A DNA stretch of 61,962 bases from Candidatus Gastranaerophilales bacterium (GTDB lineage Bacteria; Cyanobacteriota; Vampirovibrionia; Gastranaerophilales; Gastranaerophilaceae): assembly GCA_944324255.1 (NCBI GenBank), contig CALUVM010000010.1:1-61962 (forward strand), given 5' to 3'. How positions within the stretch are numbered: the first letter of the stretch is position 1; each line of letters starts with the position of its first letter. A program made the position numbers and the translations under genes. A model generated the notes under the pieces. That model saw nothing but the letters and a program-made list of their open reading frames with translations. It ran no database searches and was not told where the DNA came from. This document shows, one piece after another, positions 1-61,962 of this stretch.

Positions 1-96
1 AGCCGGAATGTTTCGCTTAAGTTTTTGCTGCGCATAATCCCATCCGCACTAAGAACCTGGATTTATATGAAGTTTTTGAGAAAGAGAGCTGTATAA
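1..96 (+). CDS. C-terminal end of an unknown protein (cut by window edge)
   Basis: An open frame enters from the left edge in frame 1 and runs 31 codons to a TAA at 94-96. The tail is basic and hydrophobic (ends KFLRKRAV). The next gene starts 10 bases later, with the AAGGAG ribosome site overlapping this stop, so the two are probably co-transcribed. A basic, aromatic tail also ends the next gene's product, a radical SAM enzyme, so this could be another of that kind or a glycosyltransferase. The fragment is too short to assign. Confidence 0.5.
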   Translation, partial: SRNVSLKFLLRIIPSALRTWIYMKFLRKRAV

Positions 97-106
97 GGAG
101 AAATAC

Positions 107-1555
107 ATGAAAGTATTATTATTAAACCCGCCATATAAAACAGAACTGGGAAAATTTTCCCGTGCTTCACGCTCACCCGCAATCACCAAAAGCGGAACAA
201 TATATAATCCCATATGGTTAGCTTATGCTTGTGCATATCTTGAAAAAAATAATCAAGAAACGATGCTGCTTGATAGTTGCGCAGACCAGATAAATTTAGA
301 AAAGACATTGGAAAGAGTAAAAGAGTACAATCCACAGCTAGTTATTCTGGATACAAGCACACCAAGTATTAAAGACGATGTAAAATGCGCAGAAGAGATA
401 AAGAAAATTCTTCCGAAAACTCATATATGTCTAGTAGGTACACATCCGTCAGTTTTAACAGATGAAGTTCTGAATATGTCAGATAGTATAGACAGCATTG
501 CAAGACACGAGTATGATGCAACAGTTGTTGATTTAGCTAAAACCTTGGAAGAGGGTCGTGAGCTATCTGGCGTAGATGGCATTTCATACAAATCAAATGG
601 AAAACATATACACAACAAAGATAGGGCTTATCTTGAGAATCTGGATGAAATACCATTTGTTTCAGAGATTTACAAAAAGCATTTGAATATAAATAATTAC
701 TTCTTTTCAGCCGCAACTCTGCCGATGGTAATGATAATGACAGGACGTGGGTGTCCGTCCAGATGCTTCTTCTGTGTTTATCCTCAAACCTTCCATGGGC
801 ATAAATATCGTCTGAGAAGTGCTGAAAACGTAGTTTCCGAGTTTGAATGGATAGTTGAGAATTTACCGGAAGTTAAATCAATAGGTATAGAAGATGATAC
901 CTTTACCGCTGACCCTGAACGGGCAAAAGAGATATGCAGAATGCTTATTAAAAAAGGAATAAACAAAAAAGTTAAATGGTGGGCAAATACAAGGGTCCGA
1001 ACTGATTTAGAGCTTATGAAACTAATGAAAAAAGCCGGCTGTAGATTAATTATTCCGGGATTTGAATCAGGCTCGCAAGAAATCTTGAACAATATCAAAA
1101 AAGGAACAAAGATTGAACAAGCAATTGAGTATATGAAGAATGCCAGAAAAGCAGGTTTGTTGGTTCACGGCTGCTTTATGGTCGGAAACAAGGGTGAAAC
1201 AAGAGAAACAATGGAGCAGACATTAAGATTTGCTATGAAACTGAATCCTGACAGCGCTCAATTTTTCCCGCTGATTCCGTATCCTGGTACAGAGGCTTTT
1301 AGCTGGGCAAAAGAAAACGGATATATAAAGACTCTGGATTACTCAAAATGGCTGCAAGAGGATGGCAATCACGAGTGTGTGCTAAACCTGCCGAATTTGT
1401 CAAGTGATGAACTGGTAGAGTTTTGCAACTATGCAAGACATAAATTTTATTTGCGTCCAAGATATCTTATCTACAAAGCTTGCCAGAGTATGACTAATTT
1501 GGACGAAATGAAAAGAAACTTCAAAGCGTTTAAGAGGTTATTGAGGTTTTTATAA
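107..1555 (+). CDS. B12-binding-domain radical SAM protein
   Basis: A 482-residue protein with the two-domain layout of cobalamin-binding radical SAM enzymes. The N-terminus (MKVLLLNPPY) and the following 140 residues match a B12-binding Rossmann domain, although I see no clear DxHxxG base-off motif. The radical SAM barrel carries the 4Fe-4S motif Cx3Cx2C at C216, C220 and C223. The glycine/glutamate strand after it (GIEDDTF) is also typical. The family does methylations, ring contractions and similar chemistry, and the substrate cannot be read from sequence. AAGGAG lies just before the ATG. It heads the polysaccharide locus and may modify a sugar or lipid there, which is inference. Its base composition is less AT-rich than the next genes. 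Confidence 0.85.
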   Translation: MKVLLLNPPYKTELGKFSRASRSPAITKSGTIYNPIWLAYACAYLEKNNQETMLLDSCADQINLEKTLERVKEYNPQLVILDTSTPSIKDDVKCAEEIKKILPKTHICLVGTHPSVLTDEVLNMSDSIDSIARHEYDATVVDLAKTLEEGRELSGVDGISYKSNGKHIHNKDRAYLENLDEIPFVSEIYKKHLNINNYFFSAATLPMVMIMTGRGCPSRCFFCVYPQTFHGHKYRLRSAENVVSEFEWIVENLPEVKSIGIEDDTFTADPERAKEICRMLIKKGINKKVKWWANTRVRTDLELMKLMKKAGCRLIIPGFESGSQEILNNIKKGTKIEQAIEYMKNARKAGLLVHGCFMVGNKGETRETMEQTLRFAMKLNPDSAQFFPLIPYPGTEAFSWAKENGYIKTLDYSKWLQEDGNHECVLNLPNLSSDELVEFCNYARHKFYLRPRYLIYKACQSMTNLDEMKRNFKAFKRLLRFL

Positions 1556-1558
1556 AAG

Positions 1559-2629
1559 ATGAAATCTAATCGTATAAAAATATTTGATATATCAAAAGCT
1601 TTGGCTATTATTATGGTTGTCTATGGTCATTGTTCAAATATGAGCAACTTTGTTTATTTGATACATGTGCCAATATTTTTTATTGTTTCCGGCTATTTTT
1701 TTAAAGAAAAATTTGCTACTAACATAAATAATCTATTCGATTTTATAAAACATAATTTTATTAAATTACTGTGTACATATTTTGCTTTTCAATTAATATT
1801 TATCTTTTTACACAATTGGTTTATTGATATAAATTTGTATAAAGCTGCAGAAACTAATATTTCCTATTCTAAAAGTATTGTTCCATATTACAATACACTT
1901 ACAGATTTTATAAAAGCTCTTCTGTTACATGTAGAACCCTTAATACAACCAATTTGGTTTTTATATGTTTTATTTTTTGTATCTGTAATTTTTGCACTGG
2001 TATCTACATTTGTATCAAAAATTATGCATAACACTGAGTTAACAAGATTGATAATTGTATTATTATTCTTATTGCTTGGATATCATTGTTATGAATATCA
2101 ATTTAATATTGCATATATCGGAACAATTTTTTCATCAATTTCTGCATATTATGTTGGCTTTTTATTTGCAAAATATGTTAAAATAGAGGATATTGATTTT
2201 TATATATTTCTCTTTTCATTTGTTTTATTGATTGGATTTGATATTTATTTACTGAAGTCAATTTCCATTGCGAATAATTTCTATTATAATCCTTTGTTAT
2301 TGTTATTGTTATTGTTATTGGGTTTTGTCTTCATTACTTATATTGCTAAAACCATTGAAAAAATAAAACCCCTCTCTGTTTTATTTAGTTATATCGGTCA
2401 AAATACAATAGTAATATTATTATTTCATCTTTGTGCATTTAAATTTGTCAATATTATAAAAATTCAGATGCTCCATTTATCTCCAGAACTTTTGTATCAA
2501 AGATATATTGGTAATGATATATTTTCAACTATCATTTATGTAATTGCAGGTGTTAGCCTGCCACTTTTAGCAAATGTTGTATATATAGAAGCAAAAAGTA
2601 TTTTGAGGTTAAAAAATGGAGCAATATAA
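1559..2629 (+). CDS. Acyltransferase-3 family membrane protein (NolL/OafA-like)
   Basis: A 356-residue polytopic membrane protein. The start (RIKIFDISKALAIIMVVYGH) contains the conserved D...K/R...I..V...H pattern of acyltransferase-3 proteins, in which the histidine at the end of the first helix is catalytic. About ten hydrophobic segments follow, as expected for the family (usually 330-400 residues). These enzymes O-acetylate sugars of surface polysaccharides or lipid-linked precursors at the inner membrane. The gene starts 3 bases after the radical SAM stop and overlaps the next gene by 14 bases, so it is translationally coupled. A poly-leucine stretch in a late helix is encoded by a TTGTTA hexamer repeat (2294-2320). 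Specific donor and acceptor are unknown. Confidence 0.8.
   Translation: MKSNRIKIFDISKALAIIMVVYGHCSNMSNFVYLIHVPIFFIVSGYFFKEKFATNINNLFDFIKHNFIKLLCTYFAFQLIFIFLHNWFIDINLYKAAETNISYSKSIVPYYNTLTDFIKALLLHVEPLIQPIWFLYVLFFVSVIFALVSTFVSKIMHNTELTRLIIVLLFLLLGYHCYEYQFNIAYIGTIFSSISAYYVGFLFAKYVKIEDIDFYIFLFSFVLLIGFDIYLLKSISIANNFYYNPLLLLLLLLLGFVFITYIAKTIEKIKPLSVLFSYIGQNTIVILLFHLCAFKFVNIIKIQMLHLSPELLYQRYIGNDIFSTIIYVIAGVSLPLLANVVYIEAKSILRLKNGAI
2294..2320 (+). repeat. In-gene TTGTTA hexanucleotide repeat
   Basis: Four and a half copies of TTGTTA encode nine consecutive leucines in a transmembrane helix of the acyltransferase. Slippage would add or remove two leucines without shifting frame. Confidence 0.8.
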
Positions 2630-3683
2630 AATTTTTATAGAAGACGGATTAAGTACAATAAGAAAAACAGGAGTAGGGCATTATACCGAAATGCTCAAAG
2701 ATTGTTTAAAACAGATGGAAATTAATGTAAATCTTATCAATAAAAATTATATTGTTAAGATACCGCAAATTAAATTGAGACGTTTTTTCTATACATTATG
2801 GTTGAATACTATTTTTCTTTTACAATTAATACTTATTAAAGGTAGGAAAAAAGTTATTTTTACAAATACAAATACTCCCGTATTTAAAATTAAAAATGTT
2901 GAATACCTATCAGTTGTTCATGATTTGAGACCATTTAAAATTCCTAAACAATCATCGTCAAAATTTGTTAATTATTATGAGAAAAGAAAAGTTTTTAAAG
3001 CAATGAAGCGAGCTCATAAAATCATTACCGTATCTGAAACCGTAAAAAATGAGGTTGCAAAATATTTCTCTTATCCACGAGATAAAATCAATGTTATATA
3101 CAATTCTATAGGAACACATTTTTATCACTTTAATGATAATTTGAATTTTTTACAAAAATATAACATAGAGAAAGAAAAGTATATCTTAACAGTTTCAACA
3201 AGACAGAAATGGAAACATATGCCTTTAATTATTAATGCTTTTAAAAATATTTCAGATGAATACCCTGATTTTAAATTAGTACTCGTTGGTAAGGCTGGCA
3301 ATGACAATGACTATATAGAACACAAAAATATTATTTTTACCGGTTATATTGCAGATGAGGAAGTTGCTGTTTTATATAGACATGCGTACTGCTATATCAG
3401 TGCAAGTGAAGATGAAGGATTTGGAATTCCTCTAATTGAAGCACAATATTCTGGGGTTCCCGTTATTTGTTCAGATATTCCCATATATAGAGAAGTTTGT
3501 AATAATTCGGCTATGCTATCAGCTTTGGATCTAAAAACTTTCCAAGATAACATCAAATATATAATTAATAATGCGGAAGTCAGGAATAAATTAATTAAAA
3601 CAGGTTATAAAAATGTTAAACGTTTTTCAAAAGATGTAATAAAAAAACAAATTGCAAAAACTCTTGATTGTAGTACTTATTAA
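2616..3683 (+). CDS. Glycosyltransferase family 4 (GT-B fold)
   Basis: A 355-residue glycosyltransferase. The N-terminal half has the acceptor-domain pattern, with GVGHY after the first strand and SVVHDLRPF near residue 90. The C-terminal half has the family 4 donor-binding signature: SEDEGFGIPLIEA gives the E-x7-E motif, followed by GVPVICSDIPIYREV. Length is normal for GT4. These retaining enzymes transfer a sugar from a nucleotide-activated donor onto a lipid-linked oligosaccharide on the cytoplasmic side. Donor specificity cannot be read. It overlaps the acyltransferase by 14 bases, and the next open frame begins on its stop codon. It shares the very AT-rich composition of its neighbours. 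Confidence 0.85.
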   Translation: MEQYKIFIEDGLSTIRKTGVGHYTEMLKDCLKQMEINVNLINKNYIVKIPQIKLRRFFYTLWLNTIFLLQLILIKGRKKVIFTNTNTPVFKIKNVEYLSVVHDLRPFKIPKQSSSKFVNYYEKRKVFKAMKRAHKIITVSETVKNEVAKYFSYPRDKINVIYNSIGTHFYHFNDNLNFLQKYNIEKEKYILTVSTRQKWKHMPLIINAFKNISDEYPDFKLVLVGKAGNDNDYIEHKNIIFTGYIADEEVAVLYRHAYCYISASEDEGFGIPLIEAQYSGVPVICSDIPIYREVCNNSAMLSALDLKTFQDNIKYIINNAEVRNKLIKTGYKNVKRFSKDVIKKQIAKTLDCSTY

Positions 3684-3727
3684 TGACTTTGAAATATGTT
3701 GGTAGAGAAATGGTAAAAGAAAAATTA

Positions 3728-4960
3728 ATGAAAATAATAATAGTTGATTCATTGTTTACTTCCTTTGGGGGAGGTCAAAAAATTGCATATGCTACGTATA
3801 GAATTTTAAGAGAAAATGGTCATGAAGTATTTTATTGGGCAATGATAAAGGAACCTTATTTTATATCTGGATATGAATGTTCAAAATATTTTACCCCATA
3901 TTATTCTGGCATAAAAGATTATCTTAAGAATCCGATAAAATATTATATTAATTATAGGGCTGTTAATGATTTACAAAAATTTGTTAATATAATTAAACCT
4001 GATGTAATTCATTTTCACAGCTTTTGGGGATTGTCATCAGCAATTTTTAATGTAAAAACTAATGCTTACAAAATTTTAACAATGCATGACGCAAGATGTT
4101 GTCCTGCAACAACTTTTATGTATAAAAATAGTTGTTTTTGCAAAAAACAATATTGTAAAAATGGCAATTTTTTACCTTGCATAATTAATAAATGCGTGGA
4201 GAATAGTCTAGAAGCAAGTATAAGAAGAGCTGTTGTTGCATCAATTGATGTAAAAAATTTTAAAAATGTTGATTACTTTATTACACCATCAAATGCTTTG
4301 AAAGATTATGTAATAAAATCAAATGTTGGAATAAATTCTTCTAATGTAACAACTATTCCGAATTTCTTACCAGATAATACATTCAATACAATTCCAAATT
4401 ATAGAAATAGAGGCTATTTTCTGTATCTGGGCAGATTGTCACCAGAAAAAGGTGTTCAGTATTTACTGGAAGCACTGAAAGACCTGCCTAAAGATATCAA
4501 GCTTCATATTGTAGGAACAGGTTCCGAAGAAGAGAGTTTAAAAAATTACGCAAATGAGCATAATTTAGATAATGTAGAGTTTTTAGGGTTCAAAACAGGA
4601 GAAGAATTAAAAGAAGAGTATCAACGCTGCATAGCAGTTATAGTTCCTTCTAACTGGTTTGAAATTTTCGGGCTGGTTAATATTGAAGCATTTATAAATG
4701 GTAAACCCGTTATTGCAAGTAATATCGGTGGTATTCCGGAGATTGTTGAACACAATGTAAGCGGTTTATTGTTCGAACCGGGTAATGTTGAACAGTTAAA
4801 AGAATGTATATTGAAATACCGGAATAATCCACAGCTTGTGGTAGAACACGGCAAAAACGGATATCAGAAGGCTATAACACAGTATACGGAAGATAGGTAT
4901 TACAAAGCATTAATGAAAGTATATGAGGATGTTATTAACACCTCTATTAATACATATTAG
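3728..4960 (+). CDS. Glycosyltransferase family 4 with internal cysteine cluster
   Basis: A GT4 transferase of about 410 residues. MKIIIVDSLF is a typical first strand, so I place the start at 3728. In-frame ATGs at 3683 (overlapping the upstream TAA) and 3710 would add 15 or 6 residues, and none has a strong ribosome site. The acceptor domain has FHSFWGLSSA and a cluster of about eight cysteines after MHDARCC, a zinc-binding-like insertion seen in some GT4 enzymes of surface-glycan loci. The donor domain has LSPEKGVQYL and EIFGLVNIEAFINGKPVIAS, which contains E-x7-E. It presumably adds one sugar to the repeat unit made by this locus. Confidence 0.83.
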   Translation: MKIIIVDSLFTSFGGGQKIAYATYRILRENGHEVFYWAMIKEPYFISGYECSKYFTPYYSGIKDYLKNPIKYYINYRAVNDLQKFVNIIKPDVIHFHSFWGLSSAIFNVKTNAYKILTMHDARCCPATTFMYKNSCFCKKQYCKNGNFLPCIINKCVENSLEASIRRAVVASIDVKNFKNVDYFITPSNALKDYVIKSNVGINSSNVTTIPNFLPDNTFNTIPNYRNRGYFLYLGRLSPEKGVQYLLEALKDLPKDIKLHIVGTGSEEESLKNYANEHNLDNVEFLGFKTGEELKEEYQRCIAVIVPSNWFEIFGLVNIEAFINGKPVIASNIGGIPEIVEHNVSGLLFEPGNVEQLKECILKYRNNPQLVVEHGKNGYQKAITQYTEDRYYKALMKVYEDVINTSINTY

Positions 4961-4976
4961 AAATAAAGAGGATGTA

Positions 4977-6440
4977 ATGAAATTTAATTATATATTGTAT
5001 ATCCCGTTAATATTATTATTTTTCCCTGCATTTGCTTTTTATATGCCCGGTTTGAATGGTGTATATTTAGTATTTTTTATTTTTACCTACATGACTCTTA
5101 TATTATTAATAATAAAAGAAAATAAAAATATTATATTTAAAATAGTAGATATTATAAAAAAAACTCCTTTACATATCTTTATAACATTATTAGGTCTAAT
5201 GGTTATAAATTCTTTATATTTATCATTTATAGGCATTACAACTTTAAGTTTAACAATCCGGTCTACTATACTACAAATATTCATGTATATTCTACCAACT
5301 TTTATAATTTTTTTATATCTTATAGACTCATATATAAATTACAAAACAGTAATAAAGTTTTTTTATACAGCCTTTTGGGTATATCTGATTTTAGGAATTT
5401 TATCGTATTTAGGGATGTTATTTAAAATTGAATTTATTAACTGCGTATTTGATTTTTTATCTAATGCAAGAAAGATTAATTTTGAAAAAACATTAAAATA
5501 TAGTTTAATGATTACATCGAATTATACAAGTTTTGGTCTCCCAAGATTAGACTGTCTTGCAGTTGAACCAAGTGCCCATGCTTGTTTTATTTATTTATAC
5601 CTGCCATTAATTTATAAATTAACTAATTTAAAAATTAGAATGTATAATTCCTTAAAAATGGAAATCGTCATTAAAAAAACAATGATTGCTCTAGTGTGGA
5701 TTAATATAATTTTAACTCAATCACCTATCTATTTGATCTTGTCACTAATAATAACTCTGCTTACTTTTATAAAGCAAATTTTTAAATATATCAAAAAATA
5801 TTTTGTTATTATAATTCTAATTATATTCCTACTTATTGCACTTTTTATACATGTCTTATCAAATATAACTCTTTCTAATACATATTTATCTCGAATTGCT
5901 AATACTTTTGTATCAATAGGCTCTATTGATACATTTATATATTTAGAACCCTCTCTTGCAACACGAATTATAAGTTTTTATAATCAATTTTTGCTATTTT
6001 TAAAATATCCTTTTACTGGAGTTGGACTTGGAAATGTTGGTTATAAAATGATAGAACAGTATATTAATTCTCCACTACCTTTGACAGGTGAAATGATTAC
6101 TAAATTACAACTTGCTTTAACCGGAAAATCAAAATTATTAATAAATCAAGGATTAATATATTATTTTCTTGCAGAAAATGGTATTGTACTAGGTGGAATG
6201 TTTTTATATTTTCACTTCAAATTATATAAAACAATGCAAATTTTAACAAAATATGTAAGCAATGATTCTTTATTAAGTATTACTATAGAAGGATTAAAAA
6301 AATGTTGGATTGGCATTACAATATGGCTTTTCTATGAATCATCACTCTTAAGACTTGACTATTTATTTTTATATATTCTAATTATATCTCTTATTTACAG
6401 GATAAAAACACAATATAAAAAATGTTTGGAGGAAAAATGA
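4977..6440 (+). CDS. O-antigen/capsule polymerase-like membrane protein (Wzy/ligase type)
   Basis: About 487 residues with 11-13 hydrophobic helices and a large loop in the second half. YPFTGVGLGN in that late loop resembles the PF.G.G.GN pattern common in O-antigen ligases and polymerases. Together with the flippase and glycosyltransferases this points to a Wzy-type enzyme joining lipid-linked repeat units at the periplasmic face. Wzy proteins are poorly conserved, so a WaaL-type ligase is possible. I chose ATG 4977 because AAAGAGG precedes it. A longer frame from 4923 would overlap the previous gene by 38 bases and has a non-hydrophobic extension. The stop overlaps the next start as ATGA. 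Confidence 0.72.
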   Translation: MKFNYILYIPLILLFFPAFAFYMPGLNGVYLVFFIFTYMTLILLIIKENKNIIFKIVDIIKKTPLHIFITLLGLMVINSLYLSFIGITTLSLTIRSTILQIFMYILPTFIIFLYLIDSYINYKTVIKFFYTAFWVYLILGILSYLGMLFKIEFINCVFDFLSNARKINFEKTLKYSLMITSNYTSFGLPRLDCLAVEPSAHACFIYLYLPLIYKLTNLKIRMYNSLKMEIVIKKTMIALVWINIILTQSPIYLILSLIITLLTFIKQIFKYIKKYFVIIILIIFLLIALFIHVLSNITLSNTYLSRIANTFVSIGSIDTFIYLEPSLATRIISFYNQFLLFLKYPFTGVGLGNVGYKMIEQYINSPLPLTGEMITKLQLALTGKSKLLINQGLIYYFLAENGIVLGGMFLYFHFKLYKTMQILTKYVSNDSLLSITIEGLKKCWIGITIWLFYESSLLRLDYLFLYILIISLIYRIKTQYKKCLEEK

Positions 6441-7579
6441 AAAAAATAATTTTTACAAATGATTTTCTTAGTCATTCTAAAAAAGATAAAATTTTATGGA
6501 TATTTAAAACATTTTTACCAATGATAAAAGCCTCTACTACAGATGACGTAGTAATCGCTATGGATTTAACAGACAAAAATAATAATCTTTTTTCTCAAAA
6601 AAAATTTTTTGAATATGCAGGAACCTCTAAAATTAAGACAAGCTATCAATTGTATAAACCGGAAGAATTTAATGAAAAACAAATTAGATATTTAAAACAA
6701 TTTTTTAATGAAGATACTATTGTCATTGGATTTGAATTGTATGGAACCATGGTAGATTTACTAACTTCTTTAAATACAAAGGTTATTGATATAGCTATTC
6801 ATCCGTACAAACTGTTTGATGATCTTGCATTTGGATTTAGTTCAAATGATAAATGTATTTATAACAATTTGTTAAAATATAAAATTTCACAAAATCAATT
6901 TTATTATTTTGCTAACTATTGGAAAGTTTTTATGGAATACAATGGTTTAGTTAATGACAATGATTTAGCAGATAACTCCGTACTATTTGTTGGGCAAACT
7001 CTAATTGATAAATCCGTTGAAAAGGATGGTAAATTTTTAAATGTTATTGATTTTGAAGAAAAACTTAAAGAACTATCACAAAACTATTCTAAAATTTATT
7101 ATTTACCACATCCATATTTAGGTAAAAAAAGAAAATTGATTTATGACTGGGTAAAAAATTCTCCATATATTGAACTTTTAACAAATCGTTCCACTTATGG
7201 TTTGCTAGCATCGGATAAAATAAAAAAAGTTGTAGGAATCTCTACTTCTGTACTTTATGAAGCACAATATTTTGACAAAGAAATAGAATATTTGTATAAA
7301 CCTTTATTTAATGTTGATGTACCATTTGAAGAACATTCATATATAAGCATTTTTGAAGATTATTGGAATCCAAAATTCTGGGCAGATATTTTAGCACCTG
7401 TTTGTGATGTCAAGAATAATGTTCCAGATATAAACTATTTTAAAGGTTCTTCTAACAAACTAAGGAATATTGACAATGCTTATTGGGGATATGCAGAATT
7501 AGATCCAATAAAGAGAATCCCTAATTTTGAACAATCATTAAGAAGATCCTATTTAAAATATATAGCACCATTATTTTAA
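6437..7579 (+). CDS. Putative GT-B glycosyltransferase with HP motif
   Basis: About 380 residues with no clear family match by eye. The second half has YYLPHPYLG and, about 50 residues later, VVGISTSVLYEA. A buried strand ending in His-Pro followed by a Ser/Thr pair is the arrangement in bacterial CMP-sugar-using GT-B families (sialyl- and polysialyltransferases) and in related capsule transferases. That similarity is suggestive only. GGAGG at 6428-6432 selects ATG 6437 over the upstream ATG 6422. The ATG overlaps the polymerase stop, so it belongs to the same operon. I see no sialic-acid synthesis genes in this window, so another sugar may be used. Confidence 0.5.
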   Translation: MKKIIFTNDFLSHSKKDKILWIFKTFLPMIKASTTDDVVIAMDLTDKNNNLFSQKKFFEYAGTSKIKTSYQLYKPEEFNEKQIRYLKQFFNEDTIVIGFELYGTMVDLLTSLNTKVIDIAIHPYKLFDDLAFGFSSNDKCIYNNLLKYKISQNQFYYFANYWKVFMEYNGLVNDNDLADNSVLFVGQTLIDKSVEKDGKFLNVIDFEEKLKELSQNYSKIYYLPHPYLGKKRKLIYDWVKNSPYIELLTNRSTYGLLASDKIKKVVGISTSVLYEAQYFDKEIEYLYKPLFNVDVPFEEHSYISIFEDYWNPKFWADILAPVCDVKNNVPDINYFKGSSNKLRNIDNAYWGYAELDPIKRIPNFEQSLRRSYLKYIAPLF

Positions 7580-7590
7580 CAAAATTGGAC

Positions 7591-8868
7591 ATGAAAATAA
7601 TAAAAAAAAATATAAAATCAATATCATACGAGAAGAAAAAAATATTTGAAAATTTCACCGCTATGGGAATTATTCAAATTCTTAATTATGTTTTACCGTT
7701 TATTACATTGCCATATCTTGCAAGAGTTCTTGATGTTGAGAAATTCGGATTAATATTCTTTGCTCAAGCAACCATAGACTATTTTTCAAGATTTGTTGAT
7801 TTCGGTTTCAATCAATCTGCTGTTAGAGAACTGGCAATTCAAAGAGATAATATTGAAAAACGAAATGAGATTTATAATTCGGTTTTAGCAGCAAAAACCG
7901 GTTTAATGATAATAGCTTTTATCTTTTTATCCGTTATTATCTTTTCTTTGAGCAAATTCCGTGCAAACTGGTTAATTTTTTATTTCACTTTTTTATTTAT
8001 ACCGGGAAATATTCTGCTTTCACCTTGGTTTTATCAGGGAATGGAAAGAATGAAATATATTACCATATATAATATAATCACAAGAAGCATCTCTCTGATT
8101 TGTATTTTTTTATTCATAAAACAATCTAATGATTATATCTGGGTACCATTATTTAATTCATTAGGAATATTGCTGGCAGGTATTATCAGTTTTGGCATTA
8201 TCATTCGAAAATTCAATATAAAACTTTGTATTCCGGAGGTTAAACAAATATATTCAAAGTTAAAAGAAAGCAGCGAATATTTCTTAAGCAGTATCTCAAT
8301 TGCATTATACCAGAGTACAAATACTTTTTTTCTGGGGTTATGCGTTTCTACAAATATGGTAGCTTATTATGTTTCGGCTCAAAAAATATATCTGGCGATT
8401 TATTTTATGTATTACCCGTTCTATAATGCCTTCTTCCCTTATATGTCAAAGAATAAAGACATTAATTTTTTTAAAAAAGTCTTCAAGGTTCTCTTATGCT
8501 TTAGCATATTTTTGCTTGTATTTCTGTTATTATTTGCAAAACCTATTGTCAGAATATTTTATGGAGAACAATTGATTGAAAGTTATCATATTTTACAAAT
8601 ATTTGCAATTATTATTCCTTTCCATATATTAGCTGATATAATGTCCTTTCCGCTCTTAGGAGCTTTTGGATATACAAAAGAAACAAATCAATGCTGGATT
8701 TATGCAGGATTATTTCATCTGTTCGGAATCATTGGTCTTTATATATTCAACTATTTAAATATATATTCTGTTTCGGTTTTATTTATGATTACATATATTT
8801 TAATGTTCTTGCACAGAGTATATTATGTAAAGAAATACAACTTATTTAATAAAAAAACGTTCAGTTAA
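7591..8868 (+). CDS. Polysaccharide flippase, Wzx type (MOP superfamily)
   Basis: About 425 residues with roughly 12 transmembrane helices. The N-terminal region matches the polysaccharide transporter family closely: LPFITLPYLARVLDVEKFG, then a stretch resembling VDFGFNQSAVRELA. These proteins flip undecaprenyl-linked repeat units across the inner membrane for Wzy polymerisation. A TTG two codons earlier (7585) is the alternative start. The gene is the last of the + strand locus and meets galE end to end: the two stop codons share the TTAA at 8865-8868. Composition is less AT-extreme than the preceding genes. Confidence 0.87.
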   Translation: MKIIKKNIKSISYEKKKIFENFTAMGIIQILNYVLPFITLPYLARVLDVEKFGLIFFAQATIDYFSRFVDFGFNQSAVRELAIQRDNIEKRNEIYNSVLAAKTGLMIIAFIFLSVIIFSLSKFRANWLIFYFTFLFIPGNILLSPWFYQGMERMKYITIYNIITRSISLICIFLFIKQSNDYIWVPLFNSLGILLAGIISFGIIIRKFNIKLCIPEVKQIYSKLKESSEYFLSSISIALYQSTNTFFLGLCVSTNMVAYYVSAQKIYLAIYFMYYPFYNAFFPYMSKNKDINFFKKVFKVLLCFSIFLLVFLLLFAKPIVRIFYGEQLIESYHILQIFAIIIPFHILADIMSFPLLGAFGYTKETNQCWIYAGLFHLFGIIGLYIFNYLNIYSVSVLFMITYILMFLHRVYYVKKYNLFNKKTFS

Positions 8869-9875
8869 ACATCTAAAAAGCTTTTATAGGTTTTCTTCTC
8901 CCAATCATAAGCAGTTTGGATGCTTTGGGTCAAATCACGTTTGGGCTGCCAGTGTAATATCCGGCGGGCTTTTGTGTTATCCGCTACAAGAACCGCCGGA
9001 TCGCCATCTCTTCTCGGGCAAGTTCTTAAATCTATTTTCTTTCCCGTCACAATTTCGCAGGTTCTAAACACATCCTTAACACTATTCCCGTCATTTGTTC
9101 CTAAATTAAAGAAATTAGTTTCGCCGCCTTTATTCAAATACTCAAGTGCCAGAATATGCGCATCTGCCAAATCTTCCACGTTTATATAATCTCTTACGCA
9201 GGTTCCGTCTTTTGTATTATAATCCGTGCCATACATTTCAAAGGTTTTCCCGCCCACAAAAGTTGATTTCAAAATATTCGGTATCAAATGGGTTTCCGGC
9301 TCATGCCACTCCCCGACTCTTCCTTCACTGTCTGCTCCTGCCACATTGAAATACCGGAGTCTTACAGAACGCAAATCATACGCTTTATCATAGTCATCCA
9401 TAATCTTTTCTATGGTTAACTTCGTTTGTCCGTAAGGATTAATCGGGTTTTGCGGATGATTCTCATCAATTGGCGTGTATCTGGGTTCTCCATATGTAGC
9501 AGCAGTTGACGAGAAAACAATCTTTTTAACCCCGTTTTCAAGCATTGATTTTAAAAGATTAACCGTTCCGCAAACATTATTTATATAGTATTTTTGAGGA
9601 TTCTTTACACTCTCTGCGACCTGTGAAAATGCCGCAAAATGAATAACCGCATCTATATCAAAGCTTTTGAAAACCTCGTTTAAAGATGTATACTCAAGCA
9701 AATCGCCCTCATACAAGCTTACATCCCCGTATTGCATAAGGGTTTCTGCCGTGGTTTTATGTCCGGTTGAAAAATTATCGAAAATTACAACTTTATATCC
9801 CTGTTTGATTAATGCCAGAACGCAATGACTTCCAATATATCCTGCGCCCCCTGTTACAAGAATTTGTTTTGACAT
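8865..9875 (-). CDS. galE: UDP-glucose 4-epimerase
   Basis: A 336-residue short-chain dehydrogenase/reductase of the extended type. It begins with the NAD-binding motif GGAGYIGSH, has the catalytic S...Y-x3-K as SSTAATYG then YGQTK, and ends with the RDYI-VEDLADAH and GDPA-L segments typical of GalE. It interconverts UDP-glucose and UDP-galactose (or the GlcNAc/GalNAc forms) and would supply sugar donors to the adjacent polysaccharide genes. I start it at 9875 because GAAAGG (9881-9886) precedes MSKQILVTGG. A longer frame to 9947 would overlap the recombinase gene and adds a non-family N-terminus. It is less AT-rich than the genes it faces. Confidence 0.93.
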   Translation of the reverse strand: MSKQILVTGGAGYIGSHCVLALIKQGYKVVIFDNFSTGHKTTAETLMQYGDVSLYEGDLLEYTSLNEVFKSFDIDAVIHFAAFSQVAESVKNPQKYYINNVCGTVNLLKSMLENGVKKIVFSSTAATYGEPRYTPIDENHPQNPINPYGQTKLTIEKIMDDYDKAYDLRSVRLRYFNVAGADSEGRVGEWHEPETHLIPNILKSTFVGGKTFEMYGTDYNTKDGTCVRDYINVEDLADAHILALEYLNKGGETNFFNLGTNDGNSVKDVFRTCEIVTGKKIDLRTCPRRDGDPAVLVADNTKARRILHWQPKRDLTQSIQTAYDWEKKTYKSFLDV

Positions 9876-9915
9876 AATGACCTTTCTTTTATTAAAAAAC
9901 ATAATATCACAAACA

Positions 9916-10458
9916 TTACAGAATAAAATTATTATAGCTGTAATCAATCATATCCTGTTCGATTCCAATATAGCGTAAAGTTGTCTGCGGTGAGGAATGG
10001 TTAAAAATCTTTTGAAGCATCGCAACATCTCTAAATTTCTGATAGTGGTGATACCCGAAAGTTTTTCTAAGAGTATGAGTTCCGACTTTGCAATTAATTC
10101 CGGCTTTTTTACAGGCGGAATTCACTATCCTGTAGCACTGCGTCCTCTCCATTCTGTTATGAAAAACCGATAAAAAAAGAGGTTCCTCCAGACTCCTGTT
10201 CTTTGTAAACTTTTCGAGCATTGGTTTTAATTTTGAATTAAGGGGGAAACGCTTATATTTTCCGGTCTTCTTTTCAATTATACAAACATAATCTCTGTTT
10301 TTAACATCTCCTACATTAAGATTCAAAATATCCGAAACCCGCAATCCGCAATTTATTCCGAGCGTAAAAAACAATAGGTCACGGGTATTTTGCTTTCTAA
10401 AGACATTTTCTAATTTTTTTAAATCTTTTCTACTCCTGATTGGTTCAACGACATTCAT
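9916..10458 (-). CDS. Minimal tyrosine recombinase (phage-integrase family)
   Basis: A 180-residue protein made almost only of the catalytic domain. All active-site residues are visible: R40 (GLRVSD), K64 (KKTGK), H128-x2-R131 (HTLRKT), H154 and the nucleophile Y163 (TLRYIG). The N-terminal arm/SAM-like domain of XerC/D or phage integrases (usually 290-390 residues total) is missing. Proteins of this size include the FimB/FimE type that invert promoter segments, as well as small integrases of mobile elements. It lies between galE and a patch of orphan genes, next to the AT-rich polysaccharide locus. I could not find its inverted repeats or att sites by eye. Confidence 0.9.
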   Translation of the reverse strand: MNVVEPIRSRKDLKKLENVFRKQNTRDLLFFTLGINCGLRVSDILNLNVGDVKNRDYVCIIEKKTGKYKRFPLNSKLKPMLEKFTKNRSLEEPLFLSVFHNRMERTQCYRIVNSACKKAGINCKVGTHTLRKTFGYHHYQKFRDVAMLQKIFNHSSPQTTLRYIGIEQDMIDYSYNNFIL

Positions 10459-10584
10459 ACTATCTTCCTTCCATATTCAATAGGGTTAAAACACCCTGCT
10501 GAGAATATTTTCAGCCAGATAGACATCAGAAGCTATACAATATGTGGAATTTTGGGTAAATACATAAATATCAGGTTTAAACGT

Positions 10585-11070
10585 CTAAAACTCATCATGG
10601 TGAAGGCAGTTTTTACACTTTTTCGTTATCTGTTTTAAAACATTTGCGCTGCTGCTGCCATATTTCATAAAAGCGTCTAAAGTATTAATTGAGCTTATTT
10701 TTTCCGCTAATTCATATTCCATATTCGGACATCCGTACCCCTGAGTATACAGATGGAATGTATTAGGATTAGAAGTTTTTTTGTTCAAAAGTCCTGATAA
10801 TTTATCACCTATACTTTCTTTGGGAAGAATTTTCCTTATTGTCAATGCAGCATAAGACATCCCATTATTTAAGCAATCAGGGACAGAATCTGTTTTTAGG
10901 GTTATTTTGACATCGTTTTTGGTACAAAAATCCTGCAATATTTTTGAATTTTTAAAAGCTTCTTCCACCGCCTGTGTAGACTTGGTTTGATAAGCCGAAA
11001 ACCCGTATCTGGTAAAAGACAATATCCGACGAAAACTCGGTTGATTATTAGTAATCTTGTTTACTCTCAT
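10585..11070 (-). CDS. Hypothetical protein with N-terminal PSFRR motif
   Basis: A 161-residue protein of unknown function. The ATG has a strong GGGAGGA site at normal spacing, so the gene is very likely real. There is no signal peptide. The first 15 residues are MRVNKITNNQPSFRR, and the short motif PSFRR (11-15) resembles motifs near the N-terminus of five other unrelated proteins here. The middle is a mixed alpha/beta region, and the end has a CKNCLHH cysteine/histidine cluster that could bind metal. It is separated from the recombinase by 126 bases. Confidence 0.7.
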   Translation of the reverse strand: MRVNKITNNQPSFRRILSFTRYGFSAYQTKSTQAVEEAFKNSKILQDFCTKNDVKITLKTDSVPDCLNNGMSYAALTIRKILPKESIGDKLSGLLNKKTSNPNTFHLYTQGYGCPNMEYELAEKISSINTLDAFMKYGSSSANVLKQITKKCKNCLHHDEF

Positions 11071-11217
11071 AGGAATCCTCCCGGGCTTATAATAGCACAG
11101 TTCGGTTTATTATACAAAATGTTTAGATAAATTATGTTTTCTATTGTAAAAGTTAAGTTTTAAAATGCTATGAATAAAAGAATAAGCAAAAAATATTTTT
11201 ATCCGTTTTAAAAAAAT

Positions 11218-11985
11218 ATGATTTTGCCAATAAACAGTGCTGTAAGCTTTAAAAGCATAGAAAAAATAAATTACCCGAATGCTGTTAAATATATAAATTG
11301 GGTTGACGGAGAGGATTCTTTTGTCAAATATACAATAAATAAACCTCAAGGTATTATTTTAGATCTGGAGCAATGCAAAACCGATTTAAATTGGAAAAAC
11401 CGGATAGATACAGCTTTAAAATTTATTAAAGGAAGCAAAAAATTCTGTAACGAAAAAATTAACGGCATAATAGGACTTGGAGGATTAACAACCGTATTTG
11501 ACATAGGAAACGGAAGGGTTCTTAAGATTTCCGAAGAAAACCCTTTTGAATACAGAAAATTTAATCCGAAATTTGATATTCCGCTCATTGGAAATGTCGA
11601 ACATTATGACGGAATTTACGGATATATTCAAGCAAAAGCCGATACAAAAAATATTGGTTTAAAAAACGTATTAGCAGTAAAAAGAAAAATGAAACGGGCA
11701 GGATATGACTCTTCTGCAGATTTTGGGAATCACAGGACTGATCAGGTTGGGATTTATAACGGAAAAAGTTATCTGTTAGACAGCAGGTGTGCAGTTAAGA
11801 GAAATAACTTTATAACACGATTTACCAGATGGTTTGAAAAACATTTTAATAGGGTTATTATAGCCAGAAGTATTGACGATATTATTGATATGCCGATGGA
11901 ACATATTAATGAAAAGCCCCTGCCAAACTATACTTTTAATGAAGCCTTCTCTCGCATAAAAAAAGTAATAAAAACATGGAAATAA
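11218..11985 (+). CDS. Hypothetical protein, possibly kinase-like fold
   Basis: A 255-residue protein without a recognised family. Residues 84-104 (IIGLGGLTTVFDIGN then GRVLKIS) look like a glycine-rich loop followed by a strand ending in lysine (K103), as at the start of a protein-kinase-like fold. Later, D168-F-G-x-N171 and YLLDSR (D188) could be catalytic/metal positions, but the spacing is not canonical. I treat kinase similarity as weak. It starts MILPINSAVSFKS, with the VSFKS motif at 9-13 and no signal peptide. There is no clear ribosome site before ATG 11218, so the start is less certain. Confidence 0.6.
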   Translation: MILPINSAVSFKSIEKINYPNAVKYINWVDGEDSFVKYTINKPQGIILDLEQCKTDLNWKNRIDTALKFIKGSKKFCNEKINGIIGLGGLTTVFDIGNGRVLKISEENPFEYRKFNPKFDIPLIGNVEHYDGIYGYIQAKADTKNIGLKNVLAVKRKMKRAGYDSSADFGNHRTDQVGIYNGKSYLLDSRCAVKRNNFITRFTRWFEKHFNRVIIARSIDDIIDMPMEHINEKPLPNYTFNEAFSRIKKVIKTWK

Positions 11986-12078
11986 ACAGCAGTATCCTTA
12001 ATAATCCAATGGTTATTTCTTGAAACATGTATTATTTTATAGTAAACTATCCTCCAGGAAATATTTTTGAGGTGAATT

Positions 12079-12345
12079 ATGAAATGTGAAGCTATAAATA
12101 AAATCCAGAGTTTCAGATTCAAACTTTCCGACCAGACTATTAAATGCGCATCTAAATCAACAAAATTAACAAAAGAAGAATTAATGGGACTTCCGTTTGA
12201 CAGACAGGCAGAATTAGCCATGCAGCGAGGAAGTCTAAAAACAATTAATCCCGTTAAAAAATTCTTTTCGGATTTGTATAAAAAATTCGGAGAGAATCTC
12301 GGGCTACTGGAAAAACACAACAATACTTATTCTGATATTGACTAA
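12079..12345 (+). CDS. Small hypothetical protein with QSFRF motif
   Basis: An 88-residue, lysine-rich protein. GAGGTG lies 6-8 bases before the ATG. It begins MKCEAINKIQSFRFKLSD, so it carries a variant of the SF[K/R/Q/G] motif at 10-14. The remainder looks helical and cytosolic, with no membrane segment. It sits 93 bases after the possible kinase-like gene on the same strand, and the two may share a transcript. No function can be proposed. Confidence 0.6.
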   Translation: MKCEAINKIQSFRFKLSDQTIKCASKSTKLTKEELMGLPFDRQAELAMQRGSLKTINPVKKFFSDLYKKFGENLGLLEKHNNTYSDID

Positions 12346-12365
12346 TTTTAAATAATTTATCTTAA

Positions 12366-13436
12366 TTAAACTTCGACTTTCTTTTGTTTTGGTTTAAGCT
12401 TAATTTTTATACCAAAGATTGTTATAATTTTTCGTTTAATACCAAGCTGGTCATCGTTTTTTAAAGAAAAAATTAATTCAAATATAGAATTATAGCGGTT
12501 TGTTACACGCTTCAACATTTTTTTGTATTCTTTCGGAGTTAAATACTCCTGACATTTTGAAAGATATTTATCAATACTATTTGAAGGTATATATTTATAA
12601 TGATATGCCATTATTCTAACCAGATAACTTCTAAATTCTTCTTCTAATTCGTTATAAAAATCATTTTTAATAAGATAATTTTTTAAGTATTCGATATTTT
12701 TAAAAACTCCGAAGTTATCATTTGAAATACTGTTTACAGCGGAACCTCTCCGCCATCTGTAATTATATAAATATTTGTCTAAATAAAATATTTTACTTGC
12801 ATTTAATACGACCACCTGAGTAAAGAAATGGTCTTCCCCATGTTTTGTCGGAGCAAATTCCGCATTAATTCTATCTAAAAACTTTTTTGAATAGGCTCTT
12901 GTCCAAACAGCCGCAGTTAATCTGGAAAAACACCCTTTTTTAACTTCCCGCAAAGTGTAATATGATTTAGCAAGCAAATCATATTTAAACTTACTCATCA
13001 TAAATGCCCTATGACTCTTATTTTGGAATTCTCCTGAATAATCATTATATTTACGATAATTAAATTCTATTACCTCTGCGTTTGTTTGTTGAAAAAATTT
13101 GTATAATTCTTCAAGAGTATTTGTTTCAATCCAATCATCCGGATCAACAAAAACAATATATTCACCCCGGGCAATTTCAAGAGCTTTATTTCTTGCAATA
13201 CCTTGCCCCTGGTTTTGCTGTGATATTATTTTAAATCGATTATCGCTTGCGGCATATTCTTCAAGTATTGAAAGAGAGCCGTCCGTCGAACCGTCATTTA
13301 TGCATATAACTTCAAAATCTGAAAATGTTTGATTAATAATACTGTCAAAACATTCTTTTATATATTCTTCCACATTATAAACCGGAACTATTATCGAAAA
13401 AGCTTTCCCAAAATCAGTAGTATGATTCAATTGCAA
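12366..13436 (-). CDS. Glycosyltransferase family 2 (GT-A fold)
   Basis: About 356 residues. It shows the GT2 pattern: SIIVPVYNVEEYI, ICINDGSTDGS with the first aspartate pair, NQGQGIARNKAL, and IVFVDPDDWI containing the DxD metal-binding motif. About 110 residues then link to a basic C-terminus ending KPKQKKVEV. It transfers a sugar from a nucleotide donor, probably to a surface glycan. The best ribosome site is CCTCC on the + strand at 13442-13446 (GGAGG on the gene strand). It sits 5 bases before a TTG at 13436, so I start there. Upstream in-frame ATGs at 13469 and 13505 have no such site. Confidence 0.85.
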   Translation of the reverse strand: MQLNHTTDFGKAFSIIVPVYNVEEYIKECFDSIINQTFSDFEVICINDGSTDGSLSILEEYAASDNRFKIISQQNQGQGIARNKALEIARGEYIVFVDPDDWIETNTLEELYKFFQQTNAEVIEFNYRKYNDYSGEFQNKSHRAFMMSKFKYDLLAKSYYTLREVKKGCFSRLTAAVWTRAYSKKFLDRINAEFAPTKHGEDHFFTQVVVLNASKIFYLDKYLYNYRWRRGSAVNSISNDNFGVFKNIEYLKNYLIKNDFYNELEEEFRSYLVRIMAYHYKYIPSNSIDKYLSKCQEYLTPKEYKKMLKRVTNRYNSIFELIFSLKNDDQLGIKRKIITIFGIKIKLKPKQKKVEV

Positions 13437-13561
13437 AATAACCTCCACGAATACTTCATTGATAAACATAATTAAGGCGTTTATATAAGCTATACCTTGC
13501 TGCAAGCGGTCTTATTATAGAATCTTTTTCGCAAAGCATATTGTATTGTCACAATATTATC

Positions 13562-13601
13562 AAAGATATTATTATTGCGCAAGCACAATAATAATATCTT
13601 T
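13562..13601. promoter_or_regulatory. Perfect 16-bp palindrome before the XRE gene
   Basis: AAAGATATTATTATTG (13562-13577) and its exact reverse complement (13586-13601) are separated by 8 bases. A smaller pair, TATTGT...ACAATA, lies at about 13540-13556. The right arm ends 9 bases before a TATAAAAT -10 box (13610-13617), so the palindrome covers the expected -35 region. This fits an operator for the XRE protein encoded immediately downstream. Lacking a U-tract and being AT-rich, it is less likely to be a terminator. Confidence 0.6.
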
Positions 13602-13624
13602 AAACCTGCTATAAAATAGTATTT

Positions 13625-13954
13625 ATGGATATTAACGAACTCAAAGCTCAACTAGGCAACAGAATAAGAACATTCAGAAATAAAAAGGGATATACCCAAG
13701 AGCAATTTTGTGAAATTATTAGCTTAGATCAATCTAATTTATCTAATATCGAAAATGGTAAAACTTTTCCTGATATGGTTACAATCCATTCAATGATTAA
13801 TAAAGCAAATATTGAGCCTAACTTCTTATTTGGATTTACAAATGATGATGGAATTAAATATACCCCGATTGATTACGAAATATTTGATATGATAATAAAA
13901 ATGCCAAAAGAAACAAAAGTAAAATTAAAAAATATTATAGAGTTAATTAAATAA
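13625..13954 (+). CDS. XRE-family helix-turn-helix regulator
   Basis: A 109-residue DNA-binding protein. Residues 8-62 match the Cro/CI-type domain: LGNRIRTFRNKKGYTQEQF, then SLDQSNLSNIENGKTFPD and a final helix region. A C-terminal helix of about 40 residues may dimerise it. No Shine-Dalgarno is seen. The -10 box TATAAAAT ends only 7 bases before the ATG, so the mRNA may be leaderless. The palindrome just upstream is a likely autoregulatory operator. No phage or toxin gene is adjacent. It may be a remnant regulator of the accessory patch that contains the recombinase. Confidence 0.85.
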   Translation: MDINELKAQLGNRIRTFRNKKGYTQEQFCEIISLDQSNLSNIENGKTFPDMVTIHSMINKANIEPNFLFGFTNDDGIKYTPIDYEIFDMIIKMPKETKVKLKNIIELIK

Positions 13955-14104
13955 ATCATATAATCATAATTAAAAAATTATAACTATTAATTAACATATT
14001 GGCAGAAACATCAAGTATGCCCGGTAACTTTTTACTGAATATGGACATACCGGACAATAGAACACATCAGAAACATAAAAAGACACTAAATAAGAGCGGT
14101 AGCG

Positions 14105-14150
14105 GTAGGGTAGACTAAAGTCTACCCTACTACTGAAACAAGTTCAGGAT
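14105..14150. repeat. Interspersed palindromic repeat
   Basis: Two hairpins lie side by side. GTAGGGTAGACT (14105-14116) pairs with AGTCTACCCTAC (14119-14130). CTGAA (14133-14137) pairs with TTCAG (14143-14147) inside GAAACAAGTTCAGGATGACA. The second unit resembles a CCTGAA-CTTGT-TTCAGG palindrome that I recall from intergenic regions of many bacteria. That this is a multicopy element here is inference. Confidence 0.5.
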
Positions 14151-14230
14151 GACATTTTAAGATTTGACTCCCAAGTAAACTGGACATTAAAATCTACTGA
14201 ACTTTAAATGTAATCCACACCGCACAAAAT

Positions 14231-14266
14231 AAAAACGGGTCTGACAATAGTCAGCCCGTTTTTATT
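14231..14266 (-). terminator. Rho-independent terminator downstream of tRNA-Ser
   Basis: AAAAACGGG-T-CTGA, a CAATAG loop, and TCAG-CCCGTTTTT form a hairpin with a one-base bulge and T-tracts on both sides. It lies directly 3' of the minus-strand tRNA and could act in both directions. Confidence 0.75.
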
Positions 14267-14353
14267 AGGAGGAGGTGGGATTCGAACCCACGGAACGCTC
14301 GCACGTTCGACGGTTTTCAAGACCGCTCCGATCAACCGCTCTGGCACTCCTCC
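14267..14353 (-). tRNA. tRNA-Ser (anticodon UGA)
   Basis: On the minus strand an 87-base class II tRNA folds. The acceptor stem is GGAGGAG/CTCCTCC. The D arm contains CCAGAGCGGTTGA. The anticodon stem-loop is GCGGTCTTGAAAACCGT with TGA as anticodon. A long variable arm follows (AACGTGCGAGCGTT), and the T arm is GTGGGTTCGAATCCCAC. CCA is not encoded. The discriminator base appears to be T rather than the G usual for tRNA-Ser. A terminator follows directly. Confidence 0.93.
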
Positions 14354-14463
14354 GAAGCACCTTGCTGGTTCGCTTATTAATAATACCCAAAACATATTTT
14401 ATTGTAAAGAGGTTTTTATTCTTAAACATTTATTATATAATTATTCAGGGGAGAAGATTTAAA

Positions 14464-15075
14464 ATGTTTGATTATATAAAAGGAACTTTATCCGATAAAA
14501 GAAAAACCTCCAAAGGAACCTATTTTACAATTGAAACCTCCGGTATCGGCTACCTTTTTGAAGCCACTGAACGTGATTTCATAAACTTTTCTGTTTCAGA
14601 TACCAATATACAAAAATTCTATCTTTCACTTATTCACAGAGAAGATATAATGACCCTTTACGGTTTTTCGGCAAAAGAAACCCGGGATATTTTCCAAATC
14701 CTCCTGTCCGTATCCGGTGTTGGTGCAAAAATGGCTCTTGCTCTGCTTAACGAGTTTGATACATGCGACCTGATATCTTTTGTTATTGACGGAAACTACA
14801 AAGAACTGACCCGAGCCAAAGGCGTCGGACCTAAACTCGCACAAAAAATAATTCTTGAACTTAAAGACAAGCTTATGAAAACAGAGCTGCCTAGAAGTTC
14901 CGCCTCATCCCTGCCGCAAACTCCGGCGATGAACGACACACAGGCAATACTTCTTTCTCTGGGATACGAAGATAAAGAAATTGAAGATGCCTTAAGTAAA
15001 GTTATTAATACCGTAGAAGACAGCACTAATCCGGAAGAAATTTTAAGAAAAGCTCTCACATGCCTTTCTATGTAA
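14464..15075 (+). CDS. ruvA: Holliday junction branch migration protein RuvA
   Basis: A 203-residue protein of normal RuvA length. It has the N-terminal OB-fold domain (MFDYIKGTL..., GIGYLFEA) and two helix-hairpin-helix motifs around LLSVSGVGAKMALALL and AKGVGPKLAQKIILELK. The C-terminal RuvB-binding three-helix domain (QAILLSLGYEDKEIEDAL) follows after a Ser/Pro linker. RuvA binds four-way DNA junctions and loads the RuvB motor. GGGGAG at 14448-14453 selects the ATG at 14464. The open frame extends upstream across the tRNA, but that part is not protein. No ruvB or ruvC is adjacent in this window. Confidence 0.95.
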   Translation: MFDYIKGTLSDKRKTSKGTYFTIETSGIGYLFEATERDFINFSVSDTNIQKFYLSLIHREDIMTLYGFSAKETRDIFQILLSVSGVGAKMALALLNEFDTCDLISFVIDGNYKELTRAKGVGPKLAQKIILELKDKLMKTELPRSSASSLPQTPAMNDTQAILLSLGYEDKEIEDALSKVINTVEDSTNPEEILRKALTCLSM

Positions 15076-15141
15076 AATATTGTAAATTTGATGGCAAATT
15101 TTATTTTGAGAGATTTTAATATCATAGAAAAGGTTTAGTCT

Positions 15142-16740
15142 ATGAATTTAAATATTCCAAAAATTAATTTTAATATTCCAAATCAAATCTTCCGCGGAGC
15201 TAAGTATAATTATCAATCACCATCATTTAAATCCGATGACTCTAAAGGAGATACCTTTGAGCTTTCAATAGGATATATTAATGATACTCACGGACAGGTT
15301 AACAATATGATGAGGATTCTCTCCGGACTTAAAGGTGATATAAAACTTTCAGCAGGTGACAACGATATTGGGGATGAAAAAAATAAGGCTATTCACCATG
15401 CAACAGCCAAATTCCTTAATCTTGCAGACATCAAAGCTTCCGCTTTCGGCAACCATGAGCTTGATACAACTCAGTCCGATTTTATGGATACATTGAAATT
15501 TATGAAAACTAAAATTCTTGCCATAAACTTTAACAAAGAAGAAAACTGGGAAAAAAGAAATGATATTCAGCCTGAATATGGCAGAGCCGGACTTGATAAA
15601 GCCATTGACAGCTCTATGATAACAACCGTCAAGGGTGAAAAAATCGGACTTATAGGAACTTGCCCGCTTGATATGTTTGCAAGAACAACTCACCCGAACT
15701 ATCATAAAGATTGTTACGTTAACGATCTTGAAGATACAATTGAGCTAATACAAAAAGAAATAGAAAAAATTAAAGAACAAGGGGTTAATAAAATCATTCT
15801 GCTTTCTCATCTGGGACATAGTAATGATATTGCAGTAGCTCAAAAAACTGAGGGTATAGATGTTATCATCAGCGGGCACACTCACGAACTCTTTAAAGAT
15901 ATTAAAGAAGGTGAAAACCTTTTCTATTCCAAAACCGGAGAGCCGGTAATTATTACGGAAGCCGGTCGTGACGGCGCATATTTCGGACAGCTTAATCTTA
16001 CCTTTGATAAAAATGGGGTTATTAAAAAAGCTCAAAATAACGTCGGTGAAGCAAGAAACTTCCACAAAAATATGGTAAACCAGTATATCTTTGATGAAAT
16101 TTTAGGAAAACCTGAAGATATCGGATTTATAAAACAAGCTCCGCCGCCTCCAACAAAATTAATTGAAGAAAATCCGCATGCAAACTTTGTTTGTGATGCA
16201 ATGAAACATATTACGAATTCTGATATTGCCTTATGGAACAATGCCGGAATAAGAAATTTCTTCCATGAAGGAAATATTGATTCAAGAGATATCAAAGATA
16301 TTGCCCCGTTTCTGGATAGAATCTGTGTTGCATACATATCAGAAAAAGCTCTCGTTGACCTGTTTAAAGGAGCCGTAGAAGACACCTACGAAAACGCAGA
16401 AAAAGGCTACAAACCGGGTTTACTTGCAGTTTCTGGTCTTAAATACGGAGTAGATGAAAAAGAAGGTGAACTTACTTTCCTAACCTATATTGACAAAAAC
16501 GGAAACGAACAATCTATTGATATTGAAAACCCTCGAGAAGATAAAAAGTATAAAATGGTAACCGATGAATTTGTAATGTCAGCAGGTGCAGACTTCCCCG
16601 TTATTGCAGAGCTACAGGATTGTTTAAAAATTTACCCTTACGATAAAGACGTTATGACCTGCGAATACATTAAATATCTTGACAAACCTATTGTTATCAA
16701 CCAATCAGGCAGAATTATTTTTGAAAATCGTGAGGACTAA
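15142..16740 (+). CDS. 5'-nucleotidase-like metallophosphatase without signal peptide
   Basis: A 532-residue protein of the UshA/YfkN type. The dimetal phosphoesterase domain has D48-x-H50 (YINDTHGQ), AGDND (72-75), GNHELD (103-108), LLSHLGHSND and ISGHTHE. The C-terminal 5'-nucleotidase domain begins near residue 340 and has NNAGIRNFF and SGLKYGVD. The family hydrolyses nucleotides or other phosphate esters and is normally exported by a Sec signal. Here the N-terminus is polar (MNLNIPKINFNIPNQIFRG) and carries PSFKS at 27-31, so no Sec signal is visible. Its 3' end overlaps the opposing nnrD gene by 26 bases. Confidence 0.85.
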   Translation: MNLNIPKINFNIPNQIFRGAKYNYQSPSFKSDDSKGDTFELSIGYINDTHGQVNNMMRILSGLKGDIKLSAGDNDIGDEKNKAIHHATAKFLNLADIKASAFGNHELDTTQSDFMDTLKFMKTKILAINFNKEENWEKRNDIQPEYGRAGLDKAIDSSMITTVKGEKIGLIGTCPLDMFARTTHPNYHKDCYVNDLEDTIELIQKEIEKIKEQGVNKIILLSHLGHSNDIAVAQKTEGIDVIISGHTHELFKDIKEGENLFYSKTGEPVIITEAGRDGAYFGQLNLTFDKNGVIKKAQNNVGEARNFHKNMVNQYIFDEILGKPEDIGFIKQAPPPPTKLIEENPHANFVCDAMKHITNSDIALWNNAGIRNFFHEGNIDSRDIKDIAPFLDRICVAYISEKALVDLFKGAVEDTYENAEKGYKPGLLAVSGLKYGVDEKEGELTFLTYIDKNGNEQSIDIENPREDKKYKMVTDEFVMSAGADFPVIAELQDCLKIYPYDKDVMTCEYIKYLDKPIVINQSGRIIFENRED

Positions 16741-17539
16741 TTTCTTTAATAGCTTCCGGTAAATATTTCGGCAAGTCAGATGCTAAAACAGAATATTCCG
16801 TCAACTCTTCCGATGCTATTTCTCCGGCTCTTGAATGAAGATAAACACCAAGTTTTGCAGCCTCAAAAAGAGGCATTTTCTGTGCCAAAAGTCCGGCTAT
16901 AATTCCTGCTAAAACATCACCGGAACCTGCTTTTGCAAGAGCTGAATTTCCGTGCTGGTTTACAAATATTTGTTCACCTTCGCTGATAATCGTCCTATGT
17001 GTTTTTAAGATTGCAACACAATTATATTTTTCTGAAAGCATTCTGGCACTATCCTCAAGATTAGTAAGAATCTCTTCCAATTTCTTATTTAAAAGTCTTG
17101 CCGCTTCAAGAGGATGTGGTGTTATAATCGTGTTTTTAGGAAGCTTTATATTGATTTTGGATAATATATTCAACCCGTCAGCATCAATTACTGCCGGTGC
17201 ATTTTCTTTTTGCAATCTTCCGATTACTTTCTTAAACAAATTTTCAGAAGTTTTACTCACCCCGAGTCCGCAGCCTATTAGAAAAACCGAGAAATTATCA
17301 AGATTTTTTAAAATTTCTTTTCTTTCAAGATATACGGCTTCCGGTAACATTGCAGAAACCGAACGGATAATATTTTTTTCAGTACCCAGTGCTGCAAATC
17401 CGCCGCCTGTTTTCAGTATACTGACTGTTGAAAGATAAGCAGCTCCGATATAATTTTTTGAACCTGCTATATTTAAGACTTTTCCGAAAGTTCCTTTATT
17501 TGAATGCTGTTCTCTTAATGGCATTTTGTACTCTGTCAT
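16715..17539 (-). CDS. nnrD: ADP/ATP-dependent NAD(P)H-hydrate dehydratase
   Basis: A 274-residue ribokinase-like (YjeF C-terminal, CARKD) protein. Motifs seen: NKGTFGKVLNIAGSKNYIGA near the start, VIDADGLNIL, ITPHPLEAARL and the nucleotide-site AKAGSGDVLAGIIAG. It repairs hydrated NADH/NADPH using ATP or ADP. In many bacteria it is fused to the epimerase NnrE, but here only the dehydratase domain is present. AGGAG lies about 9 bases before ATG 17539. It is the last gene of a minus-strand group (Gfo/Idh/MocA, phosphatidyltransferase, trmL, nnrD) and overlaps the opposing nucleotidase gene at its 3' end. Confidence 0.9.
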   Translation of the reverse strand: MTEYKMPLREQHSNKGTFGKVLNIAGSKNYIGAAYLSTVSILKTGGGFAALGTEKNIIRSVSAMLPEAVYLERKEILKNLDNFSVFLIGCGLGVSKTSENLFKKVIGRLQKENAPAVIDADGLNILSKINIKLPKNTIITPHPLEAARLLNKKLEEILTNLEDSARMLSEKYNCVAILKTHRTIISEGEQIFVNQHGNSALAKAGSGDVLAGIIAGLLAQKMPLFEAAKLGVYLHSRAGEIASEELTEYSVLASDLPKYLPEAIKEISPHDFQK

Positions 17540-17581
17540 AAAATCAACTCCTGCCCTCTTATAATATAAAAGAAGGGTTAA

Positions 17582-18031
17582 TTATAAACCAATCTGTCTT
17601 ATTATCTCATAAGCTACTATTGCAACTGAATTTGAAAGATTCAAACTCCTTTGTCCATCCTTCATCGGGATAGTAAGAGCTGTATCTTTCTTTACGTACT
17701 CTTCCGGAAGACCTCTTGTTTCCGGTCCGAAGACAATGAAATCTCCTTCCTGGAATTGTATATCAGTGTATTTCTTATTAGTTTTTGTCGTTAGGTAATA
17801 AAATCTACTCTCCGGAAACTCTTCAAACAATTCCTCCATAGAGTTAATTTTATGCAAATCAACACTTTCCCAGTAATCTAAACCGGCTCTTTTTGTATAC
17901 TTACTGGACAGAGAAAACCCTAATTTACCGACAAGGTATAGAGATGCTCCGGTACAAGCGCACAATCTTGCGATATTACCCGTATTTTGCGGAATTTCAG
18001 GTTCATACAAAACTATATTGAACTTAGGCAT
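17582..18031 (-). CDS. trmL: tRNA (cytidine/uridine-34 2'-O) methyltransferase TrmL
   Basis: A SPOUT methyltransferase of about 149 residues, the usual size for TrmL/YibK. Signature segments are VLYEPEIPQNTGNIARLC (motif 1), VFGPETRGLPEEY (motif 2) and IPMKDGQRSLNLSNSVAI (motif 3), which form the knotted SAM site. It methylates the ribose of the wobble base in certain leucine tRNAs. The family start MPKFNIVLYEP puts the ATG at 18031, inside the end of the upstream phosphatidyltransferase gene (8-base overlap), so translation is coupled. A longer frame to 18073 is less likely. Confidence 0.93.
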   Translation of the reverse strand: MPKFNIVLYEPEIPQNTGNIARLCACTGASLYLVGKLGFSLSSKYTKRAGLDYWESVDLHKINSMEELFEEFPESRFYYLTTKTNKKYTDIQFQEGDFIVFGPETRGLPEEYVKKDTALTIPMKDGQRSLNLSNSVAIVAYEIIRQIGL

Positions 18032-18638
18032 CCTCTTCAGCCTTCTTTGGTTCAAATAAATATTTAGCTTCAATGACTACAGGCAAACCCCTTACCACAC
18101 AGAATACAATCGCAAACACCGCAGCCCAGAAGCCGACGGCACCAACAATTTCTCTGTGCGGACATACAGGAACTTGAGCTGTTATTATTAAAACAAAGGC
18201 TAAAACTTTTGCAACAGCATAACTTATTCTCATAAATTTTGAACTCGTTATAAACAAACAAACAGGATTTCTCTGCATACTTGTTTTACCGAAAGCAGTC
18301 ATACCCTGTTCCATTGCAGCACTTCTTATTGTATCAGTTATAAAACCTCTTGTAATAGCAATTAACGGGAATAAAATACTTAGCCATCCCATAACGGCAA
18401 ATAAAATCCAATAAGTATTTTCTACAATTCTGTCACCCATTATATCAAGTAAAGCTCCGAATTTTGATTCTTCGTGGAGTTTTCTTGCAACATAACCGTC
18501 AACTCCGTCAAGAGCAAATGCCGCAATAGTTAGAATTAAAGCCCAGGTATAAGCAATTGCGTTGCCCTGACAGGTATAAATTAAATACACTGCAAAAAAC
18601 ATTACAAAAATTCTGAATATTGAAATAAAGTTTGCCAT
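18024..18638 (-). CDS. CDP-alcohol phosphatidyltransferase family membrane protein
   Basis: About 204 residues with five or six hydrophobic helices. It carries the complete CDP-alcohol motif D-G-x2-A-R-x8-G-x3-D-x3-D in the segments DGYVARKLHEESKFG and ALLDIMGD. Such enzymes exchange CMP of CDP-diacylglycerol for an alcohol. Phosphatidylglycerophosphate synthase (PgsA) is the commonest function, but inositol- or other alcohol-using members look alike, so I give no symbol. ATG 18638 follows a G-rich stretch. It lies 41 bases after the oxidoreductase stop and overlaps trmL. Confidence 0.85.
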   Translation of the reverse strand: MANFISIFRIFVMFFAVYLIYTCQGNAIAYTWALILTIAAFALDGVDGYVARKLHEESKFGALLDIMGDRIVENTYWILFAVMGWLSILFPLIAITRGFITDTIRSAAMEQGMTAFGKTSMQRNPVCLFITSSKFMRISYAVAKVLAFVLIITAQVPVCPHREIVGAVGFWAAVFAIVFCVVRGLPVVIEAKYLFEPKKAEEDA

Positions 18639-18679
18639 TTTACCCCCCACCCTCCCCGCAGGAGAGGGAATAACTATGT

Positions 18680-19678
18680 TTACACCTTCATTCTTGAAAG
18701 CGCAAAGTCTTTTTTGTTCAAATCCTCGAGTTTAGAACCAAGCATAATTTTTTCTGCTTCTTCAAGAATACTTACTACAGTATAACCGTTTTCTCCGTCT
18801 GAACGGGCTTTATGACCTGATGAGCAGCAGTTTAAGAAGTGCTGACACTCAAGCTTCAAAGGCTCAATTTCAAGATAATCAAGCGGATAGTTCTGTGTAT
18901 TTGCCGGAATAAAGTTATCATAAACTTTTAACTTATCCGTAGGAGCCGTATCATCAAATACAGCAGTAGCTTTCGTACCTCTTACGAGTAATGTAACTCT
19001 TTTTTGAGGAGTAATCCAACTGTCAGAAATATGAGCGACAAGTCCATCCTCAAATTCAACTCCGATATGTGTTATATCCATTATAGAGTTTTTCTCCGAA
19101 GAACAACCAATCGCAGAAATAACTCTTACCGGATTTTTACCTGTTACATAAGCAATCATTGAAACATCATGAGGTGCCAAATCCCACATAACACTTCTGT
19201 CGTTTTTATGATAATTGACATTGAGTCTATCACTTTGAGCGTAAATAAGATCTCCTAACACATCTTCTTCTATAAGCATTCTCAATCTGTTAACAGCAGG
19301 ATGGTATAAAAGTAAATGTCCTACCATTAAAATTAAGCCTTTTTCTTCAGCCAATTCGGTTAAAACCTTTGCTTCTTCGGCTACTGTTGAAATTGGTTTT
19401 TCAACATAAACATTCTTTCCCGCTTCAAGCATAGCTTTTACCATCTTGAAATGAGTATGGCTTGGAGTAACAACTGCAACTCCGGTTATAGAATCGTCAT
19501 TTATAATATCGTGAAAATCTTTTGTTACTTTTACACCGGGATATTGTTCTTTTACTGTCTTTAAAGATTCATCGTCCAAATCACAAACAATATCAAGAAC
19601 ATTTAAATTATAAAAATTACGGACAATATTTCGTCCCCACATCCCAAAACCAATTACTGCGACTTTTTGTTCTTTCAT
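18680..19678 (-). CDS. Gfo/Idh/MocA-family NAD(P)-dependent oxidoreductase
   Basis: About 332 residues. The Rossmann domain begins KVAVIGFGMWGRN, followed by VVTPSHTHF and the family motif VYVEKPIS, in which the lysine contacts cofactor and substrate. The C-terminal half is the beta-sheet domain, with WDLAPHDVSMI providing the conserved histidine. Related enzymes oxidise or reduce sugars, inositols or UDP-sugars. The sequence is reminiscent of UDP-GlcNAc 3-dehydrogenases (WlbA/WbpB), but no aminotransferase partner is adjacent. GAGAAGG precedes ATG 19678. A frame open to 19741 adds non-family residues. Confidence 0.85.
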   Translation of the reverse strand: MKEQKVAVIGFGMWGRNIVRNFYNLNVLDIVCDLDDESLKTVKEQYPGVKVTKDFHDIINDDSITGVAVVTPSHTHFKMVKAMLEAGKNVYVEKPISTVAEEAKVLTELAEEKGLILMVGHLLLYHPAVNRLRMLIEEDVLGDLIYAQSDRLNVNYHKNDRSVMWDLAPHDVSMIAYVTGKNPVRVISAIGCSSEKNSIMDITHIGVEFEDGLVAHISDSWITPQKRVTLLVRGTKATAVFDDTAPTDKLKVYDNFIPANTQNYPLDYLEIEPLKLECQHFLNCCSSGHKARSDGENGYTVVSILEEAEKIMLGSKLEDLNKKDFALSRMKV

Positions 19679-19956
19679 ACCTTCTCTTTTCCTTCTTAAT
19701 AAGGTTATTATATTACAACAGTTTATTTCAGTAAAGGGCAATCATATTAAGATTAAATAAAAATTTGCAAAAAATTTCATCAATATTTGCTTGATTTTTC
19801 AGATTTCTTGCAAATGATTCTAAACAAATATTAAGATAATTTATCAAAAATTTATAACTTTTGTATCTATTATTTATCTTTATGATAGAATTATTTTAAG
19901 TTTAAAAAATCCAATTACAACTCAATACAAACGAGCTGAAATTATTAATTTACAAA

Positions 19957-21039
19957 GTGATGGAATTAAAATTGAAATACGCTAATACCGAAAAAATAGG
20001 AGTGCCAAGAGCTCTGTCATATTATAACAATTACCCGTTCTATCATGGTTTTCTGACCTCTCTGGGGTTTGAAATTGTGCTTTCAGATAAAACGACAACT
20101 AAACTCATTAATGACGGCGCATCACGTGTTGTTTCCGATACGTGCTTACCTATAAAAGTTTATGTCGGACATTTATTAAATTTACTTGATAAAGGAGTGG
20201 ATACTATTTTTGTTCCATCCCTTCAATCCACTGATTATAAAATTAACAATTGCAGTAAAATCAGAGGTCTGCCCGAAATTATGAGAAATATAATTGACAG
20301 ACCTTTTAGAATGATTGAACCGACTCTTGATAAAACAGAAGGATTGGGAATAAAAGATTTCTGTTATGAAACTGCCCGTCAGCTGGGAATTTATGACGAA
20401 GAACTTATTGAGAAATCTATAAAATCCGGCTGGGAATGCTATAACAATTTTATTAAAATGGCACACTCCGGTGTTTCACAACAATCTGCAATTGAAAGTG
20501 CAATAAATAACAAACAGGCTTTAAAAAAGATGGAGCTTGTAAAGCCGTTATCCGTTGTTATTATGGCTCACGGTTATAATCTTTATGATGAAAGAATTTC
20601 TATGAGATTGCTTAAAAAGCTTGAAAACATGGGAGTAAAAGCTTATACTTCACTGGATATTACAAGAGAGGAACAGCTAAATTCTATTCGTGAACTCGGA
20701 GAAATTCAATACTGGGCAAACGAACTTGATTTAACAGGAACAGCCGCTTATTATCTTTTAAACAACGAGGTAGACGGAATTATTGCATTATCTGCATTCG
20801 GCTGCGGACCTGACTCTTTAATGGTAGATGAAATTCAGTATCACGCCGCTGAACGAAATATGCCTATGATACATCTGACAATAGATGAGCATACAGGAGA
20901 AGCCGGTTTTGTTACAAGATTGGAAGCCTTCATTGATATGCTTTCAAGAAAAAAAATGAAACAAAAACAAAAATTAAAACAAAAGGAACCGATAAAAGTT
21001 ACTCCTGCAGAAACGGAAAGGATATTAACCAAAGTATAA
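19957..21039 (+). CDS. Acyl-CoA dehydratase activase-related protein (DUF2229-like)
   Basis: A 360-residue protein beginning KIGVPRALSYYNNYPFYHGF after about ten residues. This is a pattern I associate with the DUF2229 half of large 2-hydroxyacyl-CoA dehydratase activases. Conserved cysteines occur in DTCLPIKVYVGH, NNCSKIRGLPE and SAFGCGPDSLMVDEI, plausible iron-sulfur ligands. The ATP-binding BcrAD/BadF domain normally fused in front is absent. The end (TIDEHTGEAGFVTRLEAFID) recurs almost unchanged in the gene at 22097. Start may be GTG 19957 or ATG 19960, and no good ribosome site is seen. Its stop overlaps the PHP gene as TAATG. Actual substrate unknown. Confidence 0.78.
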   Translation: MMELKLKYANTEKIGVPRALSYYNNYPFYHGFLTSLGFEIVLSDKTTTKLINDGASRVVSDTCLPIKVYVGHLLNLLDKGVDTIFVPSLQSTDYKINNCSKIRGLPEIMRNIIDRPFRMIEPTLDKTEGLGIKDFCYETARQLGIYDEELIEKSIKSGWECYNNFIKMAHSGVSQQSAIESAINNKQALKKMELVKPLSVVIMAHGYNLYDERISMRLLKKLENMGVKAYTSLDITREEQLNSIRELGEIQYWANELDLTGTAAYYLLNNEVDGIIALSAFGCGPDSLMVDEIQYHAAERNMPMIHLTIDEHTGEAGFVTRLEAFIDMLSRKKMKQKQKLKQKEPIKVTPAETERILTKV

Positions 21040-22085
21040 TGCCGACATTAAGCGAAAAAAAACTAAAAAGTTACAGTTATCTGGGCGGAATACATATCCA
21101 CTCAACGTTTTCTGACGGCTCCGGAGATATTGAGAAAATAAGTCTTGCCGCAAAAAGTGCAGGATTGGATTGGATAATTATAACAGACCATAATTCAATG
21201 GATATTCAGGAGGGTTTTTACAACGGCATTCTGGCAATAAAAGGAGAGGAAATTTCCCCTGAAAAATCAAATCATTATCTGGCTTTAGGAATAGAAAAGA
21301 ATATAACAGCTCCGGATCCTTCAAGTTATATTGAAGAAGTAAGGAGCCAGCAGGGGTTCGGGTTTGCTGCGCATCCTGACGAATCTGAAACCAGACAAAA
21401 TCCTTATGTCCCTATAAGATGGACTGATAAAAATATTCTGCCTGACGGTGTTGAAATCTGGAATTGGTTTTCTGAATGGGCTGATAATTTTAGCAGCAAA
21501 AATATTTTCAGCAAAGCATACGCATATCTTTTTAAACATAATCTTGTAAAAGGAGCTAACCCGCAGACTATAAACTGGTGGGATAAACTTAATAATATAA
21601 ATAACAATATTATTCCTGCAATAGGCGGAATTGATGCTCACGCTTTAAAAATTCCGGGCTACATTCTTCCGGTTACGGTATTTCCTTATAAGTCCATGTT
21701 TAAAACCATAACAAATGTTATAACATTAAAGGAACCTCTTTCGGGAGATTTTCAAACCGCAAAATCACAGATTTTAAACGCAATAAAAAGCGGAAACAAT
21801 TTTGTTATAAACAGAAAAGTGTCCAAAAACATTCCTGTTTTTAAAATAAAAAATAAAACAGGAGAAGCGCATTCCGGCGAAAGTATTGAACTGGATAATA
21901 ACACTATCCTTACAGTTAAGGCAGCGCCGAAATGTTCAATCAAAGTTTTCCATAACGGAGAAGAAATTATGCATAACATTTCGGACAAACTCAAAATTAT
22001 TCTTGATAGAGCAGGAAAATACAGGGTAGAAATAAAAATAGGAAATAAAGGGTTTGCATACTCAAATCCCGTATTAGTTTATTAA
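21039..22085 (+). CDS. PHP-domain metal-dependent hydrolase (CehA/McbA-like)
   Basis: A 348-residue protein. The PHP signature is clear: GGIHIHSTFSDGSG gives HxH, then IIITDHNSM, IKGEEIS and later AAHPDE and GGIDAHA, which supply the remaining metal ligands. The C-terminal 80 residues resemble an Ig-like beta domain. PHP enzymes are di- or trinuclear metal phosphoesterases, and the CehA/McbA branch also contains ester hydrolases. The start codon shares a base with the upstream stop (TAATG), so it is coupled to the activase-like gene. It is sandwiched between two dehydratase/activase-like proteins, which suggests a common pathway. Confidence 0.82.
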   Translation: MPTLSEKKLKSYSYLGGIHIHSTFSDGSGDIEKISLAAKSAGLDWIIITDHNSMDIQEGFYNGILAIKGEEISPEKSNHYLALGIEKNITAPDPSSYIEEVRSQQGFGFAAHPDESETRQNPYVPIRWTDKNILPDGVEIWNWFSEWADNFSSKNIFSKAYAYLFKHNLVKGANPQTINWWDKLNNINNNIIPAIGGIDAHALKIPGYILPVTVFPYKSMFKTITNVITLKEPLSGDFQTAKSQILNAIKSGNNFVINRKVSKNIPVFKIKNKTGEAHSGESIELDNNTILTVKAAPKCSIKVFHNGEEIMHNISDKLKIILDRAGKYRVEIKIGNKGFAYSNPVLVY

Positions 22086-22096
22086 AAGGAAAGATT

Positions 22097-23299
22097 GTGA
22101 AAGCAAAAATAAGCGAAGAACAATTAAATAGATATTCCAAAAATATGGATAACACTATCGCTGCAAAAGATAGGGTTATCGCCTGGCCGAGAATGGGCAG
22201 AATTGATATTCCCCTGAAAGCTCTTGTACACAATCTCGGTGCAAAATACATTATTCCTCCTGCAAACAGTAATGAAGCTCTTGAACTCGGAGTTAAAAAC
22301 AGTATTGAAGGTATCTGCCTGCCTTATAAATTAAACCTTGCAAACTATATTATGGCATTAGAAAACGGAGCTAACACTTTAATGATGTTTCAGGCACCGG
22401 GTTCATGCCGGCTCGGGAACTATACCAAAATGGCTCAAAAAACATTAAAAAAAATGGGATATGAATTTGATATGGTCATTTTTGACATGTACCAGAGCAA
22501 AATGAAACAAACTCTGCAAGCTTTCTGGCATGTTACTCATTGTTTGAATCCGTTCAGCTACTATAAGGCTTTCAGTCTGGGATTTAATAAATTCTTTGCA
22601 ATAGATGAAGCTCAAAAACTTCTGTTCTACTGCCGCCCGAGAGAAATCCATAAAGGAGATTCCGAAAAACTTTATAATAAATGGCTTAAAATAATTGACG
22701 AAACCAATTCTATATGGAAAGGCAAGCAGCTTGTAAAAAAAATCAGAAAAGATTTCCAAAAAATTCAGATAGATAAAAACAAAGATGTACCAGTTGTCTA
22801 TTTACTCGGAGAGTTTTTTGTGTTATTAGACCCTTATATAAATCAGGATATAGAAAAGACACTCGGTGAAATGGGAATTGAAGTCCAACGTCAAATATGG
22901 TTTAGTGAATGGCTTGAAGGAGTTCTTAAACCGTCCATACTTAACAAAAAAGAATCTCATAGAGAACGCTGCGTCCGATATGCCGAAAAATATATGAAGC
23001 GGCCAATCGGCGGAGAATGCATAGAAACAATCGGAGATACTGTTTTTGCAGCAAAAAACAAAGTTGACGGAGTTATACATTTAATGCCGTTTTCATGCAT
23101 GCCGGAAATCGTTTCTCAAAATATATTATCCAAAGTAAGCAAAGAAGAAGATATTCCAGTACTGACTCTCGTTTTTGATGAGCAGACAGGAAAAGCAGGT
23201 TATATAACCAGAATTGAAGCTTTTATTGATCTGGTAAAAAGAAAAAAAATGAAGACAAAGAATAAGGAAAGAAAAGGAGAGAGTTTGGTCGCATGTTAA
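22097..23299 (+). CDS. 2-hydroxyacyl-CoA dehydratase/activase-superfamily protein
   Basis: A 400-residue relative of the protein at 19957. Cysteine motifs EGICLPYKLNLANYI, PGSCRLGNYTKM, GGECIETIGDT and PFSCMPEIVSQ resemble those of HgdB/BcrB-type subunits and the DUF2229 group, which bind 4Fe-4S clusters. The C-terminal segment VFDEQTGKAGYITRIEAFID closely mirrors the sister protein. No ATPase domain is present. The start is GTG 22097 after an AAGGAAAG site, and the 3' end overlaps the next ATG by 7 bases. With its sister it could form a two-component iron-sulfur reductase or scaffold, which is inference. Confidence 0.72.
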   Translation: MKAKISEEQLNRYSKNMDNTIAAKDRVIAWPRMGRIDIPLKALVHNLGAKYIIPPANSNEALELGVKNSIEGICLPYKLNLANYIMALENGANTLMMFQAPGSCRLGNYTKMAQKTLKKMGYEFDMVIFDMYQSKMKQTLQAFWHVTHCLNPFSYYKAFSLGFNKFFAIDEAQKLLFYCRPREIHKGDSEKLYNKWLKIIDETNSIWKGKQLVKKIRKDFQKIQIDKNKDVPVVYLLGEFFVLLDPYINQDIEKTLGEMGIEVQRQIWFSEWLEGVLKPSILNKKESHRERCVRYAEKYMKRPIGGECIETIGDTVFAAKNKVDGVIHLMPFSCMPEIVSQNILSKVSKEEDIPVLTLVFDEQTGKAGYITRIEAFIDLVKRKKMKTKNKERKGESLVAC

Positions 23300-24348
23300 A
23301 AGAATCTCGAAACAAAATGACGTTTGAACGTTTGAAATATTATAGACATTTATTCGGCGGGGCTTTGGAATGTATTCAGAGCAGATTATCAAAGAACCCT
23401 AAACCGTTATGTTTTTCTTTAATGGTAACCAGTGCCTGCAACTGTGATTGTGATTTTTGTTTCTGGAAATCTAAAAAAGGGCAGGATGATATGCCGACAG
23501 AAGAAATCGTAAGACTTCTGACGGAAGCAGGAGAAATAGGATATTTAGACAGCATCCTCTGGGGCGGTGAACCTCTTTTAAGGCAAGATTTTGCAGAAAT
23601 ATGCAAAGCTTCGCATGATGCGGGATTATATACAAAAATTGCTACAAACGGTTGGTTTTTGGAAACTAATCCTGATTTTGCAAAGTATACAGACCTGTCA
23701 TTTATTTCGCTTGATGCCATAGGAAAAGCTCATGATGACATCCGTCACTTACCGGGAATCTGCGATAAGGTTATGAACGGGATTGAATACCACAAAATTC
23801 ATTCTCCGAAAATGAGAATATATATCTGCTGTACGGTATCAACCCAGACCAGCTTTGAACAAATTAAAGAAGTTGCCCAGTACTGCAAAGATGCTGATAT
23901 TTTATTATACTTCACTGTTAATAAAGCTGCTTCAAGACCTGAAGAAGCTGAAAATGTTATTGAAACAGAACTTGAAAACGATCAGTTAGCAGAGATGTTT
24001 ATAAAAATTAAAGAACTAAAAAAACAGGGTTATCCTATAAGAAATTCATACTACTTTATGGATTACATTATTAATAAGAAAACATACTACGAATGCCACT
24101 GGCCAAGAATTGCAACTGTTATTTACTCAAACGGAGATATGCTCAGATGCTATGACAGAAAACCATTCATAAGCGTTCGCAACCGTTCGTTAAAAAGTGT
24201 AATTCAGGATCCTCTTTTTGTAGAAACAGTAAATCAATGTAAAGATTGTAAATTAGCCTGCGTAGGTAACTATGCACTTGACGCTTCCGGTTTATGGAGA
24301 CTTGAATGGCCGGCTATAAAATCTTTAATGGAAATCGCTATTACATAA
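23293..24348 (+). CDS. Radical SAM protein with C-terminal cysteine cluster
   Basis: A 351-residue enzyme. The SAM-binding cluster motif Cx3Cx2C is C49, C53 and C56 in SACNCDCDFCFW, followed by LWGGEPLL (the GGE motif) and FISLDAIG. The last 50 residues hold CYDRKPF and CKDCKLACVGNY, a SPASM/twitch-like auxiliary cluster. Such proteins modify peptides, lipids or sugars, and no precursor peptide is evident next to it. The ATG lies inside the end of the preceding gene. The export operon begins 30 bases later on the same strand. Confidence 0.87.
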   Translation: MLKESRNKMTFERLKYYRHLFGGALECIQSRLSKNPKPLCFSLMVTSACNCDCDFCFWKSKKGQDDMPTEEIVRLLTEAGEIGYLDSILWGGEPLLRQDFAEICKASHDAGLYTKIATNGWFLETNPDFAKYTDLSFISLDAIGKAHDDIRHLPGICDKVMNGIEYHKIHSPKMRIYICCTVSTQTSFEQIKEVAQYCKDADILLYFTVNKAASRPEEAENVIETELENDQLAEMFIKIKELKKQGYPIRNSYYFMDYIINKKTYYECHWPRIATVIYSNGDMLRCYDRKPFISVRNRSLKSVIQDPLFVETVNQCKDCKLACVGNYALDASGLWRLEWPAIKSLMEIAIT

Positions 24349-24378
24349 CAAATAATCAATAAATTAGGAAAAGGAAAA

Positions 24379-26952
24379 ATGAAAAAATTTATCATTACAT
24401 TAACAATACTGCTCATAGGCTCAGGAAGTTTTGCATCAACTACTAACCAGAATATGAATACTATTTCTCCGGTTATGCTTAATTCTATGCAAAATACGGG
24501 AGCCAGCACAAATAATATCAATCCGAATATTATTAATATAAACAGAAAAAGTCCGATTCATGGAGCAAGTATGCTTGAACCGTACAAAATGAATACACAT
24601 AACAGTTTGAATGAACGCACATTTGAAAACATGTATATGGACAGAAGCCAGAATGCTTTTGAAAATAATTACCAGACTTTTGCTGCTAATTCAAAGAAAC
24701 CTGAACTAAGCCAGGTTGAAAAACTGTTTAACGGTAAAGAAGCTGATGCAACAGTGACTCCGCTGCGTCAGGTCGGGTATGATATATTTAATTCATTCTC
24801 CTCAACTGATTCAAATACGACAGGAAAATTTAACGATGATTACAAATTGAGCGTGGGAGAGAAAGTCAGCATAAATCTGTACGGAGATTCTGTTGATGTA
24901 ATGGCGCTTTCAGGTGTTCATCTGCTTAGTCCTATTGTCCAAACGGAAGTCGACTCCAAGGGAGATATTTTTATTCAAGGTGTCGGCGTAATCCATGCGG
25001 AAGATAAAACAATACGAGAAGTCGAAAATCAAATCAATACAATGGCTTCAAGAAAATACAACAATCTAAAAGCCAGAATAAATGTAATGTCAGGCTCAGG
25101 ATTCTCTGTCTTTGTTTATGGTCAGGTTAATAAACCGGGTAAAGTTTTAATAAGCAACAACTCTTCATTCATAGATGCCTTAAGTGCGGCAGGAGGAGTT
25201 AAAAAATCCGGTACTTTAAGAAAAATAGCATATACCAGCGGAAAGAAAACCATAAATGTTGACTTATATAAAACTTTATTTTCTGATGAAAACGACAATA
25301 TTATCTTAAAACCGAATGACAGAATTTTTGTCGGGGGAATCGGAAGTGTAGTTGCGCTGAAAAACGGTGTCTCAGTTTCCGGTATTTATGAATTGAAAGA
25401 AGGGGAAACATTACAAAAGCTCGTTTCTATGGCGGGCGGACTCCTTCCTGGAACACAAACAACAGAAGTTACCCTTACTCGTTTGAATACAGAAACACTT
25501 GAAAGAACCGCCGAAAACATAAGCTGGACAGAAGCTAATCATTCTAAGCTTCAGAGCGGTGATATTATAGAATTCAGGGATTTATATAATGTTGCGGAAA
25601 ACACAGTCGTTCTTCAAGGTAATATAAAACACCCTGCAACTTTTGCTTACAAGCCTAATATGAGATTATCAGATATCTTAAAAAATAAAAAAGAACTGCT
25701 TGAAGAAACTTTCACAACTCAGGCGGTAATCAGAAGAATCTCTGATGAAGACGGAAGTATACAAACCATTCCGGTTTATTTAAAAGAATTCTTCGCAGGA
25801 ATGAATGACCCGCTTTTAAAACCAAGAGATATTATTAATATCTATAAAAATACAAATGCCGAATTCGTTGATGTATACGGGTGTATAAATATTCCTAAAC
25901 ATATAACCTATACGGAAGATATGAGATTGGATGATGTCCTTACTGACATCCAGTTTGTTGAATCCAATATAGATATAGAAGATAATAACGAAAAGAATGT
26001 ATCATTTACCGATAAATCCGGAGATGCGGCATTAGTCGGAGGAACATCCAATAACAACAGAGTTATCTCCGCAGAAAATGTTGCGGTAGAAATAACAGGA
26101 CTTGACGGCTCTACTCAGCTTTATTATCTGTATGACATAATGATTAACGGAGATACAATAAAATCAATACATCTTGCACCGTATGACAAGATATTCTTCA
26201 GAACCCTGCGTGATAATGAAACAATTAAAAACGTAAAAGTTTCAGGGTTTGTAAAAACTCCGGCTACGTTTAGATTTGTTGACGGAAAACGCCTTACAGA
26301 TATGATAGAAATGGCAGGAGGACTTACCAAAGACGCAGATTTAAGAGGTATTGTCTATACAAGAAAGAATCTGCAAGCACGTCAGGTAAATCTTGCGCAG
26401 AAAAATAATGAAAAAGACATAAAACTCTTAGAAGGTCGTATTGCCGGCGGTTTTAAACAAGCCTCCAGCGATATAGAAGCTAAAACTAATATGATTGGTA
26501 TGCTGAAGCAGGACCAGAAAGAGTTCAAAAACAAATACACAGGACAGATTGCTTTAAATATCAAAAATAATAACCTTAGCAAAATAAAAGATTCCGACAA
26601 TATAGAAGTTCAAGACGGCGACGAAATTTATATTCCGAGAATGACAAATCACGTAAGCGTCATAGGTGAAGTCTATAATGAACAGTCTTTTATGTTCCAA
26701 AAAGGTTCAAACGTAAAAACTTATATAAAAGAAGTCGGCGGCTACACTCCGAATGCTGCAAAATTCAGACTCTACAGAGTCGGGGTTAACGGCAGAGCGG
26801 AAAGAGTACACAGCTGGACAAGGATTGCACAGGGAGATACCATTGTTGTTCCTAGAAAAATTGCAGGAAACGACTGGATTACTCCTGTATGCGATACTCT
26901 CAGAGGTGTTGCATCAATTCTATCAACAGCGTTTGTCGTAACAAGGTGGTAA
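24379..26952 (+). CDS. Polysaccharide export protein with multiple SLBB domains (Wza-like)
   Basis: An 857-residue protein with a signal peptide (MKKFIITLTILLIGSGSFAS). After a 130-residue asparagine-rich linker, a polysaccharide-export domain begins near residue 155 (LSVGEKVSINLYG...VDSKGDIFIQGVGVI). Several SLBB-type repeats follow, each starting with a pattern like VYGQVNKPGKV, VSGIYELKEGETL, LQGNIKHPATF, VSGFVKTPATF and VIGEVYNEQSF. It ends in a hydrophobic helix (ASILSTAFVV), as Wza uses to cross the outer membrane. It is over twice Wza length because of the extra SLBB repeats. Likely the outer-membrane export channel for the polysaccharide. AGGAAAAGG precedes the ATG. Confidence 0.87.
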   Translation: MKKFIITLTILLIGSGSFASTTNQNMNTISPVMLNSMQNTGASTNNINPNIININRKSPIHGASMLEPYKMNTHNSLNERTFENMYMDRSQNAFENNYQTFAANSKKPELSQVEKLFNGKEADATVTPLRQVGYDIFNSFSSTDSNTTGKFNDDYKLSVGEKVSINLYGDSVDVMALSGVHLLSPIVQTEVDSKGDIFIQGVGVIHAEDKTIREVENQINTMASRKYNNLKARINVMSGSGFSVFVYGQVNKPGKVLISNNSSFIDALSAAGGVKKSGTLRKIAYTSGKKTINVDLYKTLFSDENDNIILKPNDRIFVGGIGSVVALKNGVSVSGIYELKEGETLQKLVSMAGGLLPGTQTTEVTLTRLNTETLERTAENISWTEANHSKLQSGDIIEFRDLYNVAENTVVLQGNIKHPATFAYKPNMRLSDILKNKKELLEETFTTQAVIRRISDEDGSIQTIPVYLKEFFAGMNDPLLKPRDIINIYKNTNAEFVDVYGCINIPKHITYTEDMRLDDVLTDIQFVESNIDIEDNNEKNVSFTDKSGDAALVGGTSNNNRVISAENVAVEITGLDGSTQLYYLYDIMINGDTIKSIHLAPYDKIFFRTLRDNETIKNVKVSGFVKTPATFRFVDGKRLTDMIEMAGGLTKDADLRGIVYTRKNLQARQVNLAQKNNEKDIKLLEGRIAGGFKQASSDIEAKTNMIGMLKQDQKEFKNKYTGQIALNIKNNNLSKIKDSDNIEVQDGDEIYIPRMTNHVSVIGEVYNEQSFMFQKGSNVKTYIKEVGGYTPNAAKFRLYRVGVNGRAERVHSWTRIAQGDTIVVPRKIAGNDWITPVCDTLRGVASILSTAFVVTRW

Positions 26953-26958
26953 TAAAAA

Positions 26959-28332
26959 ATGAAAAGTCTTTCAAAATCAGTTCTGGTAATGTTTATATAT
27001 GATTTGCTTGTATTCTTATTATCAAGCTGGTTCTGGTATGAAAAAACAGGATTAGACAAAAAACTTTTCATTCCGGCAGTCGCTCTGGTGGTTGTAACCG
27101 GATTATTTACCTTATTTTTGAAAGCAAATTACAAAATAAGAGAGTTCAATAATACCGGAAAAAACCTTTACTTACTGTTTGAAGGGGTTGTATTCTCACA
27201 AATACCGACAGCAATCTTATTTGGATTTTTTGGTTTTAATCTTTCAGTCGTTAAATTTTTAGCTGCCAATATTATAACTATTTTTGTGCTGTTAAAAATT
27301 TACAGAAGCCTTTTCCATTATTATCTGTTTAATTTAAAACCTGTAAAAAATATTCTATTAATCGGCACAAATAGAAATGCACGGCTTATGGCGGATGAAA
27401 TACTGGCAAAAAAAGCATTAAGAATGCATATTGCAGGTTTTGTAAGAGATACGAAAACTGATGAAGAGGACTGTCTGGCTGATAGCAGCGAGCAAATTTA
27501 TTCATTAGAAGACGGTTTGTCCAAAATTATTAGAGAAAAATCCGTTGATATAGTAATAGTAGCTATTCCCCGCAGAATGGAAGGAACTCTTTTAACGGAG
27601 ATGGTAAACTCAATCCCGAGAAGAGTAAAACTCTACACCATGCCGGAATTTTATGAAATGGTTACAGGAAAATATTTTATTGACAGAATGTCAATAAACG
27701 GATTGTTCTTTAATTTTATGAAAAATCGTTCTGCAGCTTATGATATTTGCAAAAGAATTTATGATATAGTAGCCGCAAGCATAATCCTTACGGTAACCTT
27801 ACCGATTACATTAACCGTTGCAATAAGAGTATGGTTAACAGACGGTGAAAACCCTTTGTATACCCAAAACAGAGTAGGAAAAGGCGGCAAAGTTTTCAAA
27901 TGCTATAAATTAAGAACAATGTATGCTAACAATTATGTTCCAACCTCCAATAATCTGGAACTCGCAGATAAACAGGAAGATGATGACAGGGTTATTCCAT
28001 GGTGTAAGTTCGTAAGAAAAGCACGCTTTGATGAAATTCCGCAGATGATAAATATTCTTAAAGGCGAGATGAGTATTGTTGGACCTCGTGCAGAATGGGA
28101 AGATTTGGTTAAGGTCTATAGTAAAGAAATTCCGGTACATTTTTGCAGGCACTGGGTTAAAACAGGATGGACAGGATGGGCTCAAATTAATCAAGGGCAT
28201 TGTTTTAATGATGCGGATGAACTGCTCAAACTTGAATATGATCTTTATTATATCAAACATAGAAACGTGTTATGGGAAATATCTATCTTAATAAAAGCAA
28301 TATTTTTGGCTTTAGGAGTACGACATGGATAA
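26959..28332 (+). CDS. Initiating polyprenyl-phosphate sugar-phosphate transferase (WbaP/WcaJ-like)
   Basis: A 457-residue membrane protein. Four N-terminal helices are followed by a CoA-binding-like domain (NILLIGTNRNARLMADEIL). The C-terminal catalytic domain shows the bacterial sugar transferase signature: KRIYDIVAAS helix, QNRVGKGGKVFKCYKLRTM, KARFDEIPQMINILKGEMS and IVGPRAEW. It transfers a sugar phosphate to undecaprenyl phosphate, the committed first step of Wzx/Wzy-type polysaccharide synthesis. It begins 6 bases after the export gene and overlaps the epimerase gene by 8 bases. No initiator is seen in the 1-8868 locus, so this one may serve it. Confidence 0.92.
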   Translation: MKSLSKSVLVMFIYDLLVFLLSSWFWYEKTGLDKKLFIPAVALVVVTGLFTLFLKANYKIREFNNTGKNLYLLFEGVVFSQIPTAILFGFFGFNLSVVKFLAANIITIFVLLKIYRSLFHYYLFNLKPVKNILLIGTNRNARLMADEILAKKALRMHIAGFVRDTKTDEEDCLADSSEQIYSLEDGLSKIIREKSVDIVIVAIPRRMEGTLLTEMVNSIPRRVKLYTMPEFYEMVTGKYFIDRMSINGLFFNFMKNRSAAYDICKRIYDIVAASIILTVTLPITLTVAIRVWLTDGENPLYTQNRVGKGGKVFKCYKLRTMYANNYVPTSNNLELADKQEDDDRVIPWCKFVRKARFDEIPQMINILKGEMSIVGPRAEWEDLVKVYSKEIPVHFCRHWVKTGWTGWAQINQGHCFNDADELLKLEYDLYYIKHRNVLWEISILIKAIFLALGVRHG

Positions 28333-29239
28333 AACAGTTTTAGTTACAGGCTGTGCAGGTTTCATTGCCACACATACAATAAAAACATTGATTAACGAAG
28401 GATTTAACGTTATTGGTGTTGACAGGAAGCCTGAACCGGATAATTATGCCGGAGGCAAGTACTATCAAATGGATGTTTCTGCTCCTGAACTCGAACAGAT
28501 TTTCAAAGATAATAAAATTGACTACGTTATTCACTTAGCAGCAGTGCCATCCGTAAGCGAATCCGTTAAAAATCCTCAAAAAGATTGCAAAGATAACTAC
28601 TATGCAACTGTTAACGTATGCTATTTTTCAAAACTTTACGGAGTTAAGAAAATTGTATTCTCTTCAACAGCAGCAGTATACGCTAACCCTAAATATCTGC
28701 CTGTTGATGAAGAACATCCTACAGGTTTTATTTCTCCATACGCAATCACCAAAATGGCATCAGAAAATTTTATAAAATATTGCGGAATAGACTATATTAT
28801 CTTCAGATATTCTAATGTATACGGAGAAGGTCAGGACTGCACCGGAGAAGCAGGAGTTGTCGCAATCTTCTTTGACCTTATGAGCCGTGATAAAGATGTC
28901 CGAATTTTTGGAAACGGCGAACAAACCCGAGATTTTATTTATGTGGCAGATATTGCAAAAGCAAATGTTTGCGCACTTACAAGTGATATTAAGAATGAAG
29001 TAATAAATGTATCTACAAATACTAAAACAACTGTAAACGAACTTTTTGAAACTATAAAAAGAACGCTGGGATACAAAAAAATGCCTATATATTGCCCGCC
29101 AAGAGAGGGAGATATTGAACACAGCATTCTGGATAATAAAAAATTTCTGGAACTATTCAATTACACACCTGCTGTTTCTTTAAAAGAAGGAATCGGGCAT
29201 ATGGCAAATAATTCTATACTATTAAAAACTACATACTAA
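28325..29239 (+). CDS. NAD-dependent nucleotide-sugar epimerase/dehydratase
   Basis: A 304-residue extended short-chain dehydrogenase. GCAGFIATHTIKTL binds NAD(P), SSTAAVYANP and YAITK give the catalytic serine and Y-x3-K, and YSNVYGEGQ and TRDFIYVADIA are typical of UDP-glucose/UDP-GlcNAc 4-epimerases. It is about 30 residues shorter than GalE and distinct from the galE at 8865. A GNE/WbpP-like role supplying GalNAc, Gal or an uronic form to the initiating transferase is plausible. The ATG overlaps the preceding gene, and 10 bases separate it from the Wzz-like gene. Confidence 0.88.
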   Translation: MDKTVLVTGCAGFIATHTIKTLINEGFNVIGVDRKPEPDNYAGGKYYQMDVSAPELEQIFKDNKIDYVIHLAAVPSVSESVKNPQKDCKDNYYATVNVCYFSKLYGVKKIVFSSTAAVYANPKYLPVDEEHPTGFISPYAITKMASENFIKYCGIDYIIFRYSNVYGEGQDCTGEAGVVAIFFDLMSRDKDVRIFGNGEQTRDFIYVADIAKANVCALTSDIKNEVINVSTNTKTTVNELFETIKRTLGYKKMPIYCPPREGDIEHSILDNKKFLELFNYTPAVSLKEGIGHMANNSILLKTTY

Positions 29240-29249
29240 AGGAGAATAC

Positions 29250-30611
29250 ATGCAGCAGCAACTAAACTACTATCCTATGCAGGATGAACTTGATGAAGAA
29301 CTTACCATTGATTTGAAAAAGATTTTCTTTGCACTATGGAGCAGAAAAGTGCTTATCATAAGTGTTTTTATATGTGTACTGGTATTTTTTATACTTCTTA
29401 CATTTATTCTGCCTAAAAAATATAAGGTCGATGCGGATTTATATATTAACAAATCCAACAACTCAAATATGGCAGAGTTAAACCCGTATGTTATTTCCGA
29501 ACTCGGAGCCGGCGGGGGAATGGCTGCCATAATGAGCGGAGGCGGAACTCTGGCTAACGATATTGAGCTTATGCAATCGCCGTTGGTTATTGATAAAGTT
29601 ATCAGAGATAATGATTTAAGATACAAAAAACTTTTCGGTATTTTCCCTACAAAGAAAACCGGACAATACATAGCCGCAGACAAATTTATTAAAAAAGGAA
29701 TTTCTTTTGAAAACAAAAAAGGTACAAATGTTGTTACTATTGAATATAAAAATAAAGACAAAGACCTTGCATATAATGTAGTTAACTCGGTAATAGTACA
29801 TTATCTGGAACTTAACCGTGAAATAAACTCTGCTAAAGCAAAATCCGACAAAAAAATTATTGAATCAGAATATAAAAAAGCCAAAGAATCTCTGGATATT
29901 AATATGAATAAAGTCGGAGGGCTTCCTGAAAATGCAATGATGACGACAGGAACTCTTGCCGCCATGAGTGCATATTCAAGTTCCGCACAAAAAGCTATGT
30001 CAACTCTTAGAGGTCAATATATTGAAGGAACAAAATCAAAAATAGAACTAACTGAAGATGCCGCAAAAGTTGCCGCATTATCTTCAAAACTTGAATGGGC
30101 AAAAATGGTTGATGAAATGTCAGATTCTTCAAAAGTTATTGTCCTGAAAGAGCCTAGAAAACTACAGGATTACGAACAGGCATCACCTAAGCTTTTAACA
30201 AATATCCTGCTAGGAATTGTTTTTGGTGCGATAGCAGCTCTTTTTGCAGTAATTTTTGCTGAAAATACCGATAAAAAGCTGACTTTTTCTATGCTTGGTG
30301 ATAATATTATTTATAATCTTGAAAATGATATTTCAGATTTAAACTTAACATTGCTTGCAAACCAGGATAAGAAAATCTCATTTATCTTATTTGAAAGAAT
30401 GCCTGCAAATGTACTTGAAGGGTTTAGAGAATTTAAGAATATAAATCTTGTCAAGGGTGAAATATCAAACGAATTTGTTAACGGAATAAAGGATTCTTCA
30501 AACATAATAACTTTTGCAGAAATTGGAAAAACAAATTCAAAACTCTATAAACAGGTTAAAAAAATAGTTCAGGAAATGAACAAAAATATCTTAGAAGAAG
30601 TTTTAATATAA
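29250..30611 (+). CDS. Wzz-family chain-length/co-polymerase protein
   Basis: A 453-residue protein. The N-terminal Wzz segment (LTIDLKKIFFALWSRK followed by a helix near residues 37-58) precedes a long periplasmic part with a glycine-rich patch (GAGGGMAAIMSGGG) and helical stretches. KEPRKLQDYEQASPKLL, a proline-containing motif, leads into the second helix (about 320-342). About 110 cytoplasmic residues follow. They lack Walker A and the tyrosine tail of Wzc-type BY-kinases, so this may be a degenerate kinase domain or another regulator domain. It sets polymer length with Wzy and the export channel. AAAGGAG precedes the ATG. Confidence 0.85.
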   Translation: MQQQLNYYPMQDELDEELTIDLKKIFFALWSRKVLIISVFICVLVFFILLTFILPKKYKVDADLYINKSNNSNMAELNPYVISELGAGGGMAAIMSGGGTLANDIELMQSPLVIDKVIRDNDLRYKKLFGIFPTKKTGQYIAADKFIKKGISFENKKGTNVVTIEYKNKDKDLAYNVVNSVIVHYLELNREINSAKAKSDKKIIESEYKKAKESLDINMNKVGGLPENAMMTTGTLAAMSAYSSSAQKAMSTLRGQYIEGTKSKIELTEDAAKVAALSSKLEWAKMVDEMSDSSKVIVLKEPRKLQDYEQASPKLLTNILLGIVFGAIAALFAVIFAENTDKKLTFSMLGDNIIYNLENDISDLNLTLLANQDKKISFILFERMPANVLEGFREFKNINLVKGEISNEFVNGIKDSSNIITFAEIGKTNSKLYKQVKKIVQEMNKNILEEVLI

Positions 30612-30624
30612 GAAAGGGAATAAA

Positions 30625-32139
30625 ATGAGAGTAGAAAAACAGTCAACAGTCTGGCAATCAAATTCAATGGGCTGCTTTGACAAACTTAAGTTAAAATTTA
30701 ATGACTTTATAATTGATCAAACAATTAATTATCTCGGACATAATTTTAGTAAAGAAAAACTCATCAGACTTGCTAAAATATTTGAAAAAATTGCAGGTTC
30801 AAAAGGCGGAATCAATCACGCAAAACGTATGCAGTGGCTGTTTGAATCAGAGCATCCGCATCTTCTGTGGTGGAAAAAGATTCTAACAGAACTTGACCCT
30901 AATTGCCGCAACAAATGGATTAAAAACTTCTTTGTAAACGGTTATTACGGAGATAATTTAAGAAAACGTTCAGAATTCAACAAAAAACATGGATTCTTCC
31001 CGCCGACAGTTTTACTGGCAAGTATTACAAAAAATTGTAATTTCCATTGCAAAGGCTGCTGGGCGCATGAATACGATGTGCGTGAAGACTTAACAAAAGA
31101 AAAATGGAGAGAAATATTTACGGAAGCCCGTGATGTTATGGGTATCCATATCTTCCCGATAGTAGGAGGTGAACCATTCTGCCGCAAAGAATTTCTTGAA
31201 CTCGCTGAAGAATTTAACGACTGCACATTTATTACATTTACAAACGGTTCGTTAATTACCGAAAAGACTATTGAAAAGCTCAAGAAACTAGGTAATGTTC
31301 AGCCAATGTTCTCTCTTGGCGGAATGAAAGAAAATAATGACAAAATCAGAGGTGAAGGCTGCTTTGATATGGTTATGAAGAAAATGGACATGCTTAAAGA
31401 AGCAGGTATCCTCTTCGGAAGCTCAATTACCGTCACAAAAGAAAACTGCGACGAAGTTATCTCCGATGATTATATGAAAATGTTGTCCGATAAAGGCTGC
31501 CTCTGGAGCTGGTTCTTCCATTATGTACCTATCGGAGAAAATCCTGATGTGGATTTAGTTCCTGATGCACAGCAACGTCAGCGCATACTTAAAGCCGTTT
31601 ATAATGCAAGAAATACTCTTCCTATGATGACAGTTGATTTCTGGGGCGACGGGCCTGAAATGATGGGTTGTATTGCAGGCGGAAGACAATATATTCACGT
31701 TAACCCTAAAGGGGACGTTGAACCTTGTACTTTCGTACACCTTGCAACCCACAATGTTAACAATTGTACTCTGACAGAAGCTCTTGCGTCTCCGTTTATG
31801 AGAGCTATAAGAGATGGAATTCCGTATGAAGACGGCAACATGCTAAGACCGTGTATGATTGTTGACAGACCGGAAGTTTTGAGAAAATACTATGAAGAGT
31901 TTAAACCTTATGAAACTCACGCAAAAGCCGCAGATTATTTAACAAACCCTGAAATAAAAGCAAAAATCGATAAATATTCAAGCGATGTTAAAGAAATCCT
32001 TGACGAAGATTGGAGAAATAACTTGTGGATGACAATCTTCCCGCTTGAAGGTGAATACTATATAGACAGAGATCATTTTTGTTCAACTCAAAAACCGGAA
32101 CATTCTTGTACCGGAAACTGTGCAGCCTGCGGAAAATAA
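30625..32139 (+). CDS. Radical SAM/SPASM-type protein in polysaccharide operon
   Basis: A 504-residue protein. About 110 residues of helical N-terminus precede the radical SAM core with C138, C142 and C145 (ITKNCNFHCKGCWAHEYD), PIVGGEPFCR and ITFTNGSLI. Cysteines later, in MGCIAGG, VEPCTFVHLA and LRPCMIVD, suggest an auxiliary iron-sulfur cluster. The tail HSCTGNCAACGK could bind another metal. The substrate is unknown. Being in the export operon 13 bases after the wzz-like gene, it may modify a lipid or sugar of the pathway. AGAAAGGG lies before the ATG. Confidence 0.87.
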   Translation: MRVEKQSTVWQSNSMGCFDKLKLKFNDFIIDQTINYLGHNFSKEKLIRLAKIFEKIAGSKGGINHAKRMQWLFESEHPHLLWWKKILTELDPNCRNKWIKNFFVNGYYGDNLRKRSEFNKKHGFFPPTVLLASITKNCNFHCKGCWAHEYDVREDLTKEKWREIFTEARDVMGIHIFPIVGGEPFCRKEFLELAEEFNDCTFITFTNGSLITEKTIEKLKKLGNVQPMFSLGGMKENNDKIRGEGCFDMVMKKMDMLKEAGILFGSSITVTKENCDEVISDDYMKMLSDKGCLWSWFFHYVPIGENPDVDLVPDAQQRQRILKAVYNARNTLPMMTVDFWGDGPEMMGCIAGGRQYIHVNPKGDVEPCTFVHLATHNVNNCTLTEALASPFMRAIRDGIPYEDGNMLRPCMIVDRPEVLRKYYEEFKPYETHAKAADYLTNPEIKAKIDKYSSDVKEILDEDWRNNLWMTIFPLEGEYYIDRDHFCSTQKPEHSCTGNCAACGK

Positions 32140-32142
32140 CAA

Positions 32143-32754
32143 ATGAAAAAAATAATTTTATTAATTATTGCTTTTCTTATATTTACAATACTTATAAACT
32201 TTTGTCCCGTAATAACCTTATGGGACAAGAGTTTTATTATAAGCATACAAAATTTAATGAAAAATATTCCCGTAATTTTTGCTCTGCTTCCGGATTGTAT
32301 ACTTTATTCCATAATGATAGCTCTTCCTTTAATAACGGGCGGAATCTATTTTATTATCAACAAAAACAGGATTAATTTTATAATTCTATGCACATTGCCT
32401 CTGGCTCCGTTTTTGATGAATTGTATAATAAAAACCCTTCTTCACCGTCAAAGACCGCCTATGGAATTACAACTATCAATCCATCCGCATAGTTTTAGCT
32501 ATGTGTCCAGCCATAGCCTTATTACATTCTGCCTTTGGGGCGGCGTAATATATTTCTTAAACAGATACTGTAAAAACAAATACTTAAAATTTACAGGAAT
32601 TCTGTTTTCTATTTTATGGATTTTATATGTCGGAATATCCAGAATCTGGCTCGGAGTTCATCACCCTTCTGATGTTTTGGGAGCATACATTCTTGGAAGT
32701 ATTATAGTATTATTTTATATTAAATTATTTGAAAAATTTGAGGTTCAAGAATGA
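32143..32754 (+). CDS. PAP2-family phosphatase
   Basis: A 203-residue membrane protein with about six helices. The three catalytic motifs are present: K-x6-RP in KTLLHRQRP, a variant of PSGH as VSSHSLITF, and SR-x5-H-x3-D in SRIWLGVHHPSD. PAP2 enzymes remove phosphate from phosphatidic acid or undecaprenyl diphosphate. Its position after the polysaccharide genes and before a lipid kinase suggests recycling of the lipid carrier, which is inference. It begins 3 bases after the radical SAM stop and overlaps the kinase gene by 4 bases (ATGA). Confidence 0.88.
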   Translation: MKKIILLIIAFLIFTILINFCPVITLWDKSFIISIQNLMKNIPVIFALLPDCILYSIMIALPLITGGIYFIINKNRINFIILCTLPLAPFLMNCIIKTLLHRQRPPMELQLSIHPHSFSYVSSHSLITFCLWGGVIYFLNRYCKNKYLKFTGILFSILWILYVGISRIWLGVHHPSDVLGAYILGSIIVLFYIKLFEKFEVQE

Positions 32755-33608
32755 AAAACGTTATTGTAATCTCAAATTTTGACGCCGGCAGAAGAAAAGC
32801 TCTCAAGTATAAAAAAGAGGTGCAGAAGTTTTTGCTGAATAATGCAGAATCATTTAAATTTATATCGCTGGATGAACTTTCTTCACAGGATATGAAAAAG
32901 TATGACACAATTCTTATTATGGGCGGCGACGGAACAATTAACAAAGTTTTGCCTTATCTTGACGATACCGGAGTTTTAGGAATAATTCCATGCGGAACAG
33001 CTAATCTTCTTGCCGCCAGATTAGGAATACCTGCCAATATAAAAAAAGCTCTTAAAATTATAAAGCAGGAAACTGTATTTGAAACTGATGTTTTGAATAT
33101 TAACGACAGAGATTGTGTTTTGAGATGCGGGATAGGCTATGATTCCAATATTATCTGCCGCACCCCGCAGAAACTTAAAAATAATTTCGGTTACTTTGCC
33201 TATTTTGCAGCGGGAATTCTATTTGCCTTAAGGCTTAAAAATAAAGAATATAATATTAAAACCCCTGAAATAGAAAAAAATATAAACTCAAGCTGTATAA
33301 TTATAGCAAACGCTCCAAATATGTTTCATAATTTTGTATCTGTCGGAAATAAATCAGAACTTAACGATAAAAAATTTGAAGTTTTTATTTTAAAAACAGC
33401 AAACCCGATACTGTTTTTTATAGAATTTCTTTTAATTATCTTAAATATCAAAAGAAATAACTCCAGAGCGGAATATTTTCAGACAAACAGTATATCCATC
33501 TCATCTAAATATTTTAATATACATATTGACGGAGAAAACTGCAAAGAACACGATAATATTTCCTGCAAAATAAAAAACAGCCGGATTAAAATTTTTAAAA
33601 AACCCTAG
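32751..33608 (+). CDS. Diacylglycerol-kinase-family lipid kinase
   Basis: A 285-residue protein of the DagK/YegS fold. ILIMGGDGTINKVLPY holds the nucleotide-binding GGDGT motif. GIIPCGTANLLAARLGIP is the second conserved block, and CGIGYDSNI the third. The C-terminal half is the beta-sandwich domain ending in FNIHIDGENC. It phosphorylates a lipid alcohol such as diacylglycerol or undecaprenol at the inner membrane. The start overlaps the PAP2 stop, and the pair may control lipid-carrier phosphorylation. It is the last gene of the run, and the terminator hairpin begins inside its 3' end. Confidence 0.88.
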   Translation: MKNVIVISNFDAGRRKALKYKKEVQKFLLNNAESFKFISLDELSSQDMKKYDTILIMGGDGTINKVLPYLDDTGVLGIIPCGTANLLAARLGIPANIKKALKIIKQETVFETDVLNINDRDCVLRCGIGYDSNIICRTPQKLKNNFGYFAYFAAGILFALRLKNKEYNIKTPEIEKNINSSCIIIANAPNMFHNFVSVGNKSELNDKKFEVFILKTANPILFFIEFLLIILNIKRNNSRAEYFQTNSISISSKYFNIHIDGENCKEHDNISCKIKNSRIKIFKKP

Positions 33609-33621
33609 CTGTTTTTTATTT
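33568..33621 (+). terminator. Terminator of the 19957-33608 run
   Basis: AAATAAAAAACAGC (33568-33581) pairs perfectly with GCTGTTTTTTATTT (33608-33621) across a 26-base loop that contains the lipid-kinase stop codon. The T-run ends the + strand transcript. The A-run on the other arm could also serve the converging lipoprotein gene. Confidence 0.65.
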
Positions 33622-33638
33622 ATTAAAATATGCTGTCT

Positions 33639-34541
33639 TTAAAATCCGTTCAGGTCACCATTTTTAGCATTGTTAAATACAATACCGAGTATAGCCAGAA
33701 CAACAAGAACAGAAATTATCATACCGAGAGTTCCCATATCAAATTTTTCATATTCCAACATAATTTTAACCGGTTGATTCTCTACTGCTAAATCCCAATA
33801 ATATTCAGTATCGCTTATAACTTTTGTTGCGTTATGTTTAGTCGCTTTTTTAGGGATTTTTATTGTTAATTCGGAAATAGGTTTTAAACCTTCAACACTG
33901 CCAAGACCTGCACCCAGTGCCTGACTAAATTGCTGTCGTTCATTCTCATTATATCTTGAAGTTACAACAGTCCCGTTTTCATATTCAATAGTTTCAACGA
34001 CCTCGCCTGTTTCAGGATCAGTTTCTTTTGTTCTTGAGACAACACCTTCTTCTTCATCAATAGTTGAATAATTAGAATCATTATTATCAGAAAGAGCGCT
34101 TTGAGAATCCCCTTCTGACATTTTATCCATAGCTTGTTTTAAATCATAGGAAAGGTGGATTTTGTATTGTTTTTTAAGCCCCGTTTTCTGTATAGAAAAT
34201 ACTGATGTTTGATTATCAAAATCTTCCTTTAAATCATCCATAGCCTTTTCAAAATCAATATTTTGCTTTTTCAGAGTCATACCGGTGTACGTTCCGTCAT
34301 TATACTCATGAACCTCATACCCCTTCTTGTTATATTCAGCTTCTGACTCTGCTAAACCTTCATAGAATTTTTCATTAAAATTCGGATCTGCATTTTGGAA
34401 GAATGATAAATTCATCGCTTGAGTTTTTGATAAAGAAACTTTATCTTTATCATTGATTTCTATATTGTAAGAATATTTTACACATCCCGTGCAAAATACG
34501 GCAATAATACTGACTAAACTAAACAGTAAAAACTTTTTCAT
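33639..34541 (-). CDS. Putative lipoprotein, LppM/DUF3153-like
   Basis: A 300-residue protein with a lipoprotein signal: MKKFLLFSLVSIIAVFCTGC, lipidated cysteine C20. The exported part is mixed alpha/beta with an acidic, serine-rich middle (GDSQSALSDNNDSNYS). The domain before the end (SELTIKIPKKATKHNATKVI...YYWDL) resembles the LppM-type fold with its beta-strands. A membrane helix (LGMIISVLVVLAILGIVF) closes the protein, an arrangement often seen in that family. Function is unknown, and a role at the cell envelope is likely. It stands alone between the end of the export operon and the drug exporter gene. Confidence 0.75.
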   Translation of the reverse strand: MKKFLLFSLVSIIAVFCTGCVKYSYNIEINDKDKVSLSKTQAMNLSFFQNADPNFNEKFYEGLAESEAEYNKKGYEVHEYNDGTYTGMTLKKQNIDFEKAMDDLKEDFDNQTSVFSIQKTGLKKQYKIHLSYDLKQAMDKMSEGDSQSALSDNNDSNYSTIDEEEGVVSRTKETDPETGEVVETIEYENGTVVTSRYNENERQQFSQALGAGLGSVEGLKPISELTIKIPKKATKHNATKVISDTEYYWDLAVENQPVKIMLEYEKFDMGTLGMIISVLVVLAILGIVFNNAKNGDLNGF

Positions 34542-34625
34542 ACAAAAATCTCCATATATAATTTAAACATCAATATTATAAAAGGTTTTTAAACAGTATT
34601 GCTCATTTTGTTGGTGGATATTAAC

Positions 34626-36215
34626 CTAGTCCTTAAGCTCAACTTTTACGGGAGTTTTTTTCTTTCTTTCTTCACTTAAGAAATATACAAAAGGAATAAT
34701 AAACACTGCCGCCACTGCAAAATACCTGAAAGTCTCTACATACCCCCATAAAGTTGCCTGCTGCCTTAATGAATTATAAAGTTGAGCCTGCCCCATATAA
34801 TTTGCGGTGAAGTGATCAACCTGAGTCATAAAAGCGGAAGCTATTGCGCTGAGCTTTTCCGTATATACGTGATTCGTATCGGTTAAGAATTTAATCATCA
34901 TCATCTGATGAGCTTGAGAAAATCTTGAAATCATTGTGGTTGCAATAGAAGTACCAATTGCAGCACCTGTATTTTTAAGCAGGTTTTGAAGTCCGGCAGC
35001 ATTGGTTTGAGCTTCGTTAGGCAGAGTTGAACAGGAAATATTAGATAAAGGTACCATCGCCATTACCATGCCAAGCCCGAAAGTAAAATTAGGCAGAGCA
35101 ATACTTGCAAGAGAAATCGAAGTATTTATTTCTCCGAAAAGAAGTCCGCCTATTGCAAGAATAATAAGCCCTATGACAGTAACAGGTTTTATGCCTATTT
35201 TTGTAACAAGAATACCGCAAAGAATAGATGCCAATAAACAGCCGGCACCGCGCGGAACCATAGACAGACCGCTCAAGAATGCAGTGTAACCTAATAAAGA
35301 TTGAAGCATAGAAGGGAGAATTGAAGCAGAAGCCATCATTACACCCATTAAGACTATCTGCCCCATTGTTCCGATTAAAAAATTATGATTCTTTAATATG
35401 GATAAATCTATAAGAGCAGTCTTTGTTTTACCTTTCTTAAACTGTATATAGAAAAATGCTATACAACAAATTACGGAAACCGTAAATAGTTTACATATCC
35501 ATGGTGAACCAAACCAATCAGCATCATTACCTTTATCCAGCACAATCTGTAATGTTAAAAGCCATAGTGCAAGAAATGCGAACCCGGAGGCATCCATACT
35601 TACACTTTTTTGCTTTCTTGAATACGGAGGTTCCTCTACGTAACGGTGTGTCAAATGCAAAGCTATTATTCCAAAAGGAATATTAATAAAGTAAATAAAC
35701 GGCCATGACCAGTTTTCCGTAATCCATCCGCCAAGAGCCGGACCCATAATCGGTGCCATAACGACACCCAGACCAAATATTGCCATCGCAGTAGGAAGCT
35801 TCTCTTTAGTAAAAATTTCAAAAATCATAGCCTGAGCAATAGGCATTATTCCGCCGCCGCCTATGCCCTGTAAAGCCCTTGAAAAAAGCATCATTGCCAT
35901 AGAGTTCGAAAGCCCGCAAAGAATTGATGCCAGAGTAAAAATTATAATACTCAGCATAAAATATTGTTTTCTGCCCATTAACTTGCTAAAAAAATCAACG
36001 GCCGGAATAATAATACCGCTCGCTACAAGATAACTTGTAATAATCCAGGTAGATTCATTATGGCTTATAGAAAATGTCCCTGCCATATAAGGAAGTGCAA
36101 CGTTAGAAATAGTTTCATCCAGAGCAAACATAAAGATTGAAAGCATAATAGGAATCATCGTTATCCACGGATTAATCTTAAAATGCCACTCTTCAGATTT
36201 TAATGTTTCTTCCAC
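34626..36215 (-). CDS. EmrB/QacA-type (DHA2) multidrug exporter
   Basis: A 529-residue major facilitator protein with 14 membrane helices, the DHA2 size. Family motifs: FMFALDETISNVALPYM in helix 1, SRALQGIGGGGIMP (motif C region) and GGWITENWSWPFIYFINIP, hallmark of EmrB proteins. It expels hydrophobic drugs or bile-like compounds in exchange for protons. The start is GTG 36215 with AAGGA about 7 bases before it, and an ATG at 36220 is out of frame. No EmrA adaptor is adjacent. A perfect palindrome (36235-36252) lies just upstream, and the next upstream gene encodes a MarR regulator on the same strand. Confidence 0.93.
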   Translation of the reverse strand: MEETLKSEEWHFKINPWITMIPIMLSIFMFALDETISNVALPYMAGTFSISHNESTWIITSYLVASGIIIPAVDFFSKLMGRKQYFMLSIIIFTLASILCGLSNSMAMMLFSRALQGIGGGGIMPIAQAMIFEIFTKEKLPTAMAIFGLGVVMAPIMGPALGGWITENWSWPFIYFINIPFGIIALHLTHRYVEEPPYSRKQKSVSMDASGFAFLALWLLTLQIVLDKGNDADWFGSPWICKLFTVSVICCIAFFYIQFKKGKTKTALIDLSILKNHNFLIGTMGQIVLMGVMMASASILPSMLQSLLGYTAFLSGLSMVPRGAGCLLASILCGILVTKIGIKPVTVIGLIILAIGGLLFGEINTSISLASIALPNFTFGLGMVMAMVPLSNISCSTLPNEAQTNAAGLQNLLKNTGAAIGTSIATTMISRFSQAHQMMMIKFLTDTNHVYTEKLSAIASAFMTQVDHFTANYMGQAQLYNSLRQQATLWGYVETFRYFAVAAVFIIPFVYFLSEERKKKTPVKVELKD

Positions 36216-36234
36216 AACATGTTCCTTTTTCTAC

Positions 36235-36252
36235 CTGTAGAAATATCTACAG
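36235..36252. promoter_or_regulatory. Likely MarR operator CTGTAGA-N4-TCTACAG
   Basis: CTGTAGA and its exact complement TCTACAG, four bases apart, lie 20 bases before the exporter start and 42 bases after the MarR stop. A 7-bp-arm palindrome of about 18 bases is typical of MarR dimer sites. The placement suggests the exporter has its own repressible promoter. Confidence 0.6.
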
Positions 36253-36294
36253 TCAATTAAATCATAGATAATATTTTTTTGCAAGAATGAGGAT

Positions 36295-36750
36295 TTAATC
36301 AAATTTTATGTTATATTTCTCAACAGCCTTTTCTCTTATAAGCCTGAGCATATTAATAACTTCTTTAACTTTTTCTATTTCATATTCAGAATTTGATTCC
36401 TCAATATACTTATCCAGAGATGCGCTTATTGTTCTATAAACTTCCTGACCTTCGGGCGTTACTGTTATTTTCATAACAATTTTGGAATCCTGTTTTGCGG
36501 GAGTTCTTTCAATAAGTTTCTTTTCCTCAAGTGATTTTAGGAACTTACCTGTATGCGCCCTGCCTTTCAGCATGAGTTTGGCAAGCTCAATTTGAATAAT
36601 CTCCGGATACATATACAAACAGTCCAGTATAATAAACTCATCCTGATTTACAGGGTACTTATTATCGTCAAAAAAACATTTTGCAACCTCATGCAAAACT
36701 CTGGATGTCAGTTCTAATTCATACGGTAACGATTTTGTATAGTGTTCCAT
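36295..36750 (-). CDS. MarR-family transcriptional regulator
   Basis: A 151-residue protein. The winged helix region runs from about residue 35 to 110: DEFIILDCLYMYPEIIQIELAKLM, the recognition helix KGRAHTGKFLKSLEEKKLIER, and the wing TPAKQDSKIVMKITVTPEG. Long terminal helices form the dimer. MarR proteins repress neighbouring efflux genes until a small ligand binds. The gene lies upstream of the EmrB-type exporter on the same strand with an 80-base gap holding the palindrome. ATG 36750 is preceded by GGGGTAAG. Confidence 0.9.
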   Translation of the reverse strand: MEHYTKSLPYELELTSRVLHEVAKCFFDDNKYPVNQDEFIILDCLYMYPEIIQIELAKLMLKGRAHTGKFLKSLEEKKLIERTPAKQDSKIVMKITVTPEGQEVYRTISASLDKYIEESNSEYEIEKVKEVINMLRLIREKAVEKYNIKFD

Positions 36751-36918
36751 TCTTACCCCATATATTTAATTCTATTTGAATTATTATTTTTTTGCAAATT
36801 AAAAAGGCAGCGAAGTAGATTTACAGAAAAAATAAAAAATTACACATACACAAATTGTAAAATAACTTTACTTCCCATGCTTTAGAAAATTTGATATTAT
36901 AATATCGGAAGGGATAAT

Positions 36919-38346
36919 ATGAAGATTGGGGCTATTAGTATTATGACAGCTGCGGCTGGCAGTAACTGCCGGTACAAAATACCGGACAGAGCTTATCCGG
37001 AAAAGAAAACAAATTATCAACCGGCAACGAATTCCGTATATTATACAGATTTAGTACATGATTCAATATCCTTCGGGGCAATAGCTAATTCAAAACCCCT
37101 GAGGATTTTGTTTAAATATGGACTTCCTTGTATGTATACAGGGAAAAAGATGATTGACCCGAAATCAATTTCCGGACTTTTTGATTCAAGAAAACTCCAT
37201 GCCCCGGCAATTGAATCTCTAAAATTCATTGAACCGTATAAAGAAAGTCTTTCAGGAATGGAAAAACGGGTTTTTAATCTTTTACAGGAGCAAGCCTTAA
37301 TCTATCCTGAGAAATCTATTGCAGAAATCTTTCAAACAATAGCACCAAAGTACCAAAAAAGATTAAGAAAAAAACAGGCTCCTATTTTTAAAGAACTGCT
37401 GAGAACTGCGCAAAAACTTCCGGAAGATTATCATTATAAATTTATACAATTTATGATTAAAACAAACCAGAAACTTCAGGATAAACCAATTATTATGCCT
37501 TTTAATTCGACCGAGTTTAAATACAAGCTCGGAAAGATTAAGGAGTATATGGTAAACAGAGGAGGGAAAGGAAGTAAAGCAATTTTAAAACTTACAGACG
37601 AAGCAGAAAAACTTCCTAAAAAACTAACGCCGGAAAATATAGAAATTCACAAAGAAATTATTAATAATATTGAAAGAATACAAAAACATTCACCCCTCAA
37701 AGACAGTGACACAATAGAAGAACTCCTCCGTAATGCCAAACAGAGATTGAACGGAGAAAATACAGCCCAGCCATTCAGCAGAAAATCTTTTATTTATGAT
37801 CTGGCAAAGCTATTGAGAGGACTGAACAAACCTGAGCTTGAAGAAAAGCTCATTGATATTGCCCAGAAACTTCCTACTTCAAAAGAAAATTTATCTGCAT
37901 ATATTCTGAAATCAACAGGAGAAAGCTCAAACAAAATTGCATACAGACTTCTCTGGCCATCTACCGCCTCTGTTGAACATATTCTGCCAAAATCCTGCGG
38001 CGGACCGGATTCAATGAAAAACTTCGGAGGAGCATGTAACAGAGAAAATAGCGAACGTGGAAACAGAGATTTTGTAACCCAAATAAAGAGAATGCCAAAG
38101 ACTCCGGAAAATTGCCAGAAGTTCGTTGACAGGCTTATAGAACTTGCAAATAACGGAGTCTTTGATAGGAATAATATTGATAAAAAATATATTTATGATT
38201 TTAAAAGAACAATTCAGCTTCAATCTCAGGGCAAAATTGTTCTGGATATTACGGCACTTAAACCTGACAAACCAAAACCTATATCTTTATCAAAAGAAAC
38301 TTTGTATCCTTCAATGCCAGAACTTTGTGTTCCTGCTCTTTCTTAA
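36919..38346 (+). CDS. HNH-nuclease-domain protein with SISFG motif
   Basis: A 475-residue protein. The C-terminal part has a convincing HNH/McrA signature: E353-H354 in VEHILPKSCGG, N368 in MKNFGGACN, then N374 and SERGNRDF. This predicts a metal-dependent DNA or RNA nuclease. The preceding 290 residues are largely helical and lysine-rich, unlike any restriction or CRISPR protein I know. The N-terminus has no signal peptide and includes DSISFGA (S51-F52), the motif seen in other orphans here. GAAGGGA precedes the ATG. No immunity gene is obvious, and the opposing cupin gene overlaps its 3' end by 68 bases. Confidence 0.72.
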   Translation: MKIGAISIMTAAAGSNCRYKIPDRAYPEKKTNYQPATNSVYYTDLVHDSISFGAIANSKPLRILFKYGLPCMYTGKKMIDPKSISGLFDSRKLHAPAIESLKFIEPYKESLSGMEKRVFNLLQEQALIYPEKSIAEIFQTIAPKYQKRLRKKQAPIFKELLRTAQKLPEDYHYKFIQFMIKTNQKLQDKPIIMPFNSTEFKYKLGKIKEYMVNRGGKGSKAILKLTDEAEKLPKKLTPENIEIHKEIINNIERIQKHSPLKDSDTIEELLRNAKQRLNGENTAQPFSRKSFIYDLAKLLRGLNKPELEEKLIDIAQKLPTSKENLSAYILKSTGESSNKIAYRLLWPSTASVEHILPKSCGGPDSMKNFGGACNRENSERGNRDFVTQIKRMPKTPENCQKFVDRLIELANNGVFDRNNIDKKYIYDFKRTIQLQSQGKIVLDITALKPDKPKPISLSKETLYPSMPELCVPALS

Positions 38347-38584
38347 ACATTAGAATTTCACCCTTTTTAACCTTAAATTTTTCCGCATCAAAATGAAATT
38401 CCGCTTCCCCGTCAAATACATACGCACATGCATCACAAACAGAAGTATGAGCATCAATAATTTCATCTTTTTTTAAAGCAATTGCTACAAGAGCGGAATC
38501 CCCGTTTTCCATTAAAACTTTCTTTTCAAATTTCGCTGATTCATTTTCAATAACATCTTTTAATTCTAATACGTTGTAATACAT
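38279..38584 (-). CDS. Small cupin-domain protein
   Basis: A 101-residue single-domain cupin. Motif 1 is recognisable around HTSVCDACAYVFDGEAEFHF and motif 2 around KVKKGEILMFKKEQEHKV. The metal ligands are reduced to histidines and a cysteine pair. GGAGG with a 5-base spacer precedes the ATG, so the start is firm. Small cupins of this kind bind sugars, metals or small ligands, and no function can be assigned. The last 68 bases overlap the end of the opposing HNH gene, and both reading frames look genuine. It is divergent from the formate/nitrite transporter gene. Confidence 0.75.
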   Translation of the reverse strand: MYYNVLELKDVIENESAKFEKKVLMENGDSALVAIALKKDEIIDAHTSVCDACAYVFDGEAEFHFDAEKFKVKKGEILMFKKEQEHKVLALKDTKFLLIKI

Positions 38585-38673
38585 AAAAACCTCCTTTTAT
38601 ATATAATTGCTTTCTTAGTTAAATTTTCTCAATTCATCATTGGAAGTAAGCCGATTCTATAAAATTAAAAGAC

Positions 38674-38704
38674 TTGCACTAAAACTTTCAGGTGATATTA
38701 TACT
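38674..38704 (+). promoter_or_regulatory. Candidate promoter of the FNT transporter gene
   Basis: TTGCAC (38674-38679) and TATTAT or TATACT (38696-38704) lie 16-19 bases apart. The predicted leader then contains TGACACA (38716-38722) and its complement TGTGTCA (38762-38768), a possible operator pair or RNA stem before the AAAAAAGGA ribosome site. Confidence 0.35.
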
Positions 38705-38797
38705 CTATGGATTTATGACACAGCCGAACTTTTAAATAAAGAGATTTAACCCTGTTTTTGTTGTGTCAAAATATACACATAAAAAAGGAATACAAAA

Positions 38798-39667
38798 ATG
38801 AAAGAAGAAAAAGCTATTTCAACAATAGACGGATTAACACCAAGCGCTACAGTACATGAACTTAGTGATAAAGTTATGACCGGAAAAGCTGATTACAGCA
38901 AAACTAAAATGATTACACTTGCAATCGCAGCGGGTGCTTTTATAGCATTCGGTGCTCAGGTTTCTTTAACAGTTATGACCGGTGATTCAAATATGGGCTG
39001 GGGTTTTACAAAACTAATAGGCGCAATGACTTTTGCTACCGGTTTGATTTTAGTTACTTTAACCGGAGCTGAACTTTTTACCGGAAATGTTATGATGACA
39101 TTTGCTGTATTAGAAAAGAAAATATCACTTGCAAAACTCTTAAGAAGCTGGACAGTTGTTTATATCGCAAACTTTATCGGTTCAATTCTTTTAGCATTCT
39201 TAGTTTATTTTGCAGGAATGGGGCATAACGGCGGAGATGCAGTCGGAGTTACAGCTATGCAGACAGCATTTTCTAAAGTTAACCTGTCTTTTACTGAAGC
39301 TTTCTTTAGAGGAATTCTCTGTAACTGGTTAGTATGCTTAGCAATCTTTATGGCATCAACTTCTAAACGTGTTATCGGAAAGATTTTTGCAATATTCTTC
39401 CCGATTACAACCTTCGTTGCATCGGGTTACGAACACAGTATTGCAAATATGTTCTTTATTCCAAACGGAATTTTAATGAAACATTTTCCTTCAATAGTTG
39501 CGGCATCGGGTTTTACTCCTGACCAATTAGCAACTATGACCTGGAAAGCTTTCTTTATACATAATTTAATTCCGGTTACTTTAGGTAATATTGTCGGAGC
39601 GTTTGTGTTTGTTGTTCTTTTATTCTGGACAGCATATTTAAGAGAAGAACGCAGACAAAATCAGTAA
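38798..39667 (+). CDS. Formate/nitrite transporter family protein (FocA/NirC-like)
   Basis: A 289-residue membrane protein with six helices. Family sequences seen: FIAFGAQVSLTVMTG in the first helix, GAELFTGNVMM, and GILCNWLVCLAIFMA, which shape the pentameric FocA/NirC pore. These channels move formate, nitrite or hydrosulfide in anaerobes. The sequence alone does not decide which. No pyruvate formate-lyase or nitrite reductase gene is in this window. AAAAAAGGA precedes the ATG, and a terminator follows. Confidence 0.92.
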   Translation: MKEEKAISTIDGLTPSATVHELSDKVMTGKADYSKTKMITLAIAAGAFIAFGAQVSLTVMTGDSNMGWGFTKLIGAMTFATGLILVTLTGAELFTGNVMMTFAVLEKKISLAKLLRSWTVVYIANFIGSILLAFLVYFAGMGHNGGDAVGVTAMQTAFSKVNLSFTEAFFRGILCNWLVCLAIFMASTSKRVIGKIFAIFFPITTFVASGYEHSIANMFFIPNGILMKHFPSIVAASGFTPDQLATMTWKAFFIHNLIPVTLGNIVGAFVFVVLLFWTAYLREERRQNQ

Positions 39668-39676
39668 TTACAAGCA

Positions 39677-39718
39677 AAAGAGAAAAGGACTAAATTTAAA
39701 ATTGGTCTTTTTCTCTTT
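39677..39718 (+). terminator. Terminator after the FNT transporter gene
   Basis: AAAGAGAAAAGGAC and GTC-TTTTTCTCTTT form a long hairpin with a T-rich right arm, 9 bases after the transporter stop and before the porin start. Confidence 0.65.
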
Positions 39719-39737
39719 AAAAATATAGAATATCATT

Positions 39738-40931
39738 ATGAAAAAGATATTGCCGATATTAATAGCAATTATACTGACATCAAGCCCCGCATTTGCAAAG
39801 CAAAATGACGGATACCTTGATGAAGTTATTTTAGAAGAATCCGCAACAATTTCAGAACCGTCAGACACTCCGGAGAATACTGAATCTGACGTTCCGCATG
39901 AAAAAACTTTGCGTGAAAAATTGAGTGATGTTTACCATCTTGAAGTTTACAAATACGATACCCCGAACTTTTTGCTCAAGGATGTCTTAACTAAAAAGTT
40001 TGATGAAGATTCTCCTCTGGAATCCCTTAATTTATGGGCTGGATATAACGGAAATATTGGTGTTTACATGAATGAAGATGCTTCTTCAAACAGCCAGTAT
40101 GATTTTAATGCTATTAATGTCGGGATTGATGGTAAATTCAAAAATAATACCGCAGATTTCAGAATAATGTTTCAAGACTCGCCATATTCTTCAAGAAACT
40201 TTGTTCAGAGTATGTTTGCAGATATGTATATTGCAACAAATAAGATTCCTCACCACAGAGTTATGATCGGGCATACAAGACCGCCTGTAGGTATGGAAGG
40301 CGGCTATGGACCGTTTGTTCTGCCATTTATTGCCAGATCTCAAATATCAAGAAATTTCGGTACAATACGCAAACTCGGAGCAAGGATTGCGGGAGATTAC
40401 AGCTTTATTGATTATGATTTAGGTGTCTATAGTTCTGACACTTATTTTCAAGAATTTTTTCCGGGAACAGAATTTATAGGCTGGGTTAATTTAAAACCGC
40501 TTGCTAAAACCGGAGGAAAGTACGGCAGCCTTAAAATCGGCGGTGGTCTTGATGCAGGGAACAGAAGCAACTCTTTTTGTGTAGCCGGAGCTTATATCGG
40601 GTATGAATACAAAAGATTTATGGCAAATTTTGAATGGGCAAATGCTGACGGGTATAACGGTCCGAGCGGGTTCTCAACAGACAAGCATGCCAGCGGTTTT
40701 TACGCAACATTAGGTTATATGCTCACTAAAAAACTTCAAATCCTTGCAAGATATGACGAATTTGATCCGGATAAAAACATCGCTCATAACAACCAGAGAG
40801 AATATTCTCTCGGTTTAAACTACTTTATTAAAGGTCAGGGGCTGAGATTAATCCTGAATTATGTTTTCTGTCAGAACGACGCAGCAAAGGATTCACATAG
40901 AATCCTTGTCGGAACACAGATATTGTTGTAG
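39738..40931 (+). CDS. Outer-membrane porin-like protein (Porin_O/P-like)
   Basis: A 397-residue protein with a Sec signal (MKKILPILIAIILTSSPAFA, cleavage before KQ). An acidic, Thr/Pro/Ser-rich stretch is followed by alternating amphipathic strands from about residue 95 to the end, with many GxY and aromatic girdle residues. HRVMIGHTRPPVGMEGG and the final GLRLILNYVF pattern resemble phosphate-selective porin O/P proteins. The last residue region ends in aliphatic residues rather than the usual Phe. It is evidence for a Gram-negative outer membrane. The substrate is unknown. Only 19 bases separate it from the transporter's terminator, so a promoter must overlap that hairpin or read-through occurs. 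Confidence 0.75.
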   Translation: MKKILPILIAIILTSSPAFAKQNDGYLDEVILEESATISEPSDTPENTESDVPHEKTLREKLSDVYHLEVYKYDTPNFLLKDVLTKKFDEDSPLESLNLWAGYNGNIGVYMNEDASSNSQYDFNAINVGIDGKFKNNTADFRIMFQDSPYSSRNFVQSMFADMYIATNKIPHHRVMIGHTRPPVGMEGGYGPFVLPFIARSQISRNFGTIRKLGARIAGDYSFIDYDLGVYSSDTYFQEFFPGTEFIGWVNLKPLAKTGGKYGSLKIGGGLDAGNRSNSFCVAGAYIGYEYKRFMANFEWANADGYNGPSGFSTDKHASGFYATLGYMLTKKLQILARYDEFDPDKNIAHNNQREYSLGLNYFIKGQGLRLILNYVFCQNDAAKDSHRILVGTQILL

Positions 40932-40966
40932 GGGTAAAATTTATCAATAAAAAACTTTATATAAGT

Positions 40967-41047
40967 GCGATTTTGTTACCTGCCGACTAGCAGGTGGGTG
41001 AGTGCCTTAGAATATCCGTTTCCCGCTGGCGATTTTGTATCGGCGGG
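40967..41047. repeat. Hairpin-rich intergenic element
   Basis: Two copies of GCGATTTTGT (40967-40976 and 41029-41038) each adjoin a hairpin. ACCTGC/GCAGGT is at 40978-40995, and the imperfect CCCGC...GCGGG is at 41022-41047. The higher GC content against the AT-rich surroundings suggests a mobile or multicopy intergenic element. Confidence 0.4.
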
Positions 41048-41187
41048 TATACTTCGCAAACTATAGAGCTTACTCTCCCTTTTTATTAAAAATGTAGGAA
41101 CAAAATAAACACCTATATAAAGTAATAATATTATGACATACTTTTTTAGGGTTTTCAATCCCGAAGTGTCTGTGTTACAATCCGACT

Positions 41188-42333
41188 ATGAGAGATTTTA
41201 TAATAAGAGAATTAAAAACAAATAATATTGAATCCGAACTCAAAAGAATCGGGTTTGATTCCTGCTATATCGGACAGGCTTCCGACAAATACAGATATAA
41301 GACAATAAAAATATATGACTTAAATCCCGCTCAAGCTAATATTCTAAAGCAAACTGCGCTAAGCTTAGGCGCCGATTGCGGGGTACACAGGGAAGTTATA
41401 ACCGGAAAAATTGAGATTTCAGATGCTATTTTAGGAGGAAGTTTTTCTCAGCTCGAAAAAATTGCCGCAAGACTCAAAGAACAGCCTTTTTCTTTAAAAA
41501 ATCTTGGAGAAAAAATCGAAACGCTGGTTCAAGCTAAACAAACCCGCAAAACAAAACTTGCCGGAATTTTGAATCTAACACCTGATTCGTTTTCCGACGG
41601 GGGTGAATATTATGGGGGTAAATACGATAATCCGGATGCTGCTTTTAATCATTTTATTGAGATGATAGAAGATGGTGCTGATTTAATAGACATCGGAGCG
41701 GAATCTACAAGACCGGGAGCAGTTGAGATTGAACCAAAAATTCAGATGGAAAGGTTAAAGCCTTTATTAGATAAAATACAGAAAGAAAATATAACTTTCC
41801 CGATGAGTATTGATACAAGAAGTTCTGAAGTTGCAAGATTTGCACTTGATTATGGAATAAAAATCATTAATGATGTATCAGGCTTAGAGTATGACCCGAA
41901 AATGGCAGATGTTGCCGCTGAATACGGAGCTGGAATAATTATTCAGCACTCCAAAGGAAATCCCGCTGTTATGCAGCAAAACCCTGTTTATGATGATGTT
42001 ATAGAAGAAATTTATTTTAGTTTACTTGAAAAAGTTGATTTTGCCCATTCTAAAGGGATAAAAAACATTATTATTGATCCTGGAATAGGGTTCGGAAAAA
42101 TAAAAAAAGATAATTTTGAGATTTTGGATAGAATTGAAGAGTTTTATTCCCTGAATTGTCCTGTTATGGTCGGCGTTTCAAGAAAATCTCTACTCGGAAT
42201 AAACAGTGACAATAATGAACTGAAAGACTCGCTTTCCGCTGCAATATCATATCCTTTGATTAAAGCGGGAGTTGATTACATAAGGGTACATAATGTAAAA
42301 CTCCATAAACAATTACTCACTCTGGCAGAATAA
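41188..42333 (+). CDS. folP: Dihydropteroate synthase, long form
   Basis: A 381-residue protein. Residues from about 122 are the TIM-barrel DHPS: GILNLTPDSFSDGG (pterin-binding loop 1), IDIGAESTRPGA (loop 2), INDVSGLEYD, IIDPGIGFGK and VGVSRKSLLG. The usual MHMRG segment reads IIQHSKGNPAVMQ. The first 120 residues form an alpha/beta extension that long DHPS proteins from other anaerobes also carry, and its function is unclear. The enzyme joins p-aminobenzoate to the pterin diphosphate in folate synthesis. The ATG follows a TACAAT -10 box (41176-41181) by only 6 bases with no ribosome site, so the mRNA may be leaderless. Confidence 0.92.
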   Translation: MRDFIIRELKTNNIESELKRIGFDSCYIGQASDKYRYKTIKIYDLNPAQANILKQTALSLGADCGVHREVITGKIEISDAILGGSFSQLEKIAARLKEQPFSLKNLGEKIETLVQAKQTRKTKLAGILNLTPDSFSDGGEYYGGKYDNPDAAFNHFIEMIEDGADLIDIGAESTRPGAVEIEPKIQMERLKPLLDKIQKENITFPMSIDTRSSEVARFALDYGIKIINDVSGLEYDPKMADVAAEYGAGIIIQHSKGNPAVMQQNPVYDDVIEEIYFSLLEKVDFAHSKGIKNIIIDPGIGFGKIKKDNFEILDRIEEFYSLNCPVMVGVSRKSLLGINSDNNELKDSLSAAISYPLIKAGVDYIRVHNVKLHKQLLTLAE

Positions 42334-42414
42334 GATTTACCCGCCCGGCTAATTTTTATTTAAGAATTATAGGTTAGTATAATAATACAGTATAGTCAAA
42401 GTGAGAATAGTCAG

Positions 42415-43290
42415 ATGAGTATTGCTAAAGATTTTTTGCTGATACCGTTTTCCTTATCTTTAATTATATTACTGGTTATAGCCGATAGCAAAATATGCCT
42501 TATGCTTGCAGTTATTACCGGAAGTTTTTTAGCCTTGAAATTTATGAAAAAATATTTCAATCTAAAAACAAAGTTAATCCGTCAGAGAGAATATTTTATA
42601 AATGTTTTAAGCCACGACTTTAGAGTTTCAACTCTTGCACAGTTAAGAGGAGTAGAAATTCTTTCCAAATTTACTTCAAATAATGATCAAAAACTTTTAT
42701 TATCTGATATTGATGAATCTTGTAGATACACACTGGATATGATTTCCATGCTTCTTAATTCTTTCAGATATGAAAACGGGGAAAAGGTTCTTGTCTGCGA
42801 AGAAATTAATATCGAGAACCTGATTCTAAACTGCATTAATCAAATTAAAAAATATAGTTATGAAAAAAACATTGAAATAATATTCAAAAAAGAAAATACA
42901 ATTGATTCTTTTTGGGCAGATAAAACAGAAATAAAAAAAGTTATAACAAATCTGCTGATTACTGCACTTTCTAACTCAAAGAGCTTCAAAAAAGTTATAA
43001 TAAATACCGGATACATAGACGGCATGGCTCTTTTTTCCATAAGCTATACAGGAAAAGCTTTGACTTTAGAAGAATACAGGAGAATGTTTTCCGGAGATTC
43101 TAAATTCTCTACGGTCGGGCATGGTATCAGAATGAACCTTTGTAAACAAATTATTGAGTTTCATGGAGGAGAAATAAAGGTAATAAATTCCGGAAATGAA
43201 ATCAACACCTTTACATTCACAATTCCTGTACGGGCAAAAGAATCCCCGTCAATGCTAAGTTATACTCAAATATCACAGCCTTCTGTCTAA
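42415..43290 (+). CDS. Sensor histidine kinase with altered N-box
   Basis: A 291-residue protein with two N-terminal membrane helices (about 8-45) and almost no periplasmic loop. The H-box is LSHDFRVS with H67. The ATPase domain has a G-box in GHGIRMNLCKQIIEFHGG. The N-box reads NLLITALSNS, and the asparagine that normally holds magnesium is T183. ATP use may therefore be weak or absent. No response regulator gene is adjacent. It could be an orphan sensor, a phosphatase-only or a degenerate kinase. Confidence 0.8.
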   Translation: MSIAKDFLLIPFSLSLIILLVIADSKICLMLAVITGSFLALKFMKKYFNLKTKLIRQREYFINVLSHDFRVSTLAQLRGVEILSKFTSNNDQKLLLSDIDESCRYTLDMISMLLNSFRYENGEKVLVCEEINIENLILNCINQIKKYSYEKNIEIIFKKENTIDSFWADKTEIKKVITNLLITALSNSKSFKKVIINTGYIDGMALFSISYTGKALTLEEYRRMFSGDSKFSTVGHGIRMNLCKQIIEFHGGEIKVINSGNEINTFTFTIPVRAKESPSMLSYTQISQPSV

Positions 43291-43488
43291 TCTTGAATTG
43301 TAAATAAATATTTTAATTTTAATAAAAACACTAGAAATATTCTGAAAAAATGTTAATATGTGGTAAAGGGTAGTAAATCGGATATGTTTTGAAGGGATTA
43401 TTGTAAAATTTTTTTAACCAACTAAAAAATTTTGTCAAAAAATATCATTTACTTGTTTTATATAGCTATATAGTGTAAAGGTGCTAGC

Positions 43489-45327
43489 GTGAATAAAAAT
43501 CAAACGGCTTATAATAATAACACGGTCAAAAACAATTCTAAACCCGTGACATCTCCTATAGCGCAAGGTAAACTCGTATCAACGGTTAATGCTTTGACTA
43601 TGAATACGTCTGCCGCTCAGATACAAAACCCGCAGAACATGGTTTTTAGTAATGAGAAAGGCAAAACCTTAAACTACAAGTATATTGTAGATGAATTGAT
43701 TAAGCTTGCTACTGTTGATACCGCAGCCGGTTTTTATTCAAGAATGTATGAAATAATTAATCAGGCGATAGATTCCAGTTTTTATGCTATAGGTCTTTAT
43801 AAAGATAAATCCAATTGCATTAACTTAAGACTTCATGACAAATTGGGAAATAACTATTCAACAAAAGTTTTCCTAAAAGATACCGACAATCCTATTGTAG
43901 AAGTTTTCAACACACGGAAACCAATATTTGTTGATAACAAAGATTTCTTAAAACTTGCATATTACAAAAATTATTCAACGGCAATATTACCGCTAATTTC
44001 TGTTAATAAGTGCATTGGTGTTTTCATTATTGAAGATTCTTCTGCCCGTCAAAATATTGTACTGTATTCATTAATCGCAAATTATATGGCTCTTTTCGTA
44101 CACAATTTCTATCTGGTTGAAAAGAGCGATGAATATGCTAACACGGATAGGCTGACTTTATTATACAGCCATAGAGGGTTCCAGGAAATGTTAACCCGAG
44201 AACTTGACCGTGCAAAAATTAACAAGCAAAAATCCTCAATTATTATGATGGATATAAGTAACATTACAAAAATTAACCGTGAATTCGGGCATGCAAAAGG
44301 AGATGAAGTTATAAAACTTGTTGCTGAAAAAGTTCGTCAAAACATAAGAGAAGGAGATATTGCCGGACGTTACGGCGGAGATGAAATTGCAATAATTCTC
44401 CCGAATACGGACGTTGAACAGGCTAAGTATCTCGCAGAATATATAACTTATTCTCTTTCCTGCTGTTTTATAGATGATGTCGGACCGATAAAAGTTTCTG
44501 TCGGAGTTTCCACTTATCCAGACTGTGCGGAAGATAAAGAAAAACTTCTTATACTTGCAGAACAGGCAATGTATATTTCTCAGGCAAAAGGATACAAAGA
44601 CGGCATGTCTGCTATTATAAGTTCTTCCGATTTTAATTTCTGGGATGATGTAGCTTTAAAATCCTATGCTGAAGTTGTTTCAAAACGGCACTCGCAGCTC
44701 GGTATAAACTTTGAAGAAGATTTAATCCAGAAATTCAATGCTGATCATAAGCTTTCCGGCACAAAAATCTGGGATATTGCAACATCTCTTGCAGGTGCTA
44801 TTGATGCAAAAGACCCGTATACAAAAGGTCATTCAACTTCTGTTTCAAAATACTCAGAAGCCCTCGCAAGAGCTATCAATCTTCCGGAAAACGAAGTCGA
44901 ACGCATCACTCTCGGGGCATTGCTTCACGACGTAGGTAAAATCGGAATTCCTGAAACAGTACTCAAAAAAGAAGGACCTCTTTCTGATGAAGAATGGGCT
45001 ATTATGAAACAGCATCCGGTCATCGGAACAGAAAAAGTTCTACAGCCGAACCCTGCTTTAAGAGATTTAATTCCGATTGTAAGATACCACCATGAAAGAA
45101 TTGACGGAAAAGGCTATCCGGACGGACTGAAAAACGGAGATATTCCGCTTGCGGCAAAAATTGTAGCTGTCGCAGATACTTACCATGCCCTTATTAGTGA
45201 CAGACCATACAGAAAAGGTATGAATATTGGAAAAGCTATCTCTATATTGGAAGAAAACGCAGGAACCCAGCTGGATAGAGATCTGGTCAGAACATTTATT
45301 CAAATAGCTCCGTCTTTAGGGGTTTAG
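43489..45327 (+). CDS. GAF-like/GGDEF/HD-GYP c-di-GMP protein
   Basis: A 612-residue protein without membrane helices. After a polar 55-residue tail comes a GAF-like sensor domain (about 65-205). A GGDEF domain follows with an active-site sequence Y-GGDEI (296-300) and an inhibitory RxxD site (R287-D290) at the right distance. The C-terminal HD-GYP domain has HD at 480-481 and GYP at 542-544 in HHERIDGKGYPDG. Both synthesis and breakdown of cyclic di-GMP are therefore possible. Start is GTG 43489 with AAAGGTG before it. A strong bidirectional terminator follows. Confidence 0.9.
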   Translation: MNKNQTAYNNNTVKNNSKPVTSPIAQGKLVSTVNALTMNTSAAQIQNPQNMVFSNEKGKTLNYKYIVDELIKLATVDTAAGFYSRMYEIINQAIDSSFYAIGLYKDKSNCINLRLHDKLGNNYSTKVFLKDTDNPIVEVFNTRKPIFVDNKDFLKLAYYKNYSTAILPLISVNKCIGVFIIEDSSARQNIVLYSLIANYMALFVHNFYLVEKSDEYANTDRLTLLYSHRGFQEMLTRELDRAKINKQKSSIIMMDISNITKINREFGHAKGDEVIKLVAEKVRQNIREGDIAGRYGGDEIAIILPNTDVEQAKYLAEYITYSLSCCFIDDVGPIKVSVGVSTYPDCAEDKEKLLILAEQAMYISQAKGYKDGMSAIISSSDFNFWDDVALKSYAEVVSKRHSQLGINFEEDLIQKFNADHKLSGTKIWDIATSLAGAIDAKDPYTKGHSTSVSKYSEALARAINLPENEVERITLGALLHDVGKIGIPETVLKKEGPLSDEEWAIMKQHPVIGTEKVLQPNPALRDLIPIVRYHHERIDGKGYPDGLKNGDIPLAAKIVAVADTYHALISDRPYRKGMNIGKAISILEENAGTQLDRDLVRTFIQIAPSLGV

Positions 45328-45329
45328 AT

Positions 45330-45370
45330 AAACAAAAAAAAAAGAGGTTTAAACCTCTTTTTTTTTGTTT
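45330..45370. terminator. Bidirectional terminator
   Basis: AAAC, an A-run, GAGGTTT and then AAACCTC, a T-run, GTTT form an almost perfect palindrome between the converging HD-GYP gene and the small exported-protein gene. It carries a T-tract in both directions. Confidence 0.85.
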
Positions 45371-45839
45371 ATTTTTTTGCGTATCTTAGAAATGTTTGGA
45401 CTTTTGTCTGCATCATCTCTTCTACGATTAACCATTTCCCGTTTGGTTGTTTTTGAACAATCATATATGTTTTCAGTTTATATGTTTCCCCGCTTGGCTG
45501 TCTAAGAGAAGATACTTTATATCCGTTGGAAACAGGTGTTACTGACACATTGGTATAAGTATTTTTATAATTTCTAAGTTTTGCACCGGCCTGTCCGATT
45601 TTCATCTGTTTAATATAAGTTGCGGTATCAGTATTTACATCAACTGTTGTTCCGTCCGGTTTTACAACCTGTCTTATAATTTTTGCAGATGGAGAATACA
45701 TATATTCTATTGTCGGGCTGTATGAATTTGCTGCGCTAACATAATTATTAAAAAACTGTAATGCGTCATTTTTATCATCAGCAAGAGCTGCTAAAGATAC
45801 AAGGCATAGTGTAAAAATAGTTAATAATGTTTTTTTCAT
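45369..45839 (-). CDS. Small exported protein, possibly NTF2-like
   Basis: A 156-residue protein with a signal peptide (MKKTLLTIFTLCLVSLAALA). The mature part, starting with an amphipathic helix (DALQFFNNYVSAANSY), followed by curved beta-strands ending in NGKWLIVEEMMQT, looks like the NTF2/SnoaL-like fold. I found no catalytic residues that would give a reaction. It lies 18 bases after lysC on the same strand, so the two may be co-transcribed, though there is no obvious functional tie. Its 3' end meets the bidirectional terminator. Confidence 0.68.
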   Translation of the reverse strand: MKKTLLTIFTLCLVSLAALADDKNDALQFFNNYVSAANSYSPTIEYMYSPSAKIIRQVVKPDGTTVDVNTDTATYIKQMKIGQAGAKLRNYKNTYTNVSVTPVSNGYKVSSLRQPSGETYKLKTYMIVQKQPNGKWLIVEEMMQTKVQTFLRYAKK

Positions 45840-45857
45840 GCAATCTCCGTTTCTTAT

Positions 45858-47126
45858 CTAAACACTCGGCGGTAAATCGCCTTTTACAACAGCTTTTGTA
45901 TCACAATCAAGCCCGAACACTCTATGCAAAGCAGTTACAGCATCATTTGCACTTGATTGTTCAACAAGACAACTGATTTTAATTTCACTAGTAGAAATCA
46001 TTTTAATATTTATATCCAAATCTGCTAATGTTCTGAACATTTTTGCTGCAATACCGGGTTTATCAATCATGCCGGCACCTACTATTGAGATTTTAGCAAT
46101 CTTATCATCTACAAAAACATTACTGTAATGAAGATTCTCTTTTACTTTTTCAAGAATTTTCATTGTTCTGTCCAAATCAGCCTTATCAATTGTAAAGGCA
46201 ATATCATTAGTATTCATTGCCTTTCTTGCATAAGATTGAATAATCATATCGACTGATATATTTTCCTTTGCAAGTCCGTCAAATAGGATTGCTGCAGTTC
46301 CCGGATTGTCCTGGACATCACACACTACTATTCTCAACTGGGATAGATCTGATGCAACGCCTGTAACAGGTCTTTGAATTTCCATCTGATTTACTCCTAA
46401 CATTAAAGTTCCTAAATTTTCAAGTTTGAAGGTGCTTCTAACTCTCACCGGCATATGATATTTTGCGGCAGTTTCTACAGCTCTCGGGTGGAGAACATTA
46501 GCTCCGACTCTTGCAAGCTCAAGCATTTCTTCATAAGAAATCTGCTCTAATCTTGAAGCATACGGAACAATTCTCGGATCTGTAGTATAAACTCCTTCAA
46601 CATCGGTATAAATATCACATCTTTTTGCATTCAATGCTCCTGCAAGTGCAACTGCGGAGGTATCAGATCCGCCTCTTCCGAGAGTCGTTATTTCCAGCTC
46701 ATCAGTTACCCCCTGAAAACCGGCTATAACAACGACCTTGCCTTCATCAAGATGTTTAAAAATATTTTCTGTTTTGATATCAATAATTCGTGCTTTGGAA
46801 TGAAGATTTTCTGTCATTATACCTGCCTGTATAGCATTCATACTGACAGCATCGCATCCTTGAGCCTGAAGCGCCATAGCCAAAAGAGCAATCGACACTC
46901 CTTCACCTGTAGAAAGAAGCATGTCCATTTCTCTTGCTGATGGGGTGTCAGAAATCTCCTTTGCCATTTTAACAAGCAAATCTGTTGTATGCCCCATGGC
47001 TGAAACAACAACCACGACATCATTACCGAGATTCTTTTCTCTTATTACGGCACGGGCAACGTTTTTTATCTTTTCCGTATCCGCTACGGAAGTTCCTCCA
47101 AACTTTTGAACTATTATATTTCTCAT
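45858..47126 (-). CDS. lysC: Aspartate kinase with two ACT domains
   Basis: A 422-residue protein. The kinase domain starts MRNIIVQKFGGTSVAD (the KFGGTS motif), then VVVVSAMGHTTDLL, STGEGVSIALL and TLGRGGSDTSAVALAGAL. ACT domains begin near residues 265 and 345, with the pattern VQDNPGTAAILFDGL and GAGMIDKPGIAAKMF for allosteric lysine/threonine binding. It phosphorylates aspartate at the entry to lysine, threonine, methionine and diaminopimelate synthesis. Length is normal for the monofunctional enzyme. Confidence 0.95.
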   Translation of the reverse strand: MRNIIVQKFGGTSVADTEKIKNVARAVIREKNLGNDVVVVVSAMGHTTDLLVKMAKEISDTPSAREMDMLLSTGEGVSIALLAMALQAQGCDAVSMNAIQAGIMTENLHSKARIIDIKTENIFKHLDEGKVVVIAGFQGVTDELEITTLGRGGSDTSAVALAGALNAKRCDIYTDVEGVYTTDPRIVPYASRLEQISYEEMLELARVGANVLHPRAVETAAKYHMPVRVRSTFKLENLGTLMLGVNQMEIQRPVTGVASDLSQLRIVVCDVQDNPGTAAILFDGLAKENISVDMIIQSYARKAMNTNDIAFTIDKADLDRTMKILEKVKENLHYSNVFVDDKIAKISIVGAGMIDKPGIAAKMFRTLADLDINIKMISTSEIKISCLVEQSSANDAVTALHRVFGLDCDTKAVVKGDLPPSV

Positions 47127-47304
47127 TATGTTTTTACCTGATTTGAATCAATAAATATTATATATTCAAAGAACGAGTTTTACAAGAATATGTTCACAAA
47201 TTATTTTTTGTTAAGTTTTGTAAATAAATTGGCAAAAATTTTTTTTATGAGATTTAGCATAATACGATATAAATCTGACTATTCAACAAAAAGGAGTATA
47301 TAGT

Positions 47305-49203
47305 ATGAACATTAATTCAAATGAACTCAAGCTTATGAATCAAGTATTAAAATTCAAAGCTGCAGCCCCGCAACCGTCAACGACCCCGGAACCGCAGGCT
47401 CCTGTTTCAAAGCCTGAATCAGGAATGAATGCACTTTATGCACAGGGTCTAAACAACCAATTATCTTTCCAGGGCGGTGCAAATCTTTCAAAACTGCTCA
47501 AGAACAAAGGTTTATCAACAATGATGGCTCTCGGTTTATTAGCCGCAGCACCTTTAACACAATCTTGTTCAGACTACTTTGAACCTAGTACAACAATTAT
47601 TGAACATGGCTCAACAACCAATATAACAATAATTTATGATAATTCAAAATGGGAAGCAATGTACGAAAAGATGATGGAAATATGGCAAATGATGCTTGAA
47701 CAGCAGCAAATAACCAGTGCCGAGGTTAGCCAGATGTCACAATATATGCTCCAGATGATGCAAATGATGCAAAACGGTCAAATGAGCGCTGAAGAGTTCT
47801 ATGCAAAAATGTATGAGTTCATGATTAATCATGAAAATAACCAGAAAACAATTATGGATATTTTAATTGACAATGGAAAAACCCAAGAAGAAGCTAAGCA
47901 GTTCCTTCAAGAATTGAAAAATCTGGTTGAAACCGGACAACTTACAGCAGCAGAAGCTATGCAGAAAATCATGGAAGAACTCGGAAATATAAATACTACA
48001 TTAGACGGAATGTTAGAAAAACTCAACTCTTTCTATGAAGAATTTATTGAATTCCGTAATGACTATTATACAAACAAAGAAGAAACCCTGGGCATGCTCG
48101 CCAACATTTATGAACATAGCACAATTAATACCCAGGTTTTACTTGCAATGAACGGCAACATGGCTCAATTAACTAAGAATTTCCAGGAATTTCAAGGTAG
48201 TTTTGAAGAATTCAAAATGAATGTTCAAAATAACCATGAAGAACTAATTGAAAAAATAGCAAACTTAGAAGCAGGTTCTGTTGATTATCAAAAATTTGAA
48301 GATATGTTCAAACACCTCGGACTTACAATAACAGATGCAATAAATATGTCAAAAGAAGAACTTATCGCAAAACTTGATGAGTTTGAACAAACATATATCA
48401 CAACTGAAGAATCACAGATCCAGTTATTACAAAAAATTAATAATGATGTTAACTTAATTGTTAACTTCCCGGGTATTGACCAATCTGTTGTTATAGAAGC
48501 CCTCAATAAGTTGACAGAAGCTGTTAATAACGGTAATGCCAATGTAACAGAAGAATTGCAGACTATTCAGGAACAACTTAACCAGCTTAAAGCTCAAATT
48601 AATGAAATGATGACCAAGTTTGATAATCAAACAGCTCTGGTAAATTCATATTTAGAGTCCTTCAATAAACAGTTTGGTATGGCACTGGATATGTTGACAA
48701 ACCTGAGCGGTGATATAAACGAGTTGGTATTCCAGCAATCTGTTGCTAACGGATATTTAAATAACTTAATGAAACAAATTGAAGAACTTAAAGTTATTAT
48801 TAATGATATTAAAGAATCTACTGAAAACGGAGACAGCGGAGATGGTTCTTCAATTACAATAGAAGATCTTGAAAACTTGTTTAAAAACTATGGTGATACC
48901 GTATATAACAAATACAAAGAATTAATCAAAAACCTTGGTATTCAAATTGGCGACTCAACTGCTACAATCGAAGACTTAGTAAACCAAATCAATATAAAAA
49001 TGGATAATCTAAAAGATTATACCAAACAGCTGAACGAAATTATTGAACTGCTTAAAGGTATTAACTTATCCGCACCTGAATATGCCGACAAATTAGACCG
49101 AATTATTGAATTGCTTGAAAACTTCAAATGCAACTGCAACTGCGGAGCAGATAGCGGAGATAATGAAGGTATTGTTGGTGATTTAGGCGACCTTTTAGGA
49201 TAA
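47305..49203 (+). CDS. Large coiled-coil protein with SFQG motif and hydrophobic segment
   Basis: A 632-residue protein of unknown function. Residues 20-40 are Pro/Ser/Thr-rich, LSFQG is at 53-57, and a hydrophobic segment (71-84) leads to C88 in LTQSC, a weak lipobox-like site placed far from the N-terminus. From about 110 to 600 it is almost continuous helix with glutamine and methionine runs (QMMQMMQNGQMS) suggesting coiled coils. The tail has CNCNCG and a glycine/aspartate stretch. It may be a surface- or membrane-anchored fibre. AAAGGAG precedes the ATG, and a clean terminator follows. Confidence 0.7.
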   Translation: MNINSNELKLMNQVLKFKAAAPQPSTTPEPQAPVSKPESGMNALYAQGLNNQLSFQGGANLSKLLKNKGLSTMMALGLLAAAPLTQSCSDYFEPSTTIIEHGSTTNITIIYDNSKWEAMYEKMMEIWQMMLEQQQITSAEVSQMSQYMLQMMQMMQNGQMSAEEFYAKMYEFMINHENNQKTIMDILIDNGKTQEEAKQFLQELKNLVETGQLTAAEAMQKIMEELGNINTTLDGMLEKLNSFYEEFIEFRNDYYTNKEETLGMLANIYEHSTINTQVLLAMNGNMAQLTKNFQEFQGSFEEFKMNVQNNHEELIEKIANLEAGSVDYQKFEDMFKHLGLTITDAINMSKEELIAKLDEFEQTYITTEESQIQLLQKINNDVNLIVNFPGIDQSVVIEALNKLTEAVNNGNANVTEELQTIQEQLNQLKAQINEMMTKFDNQTALVNSYLESFNKQFGMALDMLTNLSGDINELVFQQSVANGYLNNLMKQIEELKVIINDIKESTENGDSGDGSSITIEDLENLFKNYGDTVYNKYKELIKNLGIQIGDSTATIEDLVNQINIKMDNLKDYTKQLNEIIELLKGINLSAPEYADKLDRIIELLENFKCNCNCGADSGDNEGIVGDLGDLLG

Positions 49204-49224
49204 TAAATTTTCCCAAGATAACAG

Positions 49225-49252
49225 AAAGAGGCAGATTTTCTGCCTCTTTTTT
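49225..49252 (+). terminator. Terminator of the coiled-coil gene
   Basis: AGAGGCAGA (49227-49235) and TCTGCCTCT (49239-49247) form a 9-bp stem with a 3-base loop, followed by a T-run. It lies between two converging genes. Confidence 0.9.
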
Positions 49253-49285
49253 TTGTAAACAACCATTATCTTACATCTGTATTTA

Positions 49286-51790
49286 TTACTGTTCAATTAT
49301 TTTATCATATTTTTTACCGGTTGCTGTTTCAAGGTTTGCAATAGCTTCTTCTTTTGTATTGCCATAAGCCGGAGCAACACCTTCTTCCGGAGTATTATCC
49401 ACAGCTTTCCATTTATTTGTACCAGGAATTTTTTCGACTCTGATTTCATCACGACCGATGATTTTCATTCCGCCTTTTCCGGTACCACTACCGAGTTCTT
49501 CTGCTGTGGCTGCAACAACTGTACCGAGAACTCGTTTAAAACCGGCTATTTCGTATGGCATTTTGATTTTTTCAGGAAGATTTGTTCTGCTAATCAAATC
49601 TTTGAATAATTCGGCATTATATACACCATTTTCATCTGTACATAATTCTCTTTGTAAACGTTTTATAGCACCGTCTTTTCCATATAAACCGTATTTTTCA
49701 ACAAGCTCAGGATAATAAGCTGTTACAAGACCTGCCCAGGTATCACCATATTCTCTTTCGTGAACATAGGTAAGATTTGTTTTTATATTAGCATCTAAAG
49801 TGCTTATGTTAGAAACTGTTGCGGAGTATTCCGGCTCTTCCGGTTCTTCCGGAACTTCAACTTCTTTTACCTGTTCAGGCTGGACATAAAGCTTTTTCAT
49901 AGCACCGATAAGTTCTTCTTTATTTAACTTACCGCCATCGCCTGCTGCTCTGTTTAAGAGAGCTTTAAATTCACTCTGATTCCATTCACCGGTTTCGGTA
50001 TCATAGTACATAAATGCGAGTGCTGAAAGAATATTTGCATATTCAGGAGATTCTTTCTTAACTCTTGCAACATATTCTTCAATAGAACAATCTTCAAAGT
50101 TTGTTACAGTTACCGGAACTTCTCCTTTTGCTTCAAATCCGCTGATTATACCGAGTACAGCAGGGAGTATTGCACTCTTAAGTGCTGTATCAACAACAAA
50201 CTTAGAAGCTTCAAACAATGCATGGACGACATCAACACTGTTAATTAAAATTCTAACACTATCTCCGACAGTACTTACCGTAACGCCTTCGACTCCTGCC
50301 AGTCCGGATAAATCCTTAATAGAGCCGCCCTTTAATGTTATATCAATATTAGTTTCATTAACATAGTAATCGTTAATACCCTGTTTAGGATTTGTTGCGG
50401 CAGCAGTACCACCTGAAACTGCACCTGTAACTGCACCGATTAAACCACCAAGCAGAACTCTGCCCCAATTAACCCCTTCTTTTTCATAGCCGCAGAGTTT
50501 AACCAGTTCCATAGCTTCTTTTTCTGATAAATCTTCAAGTTTAGATACATATGATAATTTACCGGTAGTTCTTAATTTTTCAGAAATAAATTTGTCAATT
50601 CTGGCATGTCTGTTTACTTTATTATCGGCACCGGCTTGAATTCCTATAAGTTCGGAAAGAATACTCAAATCATAAGTACCGTCTTCTTTTTCTGTAATTA
50701 ATCCGCTTAAAACAAGAGCTTCAAAGACTTCATTTTTATTACCGAGAACTTTTAAAATTTCTTCTTTTGTTTGAGTTTTCTTAGCTTCTACATTATTTTC
50801 ACGAGCTTGGATTTTTGAAGCTGTCTTACTTAGACGTTCTTTGCCGGAAACAGGATCGCCAATTCTTTCTCTCCAAGCCTTTTGGACATATTTATCATCC
50901 CAATCTCCGCTTGTTTTTAAAAGTTCTTTAGCTTCTTTGCTTACCTGTCTCCATTTGGTTTCATCAAGCTGACCATATATAGCAAGGACTACTGTTTTTC
51001 TTGCTTCATTAGCTATTTTACTGTTTTCAAAAACTTTAAATGCATCTTTATATTCATCTTTAAAATCAATTGCTTTACCATCAACAACAATTTTGCCGTT
51101 TTTGATGTCTTCTTTAATTTCAGCCATTATTTCTTCATCAGTTTTTTGAATTCCTTTCTGAGCATATGCATTAAGTTTTTCAAAATAGTAAGATTGCATA
51201 TTAACAACCGCTTGATCTCTTAAAGCAAACTCTGCTTGATCTTCAAGAAGTGCAAGAATATCTCTATGGAATTGATCGTTCATTCCGGCTTCTTTCAACT
51301 TTTTGACAAGAGCTGTATGAGCTTTATCATCCATTTCTTTTAATGTTTTATATTCAGGCATTAGTTCTTGGACATCTTTAACAGCTTTAATAATTTCAGC
51401 ATATTTTGCTTCTTTTGCATGTTCACCATACATTTTTTCAAGAGTCGGGATAAGCTCTTCAGAAGATACATGCAAACTACCGTTAACCATATTGTTTAAC
51501 GCTCTGAGTGCATGTTCACGGACTCTAATTTGTTCATTCTTTTCATCCTGAGTCAACTTTTCTTTTGGCTCTTTTGGTGCCTTTTTGGACTTAACATCTT
51601 CTGACATATAAAGTCCCATTACTTCGTTAAACTCTTCTGCAGTACATTCACCGGCAGCCAATTTTTCAGCAGCTGCTTGTTTGAATATACCGAATTCTTC
51701 TTCCGTAAGCTTGTTATCATTGTTTTTGTCATTGATAAAAGCCAGAGCCTTCAATGCTTCATTAGTAATTTTAGAAATGTCCAATCCCAT
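49286..51790 (-). CDS. Large EF-hand-containing protein of unknown function
   Basis: An 834-residue protein. A canonical calcium-binding loop is at residues 21-32 (DKNNDNKLTEEE, with D21, N23, D25, K27, T29 and E32 in loop positions). A weaker EF-like segment, GDGGKLNKEEL, lies around residue 630. Residues about 80-440 are helical and charged. A glycine-zipper segment (VLLGGLIGAVTGAVSGG) near 445-465 may enter a membrane. A segment near 690 (YGDTWAGLVTAYYPELVEKY) is vaguely LysM-like. There is no signal peptide. It converges on the coiled-coil gene. Function unknown, with calcium-dependent envelope structure a possibility. Confidence 0.7.
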   Translation of the reverse strand: MGLDISKITNEALKALAFINDKNNDNKLTEEEFGIFKQAAAEKLAAGECTAEEFNEVMGLYMSEDVKSKKAPKEPKEKLTQDEKNEQIRVREHALRALNNMVNGSLHVSSEELIPTLEKMYGEHAKEAKYAEIIKAVKDVQELMPEYKTLKEMDDKAHTALVKKLKEAGMNDQFHRDILALLEDQAEFALRDQAVVNMQSYYFEKLNAYAQKGIQKTDEEIMAEIKEDIKNGKIVVDGKAIDFKDEYKDAFKVFENSKIANEARKTVVLAIYGQLDETKWRQVSKEAKELLKTSGDWDDKYVQKAWRERIGDPVSGKERLSKTASKIQARENNVEAKKTQTKEEILKVLGNKNEVFEALVLSGLITEKEDGTYDLSILSELIGIQAGADNKVNRHARIDKFISEKLRTTGKLSYVSKLEDLSEKEAMELVKLCGYEKEGVNWGRVLLGGLIGAVTGAVSGGTAAATNPKQGINDYYVNETNIDITLKGGSIKDLSGLAGVEGVTVSTVGDSVRILINSVDVVHALFEASKFVVDTALKSAILPAVLGIISGFEAKGEVPVTVTNFEDCSIEEYVARVKKESPEYANILSALAFMYYDTETGEWNQSEFKALLNRAAGDGGKLNKEELIGAMKKLYVQPEQVKEVEVPEEPEEPEYSATVSNISTLDANIKTNLTYVHEREYGDTWAGLVTAYYPELVEKYGLYGKDGAIKRLQRELCTDENGVYNAELFKDLISRTNLPEKIKMPYEIAGFKRVLGTVVAATAEELGSGTGKGGMKIIGRDEIRVEKIPGTNKWKAVDNTPEEGVAPAYGNTKEEAIANLETATGKKYDKIIEQ

Positions 51791-51880
51791 GATAATATAC
51801 TCCTTTTTAATCCTCTTTCCTATATAAAGTTTTTACACAGGAAAGAATTGACTTTTTAATAAACTTTTTGTTTACATAAC

Positions 51881-53200
51881 TTAACATAACGCAAAAACCT
51901 CCATTTTCTCCAAAGCTTCAATTGAGCGTCTGGCAAGAGTTTCGTTTTTAAGTTTCTTATTTTTCCGTTCTTTTTTAGGAAGTTCGACCGGCGGCACAAG
52001 CGCCCAGTTTGAGTTAATCGGCTGAAAATCCGTATGTGCAGAATCGGATATATATCGGGTGAGTGCTCCCAATATTGTTACATCCGGCAATATAAGGAGT
52101 TCTTCTCCGGCTATTCTTCTTGCCATATTTATACCGGCAAGCATACCTGTTGCTATAGATTCCGTATATCCTTCCGTTCCGGTCAATTGTCCTGCAAAGA
52201 ATAAGCCTTCCCGTTCTCTCGCTTCAAGCGCAGAGGTAAGAACTTTCGGACTGTTAATAAATGTATTTCTATGCATAACTCCATATCGGACAATACTGGC
52301 ATTCTCCAGTCCCGGAATAGAATGCAGTAATTCTTTTTGAGCACCCCATTTTAAATTTGTCTGAAATCCAACAAGATTGAACAGGGTTTTTGCAGAATTA
52401 TCCTGTCTTAATTGGACAACCGCATAATTTTCAATACCTGTTCTTTTATCAATAAGCCCTACAGGCTTCATCGGTCCAAATCTTAACGTATCAACGCCTC
52501 TTGAAGCTAAGACTTCAACCGGCAGGCAGGATTCAAAGAATTTTGATTTCTTATCAACTTCATGCTGCTCAATTCTCGGAGCGTTTATCAATAGATTATA
52601 AAATCTTTCATATTCTTCCCTATTCATCGGACAGTTGATATATGAAGCTTCTCCTTTATCATATCTTGAACCCCAAAAAGCTTTATCAAAATCTATTGAA
52701 TCCACTTCTACAATAGGTGCTATCGCATCAAAGAAGTGAAGATGCTCGCTCCTGGTAAATTCTTTTATACTTTGAGCTAATTTATCACTGGTTAAAGGTC
52801 CTGATGCAATAATTACATATCCATCAGGTATCTCTGTAATTTCTTCTCTTATTAGCTCTATATTAGGATTTTCTTCAATTTTTCGGGTAACAGCTTTTGA
52901 AAAATCCTCTCTTGCTATCGCAAGCGCATTACCTGCCGGAACAGAGTTTTCAATTGCAATATTAATAAGTTCACCCCCTAAAATCTGCATTTCTTTTTTC
53001 AAAAGACCGCTTGCATTAGTAATATCCAGTGAACCAAGACTATTAGAGCATACGAATTCTGCGCAGTCCCCTCCGACATGCGCTCCTGTTGACTTTTCGG
53101 GACGCATTTCGTAAAGTTTGACTTTATAGCCTTTTTTTGCAAGCTGGAATGCCGCCTCCGAGCCGGCAAGTCCTGCTCCGATAATTTTTACTTCACGCAT
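51881..53200 (-). CDS. trmFO: Folate/FAD-dependent tRNA U54 methyltransferase TrmFO
   Basis: A 439-residue flavoprotein. It starts with the FAD-binding KIIGAGLAGSEAAFQLAKKG, followed by ymEMRPEKSTGAH and the conserved FVCSNSLGS, which holds one catalytic cysteine. VLTSALEAREREGLFFAGQLTGTEGYTESIATG is the second FAD region (cited in part). It makes ribothymidine at position 54 of tRNA from methylene-tetrahydrofolate and FADH2, found in Firmicutes, Cyanobacteria and some others. Length is normal. The start codon stands alone. The gene is 80 bases after the EF-hand gene start, in the same direction. Confidence 0.93.
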   Translation of the reverse strand: MREVKIIGAGLAGSEAAFQLAKKGYKVKLYEMRPEKSTGAHVGGDCAEFVCSNSLGSLDITNASGLLKKEMQILGGELINIAIENSVPAGNALAIAREDFSKAVTRKIEENPNIELIREEITEIPDGYVIIASGPLTSDKLAQSIKEFTRSEHLHFFDAIAPIVEVDSIDFDKAFWGSRYDKGEASYINCPMNREEYERFYNLLINAPRIEQHEVDKKSKFFESCLPVEVLASRGVDTLRFGPMKPVGLIDKRTGIENYAVVQLRQDNSAKTLFNLVGFQTNLKWGAQKELLHSIPGLENASIVRYGVMHRNTFINSPKVLTSALEAREREGLFFAGQLTGTEGYTESIATGMLAGINMARRIAGEELLILPDVTILGALTRYISDSAHTDFQPINSNWALVPPVELPKKERKNKKLKNETLARRSIEALEKMEVFALC

Positions 53201-53321
53201 TTTTCACTGCCTTCTTGTACTTTGCATGTATTACGACCATTTTTTAGAAAACTTTAATTAATTGGAATATTTTGTTACATAAGTTAATAATCAGTCCTTT
53301 ATCAGCAGTAACTCTATAAAA

Positions 53322-55145
53322 TTATCCTTCAGATTTTCCGACCTGATTTCTGCCGTGTTCTTTTGCGTAATAAAGACCTTTATCAGCATACTCAATTAAA
53401 TCCTGCGCCGTTTCCGCATTATCAGGGAATGTAGCCACTCCGACACTTATTGTTACGTGTCCGGTTTCTGTTGCATTCAACTGGAACGGTCTTTCCGCTA
53501 CTGCATGTAAAATTCTGCTTGCATTGTTAAGAGCTTCTTCCGATGTTGTATTAGGAAGAATTATACTCATCTCTTCTCCGCCGTATCTGCATACATAATC
53601 GGTTGTACGGGAATTCTTTTTCAGGGTCTGGGCAACCTGTCTTAAAACAGCATCCCCTGCCTGATGTCCGTATGTATCATTAAATTTCTTAAAGAAATCA
53701 ATATCAACAATTATCAGAGAAAACGGCTGACCGTATCTTTTTGATAAGTCAATTTGTTTTCTTAAAGTATCCTGAAAATATCTGTGGTTATAAAGGTCAG
53801 TTAAACCATCTATAGTTGCAAGTTTATACTGGTATTCAAAATCTCTCGACTTAATTATATATTTTGCTAAATACGACAGTGCAAAAGCCAGAACTATAGA
53901 GATTACCGGCAGCACCACCGGAATCCAGAGATTGTTGAGTTCCATTAAGTAATACGAAATAAAAAGATATGCGATTCCAAACAACAAAGTAGACATAACT
54001 GCGAATATTGTTGATTCCGAAAGCATAACTATAAAACCGACAATCGCAACAACGGCGGCTATTATAAGAATATTCGCAAATATGCTTGTTTGTTTAATAA
54101 AATTATTATCAAGAATGTTATTTAAAAACGTAGCATGAACTTCTACGCCCGGATAAACACCTTCCTGAACCGGTACGCTCTTTGTATCATGAAGACTCAT
54201 TGCCGTTGTACCGATAATAACAATTTTATCTTTAAAGCTGAATGTTGAAGGTGAAATTCCTTCCATAGAGTTTACAACTTTGTACATCGGATAATTAATA
54301 TGAGTTCCGCTCTGTCCGTACCAGTTAAGAATAGCATCACCGTCCTTGGTAAGCGGTATATTTAAATTACTTCCGGTTAGTTCATTGTTCTGGTTTAGTA
54401 CAAAGGTATGCTGCGGAGCACTGTCAACAAGATTCCCTCCTGCCAAAAAAGTAAGATACGGATAATAATTACCTTTATATTCAAGTATTGGTGCTACTTT
54501 TCTTATAATTCCGTCACTGCTTCGCATAACATTTGTCATACCGATATAAACTTTACCGTTAAGAAGATTTTCAAGAATAGGACGGCAGTTAGAAAATCCG
54601 TATTTTTTTCCTATATCTATATTTGATTTATTTTCAAGACTAACAGCAAGTCTTTGCGGTAAATCTATAGGTTTTCTTAAGTCGGCAGGCTGAACATCCA
54701 GATTCATTGAGGTATAAATATTGTTATATTTATTCATAGTATCTGTTAATGCTTTATCCGCATTCGCCGTTGCTTTTAAAGATTTAATAAACATTAAATC
54801 GAAAATAACTGCCTGCGGCTTATCTTTTTCTATATAGTTTATGATATCTGCGTACACATTCCGGGGAATTGGCCATTCGCCGTATTTATCCCAGAGCATT
54901 TCCAGACTTGCGTCATCAATAGCAAGCACCACTATATTATCATTTGGAAGCGGATGTTTGTGCATAACTTGAAGAGTTTGTCTGTAATCAAAAGAGCGGT
55001 TTTCCGCAACTTCAAAAAACGAAGTTATAACACTGTTTAGAGTTTTATTATTCTGCATCAGAATAAAACCTATCAACAAAACTGCCAGAACAAGCAGAAG
55101 ATAGGTTGCATATGTAAACCACTTGGTCTGTATGAATTTTTTCAA
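53322..55145 (-). CDS. CHASE2-GGDEF membrane diguanylate cyclase
   Basis: A 607-residue membrane protein. One N-terminal helix (about 11-30) is followed by a periplasmic CHASE2 sensor domain (about 45-340: NIVVLAIDDASLEML, IFDLMFI, VYIGMTNV, IVIIGTTA). Three helices (about 350-430) lead to the GGDEF domain with Y-GGEEM (522-526) and RxxD inhibitory site R513-D516. GG[D/E]E[F/M] with E in place of D is compatible with cyclase activity. It makes c-di-GMP in response to an unknown external cue. The small frame at 55162 ends 16 bases upstream. Confidence 0.92.
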   Translation of the reverse strand: MKKFIQTKWFTYATYLLLVLAVLLIGFILMQNNKTLNSVITSFFEVAENRSFDYRQTLQVMHKHPLPNDNIVVLAIDDASLEMLWDKYGEWPIPRNVYADIINYIEKDKPQAVIFDLMFIKSLKATANADKALTDTMNKYNNIYTSMNLDVQPADLRKPIDLPQRLAVSLENKSNIDIGKKYGFSNCRPILENLLNGKVYIGMTNVMRSSDGIIRKVAPILEYKGNYYPYLTFLAGGNLVDSAPQHTFVLNQNNELTGSNLNIPLTKDGDAILNWYGQSGTHINYPMYKVVNSMEGISPSTFSFKDKIVIIGTTAMSLHDTKSVPVQEGVYPGVEVHATFLNNILDNNFIKQTSIFANILIIAAVVAIVGFIVMLSESTIFAVMSTLLFGIAYLFISYYLMELNNLWIPVVLPVISIVLAFALSYLAKYIIKSRDFEYQYKLATIDGLTDLYNHRYFQDTLRKQIDLSKRYGQPFSLIIVDIDFFKKFNDTYGHQAGDAVLRQVAQTLKKNSRTTDYVCRYGGEEMSIILPNTTSEEALNNASRILHAVAERPFQLNATETGHVTISVGVATFPDNAETAQDLIEYADKGLYYAKEHGRNQVGKSEG

Positions 55146-55161
55146 AACTTCCTCTCCCTAA

Positions 55162-55329
55162 CTATATTCTATTAGTAGTATAGTTAATTTTACCGTTTTT
55201 TGCAAGAATTGAAGCGCCGAATAACCCTTTTTCAATAAGAGTATTATTGATTTTTAGAAGCTCGGTTGACTTGAATAAATCAGTCGTATTAAGCAAATAT
55301 TTAAGTAAACATTCTTCATGCAAATTCAC
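55162..55329 (-). CDS. Possible small protein upstream of the CHASE2-GGDEF gene
   Basis: A 55-codon frame on the minus strand starts at GTG 55329, with TCCTT on the + strand at 55339-55343 (AAGGA on the gene strand) 9 bases before it. The product (NLHEECLLKYLL... to ...NYTTNRI) looks like a helical, soluble peptide. It stops 16 bases before the cyclase start, so it could be the first gene of a pair. Frames this short occur by chance in AT-rich DNA, so this is tentative. No family is recognised. Confidence 0.4.
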   Translation of the reverse strand: MNLHEECLLKYLLNTTDLFKSTELLKINNTLIEKGLFGASILAKNGKINYTTNRI

Positions 55330-55438
55330 GGCATAAATTCCTTATATAAATTACAATAATTATTACGACTAAAGCTTGACAAAACTTTAGAAATCATTAA
55401 AAAAGCTAGTACAAACGGATGATTTTTTTATTAAACAT

Positions 55439-55465
55439 TAAAAAACACCCGATAATAACCGATAA
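55439..55465 (+). promoter_or_regulatory. Sigma-28 (FliA)-like promoter before fliE
   Basis: TAAA (55439-55442) and ACCGATAA (55458-55465) have exactly the spacing of the FliA consensus TAAAGTTT-N11-GCCGATAA. A second CCCGATAA copy lies 10 bases upstream of the -10 (55448-55455). Transcription would start about 55472, just ahead of the AAGGCGG ribosome site of fliE. Confidence 0.5.
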
Positions 55466-55488
55466 AAAATAACAAAGGCGGTGATAAA

Positions 55489-55830
55489 ATGTTTAACGGA
55501 TTTGTACCAAGATATGATTTAGAAGCAAGAATACAGCACTCCAAGCTTGATTCATGGGGTTATGATATTCCATCAGCCCGAATGAGCAGAGTCGAAGAAC
55601 CTTCTACCGCTGATTTTTCAAGTGTAATGTCAGGACTTGTCGAGGGACTTAATAGTCAGATGGAAGCTCCGGATAATTTACTTAAAGATGCTATGATGGG
55701 CTCTGAAAACGTTGATGTACACGATGTTATGACCGCAATGGCAAAAGCCGAGCTAAGTGTTTCTGTTGCAACAACAATTACAGGAAAAGTCATCCAAGCG
55801 TATGATAAAATTATGCAATTGCAGATTTAA
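55489..55830 (+). CDS. fliE: Flagellar basal-body protein FliE
   Basis: A 113-residue protein. The C-terminal half matches FliE well: DVHDVMTAMAKAELSVSVAT, then a helix ending AYDKIMQLQI. FliE joins the MS-ring (FliF) to the rod and is an early type III export substrate. The N-terminal half is longer and less conserved than usual. AAGGCGGTG precedes the ATG. A sigma-28-like promoter lies upstream and fliF 49 bases downstream, the order found in flagellar operons. Confidence 0.85.
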   Translation: MFNGFVPRYDLEARIQHSKLDSWGYDIPSARMSRVEEPSTADFSSVMSGLVEGLNSQMEAPDNLLKDAMMGSENVDVHDVMTAMAKAELSVSVATTITGKVIQAYDKIMQLQI

Positions 55831-55879
55831 GTATTCTCATAATCAATAAGTATGTGTATAATGATATAGGGAAGGATAT

Positions 55880-57547
55880 ATGGATTTTAAAAAGTTACTG
55901 GAAAATAAAGTTCTATTAGCAGCCGTTGTCGGCGGCGTTGTTCTTCTCTTGCTTATTTTTATTATATGCGGAGCAATTGCTTCAAACTCCGGCTCAAAAG
56001 GAAACGAAATTGATGTAAGCAACGAACCTTTAAAAGAAGATGTTGACTTACTTACTACGGATAATATGGGGAAAGCACTTGAAATTCAGGCTCTGCTTGC
56101 CAGAAATAATATAGTCGCATCACGTGCGGTTGATGGGACTAAGTCCGTATTAAGACTTAAAAAGGGTGACTGCACTCCGGGCATGAAAAAATGTACAACA
56201 GAACAAAGAGACCGTGCAATTATGGTTATTGTAGAAAGCGGTCTGTATGATCAAAATGTCGGACTGGAAGTCTTTGATAAAGGTGATTTTACTTCTACAA
56301 AAGAAGATAAAAGAATTAGACTCGTAAGAGCTATGAACGGGGAACTTTCCCGTTTAATAAAAAGAATTGACGGCATAGAAAACGCTTCCGTATTTATTTC
56401 TATTCCGGAACAAACAATGTTTTCTTCAATGCAAAAGCCTGTTACAGCAACCGTTCAATTGACAGTTGCAGTCGGACAGACTTTAAATATGAGTACAATT
56501 AAAGCAGTTTCTAACCTGCTTCTGGGAAGTGTTTCCGGATTAAAATCAGAAAACATTTCCATAACAGATACTAACGGTCATGTATACAGCAGTCTTATTG
56601 ATGCGCAAACCGAAATGCTTCAGCGTATACAAGAAAATGACAAATATATGCAGGAAAAAGTTCAGGCGCAGTTAAACAGGCTTGTCGGTTCAGGAAGATA
56701 CGTTGCAACAGTAAGCACCTTCTTAAAACAAGCTCCGGTTGAAAAGTTCACAATTGAGTATGATCCGACAAGAAAAACCGCAGTTAACGAGCAAACTTTT
56801 GCTGAAGGTTTAGGAGATCAAACACAGGATGTTAATAAAAACACAAACGCAGTAAGTGTTTATCTTCCAAACGGATTACCTGCAGGAAGCTCTGATTCCA
56901 CTCAAAACAGAAGCTACTCAAGAACAGCAAGAGAAACTCAATACGGCGTAACTAAAGTTCAGACAAACGAGTATATGTCACCGGGAGTTTTGGAAGAAAT
57001 TTCAATTGCCGTAACTCTTGAAAAAGATGCTCTTCCTACAGAATTAACCCTTGAAGAGTTAAAAGAACTTGTAGCACATGCAGCAAGCCCGAAAGCTGAT
57101 CCTGATAATGTTACAATTGCATTTGCGGATTCTCTTGATCCGTTTATGGCAGCAGACAAAAATGTCAAAGCACCGATTAAAGCTGAACACGGAAACCCTT
57201 GGTGGCTTGCAATAGCACTTCTTGCGGGCGGATTATTCTTCGGACACAGAATCCTTACAGAAAAAATTAATGCAGCAAAAGCTGCTCAAGAAGAAGAAAT
57301 GATACGCTTGAAAGAACAAAACGAAGCTCAGGAAAAACAATTAAAAGATTTGAGTATGAATGCAGCCGATTTAATTGCTAAACAATCCCAGCTTCAACAG
57401 GGTCTTATTGAACAGCAGAACAGACCTGCCCTTAGATCCTCCGGTGCAGAAATAAGAGAAGCTTTAAGAGAACTCAAACGAGAATTTGAAGGAGTTGACG
57501 AAGCTGAAGCCGGTGAAAAAATCCGCAGCTGGATTGAACAGGGATAA
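55880..57547 (+). CDS. fliF: Flagellar MS-ring protein FliF
   Basis: A 555-residue protein of the YscJ/FliF family. An N-terminal helix (about 11-33) and a C-terminal helix near 455 (WWLAIALLAGGLFFG) flank the ring-building motifs. The central ring-building part shows SRLIKRIDGIENASVFISIP and AVSNLLLGSVSGLKSENISI. The final residues (EAGEKIRSWIEQG) match the FliG-binding tail of FliF, so a motor switch partner is expected. fliG and other flagellar genes do not follow. A GC-rich hairpin region follows instead. AGGGAAGG precedes the ATG. Confidence 0.92.
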   Translation: MDFKKLLENKVLLAAVVGGVVLLLLIFIICGAIASNSGSKGNEIDVSNEPLKEDVDLLTTDNMGKALEIQALLARNNIVASRAVDGTKSVLRLKKGDCTPGMKKCTTEQRDRAIMVIVESGLYDQNVGLEVFDKGDFTSTKEDKRIRLVRAMNGELSRLIKRIDGIENASVFISIPEQTMFSSMQKPVTATVQLTVAVGQTLNMSTIKAVSNLLLGSVSGLKSENISITDTNGHVYSSLIDAQTEMLQRIQENDKYMQEKVQAQLNRLVGSGRYVATVSTFLKQAPVEKFTIEYDPTRKTAVNEQTFAEGLGDQTQDVNKNTNAVSVYLPNGLPAGSSDSTQNRSYSRTARETQYGVTKVQTNEYMSPGVLEEISIAVTLEKDALPTELTLEELKELVAHAASPKADPDNVTIAFADSLDPFMAADKNVKAPIKAEHGNPWWLAIALLAGGLFFGHRILTEKINAAKAAQEEEMIRLKEQNEAQEKQLKDLSMNAADLIAKQSQLQQGLIEQQNRPALRSSGAEIREALRELKREFEGVDEAEAGEKIRSWIEQG

Positions 57548-57754
57548 AATACCCCCAAAGAAAGAGAAAGCCGCACTGTTGCATTTTTCTGACGAAAAAT
57601 ATCTATTTACAACCATCCCCGGGAAGTGCAGCAGAAAGCAGGGAGGGTAGGATTATTTTGCGAAAAGTATGAGTTAGAATCCGGAAAGGGGATTTCTGAT
57701 ACCCGGAATAATTCAAGCCGGAGGCAAGGATAGGACGAGGTATTGCTGCGAGCG

Positions 57755-57826
57755 TGTGTCCGAAGGACACAATAGCGAGCGTAAGAGATTGTGCGCAGCA
57801 CAACCCCCAATATGCCCGAAGGGCAT
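57755..57826. repeat. Run of three short-loop hairpins
   Basis: TGTGTCC-GAA-GGACACA (57755-57771), TTGTGC-GCA-GCACAA (57789-57803) and ATGCCC-GAA-GGGCAT (57812-57826) are perfect stems of 6-7 bp with 3-base loops. They could be pieces of a REP-like element or a structured RNA. Confidence 0.6.
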
Positions 57827-57857
57827 TGAAAACAATACGTATTTTCTTTTTCTTTTC

Positions 57858-57904
57858 GTACTTTTCTTTTTCTTTGCTTCGTAAATAAAGAAAAAGAAAA
57901 GTAC
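57858..57904. repeat. Perfect 18-bp inverted repeat
   Basis: GTACTTTTCTTTTTCTTT (57858-57875) and its exact complement (57887-57904) are 11 bases apart. The stem could act as a terminator or be the end of a mobile element. A partial direct copy lies just upstream (57844-57857). Confidence 0.75.
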
Positions 57905-57993
57905 AAGAATAATTAAACTAATAGAAATATCAAGTCTGCTTCTATGAGAAAAGGAAAATCTTTTTACATTCTCTTTTATGATAAAATATTTTT

Positions 57994-59262
57994 ATGAACA
58001 AACCTGAACTTTTAATGCCGGCAGGCAATATAGAAAAATTAAAATATGCAGTTAAATACGGGGCAGATGCGGTTTATCTCGGAGTGGTTGATTTTAGCCT
58101 CAGAGCTATGAGGAAAGGTGAACTGATTACTCTTGATAACCTTAAATCTGCGATAGATACCGCCCGTTCAATGGGTGCGAAAAGCTATATGACCCTTAAT
58201 ATTTTTGCGTTCAATAACGATATAAAACTTCTCGAATCGGCTATGGATAAAATAGTTGAATCTAATCCGGATGCACTTATTATAAGCGACCCGGGGATAA
58301 TGAGATTAGCTAAAAAATATATGCCGAATACGGATATCCATATTTCAACGCAAGCTAACATCCTTAATTATGAAGCGGTATGCTTCTGGCAGGATATGGG
58401 GGCAACACGTGCAATTTTAGCAAGAGAGCTCCCTATTAAAGATGTTGCGGAAATAAAACAAAAAGTTCCTGATATGGAACTGGAAGTTTTTGTACACGGT
58501 GCACAATGTGTTTCTTTTTCAGGAAGATGCCTGCTAAGCGATTATATGACCGATGGAGAAAGAAAAGCCAATTCCGGCAACTGTTCCCAGCCTTGCCGCT
58601 GGAGCTACAAACTTGTTGAAGAAACCCGTCCCGGACAGTATTATGAAATTGAAGAGAATGAAAAAGGCACCCATATTTTGAGCACAAAAGACCTGTGTCT
58701 TGTAAAACACCTCAAAGAACTCGTTGAAGCAGGAATTGATTCATTCAAAGTCGAGGGCAGAACAAAAAGTCTTTATTACGTATCAGCAACAGCTAAAGCA
58801 TACCGTCAAGCTATTGATGAAGTTATGAAAAACCCCGACGCTGATATGCAGCCATACTATGACGAGCTTCTAAAAGTCGGTAACAGAGGATATACTACAG
58901 GTTTTTATCTGGGTGAAGGCTACCCGAAAAACGGCTACAGCTATGATATCTCTAAAGGTCTTGCAGGTGCGGACTTTCTATGTGAAATCTGGGATAAAAA
59001 CGAAGATTGGTACAAGATTAAAACTAAAAACAAATTCAATAAAAACGAAGATATTGAAATAATTTCACCGACAGAAAAATTTGTTACTCAGGTAACTGAA
59101 ATTAAAAATATGAAAGATGAAGTTCTTGAACTTGCAAATACAAATGATGAACTCTGGGTAAAATTTACAAAAGCACCGGAAGATTATCATTACGCACTTG
59201 CACGTACAGTCGGAATTAAAGGAATGGTTAACGAACCGCAAAAATGCGCTTGTTCAGATTAG
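57994..59262 (+). CDS. U32-family protein (TrhP/YegQ-like tRNA hydroxylation factor or peptidase)
   Basis: A 422-residue protein. It starts with the U32 N-terminus (KPELLMPAGNIEKLKYAV then YGADAVYLG). The PROSITE-type signature is EVFVHGAQCVSFSGRCLLS, with C-terminal NCSQPCRW. The family includes collagenase-like peptidases and the prephenate-dependent tRNA-hydroxylating TrhP and rRNA-modifying RlhA. Current evidence favours RNA modification for such proteins, but this member cannot be assigned to a subfamily here. A TATGAT box ends about 11 bases before the ATG and there is no ribosome site, so the mRNA may be leaderless or nearly so. Confidence 0.88.
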   Translation: MNKPELLMPAGNIEKLKYAVKYGADAVYLGVVDFSLRAMRKGELITLDNLKSAIDTARSMGAKSYMTLNIFAFNNDIKLLESAMDKIVESNPDALIISDPGIMRLAKKYMPNTDIHISTQANILNYEAVCFWQDMGATRAILARELPIKDVAEIKQKVPDMELEVFVHGAQCVSFSGRCLLSDYMTDGERKANSGNCSQPCRWSYKLVEETRPGQYYEIEENEKGTHILSTKDLCLVKHLKELVEAGIDSFKVEGRTKSLYYVSATAKAYRQAIDEVMKNPDADMQPYYDELLKVGNRGYTTGFYLGEGYPKNGYSYDISKGLAGADFLCEIWDKNEDWYKIKTKNKFNKNEDIEIISPTEKFVTQVTEIKNMKDEVLELANTNDELWVKFTKAPEDYHYALARTVGIKGMVNEPQKCACSD

Positions 59263-59276
59263 ATTATGAGGTAAAA

Positions 59277-59750
59277 ATGTTTCTGAAACCGGATTATAAT
59301 TTGAAAAATATTTATGAGATTGATTTTGAAAAATTAAAAGAGCAAGGAATAAAATGTATTATGTTTGACCTTGACAGCACCGTTATGGTTTCAAAATCAG
59401 GGAATTTTCTACCGGATACAATTGAATGGTTTAACAGTTTTATTAAGGATTTTGAAGTTGCAATAATTTCAAATAATAAAAATTCAGAATATATACAAAA
59501 AGCCTCACTAATTGCACCTTGCAGGGTTATAGGAAGAGCAAATAAACCTAACCCTAAAATTATGGGCGAATATTTAAAAGAAATTGACCTTAAACCTGCT
59601 CAAGCTGTTATGGTCGGGGACAGACCCCTAACCGATATACTTGCAGGAAAACTTCTCGGCTGCAAAACAATTCTTGTCGGCTCCATAAACCCTAACGAAA
59701 ATCTTCCGACAAAATTTGTCCGTGCACTTGAAAGAAGTACGATAAGATAA
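59277..59750 (+). CDS. YqeG-family HAD phosphatase
   Basis: About 157 residues, a HAD-superfamily phosphatase of class IIIA. The catalytic motif is FDLDSTVM (DxDST). Motif 2 is VAIISNNK, and motif 3/4 is VMVGDRPLTDILAGKLLG. YqeG relatives act on phosphoglycerol-type substrates or tRNA/ribosome-linked roles, and the substrate here is unknown. I use ATG 59277 because GAGG precedes it and it gives the family start (MFLKPDYNLKNIY). An earlier ATG (59244) would overlap the U32 gene. Co-transcription with the U32 gene is likely. Confidence 0.85.
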   Translation: MFLKPDYNLKNIYEIDFEKLKEQGIKCIMFDLDSTVMVSKSGNFLPDTIEWFNSFIKDFEVAIISNNKNSEYIQKASLIAPCRVIGRANKPNPKIMGEYLKEIDLKPAQAVMVGDRPLTDILAGKLLGCKTILVGSINPNENLPTKFVRALERSTIR

Positions 59751-59774
59751 CCTTATAATCTTTAAAAACAGCTC

Positions 59775-59802
59775 TTGCATGTACTTTTTTTTATGATAGC
59801 AT
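59775..59802 (+). promoter_or_regulatory. Candidate promoter of rpsF-ssb-rpsR
   Basis: TTGCAT (59775-59780) and TAGCAT (59797-59802), 16 bases apart, precede rpsF. The predicted leader is only about 15-20 bases and contains the AAGGAG site. Confidence 0.4.
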
Positions 59803-59825
59803 GTTTTTCATAAGGAGATATATTT

Positions 59826-60128
59826 ATGAAAAACTATGAATTATTAGCGATTTTCAAACCAAGTCTTGATTCAGAAGAATTAGACAAAGTTGTTGAAAAA
59901 ATTTCAGATGAAATTAAGTCATATAAAGGTTCCGTAGCATCTGTTGATAAAATGGGACGTAAAAAATTGGCTTATGATGTACAAGGTTATAGAGATGGTT
60001 TCTTTACTACAATGATTCTCTCTATTCCTGGTGAAAACGTTGTAGATTTCAAAAGAAATCTTAAACTCAACGAAAATGTTCTTAGATTTATGTTTATGGA
60101 AGTTTCTAAGAAAGCACAGACAGTGTAG
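59826..60128 (+). CDS. rpsF: 30S ribosomal protein S6
   Basis: A 100-residue protein with S6 features: MKNYELLAIFKPSLDSEEL, GRKKLAYDVQGYRDGFFT and the final LNENVLRFMFMEVSKKA. S6 binds S18 on the platform of the small ribosomal subunit. AAGGAG precedes the ATG. It heads the conserved rpsF-ssb-rpsR gene order. Confidence 0.97.
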   Translation: MKNYELLAIFKPSLDSEELDKVVEKISDEIKSYKGSVASVDKMGRKKLAYDVQGYRDGFFTTMILSIPGENVVDFKRNLKLNENVLRFMFMEVSKKAQTV

Positions 60129-60182
60129 TAAAAGCACTGATGCAAGGCAGTATTTTGCACAAATTAGAAAGTGAAGTTTAAA

Positions 60183-60572
60183 ATGTCATTAGCAAAAGCA
60201 GTTGTTACAGGAACAGTCTTTAGAGCTCCGGAAAAACGTTTTACACAAAACAATGTACCGGTTTCTTCTTTCGTTCTCAATATTGGCGAAAGAGAGGAAA
60301 TGTTTATCAGAGTTGTGGTAAAACGTGCAGCTCTTGACGAAGTTGTTTCCGGTATTGCCCAAGGGGACAGAGTTCTTGTTGAAGGAAGACTTCAAATAAC
60401 AACTGTTAAAAGTGATAACGGCGCTGAAAGAAAGATTTACGAGATTGATGCAAACACAATAGAAATGATGGGGGCAACAGCTCCGGTATCTTCTTCTAAC
60501 AGCGACATTGTTAAGTTCTCGCAGGAAGAGTTCTCTGACGAACTCATCGGCGAAGACGAAATCCCGTTTTAA
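60183..60572 (+). CDS. ssb: Single-stranded DNA-binding protein
   Basis: A 129-residue OB-fold protein. MSLAKAVVTGTVFRAPEKRF begins the domain, and FIRVVVKRAALDEVV and VLVEGRLQI are typical strands. The acidic tail ends GEDEIPF, the usual protein-interaction tip. It coats single-stranded DNA during replication and repair. The family start is the ATG at 60183. A GTG at 60171 is in frame but less likely. The tail region is short compared with E. coli SSB. Flanked by rpsF and rpsR. Confidence 0.95.
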   Translation: MSLAKAVVTGTVFRAPEKRFTQNNVPVSSFVLNIGEREEMFIRVVVKRAALDEVVSGIAQGDRVLVEGRLQITTVKSDNGAERKIYEIDANTIEMMGATAPVSSSNSDIVKFSQEEFSDELIGEDEIPF

Positions 60573-60595
60573 ACCGGCAAACGGGTAATTCAAGA

Positions 60596-60647
60596 GGCAG
60601 ACGGACAAGTCTAAATACAAGCCGGTAATTGTAGTTAAGTGTCTGCC
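60596..60647 (+). promoter_or_regulatory. Possible RNA structure ahead of rpsR
   Basis: GGCAGAC (60596-60602) is complementary to GTCTGCC (60641-60647), and its AGAC part could alternatively pair with GTCT at 60609-60612. The loop contains GCCGG. S6:S18 is known to bind CCG-containing hairpins in rpsF-operon mRNAs of some bacteria, but there the site is before rpsF, so this is only a candidate. Confidence 0.3.
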
Positions 60648-60686
60648 AACCAATTGTAAAACAAGGCTAGAAAGGCGAATTATAAA

Positions 60687-60917
60687 ATGGCAAAACAAGA
60701 TCAAGATCGTAAAAAACGCAAGACCTGCTCATTCTGCGCAGATCATGTAGAATCAATCGATTACAAAGATGCAGCTAAGTTAAAAAGATATTTAACAGAA
60801 GCAGGAAAAATTATTCCACGCAGAGTTACAGGCAACTGTGCTATGCACCAGAGAATGATTGCTAAGGCTATTAAAAGAGCCAGAGAAGCTGCAATTATTA
60901 ACTATGTTTTTGACTAA
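60687..60917 (+). CDS. rpsR: 30S ribosomal protein S18 (CxxC type)
   Basis: A 76-residue protein with S18 features: [44 protein letters not shown] contains a CxxC pair and, with C and H of GNCAMH, may bind zinc, as in C+ ribosomal protein forms. It pairs with S6. GAAAGGCG precedes the ATG. Final gene of the rpsF-ssb-rpsR set. Confidence 0.97.
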
Positions 60918-60938
60918 TTTTGAGTCAGTGTAAGTGTT

Positions 60939-60970
60939 ATGGGGATGGCGGATATTTCTGTCATTCCCAT
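60939..60970 (+). promoter_or_regulatory. Hairpin between rpsR and the 62-residue gene
   Basis: ATGGGGATG (60939-60947) pairs with CATTCCCAT (60962-60970), with one G-U pair and a 14-base loop. With no T-run directly after, it is more like an mRNA-processing or attenuation element than a terminator. Confidence 0.35.
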
Positions 60971-61012
60971 GTTCTCTAATACAAAGTAGTAAAATAAGAA
61001 AAGGACAAACAA

Positions 61013-61201
61013 ATGAACAACCAAATTACAATCAGATCAGACAGAAAAGATGACTACACTTTCCAGTACAAAGGTGAAGATGTTACTCTTAAAGCCGGCA
61101 GTATTTTAAGTATTGCTGACGGTTTAGCAGAAGTTGTGTTTCCGACAACTAAAATGAAGATTGTTAAGAATTTGATTGTTATCAAAGATGACGAAAAATA
61201 G
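61013..61201 (+). CDS. Small conserved-looking protein, function unknown
   Basis: A 62-residue protein with a ribosome site AAAAGGAC before the ATG. It looks like a small beta-rich domain (KGEDVTLKAGSILSIADG, then AEVVFPTTKMKIVKNLIVIK). It lies 95 bases after rpsR and ends at a strong terminator, so it is probably transcribed with the rpsF operon. I do not recognise a family. Confidence 0.65.
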   Translation: MNNQITIRSDRKDDYTFQYKGEDVTLKAGSILSIADGLAEVVFPTTKMKIVKNLIVIKDDEK

Positions 61202-61231
61202 TTAGTATACAAATGTTTTATACAGTGAGGA

Positions 61232-61265
61232 GTGGAATTTCCGGCAGCGGGAATTCCACCTTTTT
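61232..61265 (+). terminator. Terminator after the 62-residue gene
   Basis: A 12-bp stem (GTGGAATTTCCG/CGGGAATTCCAC with one G-U pair) and a GCAG loop are followed by C and a T-run. Confidence 0.92.
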
Positions 61266-61369
61266 GTTTAATATAAACTAGCCACTTATGGGATAGATTA
61301 TTAAATATGCTTAAAGTTTAATATATGTATTAAATCTTTTTCATACTTCCAGCTATTCTTAATTCCAAC

Positions 61370-61390
61370 GAGCCTTCGGGCTCTTTTTTT
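61370..61390 (+). terminator. Second terminator with UUCG tetraloop
   Basis: GAGCC-TTCG-GGCTC followed by seven Ts. It lies about 105 bases after the previous terminator with no gene between, which raises the possibility of a small RNA in the interval. Confidence 0.85.
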
Positions 61391-61392
61391 GT

Positions 61393-61643
61393 GCTACGCA
61401 CGTAGACCGACTGTCGGGAGAGATAGATTTTATGCCCAAATGAAGTTATATCTACACCTCTCCCTCATAAGTAAACTCACAGAAAAAAGTGTAACTCAGA
61501 AGCTACGCACGTAGACCAACTGTCGGGAGAGATAGATTTTATGCCCAAATGAAGTTATATCTACACCTCTCCCTCATAAGTAAACTCACAAAAAAAGTGT
61601 AACTCAGAAGCTACGCACGTAGACCAACCGTCGGGAGAGATAG
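61393..61643 (+). repeat. Tandem 108-109-bp structured repeat
   Basis: Units start at 61393, 61502 and 61610 (the last about 34 bases). Each begins GCTACGCACGTAG, containing the palindrome CTACG-CA-CGTAG. Then follows GGGAGAGATAGAT, which pairs over a 20-base loop with ATCTACACCTCTCCC (bulged stem). The copies are nearly identical, so the duplication is recent or maintained. Confidence 0.9.
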
Positions 61644-61727
61644 GTTAAAAATCCAAACCGGAATTGAATTATTCCTCACCCTACTTAGAGAATCTTCAAA
61701 CCAAGAACTTCCCCTTGGACACCCAAC

Positions 61728-61823
61728 CACTTAATCACTTAATCACTTAATCACTTAATCACTTAATCACTTAGTCACTTAGTCACTTAGTCACTTAGTC
61801 ACTCAGTCACTCAATCACTTAGT
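61728..61823 (+). repeat. Octamer minisatellite, CACTTAAT type
   Basis: Twelve contiguous 8-base copies: five CACTTAAT, four CACTTAGT, one CACTCAGT, one CACTCAAT and one CACTTAGT. It lies shortly before the tuf promoter. Confidence 0.95.
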
Positions 61824-61838
61824 CACTGTAATCCATGA

Positions 61839-61866
61839 TTGACAATATTTTTTCAGATACTAAAAT
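61839..61866 (+). promoter_or_regulatory. Promoter of tuf
   Basis: TTGACA (61839-61844), a 16-base spacer and TAAAAT (61861-61866) form a strong housekeeping promoter. About 60 bases of leader precede the AAGGAG ribosome site and the ATG at 61931. Confidence 0.65.
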
Positions 61867-61930
61867 AAAGTATATAAACTTAGAGAGTAAGTTGACGTAG
61901 TATATTTAATCAAAGAAGGAGATTAATCTC

Positions 61931-61962
61931 ATGGCACGTGAAAAGTATGAACGCACGAAACC
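61931..61962 (+). CDS. tuf: Elongation factor Tu, N-terminal start (cut by window edge)
   Basis: The first ten codons encode MAREKYERTK, the typical start of EF-Tu, which carries aminoacyl-tRNA to the ribosome. AAGGAG lies 9 bases before the ATG. Only the beginning is inside the window. It is preceded by a repeat-rich gap rather than fusA, so it is not at the end of a visible str operon. Confidence 0.9.
   Translation, partial: MAREKYERTK

Follow-up and report, generated by a model that had tools for sequence, protein, structure and literature searches.

A DUF2229/HGD-D protein pair in an all-or-none polysaccharide export module of Gastranaerophilaceae, with a candidate activase encoded elsewhere in the genome

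The 61,962 nucleotides of Candidatus Gastranaerophilales DNA analyzed here (the window) contain two genes, A and B, whose products are, by predicted fold and by motif, a divergent pair within the BCR/HAD/DCCP superfamily. The two genes belong to a module of eight (A, PHP, B, radical SAM 1, SLBB exporter, radical SAM 2, PAP2 and DAGK-type kinase) that extends to approximately 33.6 kb and is inherited within the Gastranaerophilaceae on an all-or-none basis, and a gene for a complete activase lies on another contig of the same genome. Both the module and the unlinked activase gene are well supported.

Organization of the locus

The genes of the module and those interspersed with them are listed in Table 1. 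A preliminary description of this DNA had recognized the first four genes, their order and their close or overlapping spacing, and all of this was found as described: A and the PHP gene have 1 base in common, 11 bases separate the PHP gene from B, and B overlaps the radical SAM 1 gene by 7 bases. It had also placed a polysaccharide export gene 30 bases past radical SAM 1, which is where the SLBB/Poly_export gene begins (position 24379). The four-gene boundary was too narrow, since the co-inherited module reaches position 33608, and the radical SAM enzyme that had been reported is present but is one of two. An additional ATG start for A occurs at 19960.

Table 1. Genes of the module and their neighbors in the window
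Gene	Position	Strand	Description
A	19957..21039	+	DUF2229/HGD-D protein, BCR/HAD/DCCP fold (predicted); 3 invariant Cys (63, 99, 283)
PHP	21039..22085	+	PHP-domain metallohydrolase, CehA/McbA-like; putative metal-site residues conserved
B	22097..23299	+	HGD-D-like partner of A, BCR/HAD/DCCP fold (predicted); 3 invariant Cys (74, 104, 334)
Radical SAM 1	23293..24348	+	CNCDCDFC site; weak SPASM and DUF3463/HpnH-C-terminal matches
SLBB exporter	24379..26952	+	SLBB/Poly_export outer-membrane polysaccharide export protein
Sugar transferase	26959..28332	+	Polyprenyl-phosphate sugar phosphotransferase (Bac_transf); often, not always, beside module
Wzz	29250..30611	+	Wzz-type chain-length determinant; often beside module
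Radical SAM 2	30625..32139	+	504 aa, SPASM-like, SkfB/PqqE relatives
PAP2	32143..32754	+	PAP2 lipid-phosphate phosphatase; directly after radical SAM 2 in module loci inspected
Kinase	32751..33608	+	DAGK_cat lipid kinase, YegS/BmrU type, GGDGT motif

Using Pfam, we found that A matched DUF2229 (PF09989, 1.8e-46) and had a short HGD-D tail, and that B matched HGD-D (2.9e-8) and, more weakly, DUF2229 (9.3e-8). The PHP protein has kept its putative metal-site residues (H19, H21, D50, H51, E71, H112, D199 and H201). Radical SAM 1 had a core match to the cytosylglucuronate decarboxylase BlsE, the nearest PDB entry to radical SAM 2 was the sactipeptide maturase SkfB (6.5e-23, mainly over the radical SAM core), and the PAP2 protein showed a weak match to SepP. 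Neither radical SAM protein fell into a family with known lipid function. An assignment of these two to the membrane-spanning lipid synthases (Tes/Mss) was not adopted, as their GDGT-MAS matches were confined to the core (7e-8 for radical SAM 2, to be compared with the SkfB value above, and 9e-7 for radical SAM 1); the anti-phage protein viperin was likewise set aside, the PADLOC match being to a generic radical SAM core.

Upstream of A, and divergent from it, lies a GFO/IDH/MocA oxidoreductase gene (18680-19741) whose best NCBIfam match, UDP-N-acetylglucosamine 3-dehydrogenase, was below the cut-off. Farther upstream, between positions 1559 and 8868, translations read by eye indicated acyltransferase-3-like, glycosyltransferase, O-antigen-polymerase-like and Wzx-like flippase genes, a polysaccharide cluster that makes a Wzx/Wzy-type pathway probable in the window. 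Scanning for promoters and terminators gave counts close to the shuffled expectation.

Predicted fold and conserved cysteines of A and B

AlphaFold2 models of A and B were built from alignments. The A model (pLDDT 88.4) gave Z scores of 12.5-16.2 to HadBC, DCCP, BzdNO and MbdO, with the next fold at 8.9, and the B model (pLDDT 84.8) gave 11.4-15.3 to the same four, with the next fold at 9.7; the matches cover almost the entire chain of each protein. Fold and motif thus support the superfamily originally proposed for the pair. Both proteins had also been called cysteine-rich, a term that does not suit the 5 cysteines in the 360 amino acids of A or the 8 in the 400 of B. The relevant residues are the three cysteines of A (63, 99 and 283) and the three of B (74, 104 and 334) that are invariant among 15 sequences ranging from Gastranaerophilales to Bacillota; in A and in B alike, the last of the three corresponds in alignment to a cysteine of DCCP. 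An Fe-S cluster is probably bound by these three residues in each half. A nearly identical segment at the end of A (IDEHTGEAGFVTRLEAFID) and of B (FDEQTGKAGYITRIEAFID), pointed out in the preliminary description, is present in both proteins, but it is a general C-terminal motif of the family and is not specific to this pair; A and B are 39% identical over 64 amino acids. That A and B act as partners is supported by one Bacillota genome in which the two are fused into a single protein of 765 amino acids, followed by an activase (L148:8974-11271).

A candidate activase encoded in trans

The ATP-binding domain of such systems had been described as absent. This holds for the locus but not for the genome, since a complete BcrAD_BadFG activase is encoded on contig C17. 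The search for a BadF/BcrAD-type ATPase elsewhere, which had been proposed as a check, found one conserved copy in each of the 67 Gastranaerophilaceae genomes, so that the system is without its ATPase only in a local sense. The C17 activase is full length, is 81-94% identical among these genomes and is unlinked to A and B. Its gene is single-copy whether a genome has one or two A/B pairs, and in many clostridial A-B-activase triads the third gene encodes an activase to which the protein is 52-59% identical. We infer that A and B are probably activated in trans by this protein; the unlinked activase and the doubled A/B pair described below would together represent a dispersed and duplicated version of the clostridial triad.

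The C17 activase gene (L012:4335-5339, G000) is located between a TolC-like gene and kdsA/aroA-like genes, and its product has an extra C-terminal cysteine motif, CQCTGCSNNC. The same genome also encodes, on contig C15 (L011:7250-7912), a different and partial protein of 220 amino acids that aligns with the central portion of the BcrAD/BadF profile. It adjoins an AGCS-like transporter and recurs in some relatives as a weak match of about 230 amino acids.

Conservation and co-inheritance of the module

Conservation of the gene set across genomes had been suggested as a further check, and the order A-PHP-B-radical SAM 1 was indeed contiguous in 17 of 21 related loci (A-PHP-B in 20 of them). In most of these loci, genes for the SLBB exporter, the DAGK-type kinase, radical SAM 2 and PAP2 follow. 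All eight module genes have the same direction in three genomes (G095, G111 and G105).

Co-inheritance was determined in the 67 Gastranaerophilaceae genomes, mostly drafts, within a class-wide sample, a gene being scored as absent where there was no match at the cut-off. One set of 22 genomes had window-type B, radical SAM 1, radical SAM 2, the exporter and the kinase, each of which was searched separately, and the remaining 45 had none of the five. The chance that two such patterns would be identical is approximately 4e-18 if the genomes are treated as independent, which they are not. The PHP protein had a strong match in 23 of the 88 genomes of a second sample, and membership of PAP2 in the module is based on synteny. 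Seven genera contain both module-bearing and module-free genomes, so the set has been gained or lost repeatedly as a unit. Linkage alone does not explain this co-presence, since the module genes are dispersed over two loci in G022 and in G085 and over at least three places in G010. The most conserved members are radical SAM 1 (87-93% identity) and radical SAM 2 (85-93%), and the least conserved are the PHP protein, the kinase and PAP2 (about 46-59%).

A second A/B pair and more distant relatives

The genome from which the window is taken (1.89 Mb in 43 contigs) belongs to a family whose A and B best match named Candidatus Gastranaerophilales records, and on that basis we take the family to be the Gastranaerophilaceae. 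It contains a second A/B pair on contig C1, which is 54% (A) and 42% (B) identical to the pair in the window. No CoA genes were noticed among the ORFs read beside either pair, in agreement with what had been said of the window. It had been allowed that the proteins might serve an ordinary fermentation pathway encoded elsewhere; no partner for one was found in the genome, where the two A/B pairs are the sole PF06050/PF09989 proteins. All 67 family genomes contain a match to B, which is to a housekeeping-type B, to the related C-terminal region of A, or to both, and no match to B was obtained in the other families of the class-wide sample.

In Melainabacteria GWA2_34_9 and Gastranaerophilales PL23b the genes are adjacent in the order radical SAM 2-B-A-B, with both B types and one A. 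Radical SAM 1 (57-62%) and the exporter (33-38%) are found elsewhere in these two genomes, and the kinase was matched only in GWA2_34_9. Each B type formed a supported clade in the B tree (100/98 for window-type B) and both clades included GWA2_34_9 and PL23b, so the duplication of B predates the family; that of A appears to be later. All Gastranaerophilales B sequences fell into one clade inside the Bacillota radiation. A search of 299 Bacillota genomes for radical SAM 1, a set that included no positive control, gave no match at E 1e-30.

Relatives of radical SAM 2 on enterobacterial plasmids and in Bacillota are stand-alone genes without A/B and were uninformative. Those on Escherichia albertii and Klebsiella pneumoniae plasmids (L094:2254-3633 and L095:14998-16299) are lone radical SAM genes that share 32-33% identity with radical SAM 2 and whose surroundings contain no module partners, and the genome of Desulfotomaculum copahuensis (Bacillota; L131, L208:5525-8341) has two in tandem (38%).

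Comparison with known systems

The nearest known arrangement is the clostridial A-B-activase triad, which consists of a DUF2229 protein, a 2-hydroxyacyl-CoA dehydratase-like protein and a BadF/BcrAD activase and is annotated, for example, in Monoglobus, Caloranaerobacter, Orenia and Moorella. By our reading of A-bearing loci in Bacillota and Thermotogota, A, B and the activase lie side by side in 36 of 42 (in one with A and B fused). The Gastranaerophilaceae genome likewise encodes homologous A, B and activase as three separate proteins, but here the activase is on another contig and the A/B pair is doubled. No homologues of the PHP, radical SAM, exporter, PAP2 or kinase genes were seen in the examined flanks of the clostridial triads.

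PlsA/PlsR and Ger, which convert glycerolipid esters to vinyl or alkyl ethers, are more distant. They share with A and B the domain types Red1 (DUF2229 with an HGD-D tail) and Red2 (HGD-D-like) and the use of a BcrAD activase, but PlsA/PlsR and Ger carry Red1 and one or two activase domains as a single fused polypeptide, an architecture taken here from PMC12838417, PMC13274423 and the fused homologues in our own analysis. A has no PF01869 domain, whereas the fused proteins of Listeria, Collinsella, Paraclostridium and Fusobacterium do. In trees A and B were placed outside the fused PlsA-type group, with support but on very long branches.

Among the better characterized members of the superfamily, DCCP/DCCP-R resembles the present system in the fold of its catalytic protein and in having the activase as a separate component, and differs in that DCCP is a homodimer with small-molecule substrates, A and B being two different proteins with three conserved cysteines each. 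HadBC and BzdNO resemble it in fold, in the pairing of homologous subunits and in the ATP-dependent activase, but structure alignment gave only 10-16% identity, and here the activase is unlinked. In this superfamily the activator hydrolyzes ATP and passes very-low-potential electrons to cluster-bearing catalytic subunits, which then carry out radical reductions or dehydrations (PMC11971306). We found no paper on the module described here in our literature search, and none on ether lipids or lipid data of Gastranaerophilales.

Possible function of the module

Taken as a whole, the reading that A and B form an ATP-energized radical reductase, activated in trans and acting on the lipid that carries or anchors an exported glycan, is in our judgment an even call. 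A and B would be the two catalytic halves of an anaerobic Fe-S reductase of the BCR/HAD/DCCP superfamily, with the low-potential electron supplied by the C17 BadF/BcrAD-type activase, which presumably serves the C1 pair as well. This reductase would work inside the all-or-none exported-glycan module, together with the two radical SAM enzymes, the PHP protein, the DAGK-type kinase, PAP2 and the SLBB channel, and its most likely role would be a radical reduction on the lipid part of the glycan, for example the conversion of an ester to a vinyl or alkyl ether, which is the chemistry of the related PlsA/Ger. PAP2 and the kinase could take the lipid to and from the free alcohol, and the radical SAM enzymes might make further modifications. 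We infer the lipid substrate and the type of reaction from several observations. The kinase, PAP2 and the domain kinship to PlsA/Ger favor a lipid; the strict tie to the SLBB exporter and the frequent Wzz and sugar transferase neighbors indicate that the product concerns an exported glycan; and a lipid anchor or carrier would fit both. Since A and B are distant from the fused PlsA-type proteins, reduction of a lipid ester does not follow from homology, and this step taken alone is tentative and, on balance, doubtful. PAP2 could also simply be an undecaprenyl-diphosphatase, given its weak SepP match, which would count against this reading.

The preliminary description had proposed a lipid or sugar precursor as the substrate, which is plausible given a kinase, PAP2 and exporter in the same module, and a sugar is the main rival. 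The pair would then perform an ATP-driven dehydration or reduction of a nucleotide-linked or lipid-linked sugar, giving an unusual (e.g. deoxy) residue of the exported polysaccharide, with the kinase and PAP2 only recycling the carrier lipid. Radical SAM enzymes that act on sugars exist, and the linkage to the exporter, the Wzz and sugar transferase neighbors and the BlsE match of radical SAM 1 would all suit such chemistry, although this match is limited to the radical SAM core, as are many others. To our knowledge the characterized relatives of A and B act on acyl-CoA or lipid esters and none on sugars, and a YegS-type kinase would be superfluous, so we consider a sugar substrate rather unlikely. 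Improbable, in our view, is that A and B merely duplicate the housekeeping pair, perform the same non-glycan task (for instance the reduction of a cofactor or a small molecule, like DCCP) and are linked to the module by hitch-hiking. The family genomes do have a housekeeping pair at the identities given above, and no physiological role is known for the DCCP family; however, window-type B forms its own supported clade older than the family, never occurred among the 67 genomes without both radical SAM enzymes, the exporter and the kinase, and is co-present with them even where the genes sit in separate loci, which hitch-hiking fails to explain. The proximity of radical SAM 2 to SkfB might instead indicate a maturation system in which a peptide or protein is the target of the two radical SAM enzymes (SPASM-type) and A/B serves to reduce or recharge a cofactor for them. 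We regard this as very improbable, since the SkfB match lies mainly in the core, lipid and export genes dominate the module, and no precursor peptide was noticed, though without a systematic search.

A 2026 report on bacterial ether lipids noted that Bacillota genomes encode PlsA-like homologues that lack an activation domain, and called their role unclear (PMC13274423). In the present case such activase-free proteins occur in a lineage other than Bacillota, together with a candidate trans activase and a strict genomic context, which make their role testable. If the lipid reading is true, glycan export in this gut lineage, most of which is uncultured, would be tied to radical reduction chemistry. 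It is possible, though we put it forward tentatively, that in these non-photosynthetic gut relatives of the cyanobacteria the lipid part of an exported polysaccharide is built by a hitherto undescribed anaerobic pathway, consisting of two radical SAM enzymes and an ATP-driven radical reductase energized by a single activase common to two pairs; the activase-free PlsA-like proteins would then have a role.
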